From the IMG/VR virus record IMGVR_UViG_3300004805_000048, positions 1 through 20,476 of that record: 20,476 bases of DNA; one strand, 5' to 3'. A model generated the notes under the pieces. It worked only from the letters and a program-made list of their open reading frames with translations. It did no database searches and had not been told where the DNA came from. The position numbers were made by a program, and so were the translations under genes. Shown here in pieces: positions 1 through 20,476 of the stretch (positions are counted from its first letter, which is position 1; every line of letters starts with the position of its first letter). This stretch comes from a virus.

Positions 1-718
1 CAATTCTTCCATTGGTAATAACTGGATTAAATTCTGATTTAATAGTAAAACCAGCTTCCCAATATGACGGATAACCAACAAGACCATTTTCAGGACTAAT
101 ATCAACAACAACATTATCTCTTGTTCCATTGTTAGGAAATATTGTTACTGAGTTATTTTCAATGACTAATGGAAAAGATGCAGCACGAGCTACTGCTTGC
201 ATTTGGTCAATGATAGAACCTGACAAATATTGATTTTGTAAAACAGCGTGTGCGTTATTAATATTATTAAACGTCCAATTGCTTCCTAATTGTTTAGTTA
301 GCGAAGCTAGTATATCTTCAGCGTTTTGTGCGCCAGGATAAGTATTTGCAGCAGCAGGGGCTGCTTTATTGTAATAGCCAGCTACCGCAGCACAAGTAAA
401 AGAAACATCAGGCAATGAGTTTAAATCAATAAAGCTCGAAATAATTGTTCCTGAAAATATTTGTCTTAAAATACTATTTTGATTGCCAGCAGAAACAGTA
501 ATTGATTGATTTTGAACTGCGACCATATTCGAGCCTGTGCTTGAATATTGATTCATTTGGTCAAGCGTCATGCCATATACTTTTAATTGCAATTGACCAA
601 ACGCACTTTGACCACCAGGATTAATAATCGTAGCAGAACATCTTAATCCTTCAAGATTAAGCGTTTCGCCATTTGCGCTAGTGAATTGTAAATTAATCTG
701 ACGAAACTGAAATGTCAT
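1..718 (-). CDS. Baseplate hub protein, N-terminal part (3' end outside window)
   Basis: The frame is open from the ATG at 718 to the left edge, giving 239 visible residues; the C-terminus is missing. The start overlaps the stop of the upstream plug gene as ATGA, so the two are probably translationally coupled. The protein starts MTFQFRQINLQF and continues with a beta-rich region. A later stretch contains the words GAQNAEDILASL and FPLVIENNSVTIFP, the pattern I associate with hub proteins of the gp27/Mu gp44 type, which form the central ring below the tail tube. Position supports this: tape measure, Dit-like protein, plug and then hub is the usual order in small contractile tails such as that of phage Pam3. 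The family assignment is from pattern memory and context, not a search. No lysozyme or peptidase domain is visible in the part present. Confidence 0.7.
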   Translation of the reverse strand, partial: MTFQFRQINLQFTSANGETLNLEGLRCSATIINPGGQSAFGQLQLKVYGMTLDQMNQYSSTGSNMVAVQNQSITVSAGNQNSILRQIFSGTIISSFIDLNSLPDVSFTCAAVAGYYNKAAPAAANTYPGAQNAEDILASLTKQLGSNWTFNNINNAHAVLQNQYLSGSIIDQMQAVARAASFPLVIENNSVTIFPNNGTRDNVVVDISPENGLVGYPSYWEAGFTIKSEFNPVITNGRI

Positions 719-1011
719 GCTGTTTGAGTCCAATAAGTAAGAAGATACCTTGAACCAAGATTTGTGTAATACGGGTTATCATCACCTTGAATATCTATAA
801 AAACTAATTGCCCTACAAAACCAAGATAAGATTCTCTAATTAAACCAACATTGTTTAAACAAAGCATTGACTCAACAATTGTATTTCCTTCAATAGCCAA
901 ATCAAAATATAAACCATTATTTTTTTGATATAAGTTTATTGAACAATTTTGACTGCTTAATTGAACATTAAATGTTTGTGCAGCTACTGCATTAAGAGGA
1001 ATTATTTGCAT
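715..1011 (-). CDS. Baseplate plug-like protein (98 aa)
   Basis: A 98-residue beta-rich protein starting MQIIPLNAVAAQTF and ending near YLLTYWTQTA. Length, a beta pattern with no signal peptide or membrane segment, and position between the Dit-like protein and the hub fit the small baseplate plug proteins of the Pam3 gp18 type, which close the tail tube at the baseplate centre. An in-frame ATG at 1029 would add six residues and overlap the upstream gene by 17 bases. I prefer the ATG at 1011 because it lies just after the upstream stop (TAATATG) and gives the N-terminus expected for the family. Neither start has a strong Shine-Dalgarno sequence, so coupling to the upstream gene is likely. The stop overlaps the hub start. 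Confidence 0.62.
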   Translation of the reverse strand: MQIIPLNAVAAQTFNVQLSSQNCSINLYQKNNGLYFDLAIEGNTIVESMLCLNNVGLIRESYLGFVGQLVFIDIQGDDNPYYTNLGSRYLLTYWTQTA

Positions 1012-1012
1012 A

Positions 1013-1687
1013 TTAGTCCCATGAACCATTTCCAGTAGTCTTGCCTATTGTACCAAAATCAATATAATTTTTTTTAGCAGTTATTTGAGATTTTTGTTTT
1101 TTGGTAGGAGGAACTGGCGATACTTGACCGTTATTCTGAGCAGGTGTTCCGCTAGGTTGAGAAGTAACTGGAATTGCTGCTTGAACAACTCTAACTTCTT
1201 GAAACCATAGTTGAGCAATAATTAAAGATACGCCTTGCTTTGATTCTCTACGATAATCAAAATGAACTAAATTACAATTCTCATAAGTGTAATTTGGAGT
1301 AATAACATTAATCAATGTCAAAGAACTAATTAAAAGTTCAATCGTTGACAAGAAATTTTCTTTTGTCATTGCTCCATTACCATTACATGAAATGGTAACT
1401 CTTACATCAAAAGGCAATGCAACTTTGTTATAACTTTGAAACGCACCACCTTCAATCGGATAGGTTGGAATCTTGCGTTCTTCACGATATTCAAAATCAA
1501 TAAATGAATCAGGCGTAATTACACTTTCACCATTAAGACCAATAAATCCCCATTGCGTACCAAAAGAATTAACTGGTACTGGAGGAGTAGTGCTTAATAC
1601 TGGTGCAGGTGTTGGAACTTTAGGTGAGCGTGGAATTGCTGGAACACCAGGAAGTTTAGGAATATCAGGATATGGAATTAAAGGCAT
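1013..1687 (-). CDS. Dit-like baseplate/distal tail protein (224 aa)
   Basis: A 224-residue protein. Residues 1-45 are Pro-rich (MPLIPYPDIPKLPGVPAIPR). A central domain (about 46-170) has the words WGFIGLNGE, FQSYNKVALPFDVRV and a conserved-looking EVRVV end. The C-terminal tail is rich in Pro, Lys, Gln and Thr. The combination of 'PGVPAIPR', 'YPIEGGAFQSYNKV' and 'DYRRESKQG' is what I recognise from the Dit-like N-terminal domain found in baseplate proteins of contractile-tailed phages, which joins the tail tube end to the baseplate. The start overlaps the tape measure stop by one base (TAATG), typical of coupled translation. The C-terminal low-complexity tail may be a flexible linker to another baseplate protein; that part is inference. 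Confidence 0.72.
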   Translation of the reverse strand: MPLIPYPDIPKLPGVPAIPRSPKVPTPAPVLSTTPPVPVNSFGTQWGFIGLNGESVITPDSFIDFEYREERKIPTYPIEGGAFQSYNKVALPFDVRVTISCNGNGAMTKENFLSTIELLISSLTLINVITPNYTYENCNLVHFDYRRESKQGVSLIIAQLWFQEVRVVQAAIPVTSQPSGTPAQNNGQVSPVPPTKKQKSQITAKKNYIDFGTIGKTTGNGSWD

Positions 1688-3201
1688 TATCTATTTCCCA
1701 CTACACCAGCATTGATTAATGAATTGTTTTGAATTGCTTTGTTAATTCCAAGAGCAATACCATTTGCATCAGTAGCATTAGTTTGAACATTAATGGTGTT
1801 GATGCTTGTTTGTACGTTGTTATTTGTCACGCCTGAATTCATAGGCGCATTTGCTTTTGCACCTGTCATGCCACTTTCAAAACCAGGGATTTCTTGTCCG
1901 ACTCTATGCAGTTGAGCCAAGTCTAATTCTTGATTAGGATTGACTCCTAATTTTTTAGATAAATAATCAATATAAGATGCTTGGTCTGTAGTTGAATAAG
2001 CGTGTTTACCATTTATTCCGCCAATAATTGACGCAATAGACTTTTGACCTTTGTTGTAATATTGATTTTCTAATAAATCATCAAGCGCAGCTTGACCTGT
2101 TTCATTGTCAGGAAATATTGCAAATCCACCTGAATCTTGACCAGTGGCACCATGATTTTTAGCCCACTCGCCATATTTGATATTACCAGGATTTTTATTT
2201 CTTTGGCTTCTAGCACTACCAGTAGCAGCAGTTCCAGTTGTCGCTGGATTTACAGGTTCTTTATATCCAGTTAATTTGTCATAAACGCCTAAAGCTGCAC
2301 CAAGAATAGGACTTACCCTTGATAAAGATTTAGCTCTATCCGACATACCAATTTTTGATTCAAATTTATCAATTGCATTTGATAACTTTGCATACATACT
2401 AACAACATACTCAATACCATGAGCCAATGTAATTAAAGTAGGATACAAGCCGTCCATGACGCTATTTTTAGCACCACCAAACGCATTTGATAAATTACCA
2501 AGTTCAGCTTGGAATTTTTTAGCTGATTCTGTATTTTTATCATTAACACCTGAAAGTTTATAACTTTCGTTAAATAGTTTACGAACAGAGTCAGAACCCT
2601 GTTCCATAATCATAAAGGTATTTTTATCAATGCCTAGCTGTTGAGCTAACGTATAAGTAAGCTGTTCGCCATTAACTTTTCTGAACTCATTAAGAGCATC
2701 AGATAGTTTATAAATATCAACGGTACCTTTGTTAATATCTACCGAGCCTAAAGCACCTAAACGTGCCAAAGGTGTAAGCATTGCAGCATTGCCTAGCTTG
2801 ATACCAGCAACACCTGATTGTAAGTTTTGTAACGTGGCTTGAAATTCATCCGCATTGCCACCGACAGATTTTAATACACCGCCCCAAGCATCAAGCTCTT
2901 TAGCAGACAAACTAAAAAGATTTGCATTTCTGCTTAATGCTGCATTTCCAGCAGTCATTGTATTAACAAAACTAACAAATCCGCCAACACTAAAGGCAGC
3001 AGTACCAAAAGATATTAAAGCATCACGGGCTTTTTCAAATCCTTCAGCAGATTTTTTTGCGTTTTGTTGTAAGTTTTTTTGTGACTTTTGATTAGCTTCA
3101 TCAAATTTGCGTAGTTCTTCTACGGATTTTTTTTGTGCTTTATCAAATTTTGAGGAGTCTAAGCCAAGCTCGATTAATAGACTGTCGATGACTGTAGCCA
3201 A
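1687..3201 (-). CDS. Tail tape measure protein with C-terminal lysozyme-like domain (504 aa, TTG start)
   Basis: Sets tail length and lies in the tube lumen. The N-terminus (MATVIDSLLIELGLDSSKFD) followed by a Lys/Gln-rich helical, coiled-coil-like region (about 15-60) and a small hydrophobic stretch (about 60-82) is typical of tape measures. Residues about 334-445 form a separate domain starting RNKNPGNIKYGEW and including GFAIFPDNETGQAAL. I recognise this pattern from phage lysozyme-like, peptidoglycan-active domains of tail proteins. The start is TTG, not ATG; a strong AAGGAG lies six bases upstream and no ATG there gives this family N-terminus. At 504 residues it is short for a tape measure. 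By the usual rule of about 0.15 nm per residue the tail would be roughly 75 nm; this is inference. The gene follows the chaperone frameshift cassette directly. Confidence 0.82.
   Translation of the reverse strand: MATVIDSLLIELGLDSSKFDKAQKKSVEELRKFDEANQKSQKNLQQNAKKSAEGFEKARDALISFGTAAFSVGGFVSFVNTMTAGNAALSRNANLFSLSAKELDAWGGVLKSVGGNADEFQATLQNLQSGVAGIKLGNAAMLTPLARLGALGSVDINKGTVDIYKLSDALNEFRKVNGEQLTYTLAQQLGIDKNTFMIMEQGSDSVRKLFNESYKLSGVNDKNTESAKKFQAELGNLSNAFGGAKNSVMDGLYPTLITLAHGIEYVVSMYAKLSNAIDKFESKIGMSDRAKSLSRVSPILGAALGVYDKLTGYKEPVNPATTGTAATGSARSQRNKNPGNIKYGEWAKNHGATGQDSGGFAIFPDNETGQAALDDLLENQYYNKGQKSIASIIGGINGKHAYSTTDQASYIDYLSKKLGVNPNQELDLAQLHRVGQEIPGFESGMTGAKANAPMNSGVTNNNVQTSINTINVQTNATDANGIALGINKAIQNNSLINAGVVGNR
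1867..2202 (-). other. Lysozyme-like (RNxNPGN) domain inside the tape measure protein
   Basis: This covers residues about 334-445 of the tape measure protein. The motif RNKNPGNIKYGEW is followed by GATGQDSGGFAIFPD, ETGQAALDDLLENQYYNKG and a Tyr-Ile-containing segment before the LGVNPNQELDL end. A low-complexity Thr/Ala/Gly linker (about 318-331) separates it from the helical part, which supports an independent domain. I infer local cell-wall digestion during DNA entry, as for other tape measures that carry muralytic domains. I cannot assign the catalytic residues or the bond cleaved. Confidence 0.55.
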
Positions 3202-3218
3202 GATTTACTCCTTATGAT

Positions 3219-3814
3219 TTATTTTTGATTCATTATATAAGCGTTATGCCTATCAACGGCATTAATTTCTAATAATATCCACATATCCTCAACACTGTAA
3301 ACAGTGTCGAGTTCGTGGAGTGTAGCTAACCTAGATGATATTACTGCTGCTATCGCTTGCGTTGTGGCTTGATACTCAATGAGTCGCTTGGAGTTTGTTC
3401 CTGAGGACTTGATTCCGAAGTCGATTTGCTTCCGTCTAAAAAAAAATCCATGTGTAAGCTCCACACAGCCTTTCTTAACTGCAAGCGAGTTACAACTTCT
3501 TCAATATCTTCTTCAATTAAAGCTCGTCTAATACTTGAAGAAGGAACAATTTGAACGCATCCCATCATGTCATCCAAAAGAGGCTTTGCAGCATCAAATG
3601 GAATCTTTAATAAATTCATGTAACCAATAGCCATAAGACCAGCCATGCCTTGAGAGGCTAGACCATCGGGTATCTCGATGCCAGCATTGCCGACAGCGAG
3701 AATAACCCGAAAAGCCCAGTTCTCGGCTTGAGAAGCCGACATTTCAGTGATGATAAATTGTTTACCAGTATCTCTACCAGTATCCGCTATAAATGTCGTT
3801 TCTTTTCTAGCCAT
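3219..3814 (-). CDS. Tail assembly chaperone, long -1 frameshift product (about 198 aa)
   Basis: Fusion made when ribosomes slip one base back at T TTT TTA (3443-3437) while reading the short chaperone frame. The first 126 residues are shared with the short product. Translation then continues as RRKQIDFGIKSSG in the -1 frame for 72 more residues, ending HNAYIMNQK just before the tape measure ribosome binding site. Open frame 3219-3464 carries this extension; it fills the gap between the short chaperone stop and the tape measure gene, and its own first codons before the slip site have no sign of independent use. The arrangement matches the G/GT-type chaperones of lambda and many other phages, in which the long form helps tail tube subunits assemble around the tape measure. 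Actual use of the slip is inferred from sequence. Confidence 0.8.
3350..3814 (-). CDS. Tail assembly chaperone, short form (154 aa)
   Basis: A mostly helical 154-residue protein starting MARKETTFIADTGRDTGKQF, lying between the tail tube and tape measure genes, the standard place for a tail assembly chaperone. The TGRDTGKQFIITEM segment and the following helices fit chaperones of contractile-tailed phages. The last 28 residues (after codon 126) are Ser/Thr/Gln/Lys-rich and look like the unimportant tail made when the ribosome does not shift. The start lies only a few bases after the tube stop, with no strong Shine-Dalgarno sequence, so reinitiation is likely. A nine-base T run (minus strand) at codons 123-126 carries the slip site that gives the longer form. 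Confidence 0.8.
   Translation of the reverse strand: MARKETTFIADTGRDTGKQFIITEMSASQAENWAFRVILAVGNAGIEIPDGLASQGMAGLMAIGYMNLLKIPFDAAKPLLDDMMGCVQIVPSSSIRRALIEEDIEEVVTRLQLRKAVWSLHMDFFLDGSKSTSESSPQEQTPSDSLSIKPQRKR
3437..3443 (-). promoter_or_regulatory. Programmed -1 ribosomal frameshift slippery site (T TTT TTA)
   Basis: On the minus strand the short chaperone frame reads GAT TTT TTT TTA GAC, so the heptamer T TTT TTA is in the correct phase (X XXY YYZ) for a -1 slip. After slipping, the next codons are AGA CGG AAG, which enter the 73-codon extension frame (including stop). The A9 run on the plus strand at 3438-3446 is the same element. I did not establish a downstream pseudoknot or stem-loop. 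A one-base sequencing error in this homopolymer is the main alternative. Confidence 0.78.
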
Positions 3815-3820
3815 AAGTTA

Positions 3821-4258
3821 TTAGAACCCTGATTGTGAACCTACAATTGTTTGCCAAGTGATTTCGTATACAACTGGTTGTAATGTTTTCTTAACAGCAG
3901 GAAATGGAGTCGCAAGAGTTAAGTAACCATTCACTAGATTATACACCATACCAGTAGAAGGTAAAATAATTGTACCATTTGCAGTAAATACATCTGAAAC
4001 TGAATCTTGAGCAGCTCTCCAGCCATCAAAAATTGATACGCTTGGACTATCTGCTTGAAGATGCACTGTCATTTTGTATGGAACCCATACTTTACCACCT
4101 GAAAGAACACCGTCAACACCCATTAATGTTTCTGATTGTTGAACTGCTTCACTTTCAAAACCATCATCTACAGCATACCCTTGAATTAGAACTGGACTAC
4201 CAAAGATACCGCCTACTGATAATGTTAAGATTGAATTTGCTGAGGTTATTGTTGCCAT
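3821..4258 (-). CDS. Tail tube protein (145 aa, DUF3277-like)
   Basis: A 145-residue beta-rich protein starting MATITSANSILTLSVGGIFG, with GYAVDDGFESEAV and the region around MGVDGVLSGGKVWVPYKMTV, ending YEITWQTIVGSQSGF. Together with its place directly after the sheath gene and before the chaperone, this fits the small tail tube proteins (DUF3277-like) of contractile phages. They stack as hexameric rings to form the inner tube through which DNA passes. It has no signal peptide or transmembrane segment. The ribosome binding site AAGGAT overlaps the end of the sheath gene. The family name is from pattern memory; the role is well supported by gene order. Confidence 0.8.
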   Translation of the reverse strand: MATITSANSILTLSVGGIFGSPVLIQGYAVDDGFESEAVQQSETLMGVDGVLSGGKVWVPYKMTVHLQADSPSVSIFDGWRAAQDSVSDVFTANGTIILPSTGMVYNLVNGYLTLATPFPAVKKTLQPVVYEITWQTIVGSQSGF

Positions 4259-4271
4259 GATTTATTAATCC

Positions 4272-5768
4272 TTATTGAATAGCGATAGAAGCAAGAGTAA
4301 TTTGTTGTACGCTTTCACCATCTTGGTAGTATAAAGTGATTGGAGGTGATTGACGAGCTGCACGAGTTTGAGCCGTTGCAGGTGAGATTTGCAATACATA
4401 ACCTTGTGAAGCAATAACTGGAGAAGCGTCATAACCTAAAGCATATTGAACTTCAGCAGCTTGAGCAGCAGAAAGTTGGATACCTTTACGAATCGCACCA
4501 AAATTAATTGCAGCATTGATTGGGTCTAAACAAGCAGCATTAATCAATGAGTAACCTTGAGTGTTGTAAGGAATAGAGCCAACTGATTGAAGCAATGTTA
4601 CCAAAGCCAATTGCAATTGAGCGTTAAGCCAAATTTGATTCAAATATGTATCAGCCCATAACCATTTGCCTGAAACAGAGCCTGGAGTAAACCAAGCAGC
4701 GTTATTAGCTGGATTGTTAGAACCGTAAGCACCGTAAGCATTGTAACCATTAGCAACAACAGCAGCATAGTTAGAAGCAGTTGATACTGAAGGAACCAAG
4801 CCTGATTGTTCTTTAAAGTCTAATGTTGCACGACCATTTAAACGAGTGAAATCTAAAGATGCAGCGAAACTTGAAGCAAAAGCAGCGTGTGTATTGTTGC
4901 CGTAAATAGGCAATGTACCAACGATTTGATTTGTTTGTAACCAATCACCAAATGTATTTGTAGCTGCTGCGTTAAGAATATTAACATCAGAATCTTGACA
5001 GATAAATAGGTAACGTGGAGCAACTGAGTTAGACCAAGTAGCAAATGCCTCTTTTTCTGCAATAGTTGCAAGTTCCCAAGTTGTAAAGAATGTAGCCCAG
5101 TTTTGGTTTTGATTAATAATGCTTGTCATGTATGTTGCTGGAACAGCAGCAGCTTGACCTTGTGAAAGAACAGCACCAGTAGCTTGAGTTAATGCCAATC
5201 CAGTTGCCAAAGCACCAGTTGTAGCATAAGTAATAGTTTGAGTAGCACCAGTTGTATTTGTAGTAAATATAAATGCGCTATGTTGAGAATCAAAAGTTAC
5301 TGTAAAGTTAGGTGAAGTAAATGCACCTTGAATAATTGTAGCTGCATTGCTAAAACTTGTAGCACTTGCAAGATTGATAGTGCCTGAAGTTTCAGTAACG
5401 CCAGCTACAGTCAATGATAATGTGCCTGTACCTAATGCTTGCAATTGACCTAAAGTTAAAGAAGCCAATGAACCACCACGCAACCAACCAGCAGTTGCCA
5501 CTTCAGGATAATTAGCAATTAATAGTGAGCCTGGTAATTTTGTACCAATGCTATAACCATTAAAATAAATGCTTGCCAATGTTGCTTCTATTGAATTAGC
5601 ACCGAAATATGTTTGAACATCAGCAGCACTTGCAAAATTTAAAATAGTTCCAGCAGGAGCGTAAGCATTTTGTGTGAGCATCAAACCGTTTAAATCAACA
5701 GCGATACCACCAGCAGATAGCACGGATGGGACTACATTTACTACTTGTGAAAAAGGAATGGTACTCAT
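4272..5768 (-). CDS. Contractile tail sheath protein (498 aa, DUF3383)
   Basis: The protein starts MSTIPFSQVVNVVPSVLSAGG and continues with AVDLNGLMLTQNAY, VQTYFGANSIEATLASIYFNGY and GWLRGGSLASLTLGQL, all typical of the DUF3383 family of phage tail sheath subunits. These subunits surround the tube and contract on infection. The C-terminal half has PYNTQGYSLINAACLDPI and a final beta region, which would be the conserved polymerising part. I chose the ATG at 5768 over an upstream in-frame start at 5819 because a good ribosome binding site (AGGAG, eight bases away) precedes it and the protein then begins at the family N-terminus; the earlier start would add 17 unrelated residues and overlap the neighbour by 41 bases. 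Its length of about 500 residues is normal. It is the strongest evidence that this is a myovirus-type phage. Confidence 0.9.
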   Translation of the reverse strand: MSTIPFSQVVNVVPSVLSAGGIAVDLNGLMLTQNAYAPAGTILNFASAADVQTYFGANSIEATLASIYFNGYSIGTKLPGSLLIANYPEVATAGWLRGGSLASLTLGQLQALGTGTLSLTVAGVTETSGTINLASATSFSNAATIIQGAFTSPNFTVTFDSQHSAFIFTTNTTGATQTITYATTGALATGLALTQATGAVLSQGQAAAVPATYMTSIINQNQNWATFFTTWELATIAEKEAFATWSNSVAPRYLFICQDSDVNILNAAATNTFGDWLQTNQIVGTLPIYGNNTHAAFASSFAASLDFTRLNGRATLDFKEQSGLVPSVSTASNYAAVVANGYNAYGAYGSNNPANNAAWFTPGSVSGKWLWADTYLNQIWLNAQLQLALVTLLQSVGSIPYNTQGYSLINAACLDPINAAINFGAIRKGIQLSAAQAAEVQYALGYDASPVIASQGYVLQISPATAQTRAARQSPPITLYYQDGESVQQITLASIAIQ

Positions 5769-5778
5769 TAAATTACTC

Positions 5779-6297
5779 CTATGGTTTAAAAGTTTGGTCA
5801 ATCGGAGCCAAATCGACAATAGCTTCTAACATTGACTGCTGTGAAGTAGTCAATATTGGATTGTATTGTAAACTAGCTGTAATTTTCCAGCGTTGTTCGT
5901 ATTGTTCCTCGCCATCAATCAGAGGAATTTGAACAGGGTTATCTGCATACAAAGGCTGAATATTCGCAGGAAATAACTCCGTTGCATATTCGTCACGAAA
6001 CAAAGATTGAGTTTCAAAAGCCCAAACTTGTGAGTCAGGACCATAAAAATCAAGCTGCATTGCGTAATTTGTAGGCGTTAGAATGAATTTTTGTTGTAAG
6101 GTTGAACTGTATGTATCAACGTTGAAAGATAATCTATCCATGCCAACGTTATTCATTGCAATAAAACCGCCTTTTGGCATTGCTACCAAATTCTCTTGTG
6201 CTTGTATGATTTCCACTCCAGCAGGAATGAAAGTCTTAAAAAATGTCACCAAAGCCGTAAATACATCTTGGTCAATGATGTCAATCGTTACACTCAT
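5779..6297 (-). CDS. Tail terminator/neck protein (172 aa, LIC_12616-like)
   Basis: A 172-residue protein starting MSVTIDIIDQDVFTALVTFF, with a helix followed by VEIIQAQENLVAMPKGGFIAM, then beta strands (RLSFNVDTYSS) and a region near QLDFYGPDSQVWAFETQSLFRDEYAT. The QxQENxVxMPxGxFIxM pattern is one I associate with the LIC_12616-type proteins. These are small proteins encoded just upstream of the sheath in contractile phages and are thought to cap the tail or join it to the neck. The start overlaps the upstream gene's stop (ATGA), indicating coupled translation. The family call is from pattern memory, and the terminator role is inferred from position. Confidence 0.65.
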   Translation of the reverse strand: MSVTIDIIDQDVFTALVTFFKTFIPAGVEIIQAQENLVAMPKGGFIAMNNVGMDRLSFNVDTYSSTLQQKFILTPTNYAMQLDFYGPDSQVWAFETQSLFRDEYATELFPANIQPLYADNPVQIPLIDGEEQYEQRWKITASLQYNPILTTSQQSMLEAIVDLAPIDQTFKP

Positions 6298-6878
6298 TCT
6301 TCAGTCCATTCTATTGAAATATAAATATTAGTTCCACTAGGAACTGTATCGCCATTTAAACTAAAGCAAAATGATTGATTAACGCCACGCAAAATGATGG
6401 GTTGTGTATTTCTAATTCCGAAATCTTCAATCCACGGAAATACAGGAATACCAGTATTAGTAGCATTAGCCAAAGCGTAATGGTCACCAAACATAAAAGT
6501 TCCAGTTCCTAATGTGGCAGGATTAGCTGAATAAGCCCTAACAACTGCCGTTGGTGCTGGATTGGTTGTGTCATAAGGAACACCCGTTAATACTGTAGAA
6601 GTGCCACCTGTATTAGCTGTAGTCCTAAAAAAACAATAAAAGTCAATTACGCCAGCAGAACTAGAATTATCCGCAGTTACTTGTAATCTTGTAATTTTGA
6701 TTGTTTTAGTTGCTGAACCTGTAATAGTAAATACATCAGTTGCAGGTGAAGCTGGTGTAATATCATAAACACCTGCTCGGTATGTTGGAATATTGACTAA
6801 AGGATTACCAAACTGGTCAATTGATACTGCTGCATCGGCAGCTAATCCAGGTGTTCCATTGTTTACATTAATTTGCAT
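6294..6878 (-). CDS. Phage structural protein of unknown function, neck region (194 aa)
   Basis: A beta-rich protein, rich in Thr, Asn and Ala, with no signal peptide or membrane segment. It starts MQINVNNGTPGLAADAAVSI and ends FSLNGDTVPSGTNIYISIEWTEE. The middle (about residues 35-80) reads as a jelly-roll-like run of short strands. The gene lies in the tightly packed neck cluster between a connector-like protein and the tail terminator, so it is probably a virion protein, perhaps a collar or neck decoration. I do not recognise the family. The ribosome binding site CAGGAA overlaps the end of the upstream gene, and the stop overlaps the next start. Confidence 0.72.
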   Translation of the reverse strand: MQINVNNGTPGLAADAAVSIDQFGNPLVNIPTYRAGVYDITPASPATDVFTITGSATKTIKITRLQVTADNSSSAGVIDFYCFFRTTANTGGTSTVLTGVPYDTTNPAPTAVVRAYSANPATLGTGTFMFGDHYALANATNTGIPVFPWIEDFGIRNTQPIILRGVNQSFCFSLNGDTVPSGTNIYISIEWTEE

Positions 6879-6881
6879 AAT

Positions 6882-7265
6882 TTATTCCTGTTGTAAAGTT
6901 ACGATGACATGGCACCAGTCTGACCACGTTTCTACTACTTTTGTAATCAGCCAGTTTCTATTACATCCGCCAGGGATTTCAGGAAATACCAAAATATCAC
7001 CGCCAATGTTATCGGCACGAACCACGCCAGCAGCATTTCCAAACATATAGACAGAACGCATCACTCCTGTGATATTTAATCCGTCTGTGTGTTGTAAATT
7101 AGTTGTATCTAAGGCTTGAACTTGTGCTTTAACGGTAAGCGTTAAACTCGTAGGAGTTCTTTTACCTGCTGCATTAGTTGTATATCCAGTAGACTGAATC
7201 CAATTGATTTGAATATTTGGATTGGTAATTTGAGTATATTTATTAACAAGACCACGCAAATTCAT
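6882..7265 (-). CDS. Head-tail joining/neck protein of unknown family (127 aa)
   Basis: A 127-residue protein starting MNLRGLVNKYTQITNPNIQI, with a later DGLNITGVMRSVYMFGNAAG, GGDILVFPE and a C-terminal region with two tryptophans that ends VIVTLQQE. The pattern 'Y-glycine, GGDIL, W..W..V.VTLQ' is familiar from small proteins encoded between the connector and sheath in contractile phages, often annotated as neck or collar proteins. The role is inferred from order: connector, tail completion protein, this protein, structural protein, terminator, sheath. AAGGG precedes the ATG and overlaps the end of the upstream gene. Confidence 0.65.
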   Translation of the reverse strand: MNLRGLVNKYTQITNPNIQINWIQSTGYTTNAAGKRTPTSLTLTVKAQVQALDTTNLQHTDGLNITGVMRSVYMFGNAAGVVRADNIGGDILVFPEIPGGCNRNWLITKVVETWSDWCHVIVTLQQE

Positions 7266-7267
7266 TT

Positions 7268-7741
7268 TTAGCCCTTATTGAAGTCTGAACCAGCTTTGTT
7301 GACTGCATTTGAAACAGAGGCAAGCATCAGTCCCGTTTCAATCAATGGTTTAGATGAACCTTTACGCTTAATAGTGATAGGCGATAAAGGAGGGCTGTAA
7401 ATACTTGAGATTTTTGTTTGAATGTCGGCAGCAGCTACTCTACCAACCAAGTCTAGTACGTCAAAAGCCGTCATTTTGTTTTCTACGACCTTTGGTATTG
7501 ATTTAGCAATTATTTTAGTCCACTGCTCTTTTTGTTCGGCTACAGTTGGTCTAATAAATGGTCTTGGAGGAATTTTCTTTGCTGGTGCGCCAAATTCCTG
7601 AATTGCAGCTACTTGAGCTACTGGAGTTCCATCTTCATAATTAATGCCTGAAGGAAGTCCTACTTGTGCGACTAGACCATTAAATTCTTCAGGAACTCTG
7701 TCTAGTGTTGCCTTAATCTTATCAAGATTAAGCGCAGCCAT
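7268..7741 (-). CDS. Tail completion / HK97 gp10-like neck protein (157 aa)
   Basis: A 157-residue protein. Residues about 25-66 contain QVGLPSG, YEDGTPVAQVAAIQEFG and IPPRPFIRPT, followed by a helical part and PPLSPITIKRKGSSKPLIET near residues 117-136. 'DGTPVA...A.IQEFG...IPPRPF' and 'KPLIETG' are hallmark stretches of the HK97 gp10-like or tail completion proteins that help join head and tail. The start overlaps the stop of the DUF4054 connector as TAATG. Its place after the connector and before the neck proteins agrees. It is probably present as a ring in the neck; the exact stoichiometry is unknown. Confidence 0.78.
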   Translation of the reverse strand: MAALNLDKIKATLDRVPEEFNGLVAQVGLPSGINYEDGTPVAQVAAIQEFGAPAKKIPPRPFIRPTVAEQKEQWTKIIAKSIPKVVENKMTAFDVLDLVGRVAAADIQTKISSIYSPPLSPITIKRKGSSKPLIETGLMLASVSNAVNKAGSDFNKG

Positions 7742-8190
7742 TATCCGAAATATCCGCCAGCTCTACGGAAACCTAGATTTTCGTTACTACCACCTACGAA
7801 CAATCCTACATTGGCAACTACTCTCAACAATGCTCGCAATTGATTTCCATAAGGCGTAGTAGCTAACCACCAGCCAAAAGCTGTTTTAACAGGAGGAGGC
7901 ACCATAGATACATTAACTGTACCTTCACTGGTTCCTTGAACTACTACTGTTGGAATACCAGCATTAATCATTGTGAATGATTGCGCTAAGTGAGCGCACA
8001 TCAAATCTAAAGCAAGTTGCAATTGCTTGGTGTTGAAGTCCCAAGCTGTATTGTTATTTAAGTTAATATAAGCTGTTCCCATAGTCCACCAGCTACTTAA
8101 TTGAGCTTCAGGAAAGTCAGTTGTATTTTCAAACGCAGGAAATTCAAGCCTGAAGTTTGTATCGTTATAGCTAGGGACTAGAGAGGTCAT
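7741..8190 (-). CDS. Head-tail connector protein (149 aa, DUF4054)
   Basis: A mostly helical 149-residue protein. The beginning NFRLEFPAFENTTDFPEAQL, the helix with LDLMCAHLAQSF (about 61-72), the VPPP (97-100) and the WWLATTPYGNQL segment (107-118) match the DUF4054 pattern, which is found in phages with contractile tails and placed next to the major capsid cluster. It is thought to act as an adaptor between the portal and neck. It is preceded by the 118-aa protein and followed by the gp10-like protein in the same tight operon. The Shine-Dalgarno sequence is weak; the start lies close after the upstream stop, so coupling is likely. Confidence 0.82.
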   Translation of the reverse strand: MTSLVPSYNDTNFRLEFPAFENTTDFPEAQLSSWWTMGTAYINLNNNTAWDFNTKQLQLALDLMCAHLAQSFTMINAGIPTVVVQGTSEGTVNVSMVPPPVKTAFGWWLATTPYGNQLRALLRVVANVGLFVGGSNENLGFRRAGGYFG

Positions 8191-8191
8191 C

Positions 8192-8548
8192 TTAGTTTAC
8201 TTTCGGTTCATCTTCTTCTTTGAAATCTGAAGCAGTCAATGGTGCAGACTTGTCTTTCAGATTCATGTCAGGAACGACTTTTTCTACAACTGTTGGCTTC
8301 TTGCTTACGCTTAAAAAACCATCTTTTTCATGTTGTAAAAATACTGGATTCTTTTTCAAAGCCTCATATTCAGCTTCGTCAATTTCTGTAGCTACACCAA
8401 TTGGTGTAATCAAACGGTCATTAGCAACGCCTGTACCGCCTTTAATCATTACGCCTTTATCTTTAATAGGCATATCGTTACCGCCCTGCAACCAGTTTTG
8501 GTACAGTTGGTCATTTGCCAACGTAGAAAATACTTGGACTTTCGCCAT
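8192..8548 (-). CDS. Conserved small phage protein after the capsid gene (118 aa)
   Basis: A 118-residue protein starting MAKVQVFSTLANDQLYQNWL. Residues 43-56 read NDRLITPIGVATEI, followed by an acidic helix and FLQHEKDGFLSV; the last 35 residues are charged and low in complexity. I recognise the '(N)DRLITP(I/L)GVATE' pattern from small proteins encoded just downstream of capsid genes in similar phages, but I know no function for it. It may be a head completion or minor capsid protein; that is inference from position. A good AAGGAG site lies six bases upstream. In other phages the gene would directly follow the major capsid gene; here the HNH gene lies between. Confidence 0.7.
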   Translation of the reverse strand: MAKVQVFSTLANDQLYQNWLQGGNDMPIKDKGVMIKGGTGVANDRLITPIGVATEIDEAEYEALKKNPVFLQHEKDGFLSVSKKPTVVEKVVPDMNLKDKSAPLTASDFKEEDEPKVN

Positions 8549-8584
8549 TTGGAACTCCTTGTAATATATTGTGTAATGCGTTAG

Positions 8585-8590
8585 TATAAT
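8585..8590 (+). promoter_or_regulatory. Possible -10 element (TATAAT) for the HNH gene
   Basis: A perfect TATAAT lies 21 bases upstream of the HNH start, which faces opposite to all other genes and so needs its own promoter. The best -35-like word, TTGTAA (8559-8564), is 20 bases away rather than 17, so the site is weak. Transcription starting about 8597 would give a very short leader with the ribosome binding site (AAAAGGAG, 8595-8602) at or near its 5' end. AT-richness makes chance matches likely. Confidence 0.35.
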
Positions 8591-8611
8591 CTCTCAAAAG
8601 GAGAAATTATT

Positions 8612-9190
8612 ATGCAATTTAGAACTTGCACAAAATGCAGGGCGCAAAAGCCCCTCGAGCAATTTAGCCTAAATTCAAGAAATAAGCAAGATGGTAGGCA
8701 ACCAAAATGCAAAGATTGTGTAAAACAATATCGAATTGATAATGCAACACAGATTAAAAACAAAAGTAAAGAATATTGCAAAAATAATTCGGATAAAGCC
8801 ATTTTAAGAGCTTCTGAATGGGCTAAAAATAATCGTAAACGCTCCAATGCAATTAAAGCTAAATGGCGTTTAAATAATTCCGAAAAAATGGAGGCTATCC
8901 GCAAAGAATGGGATAAAAATAATCCCGATTATAGAGCTTCTCAATGCAGAAAATATCAAGCATCAAAATTAAATTCTGTGCCTCTATGGGCTAATAATAA
9001 AAAAATGCGTGAAATATATAAAGAATCTCGCAGACTTACATTAGAAACTGGTACTCAATATCACGTTGACCATATTGTGCCTTTAATCTCTAACTTAGTC
9101 TGCGGACTCCATTGTGAAGCAAATTTACAAATATTACGTTTTGATGAGAATGTAAAAAAGGGCAATCGCCTTTGGGTTGATATGCCCTAA
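8612..9190 (+). CDS. HNH homing endonuclease-like protein, opposite strand (192 aa)
   Basis: The only plus-strand gene. Residues 6-36 form a zinc-ribbon-like pair (CTKC ... CKDC), residues about 50-115 are a basic Asn/Lys/Trp-rich helical region with repeated W-x-NN words, and the C-terminus holds an HNH core: HVDHIVPL (151-158), CGLHCEANLQIL with Asn171, and EN..KGN near 179-185. Zinc fingers plus HNH is the usual structure of free-standing phage homing endonucleases, which cut a specific DNA site lacking the gene and so spread it. It sits between the major capsid gene (ending 9218) and the 118-aa gene. AAAAGGAG lies about nine bases upstream of ATG. No intron boundaries are visible and both neighbours are intact, so this is a free-standing insertion. 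The target site cannot be told from the sequence. Confidence 0.85.
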   Translation: MQFRTCTKCRAQKPLEQFSLNSRNKQDGRQPKCKDCVKQYRIDNATQIKNKSKEYCKNNSDKAILRASEWAKNNRKRSNAIKAKWRLNNSEKMEAIRKEWDKNNPDYRASQCRKYQASKLNSVPLWANNKKMREIYKESRRLTLETGTQYHVDHIVPLISNLVCGLHCEANLQILRFDENVKKGNRLWVDMP

Positions 9191-9217
9191 TTTACTTAAC
9201 TCATTAATTGTTAAAGA

Positions 9218-10321
9218 TTAAATCCCACTATATCGAACAACGGCATAAGGTCGTTTTAACATGACCCCTGCTGTGGCATTGGAGTAGTCTTCTACATACG
9301 CTTTAGCTTGTTTTTCAACGCCAAGTGCTTGGAACTTAGCTGGAACAACTTGTACCCAAGTACGGCTGTCATCAGAAGCACCATCTTCAACGTGTTCTGC
9401 GTAGAGGTAGAACACGTTAGCACCACCGTTAGCATAGTTCAATTGAGGAGCTGAGATAACACGCAATTTAGCGTAAGTCTTGTTCAACCAGTCACGAACT
9501 GAAATACCAAAGTCAGATGTAACTGACAAGTATTGATAAGCATCAGTAGGTAAAGCCAATGTCAATTCTGCATCTTCAGGATTGATAGTATCTTGTGATT
9601 GAGTTTGCAATTGAGCAGCAGCAACACGAATGTCAGCTACGATTTGCAAGAAAGACTTGTTAGCCCACAATGTTGAAGAACCTGTGCCAGTTGCAGCTAC
9701 AGTAACGTAAGCTGGCAATGCAGGGTCATTCAAGAAACCGTAAGTTAAGTTGTTACCACCGTTGTAACCATTGAAACCAACTAAGTTACGTTGAATTTCC
9801 AATGATAGAGCAGCAGAAGCACGTTTTTCAGCAGAAGTGCTTACACGAATACGAGCAGCACGAGCTTCTTCTAAAGAACCTACTTTGATACCTTTTTCAA
9901 AACGGATAACAGTTCTACGAACAAAGTTAGTGTTCCATGAAGCTAGTGGAACGTTTGTGTAGTCACCGTATGGTAAAGCGTTACCGATTGGTTCCAAGAT
10001 ACCTTGAACGATTTCTTCATCTTCCCATGAACCAGTTGTAGTAATACCAACCAAATCGTCAATTTTACGAGCAGCAGTAATTACTTTAACAAAACCAGGC
10101 AACCAGTTTTGCAAGAATTGAACTGGAGTGGTCATAGATGGTGAAGTAACATCAGCTTGATTGCCACTATCCATCGCCCAGTTAGCCATTGTCTTAACTT
10201 GCTTGTCGGTAAAGTTAATACCAATATCGCTCAAGTCAGCAAAGTTAGCTACGTCTTTTTCATCCATTGCCAACGCACGAACTTGGCGTGGTGCAATGTA
10301 ACTACGTTCTTGTGATTTCAT
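9218..10321 (-). CDS. Major capsid protein (367 aa, DUF2184-like)
   Basis: A 367-residue protein starting MKSQERSYIAPRQVRALAMD and ending MLKRPYAVVRYSGI. Residues about 55-115 include TTPVQFLQNWLPGFVKVITAARKIDDLVG and GSWEDEEIVQGILEPIG; then SWNTNFVRRTVIRFEKGIKVG, a long helix (EARAARIRVSTSAEKRAS), and PTDAYQYLSVTSDFGISVRD. This matches the DUF2184-type major capsid proteins, which have the HK97 fold (spine helix and P- and A-domains). Location directly after the cement protein and after the protease/scaffold gene agrees. The ribosome binding site AAGGA overlaps the cement gene stop. The first 20 to 40 residues may be removed by the prohead protease, which is inference. It is the most abundant protein expected in the virion. 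Confidence 0.9.
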   Translation of the reverse strand: MKSQERSYIAPRQVRALAMDEKDVANFADLSDIGINFTDKQVKTMANWAMDSGNQADVTSPSMTTPVQFLQNWLPGFVKVITAARKIDDLVGITTTGSWEDEEIVQGILEPIGNALPYGDYTNVPLASWNTNFVRRTVIRFEKGIKVGSLEEARAARIRVSTSAEKRASAALSLEIQRNLVGFNGYNGGNNLTYGFLNDPALPAYVTVAATGTGSSTLWANKSFLQIVADIRVAAAQLQTQSQDTINPEDAELTLALPTDAYQYLSVTSDFGISVRDWLNKTYAKLRVISAPQLNYANGGANVFYLYAEHVEDGASDDSRTWVQVVPAKFQALGVEKQAKAYVEDYSNATAGVMLKRPYAVVRYSGI

Positions 10322-10334
10322 AATTATTTATTCC

Positions 10335-10847
10335 TTAGTCTGTGATACGGATAGCAGCTAAACCAGTTGCAGATTGTGGATAGTTCCACACTACGCAATT
10401 AGGGATAAGAGCATTACCTGTTGTTGCAGAAGAACCTGGAGCTACTGCTGACAATACACCAGTTGTAGTGTTGTATTGAACAATATCGCCAATGTTAGCA
10501 GCACCAACAAGAGTAACAACGATTGTACCCATTGTTAAGAACTCAGCCTGTGTGTAACCTGATAGGTACAATGTTGGGTCAAGTGGGTCACCAACTACAG
10601 GACCATAAGATGCGTAAACTTTTGGGTTTACCAAGATACCAGCAAATACTGAAGTACCTGAAACAACTGTACCGCCTTGAGTAGCTACGTTAGTAGTATT
10701 TGATTTAGTAAATGCTAAACCGATAGTACCACCGTTAGAGTCAAGTGCTAATGTATCCACACGTTGAGGACCGTCAACAATTAATTCGCCTGGAATACCA
10801 AAGCCGAGATTAACATTGACTGTAGATTGAAATGTTGCAGCAGCCAT
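10335..10847 (-). CDS. Capsid cement/decoration protein (170 aa)
   Basis: A beta-rich protein starting MAAATFQSTVNVNLGFGIPG, followed by ELIVDGPQRVDTLAL, IGLAFT and a Gly/Thr/Ala-rich remainder that ends GLAAIRITD. The 'FQ.TV....GFGIPGELIVDGP.RV' beginning is a pattern I associate with structural cement proteins (Gp24-like) of phages. They bind on the capsid surface and stabilise it after expansion. Its place between the protease/scaffold gene and the major capsid gene is standard for such proteins. GGAAGG, which overlaps the scaffold stop, lies nine bases before the ATG. It has no membrane segment or signal peptide. Confidence 0.8.
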   Translation of the reverse strand: MAAATFQSTVNVNLGFGIPGELIVDGPQRVDTLALDSNGGTIGLAFTKSNTTNVATQGGTVVSGTSVFAGILVNPKVYASYGPVVGDPLDPTLYLSGYTQAEFLTMGTIVVTLVGAANIGDIVQYNTTTGVLSAVAPGSSATTGNALIPNCVVWNYPQSATGLAAIRITD

Positions 10848-10849
10848 GA

Positions 10850-11419
10850 TTATTTACCTTCCAAAAAACGTTTTACAAAATTGTTCTTGCGAGTAGCTGT
10901 TGAATCCATAGCTACAGCACTTGAAACACCTTTACCTTGCAAGAAAGCATTTAAGAAGGTAATACGATTTTCCTTCGGAGCTTCCACACCAAGTTTTTTC
11001 AAGCCATATTTAGCCATTTTGTCCAAATCCATTTCTGAATGGTCAAACGCACCGATATGTTTTGAAAGTTTGTCATAGAGTTTAGATTTTTCAGCAATCT
11101 TACGCTCTACTTGAGCAGCGATAGCAGCAGCATCCATACCTGCACCACGTTCGCCTTCTTTTTCTTCTTCCTTCTGACCGCCTACGCCATATTCTGCGCC
11201 TTCTTCATCTTCGGCTTCGCCATCAGGTTTTTCTGTGTCGCCATCAGGTTTGGTTTCATCTTCATCAGCTACAGCTTCTTCACCTGCTGAACCGAAAGAT
11301 TGACCCGTTAATTCTTGAATTTTTGCCAATTTTGGCATGACTTCTTCAAGGAATTTGTGAACTTCCTCTAGGGTCATAGTAGGCTTCTCGCTACCTACTT
11401 CTTTGTTTTCTTCAGCCAT
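10850..11419 (-). CDS. Nested scaffold protein from internal start (189 aa)
   Basis: An in-frame ATG at residue 372 of the fusion is preceded by AAGGAG with a nine-base gap. This is as good as or better than the ribosome binding sites of most real genes here, and it falls exactly where the DUF2213 domain ends and the acidic scaffold part begins ([12 protein letters not shown]). The product would be 189 residues: acidic, low in complexity around residues 45-95, and helical at the C-terminus. Lambda Nu3 inside gene C is the classic case of a separate scaffold made by an internal start within a protease gene. That this one is used is inference, but the fit of site and domain border is strong. 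Confidence 0.68.
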
Positions 11420-12532
11420 GTTAAAAAGCTCCTTATTATCTACTGTAAAAGTGAAATGGTCTAATACTGCTACATCAGAACCCATGCGTCCTTGTTCGAC
11501 TAGGGCTAGATGATTGCCTCTGATTTCTCGTTGCACATAGTCATAAGCTACACCGTCATAAGTACCAGGTGCGTATTCGTATCTGCAACGATAACCGCAG
11601 GACAATTCTTTTTTACCGTTAGCGATAAGATTACTCATCGCTTCGGAAAATACTTTGATGTTACCTTTAAGATATTCACCGTCAAAGTAAACATCCTCAC
11701 CAATAACACCTTGAATACCTTTTGCTTCAGCAGGAGTTAAACCTTCATCTTCGCTGCCAAGCATAACGTGATTATCAATCCAGGGGAGCAACTTGAATGA
11801 GTTAATACACTCCTCAGTTGATAGTTCTTCTGCTGGACGATATACGTTATAAATTTTATCTTTTTCACATTCAGGTGAAATTGAACCGCCTGAATATTGG
11901 AAAATACCCATTTTGGATAATGGATTGTCTTTTACTTCAAACCAACCGTTTGTATCGTATTCACGTTTATCCATTGCTGAAGCGTTCGCCTCAGCTTTTT
12001 CGGCAATTTCTTCTTCTTCCCCGTCAATTTTGTGAAACAGGGGATAGGGTGCATCTTCAATCGTTGCCCAAACAAATTCGCTGTGTTCGTCATTTAATTC
12101 AGGTTTAAATTCACCATCGTTACATCCAAACAAACGAACCTTGCCTTCTTCATAAATTAATTGCAGTCCAGTTTCAGGAACGTGCATTGTTTCTTCACGA
12201 GATTCACGAATAGCACCTTCAATAGCTGATTCGCCTTCTTCAACGTGACCGCCAGGAAAGCCCCAAGAATCATCTTTGGTACGTTTTAACCAAAGGATTT
12301 TGTCATTATCTGTATAAACAATAAACGCAACAATTTTAGAATCAGGTTCTTCTTTTAAATCACGCTTATGTGACTCATGTTCTGTTTCGGTTTCTTCTTC
12401 ATCAACCGCAGCGCATTTTCGAGCATTTTGATAAGAAGCTGCGATAGATTGATTAAGCGGATGACCAGCTTTAATCATCTCACGGATATTCTCTTGAATA
12501 ACTTCTTTTGAACAACCTGATTTGAGTGGCAT
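10850..12532 (-). CDS. Nudix hydrolase - DUF2213 prohead protease - scaffold fusion (560 aa)
   Basis: Three parts are visible. Residues 1-40 are a basic helical N-terminal region starting [20 protein letters not shown]. Residues about 64-165 are a Nudix domain; its box reads G95, E101, R109, E110, E113 and E114, with Met116 where Gly is usual. Residues about 192-365 match DUF2213, a prohead-protease-related family; DNH (His255), LSCGY (Ser311) and GNHLALV (His341) are a plausible Ser-His-His set. From about 372 on the protein is acidic, Glu-rich and helical, as expected for a scaffold, ending with the basic helix [12 protein letters not shown]. The prohead protease would cut the scaffold to leave room for DNA. 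The Nudix role is unknown; it may trim nucleotides or act as a capsid cargo. The start overlaps the upstream stop (TAATG). Confidence 0.82.
11405..11436 (-). promoter_or_regulatory. Internal ribosome binding site for nested scaffold
   Basis: Within the fusion gene the minus strand reads AATAAGGAGCTTTTTAACATG. AAGGAG sits nine bases before the ATG at 11419, which starts a scaffold-like open frame in the same frame as the fusion. The codons there encode the linker DNKELFN, so no known domain forces this sequence. Confidence 0.65.
12038..12343 (-). other. Nudix domain within the 560-aa fusion
   Basis: This covers residues about 64-165. It includes [18 protein letters not shown] and [14 protein letters not shown], followed by the box ending RESREET. 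The four Glu/Arg positions used for metal binding and catalysis are present (R109, E110, E113, E114; also E101). The Gly near the end of the box is Met116 and the small hydrophobic positions are changed (Ser111, His117). The substrate cannot be read from sequence. Confidence 0.8.
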
Positions 12533-12894
12533 TAGATTACCCTACCTGTTTGAAACGGAATATTAGTAACGTTTAGAATTACTGTTGCTTCTCTAGTATT
12601 GCCTTCATTAGTAATAAATAAAGGACGAATTGTGTAAAATTGATTAGTAGCACCTGAAGGAACTGTACCGCCTGAAATTTGAACTGAAATTACTTTACCT
12701 GTTGCTGCTACTACTCCATCAGGAAAGGTTACTGGCGCACCATTGATTGCTTGACCTGCAAAAGTTAGACCTGTTTGGTCTGAAGTAATAGAAGTAATGG
12801 ACGTAATAATTTCATTTGTGTCTAAGATATGGGTACAGTCAATATCGTACCAAATAACTTCTGTCGTTCTTTTTTCTAAAATGTAATTATTCAT
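12532..12894 (-). CDS. Small Ig-like/fibre-associated protein (120 aa)
   Basis: A 120-residue protein starting [20 protein letters not shown], with [40 protein letters not shown] and [20 protein letters not shown]. The 'W-Y-D-x-D...ItSits...GlT' start and the beta sandwich-like spacing of VISVQIS and ATVILNV resemble small Ig-like proteins encoded next to capsid or fibre genes in other phages. Its function is unknown; a capsid decoration or fibre partner is possible. The start overlaps the stop of the large repeat protein by eight bases and the stop overlaps the start of the Nudix fusion by one base, so the three are translationally coupled. Confidence 0.62.
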
Positions 12895-14797
12895 TTACAG
12901 TCCAATAATCCTGTCTAGGTGATACAATCCAATAATTATTTCTTTGTTCTACATTCCAATTTGTTGCTCTTGGATTTAATTCCCAATAATCTAAACGTTT
13001 TTCTACTTCCCAATAATCTGTTCTTGGAGAAACGTGCCAAACTTTATCCGACAAATTAAAAATAGGAGCGCAAGTATAAATATCTACTGCGTTACTTTGC
13101 TCTACGACTGTAACTATGACATAAGTAGTTTCATTAGTAAAATCTTGAGCAACAGCTTTTTCCGTAACAGAAACGGCTGCTAAAATTAATGCCGATTGTA
13201 AATCTTGTGCATTTGCAATTTCAGCAACAAATACTGGTGCAATAATACCGCTATTTGTAACATCTTGAGCATTAGCAGATTCAGCCACTGCAACATAAGC
13301 AGACATTTGCTCAGAAACTGCATCTGAAGCTAATCCTGATTCAACAATAGAAACAAATGCAGATGCTAATGCCGATTGTGTGCTTTGAGCATTTCCAGTT
13401 TCGTTAATAACTAAATAAGCAGTTATAAATTGAGATACTGTATCTTGTGCGTTTGCAGCTTCTGTTATAGAAGCCTGTGCAATCATATTTTCAGATTGTG
13501 TAGATTGTGCGTTACCAGCTTCACTAATAGTCACGCCAGCAGACATAGTTTCTGATTGTTTATCAGTTGCATTTCCAGCTTCTGATATTGTTACTGCGTC
13601 TACCGCATTTTCTGACTGTGTTGCAACTGCATTTCCTGCTTCTGTCACATTAACAGGAGCAGACATTGCTTCTGAATTTGTATCTAGCGCATTTCCTGTT
13701 TCATTAACAGTTGCGCTTGCTCTCATATTTTCTGATTGAGAATCTTGAGCATTACCAGCTTCATTTACAGTTATTGGAGCAGACATGACTTCTGAGTTCA
13801 CATCTGCTGCATTTCCTGTTTCAGATACTGTTACAGGTGCAGCCAAACTTTCGGATTGCGTGTCACTTGCGTTTCCTGCTTCAGTTATTGTTACTGAAGC
13901 AGACATATTTTCGGAAGTAGTATCGGTTGCATTACCACTTTCGGAAATTGTCACTCCAGCCGTCATATTTTCAGACTGTGCATCTTGAGCATTAGCAGTT
14001 TCAGAAACAGCAGGATTTGCAGCCATCGTTTCTGATTGTGTTGCTTGAGCATTACCAGCTTCTGTGACAGTTACTGGAGCAGCCATAGATTCGGATTGAG
14101 AATCGACTGCATTACCTGATTCAGAAATAATTACAGGAGCGTTCATTGCTTCAGATTGATTATCTAAAGCATTGCCTGTTTCTGTTACGGCTACGCCAGC
14201 AGACATAGACTCAGACTGAGTATCTGTTGCACTAACAGTTTCATTAACTGTTGCTGAAGCAGACATAACTTCGGATTGTATATCTACAGCATTACCCGAT
14301 TCAGAGATAACTGTAGGAACTCTAACAGATTCTGATTGTGCATCAATTGCGCTACCAGCTTCTGTGATAGAAACTGGAGCTGACATTGATTCTGATTGTG
14401 TATCGACTGCGCTTCCTGTTTCCGAAACAGTTACACTAGCAGACATTGTTTCTGATTGGCTATCTTGAGCATTGCCAGCTTCTGTGATTGAAACAGCGTC
14501 AACAGAATTTTCGCTAATAGTATCTTGTGCGTTCCCGCTTTCAGATATAGCAACTGAAGCCTTCATTGATTCAGATTGACTATCAACTGCATTTCCTGTT
14601 TCCGTTATGGTTACAGGCGCAGTCATCAATTCTGATTGTGTATCTACTGCATTTCCAACTTCACTTATATTAACTGCATCTACTGCATTTTCTGATACAG
14701 AATCTACAGCATTACCCGCTTCAGTTATTGCATTTGCATAAACTAATATTAAGTTTCCTGCAATTGCATTGCTTGAAAACGGGTAATTTCCAAACAT
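12887..14797 (-). CDS. Large tandem-repeat protein, 27 x 20 aa plus 9-aa Trp repeat (636 aa)
   Basis: No match to a known function. Residues 1-23 (MFGNYPFSSNAIAG...) are a short hydrophobic beginning like that of small phage structural proteins. Residues 24-563 are 27 uninterrupted copies of a 20-residue unit with the shape (I/V)(T/S)E-x-(G/A)-N-A-x-D-x-Q-S-E-x-M-x-A-x-V-x. Residues 564-585 are a partial copy and linker, and 586-636 are a second repeat in which Trp recurs every nine residues. It is acidic, Asn/Ala/Ser/Thr-rich and has no cysteine-rich or membrane part, so it is likely an elongated fibrous protein exposed on the virion. It is encoded next to the tail-fibre-like gene and the head genes. 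It has homology-prone 60-base repeats, so length may vary. A fibre or head filament role is inference. Confidence 0.8.
   Translation of the reverse strand: MFGNYPFSSNAIAGNLILVYANAITEAGNAVDSVSENAVDAVNISEVGNAVDTQSELMTAPVTITETGNAVDSQSESMKASVAISESGNAQDTISENSVDAVSITEAGNAQDSQSETMSASVTVSETGSAVDTQSESMSAPVSITEAGSAIDAQSESVRVPTVISESGNAVDIQSEVMSASATVNETVSATDTQSESMSAGVAVTETGNALDNQSEAMNAPVIISESGNAVDSQSESMAAPVTVTEAGNAQATQSETMAANPAVSETANAQDAQSENMTAGVTISESGNATDTTSENMSASVTITEAGNASDTQSESLAAPVTVSETGNAADVNSEVMSAPITVNEAGNAQDSQSENMRASATVNETGNALDTNSEAMSAPVNVTEAGNAVATQSENAVDAVTISEAGNATDKQSETMSAGVTISEAGNAQSTQSENMIAQASITEAANAQDTVSQFITAYLVINETGNAQSTQSALASAFVSIVESGLASDAVSEQMSAYVAVAESANAQDVTNSGIIAPVFVAEIANAQDLQSALILAAVSVTEKAVAQDFTNETTYVIVTVVEQSNAVDIYTCAPIFNLSDKVWHVSPRTDYWEVEKRLDYWELNPRATNWNVEQRNNYWIVSPRQDYWTVNE
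12890..13042 (-). repeat. Nine-residue Trp repeat at C-terminus of repeat protein
   Basis: Six tryptophans occur at residues 587, 596, 605, 614, 623 and 632, exactly nine apart. The unit reads YW-x-V-x-x-R-x-D or close to it ([51 protein letters not shown]). On DNA the units are 27 bases. It has a different period and composition from the 20-residue repeat that precedes it and may be a trimerisation or binding tip; that is inference. Confidence 0.85.
13109..14728 (-). repeat. 27 tandem 60-bp repeats coding for 20-aa units
   Basis: The region is 1620 bases long, exactly 27 x 60, and no unit has an insertion or deletion. Units are diverged in sequence but keep Asn-Ala, Asp, Ser-Glu and an Ala near fixed positions. 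Units 1, 4 and 19 carry a variant end (SENAVDAV or SENSVDAV), which hints at shuffling of units. It is not a CRISPR array: the period is in protein-coding phase and there are no unique spacers. Confidence 0.9.
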
Positions 14798-14807
14798 TAT
14801 TTACTCA

Positions 14808-15044
14808 TTAAGCAGCAGGTGTGCTTGTATCTTCAACAGTTGTTTCGGCAGGAGCTTCAGTTGGATTAAGAGCATTATAAGCAGCTTCAACTGCTTGCAA
14901 TTGAGCAACAGAAGATTGTTGTAATGCAATTAATAAATTAGCTGTTTCACCTGAAGGCTTGCTACTTACATATTGTAATAGTGCATAAACTAAACCAGCA
15001 GGAAGTGAAACTGGCTGGTCTGTAAAAATTTCATTTGGATTCAT
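14808..15044 (-). CDS. Small hypothetical protein (78 aa)
   Basis: A 78-residue protein, helical in the middle (LLIALQQSSVAQLQAVEAAY) and rich in Ala, Thr, Pro and Glu at the C-terminus (EAPAETTVEDTSTPAA). It has no membrane segment or recognised motif. A clear AAGGAG lies seven bases before the ATG and the gene follows the membrane protein gene by 23 bases. The composition is like that of small fibre-associated or accessory virion proteins, but I can assign no function. It sits between the membrane protein and the large repeat protein, and the repeat protein starts ten bases after its stop. Confidence 0.6.
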   Translation of the reverse strand: MNPNEIFTDQPVSLPAGLVYALLQYVSSKPSGETANLLIALQQSSVAQLQAVEAAYNALNPTEAPAETTVEDTSTPAA

Positions 15045-15067
15045 TTAAAACTCCTTAATTTATAAAG

Positions 15068-15316
15068 TTAATAACCTAAATAGATTACAAGTCCGATTAT
15101 ACCACCTAAAGATGTAGCTACCCAATCCCATACGTCAGGTGTGTGCTTATCTTGATGGAAGTAGTCATAAACTTCTTTTAAAAAGCCTACAACAACAGCT
15201 AATAAAAGACCGTAGCCAAACAATTGACCTATAGCGAATAGGATAACACCACCTAGACAGTGAGCTATCTTATCCGCAGGGATTGCGTTTAGAAACGCTA
15301 GTATCTTTTCAATCAT
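15068..15316 (-). CDS. Small membrane protein, possibly YfiM/VanZ-like (82 aa)
   Basis: An 82-residue protein with two likely membrane segments (about residues 21-44 and 66-82). Conserved-looking polar groups are DKIAH near residues 15-19, KEVYDY at 47-52 and PDVWDWVATSLGG at 60-72. The pattern resembles small membrane proteins of the YfiM/DUF2279 or VanZ-like kind that also occur in phages, but I am not certain. It could instead act as a holin, which also has two or three segments and lies near lysis or fibre genes; no lysis partner is visible next to it. The start overlaps the upstream gene's stop (ATGA), so the two are translated together. Confidence 0.55.
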   Translation of the reverse strand: MIEKILAFLNAIPADKIAHCLGGVILFAIGQLFGYGLLLAVVVGFLKEVYDYFHQDKHTPDVWDWVATSLGGIIGLVIYLGY

Positions 15317-15534
15317 TTAGCTGCGTCTTGTAACGGAGTTAAATCTTCTGTAGTCCAAAAGTCTTTAGCAAGCATGATGTTTAAATGCTCTTTATTGCGA
15401 GCTACAGTATCAGCCCATTCTTCATCTGATACGGCTTCTGGCTTGTCACCATTGATTAAATTTACAGAGTCAAGTGCTGCGCTGTAGTGACGAGCGATTT
15501 CTTCTGCGGTTGGTTGTTCAATAAGTTCTGACAT
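15313..15534 (-). CDS. Small hypothetical protein after the fibre gene (73 aa)
   Basis: A 73-residue helical, mostly acidic protein (MSELIEQPTAEEIARHYSAA) with EWADTVARNKEHLNIMLAKD in its second half and no membrane segment. Its start overlaps the fibre gene stop by one base (TAATG) and its stop overlaps the membrane protein start. Such a coupled small gene directly after a fibre gene can be a fibre-assembly helper, but I see no motif to prove it. Function unknown. Confidence 0.58.
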   Translation of the reverse strand: MSELIEQPTAEEIARHYSAALDSVNLINGDKPEAVSDEEWADTVARNKEHLNIMLAKDFWTTEDLTPLQDAAK

Positions 15535-17864
15535 TATTTAGCTCCTTTAAGTAAATCAATTTCTGCTTTAAGTTCTTGGATAGACGCAATAAGCAATGGG
15601 ATAAGCTCTGTGTATTTTACAGACAAATAATCTGTTTCATCTTCCTTATCTACACGAACTATATCAATCGCTTCTGGTACTACTTCTTGCACTGATTGAG
15701 CAATTACACCTACGCATGGCTTTTTATCAACATCTGCTTTCCATGTAAATTTAACTGCTTCAATTTTAGCAATATCTTCAAGCGCATGAGTATATGTACC
15801 TGTTACATCTTTAAGTCTTGCATCAGAAGCAGAAGTCCATGCAGTAGCACCATTTGTAAGGTTTACACCGCCAGTAGTTCCACCTACACAAGTAAGAGTA
15901 TTGTACGTTGTACCACCTTTAATATTTGAATTAGAACCAATAGCCCATACAGAAGTAGTTGAGCCTAATGCGCCTGTATATCCTGCGATAACTGGCCCCC
16001 ATCCTGATGCAGCATAACCTAATATTAGGACATTTCCTGAACCATTTTGATTGCCTTGACCCATATAAAAGCTATCTGTATTGGTTCTAATAAATGCAGG
16101 ATTACCATCACCATCTGATAGGACAATGTAGTTAGAAGCTGTACGGATGTCTAGACCGCCTTGATTGCCATTGTAGTTACCTAGGACAGTATTTTTTGCG
16201 CCAGTTGTAACGTAATATCCTGATGGGTAAACAGACCCAGATATTCCAGTTCCAATAAATGTATTTCCTGTACCAGTAGTACTATATCCAGCTCCAGCTC
16301 CAATGAAAGTATTACTTCCCGTAGTGTTAGAATATCCTGCTTGTTGCCCAATAATAATACTTGATGTTCCAGTAGTATTGGAATATGCTGCTTGTTGCCC
16401 AATAAATACATTTGCAGCACCAGTAGTATTTAAGTACCCAGCTTGATACCCTACAGCGGTATTGTTAGATGCTGTAGTATTAGACCCTAAAGCACCCACT
16501 CCAAATGCAGAATTATAATTACCAGTTGTATTTTTTTCTAAAGGACCAAATGAAACCCCAGAATAATCTGCACCCATTGCAGTATTGGCAGTACCTGTGG
16601 TGTTTAAATTAAGTGCTAAATATCCAACAGCAGTTAAAGCTGTGCCAGTGGTATTGCTATACCCTGCTTGATAACCAACGGCAGTGTTGTTAGATGCTGT
16701 GGTGTTTGAATAAAGAGATTGTATACCTACGGCTGTGTTGAAATTGCCTGAACTAATAGAATATAAAGAACTACCACCAATAGCAGTATTGTAATATCCT
16801 ACTGCTCCACTAGCTCCGTACATAGCCTGATAGCCTAAAGCAGTATTTTGTGGAGTTCCTGTATTAGCAATATTATATGCAGCTTGATAGCCCACTGCCG
16901 TATTATAAGAACCTGTGGTGTTTGAAGAAAGTGCATTATCCCCTACTGCAGTATTATAATTACCTGTAGTGTTGTTATATAAAGAAGCATTTCCAACACT
17001 AGTGTTACTTGCTCCTGTAGTATTAGCATATACGGCTCTATAACCTATTGCAGTATTGTTAGATGCAGTAGTATTGGCTTGAAGTGCGCTTGAACCAATA
17101 GCAGTGTTATATGAGCCAGTTGTAGTATAATAAAGCGCATTAGAACCACACATCGTGTTACTAGAACCACTGGTGATTGAATATCCTGAATATCTACCAA
17201 AAGCGGCATTATAATTTCCTGATGGACCTGTGCCTAAAGCATATTGACCAAAAGCATCTAGAGCTTGACCGCCATTTGCTGAAGCTAAAGCATTATTACC
17301 AACTGCAGTATTATTTGAAACAGCACCAGCACCCTTGCCTACAGTTAGACCATTAATAGATGCGTCAGCTATTGTGCTTAATTTACCTGCATTTGAAAGC
17401 GTCATTAAACTCGTAGAACCTACACCACCATTGTACCAAGTAAATCCGTCAGCAGTGCCTACAGAAAAGCGACCATTGCCAGTGACATAATCCATGACAA
17501 TTCCGTCTGTAAATGTGCCTTGAAACGAACTTGGCGCATAGATTAAATCTTGTGTGACTACTTTTGTAGCAGGATAATCTACCCAAACGTTTTGAGTACC
17601 GCTTGTAAATGCAACTAAGGAACCGCCATTTGATGAAGCTAATACAGTAGTACGAGCAAGCGTAATACCGCCTGAACCGATTGTACCAATACCTACTTCC
17701 CAATTAGTGCCATATTGGTCAGCAATAACGTAGTAACAAGTATTATTTGCACCAATAGATGATGAGAAAGATTTATAGCCTGTAACAGCACCTAAAAGAT
17801 TAACCGTACCCGTTCCTGGTGAAACGCAGGTTTCCTGAACTCTATCAGCGACAACAAATGACAT
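15534..17864 (-). CDS. Fibre protein with YadA-like repeats and S74 chaperone (776 aa)
   Basis: Residues 1-102 (MSFVVADRVQETCVSPGTGT...) form an N-terminal attachment domain common to phage tail fibre proteins. Residues about 185-565 are 17-residue repeats of the form NTAVGxxALxxNTTGxY, as in the YadA head and other left-handed beta roll adhesins, and fit a trimeric receptor-binding shaft. Residues about 676-776 are an intramolecular chaperone of the Peptidase_S74 type: SASDARLKD, then KFTWKADVDKKPCVGVIAQSV and a final helix. S74 domains guide trimer folding and then cut themselves off; Ser680 and Lys685 are the likely dyad. The gene lies within the head module, not near the baseplate. AGGAA precedes the ATG. 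Confidence 0.85.
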   Translation of the reverse strand: MSFVVADRVQETCVSPGTGTVNLLGAVTGYKSFSSSIGANNTCYYVIADQYGTNWEVGIGTIGSGGITLARTTVLASSNGGSLVAFTSGTQNVWVDYPATKVVTQDLIYAPSSFQGTFTDGIVMDYVTGNGRFSVGTADGFTWYNGGVGSTSLMTLSNAGKLSTIADASINGLTVGKGAGAVSNNTAVGNNALASANGGQALDAFGQYALGTGPSGNYNAAFGRYSGYSITSGSSNTMCGSNALYYTTTGSYNTAIGSSALQANTTASNNTAIGYRAVYANTTGASNTSVGNASLYNNTTGNYNTAVGDNALSSNTTGSYNTAVGYQAAYNIANTGTPQNTALGYQAMYGASGAVGYYNTAIGGSSLYSISSGNFNTAVGIQSLYSNTTASNNTAVGYQAGYSNTTGTALTAVGYLALNLNTTGTANTAMGADYSGVSFGPLEKNTTGNYNSAFGVGALGSNTTASNNTAVGYQAGYLNTTGAANVFIGQQAAYSNTTGTSSIIIGQQAGYSNTTGSNTFIGAGAGYSTTGTGNTFIGTGISGSVYPSGYYVTTGAKNTVLGNYNGNQGGLDIRTASNYIVLSDGDGNPAFIRTNTDSFYMGQGNQNGSGNVLILGYAASGWGPVIAGYTGALGSTTSVWAIGSNSNIKGGTTYNTLTCVGGTTGGVNLTNGATAWTSASDARLKDVTGTYTHALEDIAKIEAVKFTWKADVDKKPCVGVIAQSVQEVVPEAIDIVRVDKEDETDYLSVKYTELIPLLIASIQELKAEIDLLKGAK
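15537..15842 (-). other. Peptidase_S74 intramolecular chaperone domain
   Basis: C-terminal about 100 residues of the fibre. SASDARLKD (678-686) carries Ser680 and Lys685, five residues apart, as in the Ser/Lys dyad of the endosialidase family chaperones; GVIAQSVQEVVPEAI and a C-terminal coiled-coil-like helix (ELIPLLIASIQELKAEIDLL) are also typical. Cleavage before Ser680 would release about 97 residues and leave a fibre of about 679 residues. Confidence 0.82.
16170..17312 (-). repeat. 17-residue YadA-like fibre repeats
   Basis: Units of 17 residues (51 bases), for example NTSVGNASLYNNTTGNY and NTAVGDNALSSNTTGSY, run from about residue 185 to 565 of the fibre. NTTG and N-T-(A/S/F)-(V/I/F)-G anchor each unit. 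Some are shortened or widened (for instance around 333-360 and 430-446), so the array is not perfectly regular. Confidence 0.82.
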
Positions 17865-17881
17865 GATGTATTCCTAAATAA

Positions 17882-18052
17882 TTAAGCTAATTGTGATTGT
17901 GCGAAATAACGAGATTGTTCGTTACCATCAGCATCAGTAAAATTAACTAGAACTAAAACTTCGCCTGTTTCTTGGTCTAATGAAAAACCACCAACTGTAC
18001 CCTCAATTGGAGCTGGCAAAACTTGCGTAACTGTTTGACCTTTAGTAAACAT
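17882..18052 (-). CDS. Small conserved-looking protein (56 aa)
   Basis: A 56-residue beta-rich protein, MFTKGQTVTQVLPAPIEGTV, continuing through VLVLVNFTDADGNEQSRYFA. AAGGA lies six bases before the ATG and the gene fills the space between the 194-aa protein and the fibre gene. It reads like a small SH3-like or hinge protein ('KGQ.V....APIEGTV.GF..D...GEVLVLV.F.D.DG...SRYF'), a type common among phage accessory genes. I cannot assign a function. Confidence 0.62.
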   Translation of the reverse strand: MFTKGQTVTQVLPAPIEGTVGGFSLDQETGEVLVLVNFTDADGNEQSRYFAQSQLA

Positions 18053-18061
18053 ATTGATTCC

Positions 18062-18646
18062 TTATAGTGATAGGCTGTAAGTAACTTGAACAACGTTACC
18101 TGAATTGACAGGTTGGTCACCGCCAGTAAATAAACCAGCAGAAAGCAATGTGCCTGAAGTATTTAAAATAGTTGTCACTGCGCCAGTACCGTAAACAATA
18201 AATGCGCCTTTTAATGTACCTGCGCCAGTCATTGTAAATGAAACAGCAGCACTTGTAGAAATAGCACCAGCAGAAGCAGTGCCAAAGCTAGGAGCAATAC
18301 GAGCAGCAAATGTAGGAGCGTTAGTAGTACCAGCTTCAGTCCAACCACTATGAGAAGCCATTGTATCGCCAGCAGCAGGACCAGTAGTATAAGATATAGA
18401 TGAAATCATACCCATGTATGGACCAACTACAGTGTAGCCTGAGCCAGTTAATGCTGTTTGAAGCATTAAGTTTTTACCTACAGTTGCTACTACGTTATGA
18501 ACTGTATCTTCCCAAAGCAATGGACCACCTTCGTATTCAAAGCACTTGAAAGTGTAAACACCTTCGGCTTGGCAAGATTCACCCATACCAGCTAAAGAGC
18601 TGATAGAAGCATTTGCTGATTCAACAGCTTTTAATTTATCTTTCAT
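18062..18646 (-). CDS. Structural protein of unknown function (194 aa)
   Basis: A 194-residue protein. Residues about 18-60 carry MGESCQAEGVYTFKCFEYEG and DTVHNVVATVGKNLMLQTAL; the rest is Gly/Ala/Thr/Ser-rich beta, ending NSGNVVQVTYSLSL. It has two cysteines (25 and 35), no signal peptide and no membrane segment. I recognise 'HNVV..VGKNLMLQT...G.GYTVVGPYMG' from phage proteins encoded next to head or fibre genes; a decoration or fibre-base role is possible but inferred. AGAGGAT before the ATG overlaps the MuF stop. Confidence 0.72.
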   Translation of the reverse strand: MKDKLKAVESANASISSLAGMGESCQAEGVYTFKCFEYEGGPLLWEDTVHNVVATVGKNLMLQTALTGSGYTVVGPYMGMISSISYTTGPAAGDTMASHSGWTEAGTTNAPTFAARIAPSFGTASAGAISTSAAVSFTMTGAGTLKGAFIVYGTGAVTTILNTSGTLLSAGLFTGGDQPVNSGNVVQVTYSLSL

Positions 18647-18648
18647 GT

Positions 18649-19488
18649 TTAATCCTCTAAATCAAAGTTAAGAACGGGCTTACAAATACAACGACAATTG
18701 GGTAAGTCACCAGGAAGCCCATGAACATCACTTCCGTACATCACTCCAATGAATGGCGGGTCATCGAAAGAATATTCGTTCCCACTCATTTTTATATGCA
18801 ATTCACGAGGCTCTTTTCCACCACCTGAATGAATCCAAATGAACTTTTTTACACCCAAAGTCTTTAGTCTAGTTGTATTAATAGACTGATAAGCCTTACG
18901 AGTTTGGTCTAAAGCAACAAGCCTTGCGTGTCTTACGTTGCCTTTATATTTCTTCGTTAGGAAAGGAACTAAATCTTCCATCCCTTTGCCTGTTGTAATG
19001 GAGCGCATTACCTGACCTTGCACTTCATTCAAGAACTTATAAGGTATAATTTTAATCAAGTTTGCAGCCTCTAATGTGCTTGCCTTGATGACCTCTTGTA
19101 ATTGTTCATTTGAAAATGAAGTATCTATGCTTAAATCAGGTAATGCTTCTTTTAACGAATTACGCAAAGTAATCGTTGAGTTCTTTATGGTGCGCTGAAT
19201 CATACGCTCAGTAGCACTCTTGGCAATCTCATCAAAGCGAGGCTGCCACTTTCTTAATAACCAATTAAGCAACATACGGGATTGACTTGCCAATGAAGCA
19301 TCCATTGCTTGACCGTAATGGTTCTCACTGAAAGTCTTTTTCAACTCTCTTTGAACGTCACGAAACATTAACCCTAGTTCATTGACAATAGGCTTTGCAT
19401 AATCGGTTGAGATACCAGCGTTAGGACGCAGCGCACCAGCAACGATACTATTCTTTTTCGGTTTCATCGTCATCTTCAGGCTCATCAT
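18649..19488 (-). CDS. MuF-like head morphogenesis protein (279 aa)
   Basis: The C-terminal part has WIHSGGGKEPRELHIKMSGN, then EYSFDDPPFIG and, near the end, DVHGLPGDLPNCRCICKPVL. A Trp/Gly-containing stretch followed by H..M.G and a PNCRC end is the hallmark of the MuF/SPP1 gp7 family (PF04233). The N-terminal half is helical and includes VALDQTRKAYQSINTTRLKTLG. MuF proteins are minor head proteins linked to the portal and enter the prohead. The start is ambiguous: ATGs at 19488, 19485, 19473 and 19467 are in frame and none has a clear Shine-Dalgarno sequence; the first overlaps the small acidic gene by 41 bases. A later start at 19473 or 19467 may be right. Confidence 0.85.
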   Translation of the reverse strand: MMSLKMTMKPKKNSIVAGALRPNAGISTDYAKPIVNELGLMFRDVQRELKKTFSENHYGQAMDASLASQSRMLLNWLLRKWQPRFDEIAKSATERMIQRTIKNSTITLRNSLKEALPDLSIDTSFSNEQLQEVIKASTLEAANLIKIIPYKFLNEVQGQVMRSITTGKGMEDLVPFLTKKYKGNVRHARLVALDQTRKAYQSINTTRLKTLGVKKFIWIHSGGGKEPRELHIKMSGNEYSFDDPPFIGVMYGSDVHGLPGDLPNCRCICKPVLNFDLED

Positions 19489-19603
19489 CCCATGCGCCAG
19501 TAGCTAACAACGTTTCATCTTCCTCTTTTTCTTTAGGATTGAAAAACTCTTTATCAGATTTAGTAGGAACTTTAAAATCAACATCTTTAGGTATGATTAA
19601 CAT
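19448..19603 (-). CDS. Small acidic protein (51 aa)
   Basis: A 51-residue protein not large enough for usual ORF cut-offs. Its sequence begins MLIIPKDVDFKVPTKSDKEF and ends with an acidic run around DDEPEDDDETEKE. Its ATG overlaps the peptidase-like gene stop by one base (TAATG) and AAAGG lies ahead of it, so it is very likely translated. It lies between that protein and MuF. The acidic end is like those of small head or DNA-mimic proteins, but I know no family. Without it there would be a 110-base gap here, so its presence is supported by gene packing. Confidence 0.68.
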   Translation of the reverse strand: MLIIPKDVDFKVPTKSDKEFFNPKEKEEDETLLATGAWDDEPEDDDETEKE

Positions 19604-20476
19604 TATTTAGCCTTTCTAAATAACTCATCAACATGGTTTTCTAATTCAATAGGTAAAGTTCCACGTTTATAGTTAGGAGCTGTAACCATTGCTGCCAATT
19701 CAGCATCGGCTTCTTTAATATTTGAAGCAGCATATTCACTAATATTGTGTTTAACCCAATCATAAACTGAGCTAGACTCACCCATTTTACCACCAGTTTG
19801 CAAGTCTTTTAATAATTTAGCTAATTTAGCTGGTGAATTTATATGTTTTTGCATACCTAAAGCATGAGCCATTTCGTGAACAATGGTTGCTCTCATTGGA
19901 TTTTCTTCTTCTGAGCTAATAGACCATCTTGGTTTACCGTCTGTTTTACGTTTTTCAGCACGAGCTTTTTGCTCTTTTAATTCAGCTTCATCACGCAATT
20001 TGATTGAGAATATTCCTTTATCGCCATGTTGCCAAGCTGTGCCATTAGTTCCACGTTTTGCAGGAGAAGCTCCAATACTTACTTTCGCATTGCTTAATGC
20101 AGATTTAATATCAAATCCAGCATTAGTCAAATCTGAAAGAGCATTATCAACTTCTACTAAAACTTTTTTAAACTTTTTAGCAGTAGGAGTATTTGAATTA
20201 ACATTAAATTGCTGATTGAATAAAGAGCTATTTGAGCTATCTCTTAACTGCCAATATTCTTTTTTTGCAATTTCAGCTTTTTCTGTATTGCCTTCAGCTT
20301 GATATTTTTGAATTTCGTGTAATTTTTCTATAGCTTCTGCTTGGTTTTTCTTTTTATCTACGCCATTTTCAAAGCCAAGACCAAATTTTTCAGTAAAATG
20401 TTTAGTTATTTCGTCAGAATTTGCAAAATTAGATTCTGATTTAGATTTTTCTTTAGATTTTTCTGATTTAGATGTG
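19603..20476 (-). CDS. Protein with metzincin-like zinc peptidase motif, 5' end outside window (at least 290 aa)
   Basis: The frame is open from the stop at 19603 to the right edge, so the start lies outside. The beginning visible here is Ser/Lys-rich (TSKSEKSKEKSKSES) and linker-like, followed by a helical region about 100 residues long. Near the C-terminus is HEMAHALGMQKH, an HExxHxxGxxH zinc-binding motif (metzincin type) at 19843-19878. A Glu/Lys/Arg-rich stretch and a Trp lie before it, and NHVDELFRKAK ends the protein. The gene precedes MuF, so it could be the end of a portal or minor-head fusion whose peptidase domain acts on head proteins or is injected. The position of any Met-turn was not determined. 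A TTG at 20130 is an unlikely start because the frame stays open well beyond it. Confidence 0.75.
   Translation of the reverse strand, partial: TSKSEKSKEKSKSESNFANSDEITKHFTEKFGLGFENGVDKKKNQAEAIEKLHEIQKYQAEGNTEKAEIAKKEYWQLRDSSNSSLFNQQFNVNSNTPTAKKFKKVLVEVDNALSDLTNAGFDIKSALSNAKVSIGASPAKRGTNGTAWQHGDKGIFSIKLRDEAELKEQKARAEKRKTDGKPRWSISSEEENPMRATIVHEMAHALGMQKHINSPAKLAKLLKDLQTGGKMGESSSVYDWVKHNISEYAASNIKEADAELAAMVTAPNYKRGTLPIELENHVDELFRKAK
19843..19878 (-). other. HExxHxxGxxH zinc-binding motif (metzincin-like)
   Basis: The minus strand encodes HEMAHALGMQKH: two His and a Glu at HExxH, a Gly three residues after the second His, and a third His four residues after the Gly. This is the exact metzincin spacing rather than a plain HExxH. 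Confidence 0.8.

Follow-up and report, generated by a model that had tools for sequence, protein, structure and literature searches.

A Nudix domain fused to a predicted DUF2213 head protease, with a conserved nested scaffold start and a probable cleavage motif

Introduction

Why does a phage gene for a predicted head protease carry a Nudix hydrolase domain ahead of the protease, and could that domain be set to work as an enzyme inside the head? The question is raised by one minus-strand frame in a viral sequence record, all 20,476 bases of which were analysed and are referred to below as the window. The frame combines a Nudix part, a DUF2213 part and an acidic C-terminal part. An earlier note on this DNA had interpreted it as a Nudix-protease-scaffold fusion with an internal scaffold start, from which the protease might separate the Nudix part.

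The gene and its setting

The frame encodes a protein of 560 aa and 62.6 kDa (Table 1), in which every residue singled out in the earlier note was present (G95, E101, R109, E110, E113, E114, M116, H255, S311 and H341). The assignment of the N-terminal part held up in the homology search that had been named beforehand as its test, with a Pfam match to NUDIX (PF00293) of 57.9 bits against a cut-off of 21.1, and the Foldseek matches of this part were Nudix hydrolases without exception. Likewise, DUF2213 (PF09979) was matched at 145.6 bits against a cut-off of 22, with the proposed acidic scaffold part following in the same frame. A further module, missed in the earlier note, occupies residues 1-42 (consensus MPLKxGxSxxxIxxNIxxxxxAGxxxxQAxAxAY); it also occurs as a free-standing protein (phrog_2423, 52 aa) and caps DUF2213 proteins both with and without a Nudix domain, and is possibly a capsid-targeting tag.

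Directly downstream of the frame lie genes for a cement protein (PF22758) and the major capsid protein (PF09950). A Mu F-like protein is encoded upstream, and a contractile tail sheath farther along. The adjoining of protease, cement and major capsid genes is an order common to the DUF2213 phage records compared, and the gene is best taken to encode the head maturation protease of a phage with a contractile tail.

Table 1. Features of the fusion gene and of the neighbouring head genes, with positions in the window
Feature	Position	Strand	Basis or remark
Nudix-DUF2213-scaffold frame	10850-12532	minus	560 aa; Pfam and PHROG matches
N-terminal short helical module, residues 1-42	12407-12532	minus	phrog_2423, 5e-11
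Nudix domain, residues 68-165	12038-12331	minus	Pfam 1.4e-15; Foldseek; median dN/dS 0.047
Nudix box, residues 95-117	12182-12250	minus	residue check against homologues
Predicted Nudix/protease cut, A186-M187-D188-K189	11966-11977	minus	motif; same border in other Nudix fusions
DUF2213 protease domain, residues 190-359, with H255, S311 and H341	11456-11965	minus	Pfam 1.8e-42; invariant triad; model pLDDT 94.6; best PDB folds herpesvirus proteases
Nested scaffold Shine-Dalgarno, AAGGAG	11429-11434	minus	9-base spacer to ATG
Nested frame from ATG at residue 372 (11419-11417), acidic scaffold	10850-11419	minus	189 aa, 20.6 kDa, pI 4.8
Predicted scaffold cut, G465-M466-D467-A468	11129-11140	minus	motif
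Predicted scaffold cut, A541-M542-D543-S544	10901-10912	minus	motif
Cement (decoration) protein	10335-10847	minus	PF22758; profile match
Major capsid protein	9218-10321	minus	PF09950, phrog_264; profile matches
Predicted major capsid protein cut, A49-M50-D51-S52	10166-10177	minus	equivalent to A62-M63-D64-S65 of Pa193
Mu F-like head morphogenesis protein	18649-19488	minus	upstream of the protease gene
Possible further cut, AMDA, residues 61-64 of Mu F-like protein	19297-19308	minus	motif

The DUF2213 domain as a predicted head protease

The residues H255, S311 and H341 are invariant across 84 diverse DUF2213 sequences. Structure modelling, suggested in the earlier note, was successful in part: the full-length AlphaFold model was poor (pLDDT 50.5) and usable for the Nudix fold only, whereas a model of the protease domain built from the 84 sequences reached a pLDDT of 94.6. 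Among 350,542 PDB chains the best folds for this domain were herpesvirus proteases (EBV, KSHV and HCMV; E 0.025, prob 0.92-0.93, TM 0.3-0.4), a match of fold only and not a strong one, and in BFVD the model was linked to HK97-type prohead proteases. Both matches agree with the invariant His-Ser-His, and a head protease, with proteolytic activity predicted from sequence and model, is the best explanation of the domain. A lambda C-type (S49/ClpP) peptidase was also considered and rejected, as Pfam gives DUF2213 only and the best folds are those of the herpesvirus proteases.

A closely comparable protein is gp24 of the Pbunavirus Pa193, deposited as a 'scaffolding protein' (PDB 9b40, chain G), which matches window residues 186-541 at 4e-53. 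It likewise consists of DUF2213 and scaffold, in the same cement/capsid gene order and with an internal SD-ATG at residue 195, but is without Nudix. Its authors label gp24 as scaffold only, mentioning neither a protease nor a nested start, and report that a helix-turn-helix, a remnant of the scaffold, remains inside the mature head at the five-fold vertices (PMC11042391). Thus, scaffold fragments can stay inside the head.

A nested start signal for the scaffold

The ATG at residue 372, with AAGGAG nine bases upstream, had been put forward as the start of a nested scaffold; both elements were confirmed, and their pairing is beyond chance. Of 16 distinct relatives, 15 write the Lys-Glu pair ahead of Met372 as AAGGAG and one as AAGGAA, compared with AAGGAG in 1/107 of the other Lys-Glu pairs of the same genes (Fisher p 3.6e-17, relatedness ignored). 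The spacer between the Shine-Dalgarno (SD) sequence and the ATG varies in its residues and also in length (L018, L019, L025 and L035), and the ATG is retained.

For a survey of the family, four collection scans together with phage records supplied 353 DUF2213 genes, which formed 97 clusters at 60% identity, and an SD-ATG was counted as strong if its duplex with the 16S tail was -5 kcal/mol or better. Such a start was present 10-50 residues past the second catalytic His in 92 of the 97 clusters, at a median distance of 30 residues and with a median product of 212 aa, compared with 48 of 478 other 41-aa windows (10%) of the same genes. Clustering at 50% and 40% identity gave 43/44 and 11/11, respectively. 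It could be argued that the internal SD-ATG is an unused by-product of Lys-Glu, Glu-Gly or Gly-Glu followed by Met, and indeed synonymous shuffling, which preserves the protein, kept an SD-ATG in 43 of the 97 clusters on average, so that the signal lies partly in the amino acids. However, no shuffle exceeded 52 clusters, and the near-uniform AAGGAG of the relatives persists though the intervening residues differ in kind and number; we therefore regard this explanation as extremely improbable.

In terms of sequence, the nested start is established as a conserved signal across the DUF2213 family, and it belongs to the whole family and not to the Nudix fusion specially. A separate scaffold protein is very probably translated from it, although a nested gene is annotated in none of roughly 20 annotated DUF2213 phage records. 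M187 was weighed as a further nested start and rejected, the Shine-Dalgarno being absent in the window and in most relatives; it could be a relic of an older start.

A protease with a nested scaffold is, as a kind, known from lambda and the herpesviruses. The lambda scaffold Nu3 is nested, in frame, within the 3' half of C, which encodes the head protease (NC_001416). The likeness extends to an internal in-frame SD start at the protease/scaffold border, but the lambda peptidase is of the S49 (ClpP-like) type, with a fold unrelated to DUF2213. Herpesvirus UL26/UL26.5 joins a Ser-His-His protease to a nested in-frame scaffold; here the short form is made from an internal promoter, there is no Nudix domain, and the fold match to DUF2213 is moderate. 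When lambda C was run as a control (NC_001416 4000-6300, L377), the strongest internal SD-ATG was codon 309 (AGGAGG, -9.7), at the protease/scaffold part, and no Shine-Dalgarno was found at the GenBank start of nu3, codon 239 of C, which had been intended as the positive control. The annotated lambda nu3 start may be wrong.

A probable cleavage motif

The scaffold parts of the family and the N-terminal arms of the capsid proteins have a short motif in common. Across the 97 scaffold halves [AG]MD[SA] was counted 103 times where 2.9 would be expected, and the protease cores yielded a single copy. Of 91 capsid proteins, the N-terminal 90 residues contained 49 copies (0.7 expected) and the other 21,717 aa none. 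As the motif was derived from these sequences, the capsid structures, examined afterwards, constitute an independent check. The model of the Pa193 capsid protein begins at residue 66 (PMC11042391), and the motif of this protein, SAMD64/S65 (the slash marks the predicted cut), places the cut one residue before the first modelled residue. The deposited capsid chain of E217 begins at the same residue; its first 65 residues are invisible, for which the authors allow either cleavage or disorder (PMC10329688). Furthermore, the Pa193 portal (L379 188-2485) carries the motif AMD72/S73 upstream of its first modelled residue, and the first 93 residues of this portal were neither visible nor detected by mass spectrometry (PMC11042391).

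Because the motif is enriched in both scaffold and capsid arm, and because two capsid structures begin one residue past the predicted cut, [AG]-[MQ]-D/[SA] is probably the cleavage site of the DUF2213 protease family. The missing capsid N-termini of Pa193 and E217 could alternatively be due to disorder. That the motif is repeated in both partners would also suit a motif that binds capsid protein or scaffold and is never cut, but a motif that binds in the mature shell would be kept and visible, while the capsid chains of the two structures start just beyond it. This makes a pure binding role very unlikely.

The Nudix domain and its border with the protease

Within the Nudix box pattern GX5EX7REUXEEXGU every Glu and Arg is present, and the only departure, M116, stands at a non-catalytic Gly position that varies among relatives (M, E, Q or G). 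The residues G95, E101, R109, E110, E113 and E114 are invariant in the 29-30 homologues covering these positions, a single mismatch at 101 being due to a mis-aligned Nudix-less homologue. The median dN/dS in the window clade is lower for the Nudix domain than for the protease (0.078) and the scaffold (0.21), with dS near saturation for several pairs. On the evidence of these statistics the Nudix domain is under strong constraint and, since its dN/dS is the lowest of the protein and its box residues do not vary, it is very likely an active enzyme. No NCBIfam equivalog reached its cut-off for this part, and no specific substrate class was given; the model search gave no more than weak matches to RNA pyrophosphohydrolase and MutT.

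The sequence between Nudix and protease resembles the proposed cut sites. The window has SAMD188/K189 at this border, and other Nudix fusions have GMDG, AQDS, AQDK, AMDE, ALDE and ANDT. [AG][MQ]D is found at most 40 aa before the protease domain in five of seven Nudix fusions, against 0.26 expected, although the seven are not all independent; a wider pattern, picked after viewing the data, covers 7/7. The AMD border motif is absent from the Certevirus-like fusions. The suggestion that the protease separates the Nudix part from the rest is thus supported by a cleavage-like border motif in independently made fusions, and release of the Nudix domain is likely. However, a P1' Lys after [AG]MD was seen at only 1 of 139 scaffold sites, a rarity which implies that the cut at D188/K189 may be slow or absent.

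Repeated fusion to head proteins

The three-part fusion, of which the earlier note knew no described case, is already catalogued and not new. PHROG 3778, 'head maturation protease', matches residues 1-461 at 1.2e-130, spanning module, Nudix and DUF2213, and has the same make-up; a Nudix function, the nested start and the cut motif are not given there. In the Pfam architectures DUF2213 is associated with PF00293 (PMC8770471), and UniProt lists a 'Nudix_Hydrolase domain containing protein' with 83% identity in the protease part. The search for N-terminal Nudix fusions among DUF2213 proteins, as proposed in the earlier note, was productive: IMG/VR holds 34 relatives, the full-length ones mostly 55-100% identical; cultured phages have, at the same position in the genome, a gene for a Nudix-DUF2213-acidic protein (Pantoea PdC23, Klebsiella Chronis, RothC/D and the Yersinia vB_YenM group, e.g. 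vB_YenM_29.18); and further examples occur in prophage-like loci of Paraburkholderia and Rhizobium. These finds rule out a fusion unique to the window virus. No functional description of the fusion was found.

When the presence of Nudix is mapped on a tree built from 103 DUF2213 domains, 6 changes are required, at least five of them forced by well-supported branches, with gain and loss not distinguishable in every case. Judged from this tree, Nudix has been joined to DUF2213 more than once, at least about five times. One loss lies inside the window clade: the closest Nudix-less relative (L027 5947-7185, 66% identical) has neither module nor Nudix, yet STAMDK still precedes its protease and the nested start with AAGGAG is retained. 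The Certevirus-type fusions (PdC23, Chronis, RothD and vB_YenM_29.18) share the three-part order, the genome slot and the nested SD-ATG with the window gene; they differ in having acquired Nudix separately according to the tree, in matching DUF2213 at only 6e-7, and in lacking the N-terminal module.

Nudix domains are also found on other head proteins, at the C-terminus of the portal in Bcep1 and on the Mu F protein in Pam4, and the Pa193 portal ends in an inorganic pyrophosphatase domain (PF18823, 3e-43). The portal-Nudix of Bcep1/Bcep781, the Mu F-Nudix of Pam4 and the portal-InPase of Pa193 are like the window gene in placing a phosphate-bond hydrolase on a head-interior protein, with a different carrier.

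A proposed route for the Nudix enzyme into the head

In combination, the data are probably best read as a two-product gene whose products co-assemble and are cleaved at the motif, so that Nudix is freed inside the procapsid. The two-product layout of the gene and the cut motif are the elements supported by the statistics of the sequences. The gene would make a long protein (module, Nudix, protease and scaffold) and a short one (the 189-aa scaffold from ATG 372), and both would co-assemble with the capsid protein through their common scaffold part, whereby a few copies of the protease, and with it Nudix, would be enclosed per procapsid. The protease would then cut at [AG]-[MQ]-D/[SA], in the scaffold at D467 and D543 and in the capsid N-terminal arm at D51, probably also in the Mu F-like protein and possibly in the portal. 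A cut at the related site D188/K189 would free the enclosed and very likely active Nudix enzyme of ~21 kDa.

It is conceivable, though rather unlikely, that Nudix never acts in the head, the full-length protein being a Nudix enzyme of the infected cell, with substrates such as dNTPs, ADP-ribose or RNA caps, while the fusion would merely secure late expression. Free-standing Nudix enzymes are common in phages, and the weak RNA pyrophosphohydrolase and MutT similarities offer no substrate that points to the virion. On the other hand, Nudix was joined repeatedly to DUF2213 and also occurs in the portal and Mu F fusions of Bcep1 and Pam4; the repeated choice of head proteins as carriers suggests that place matters.

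The domain might instead be a structural passenger, a folded cap that holds the protease inactive or sets its copy number until cut, with catalysis irrelevant. Its place immediately ahead of the protease, from which a cut-like motif separates it, and the existence of the close relative L027 without Nudix would fit this role, but the retention of all catalytic residues and the lowest dN/dS of the protein speak against it, and we hold it to be distinctly unlikely.

Going beyond the proposed release in the procapsid, the scaffold could serve as a loading device in several lineages: an enzyme placed ahead of the protease would be carried in, freed, trapped under the DNA and delivered to the next host, where Nudix would destroy a nucleotide (such as a defence signal or an ADP-ribose/NAD product) before phage genes are expressed. 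This extension is speculative and, at present, unlikely.

Novelty and implications

To judge from the literature searched, what is new is the nested start across the family, the structurally supported cut motif and the repeated fusion of hydrolases to head-interior proteins; no account of a packaged Nudix or of a nested scaffold in DUF2213 genes was found in the non-subscription papers covered. Hundreds of cultured phages, among them the therapeutically used Pbunaviruses, have DUF2213 as their predicted head protease, under the labels 'hypothetical', 'structural' or 'scaffolding' protein. With a nested start and a cleavage motif that can be read from sequence, DUF2213 would become a defined maturation system for which cut sites are predicted, the motif would explain the 65 residues missing from two capsid structures, and the family would become a third, separately built case of protease and scaffold in one frame, beside lambda and the herpesviruses. 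The recurrence of Nudix and related hydrolases on head-interior proteins makes the packaging of enzymes alongside phage DNA a hypothesis that can be tested.

Other frames in the window

Further frames were noticed in the window. Between the Mu F-like and protease genes lies a minus-strand frame (12887-14797) for a 636-aa protein of many near-identical ~20-residue units (SESMSAPVTITEAGNAVD...), for which Pfam gave no match. Another minus-strand frame (15534-17864), inserted among the head genes, encodes a repetitive, fibre-like protein of 776 aa with a C-terminal Peptidase_S74 chaperone domain. Downstream of the capsid gene, on the opposite, plus strand (8612-9190), a 192-aa frame contains Cys pairs and an HNH-like HVDHIVPL, and is probably a homing endonuclease. 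Finally, a 175-aa frame on the minus strand (19603-20130) carries the zinc-protease signature HEMAHALGMQKH and has a weak match to Peptidase_M10 (0.01).
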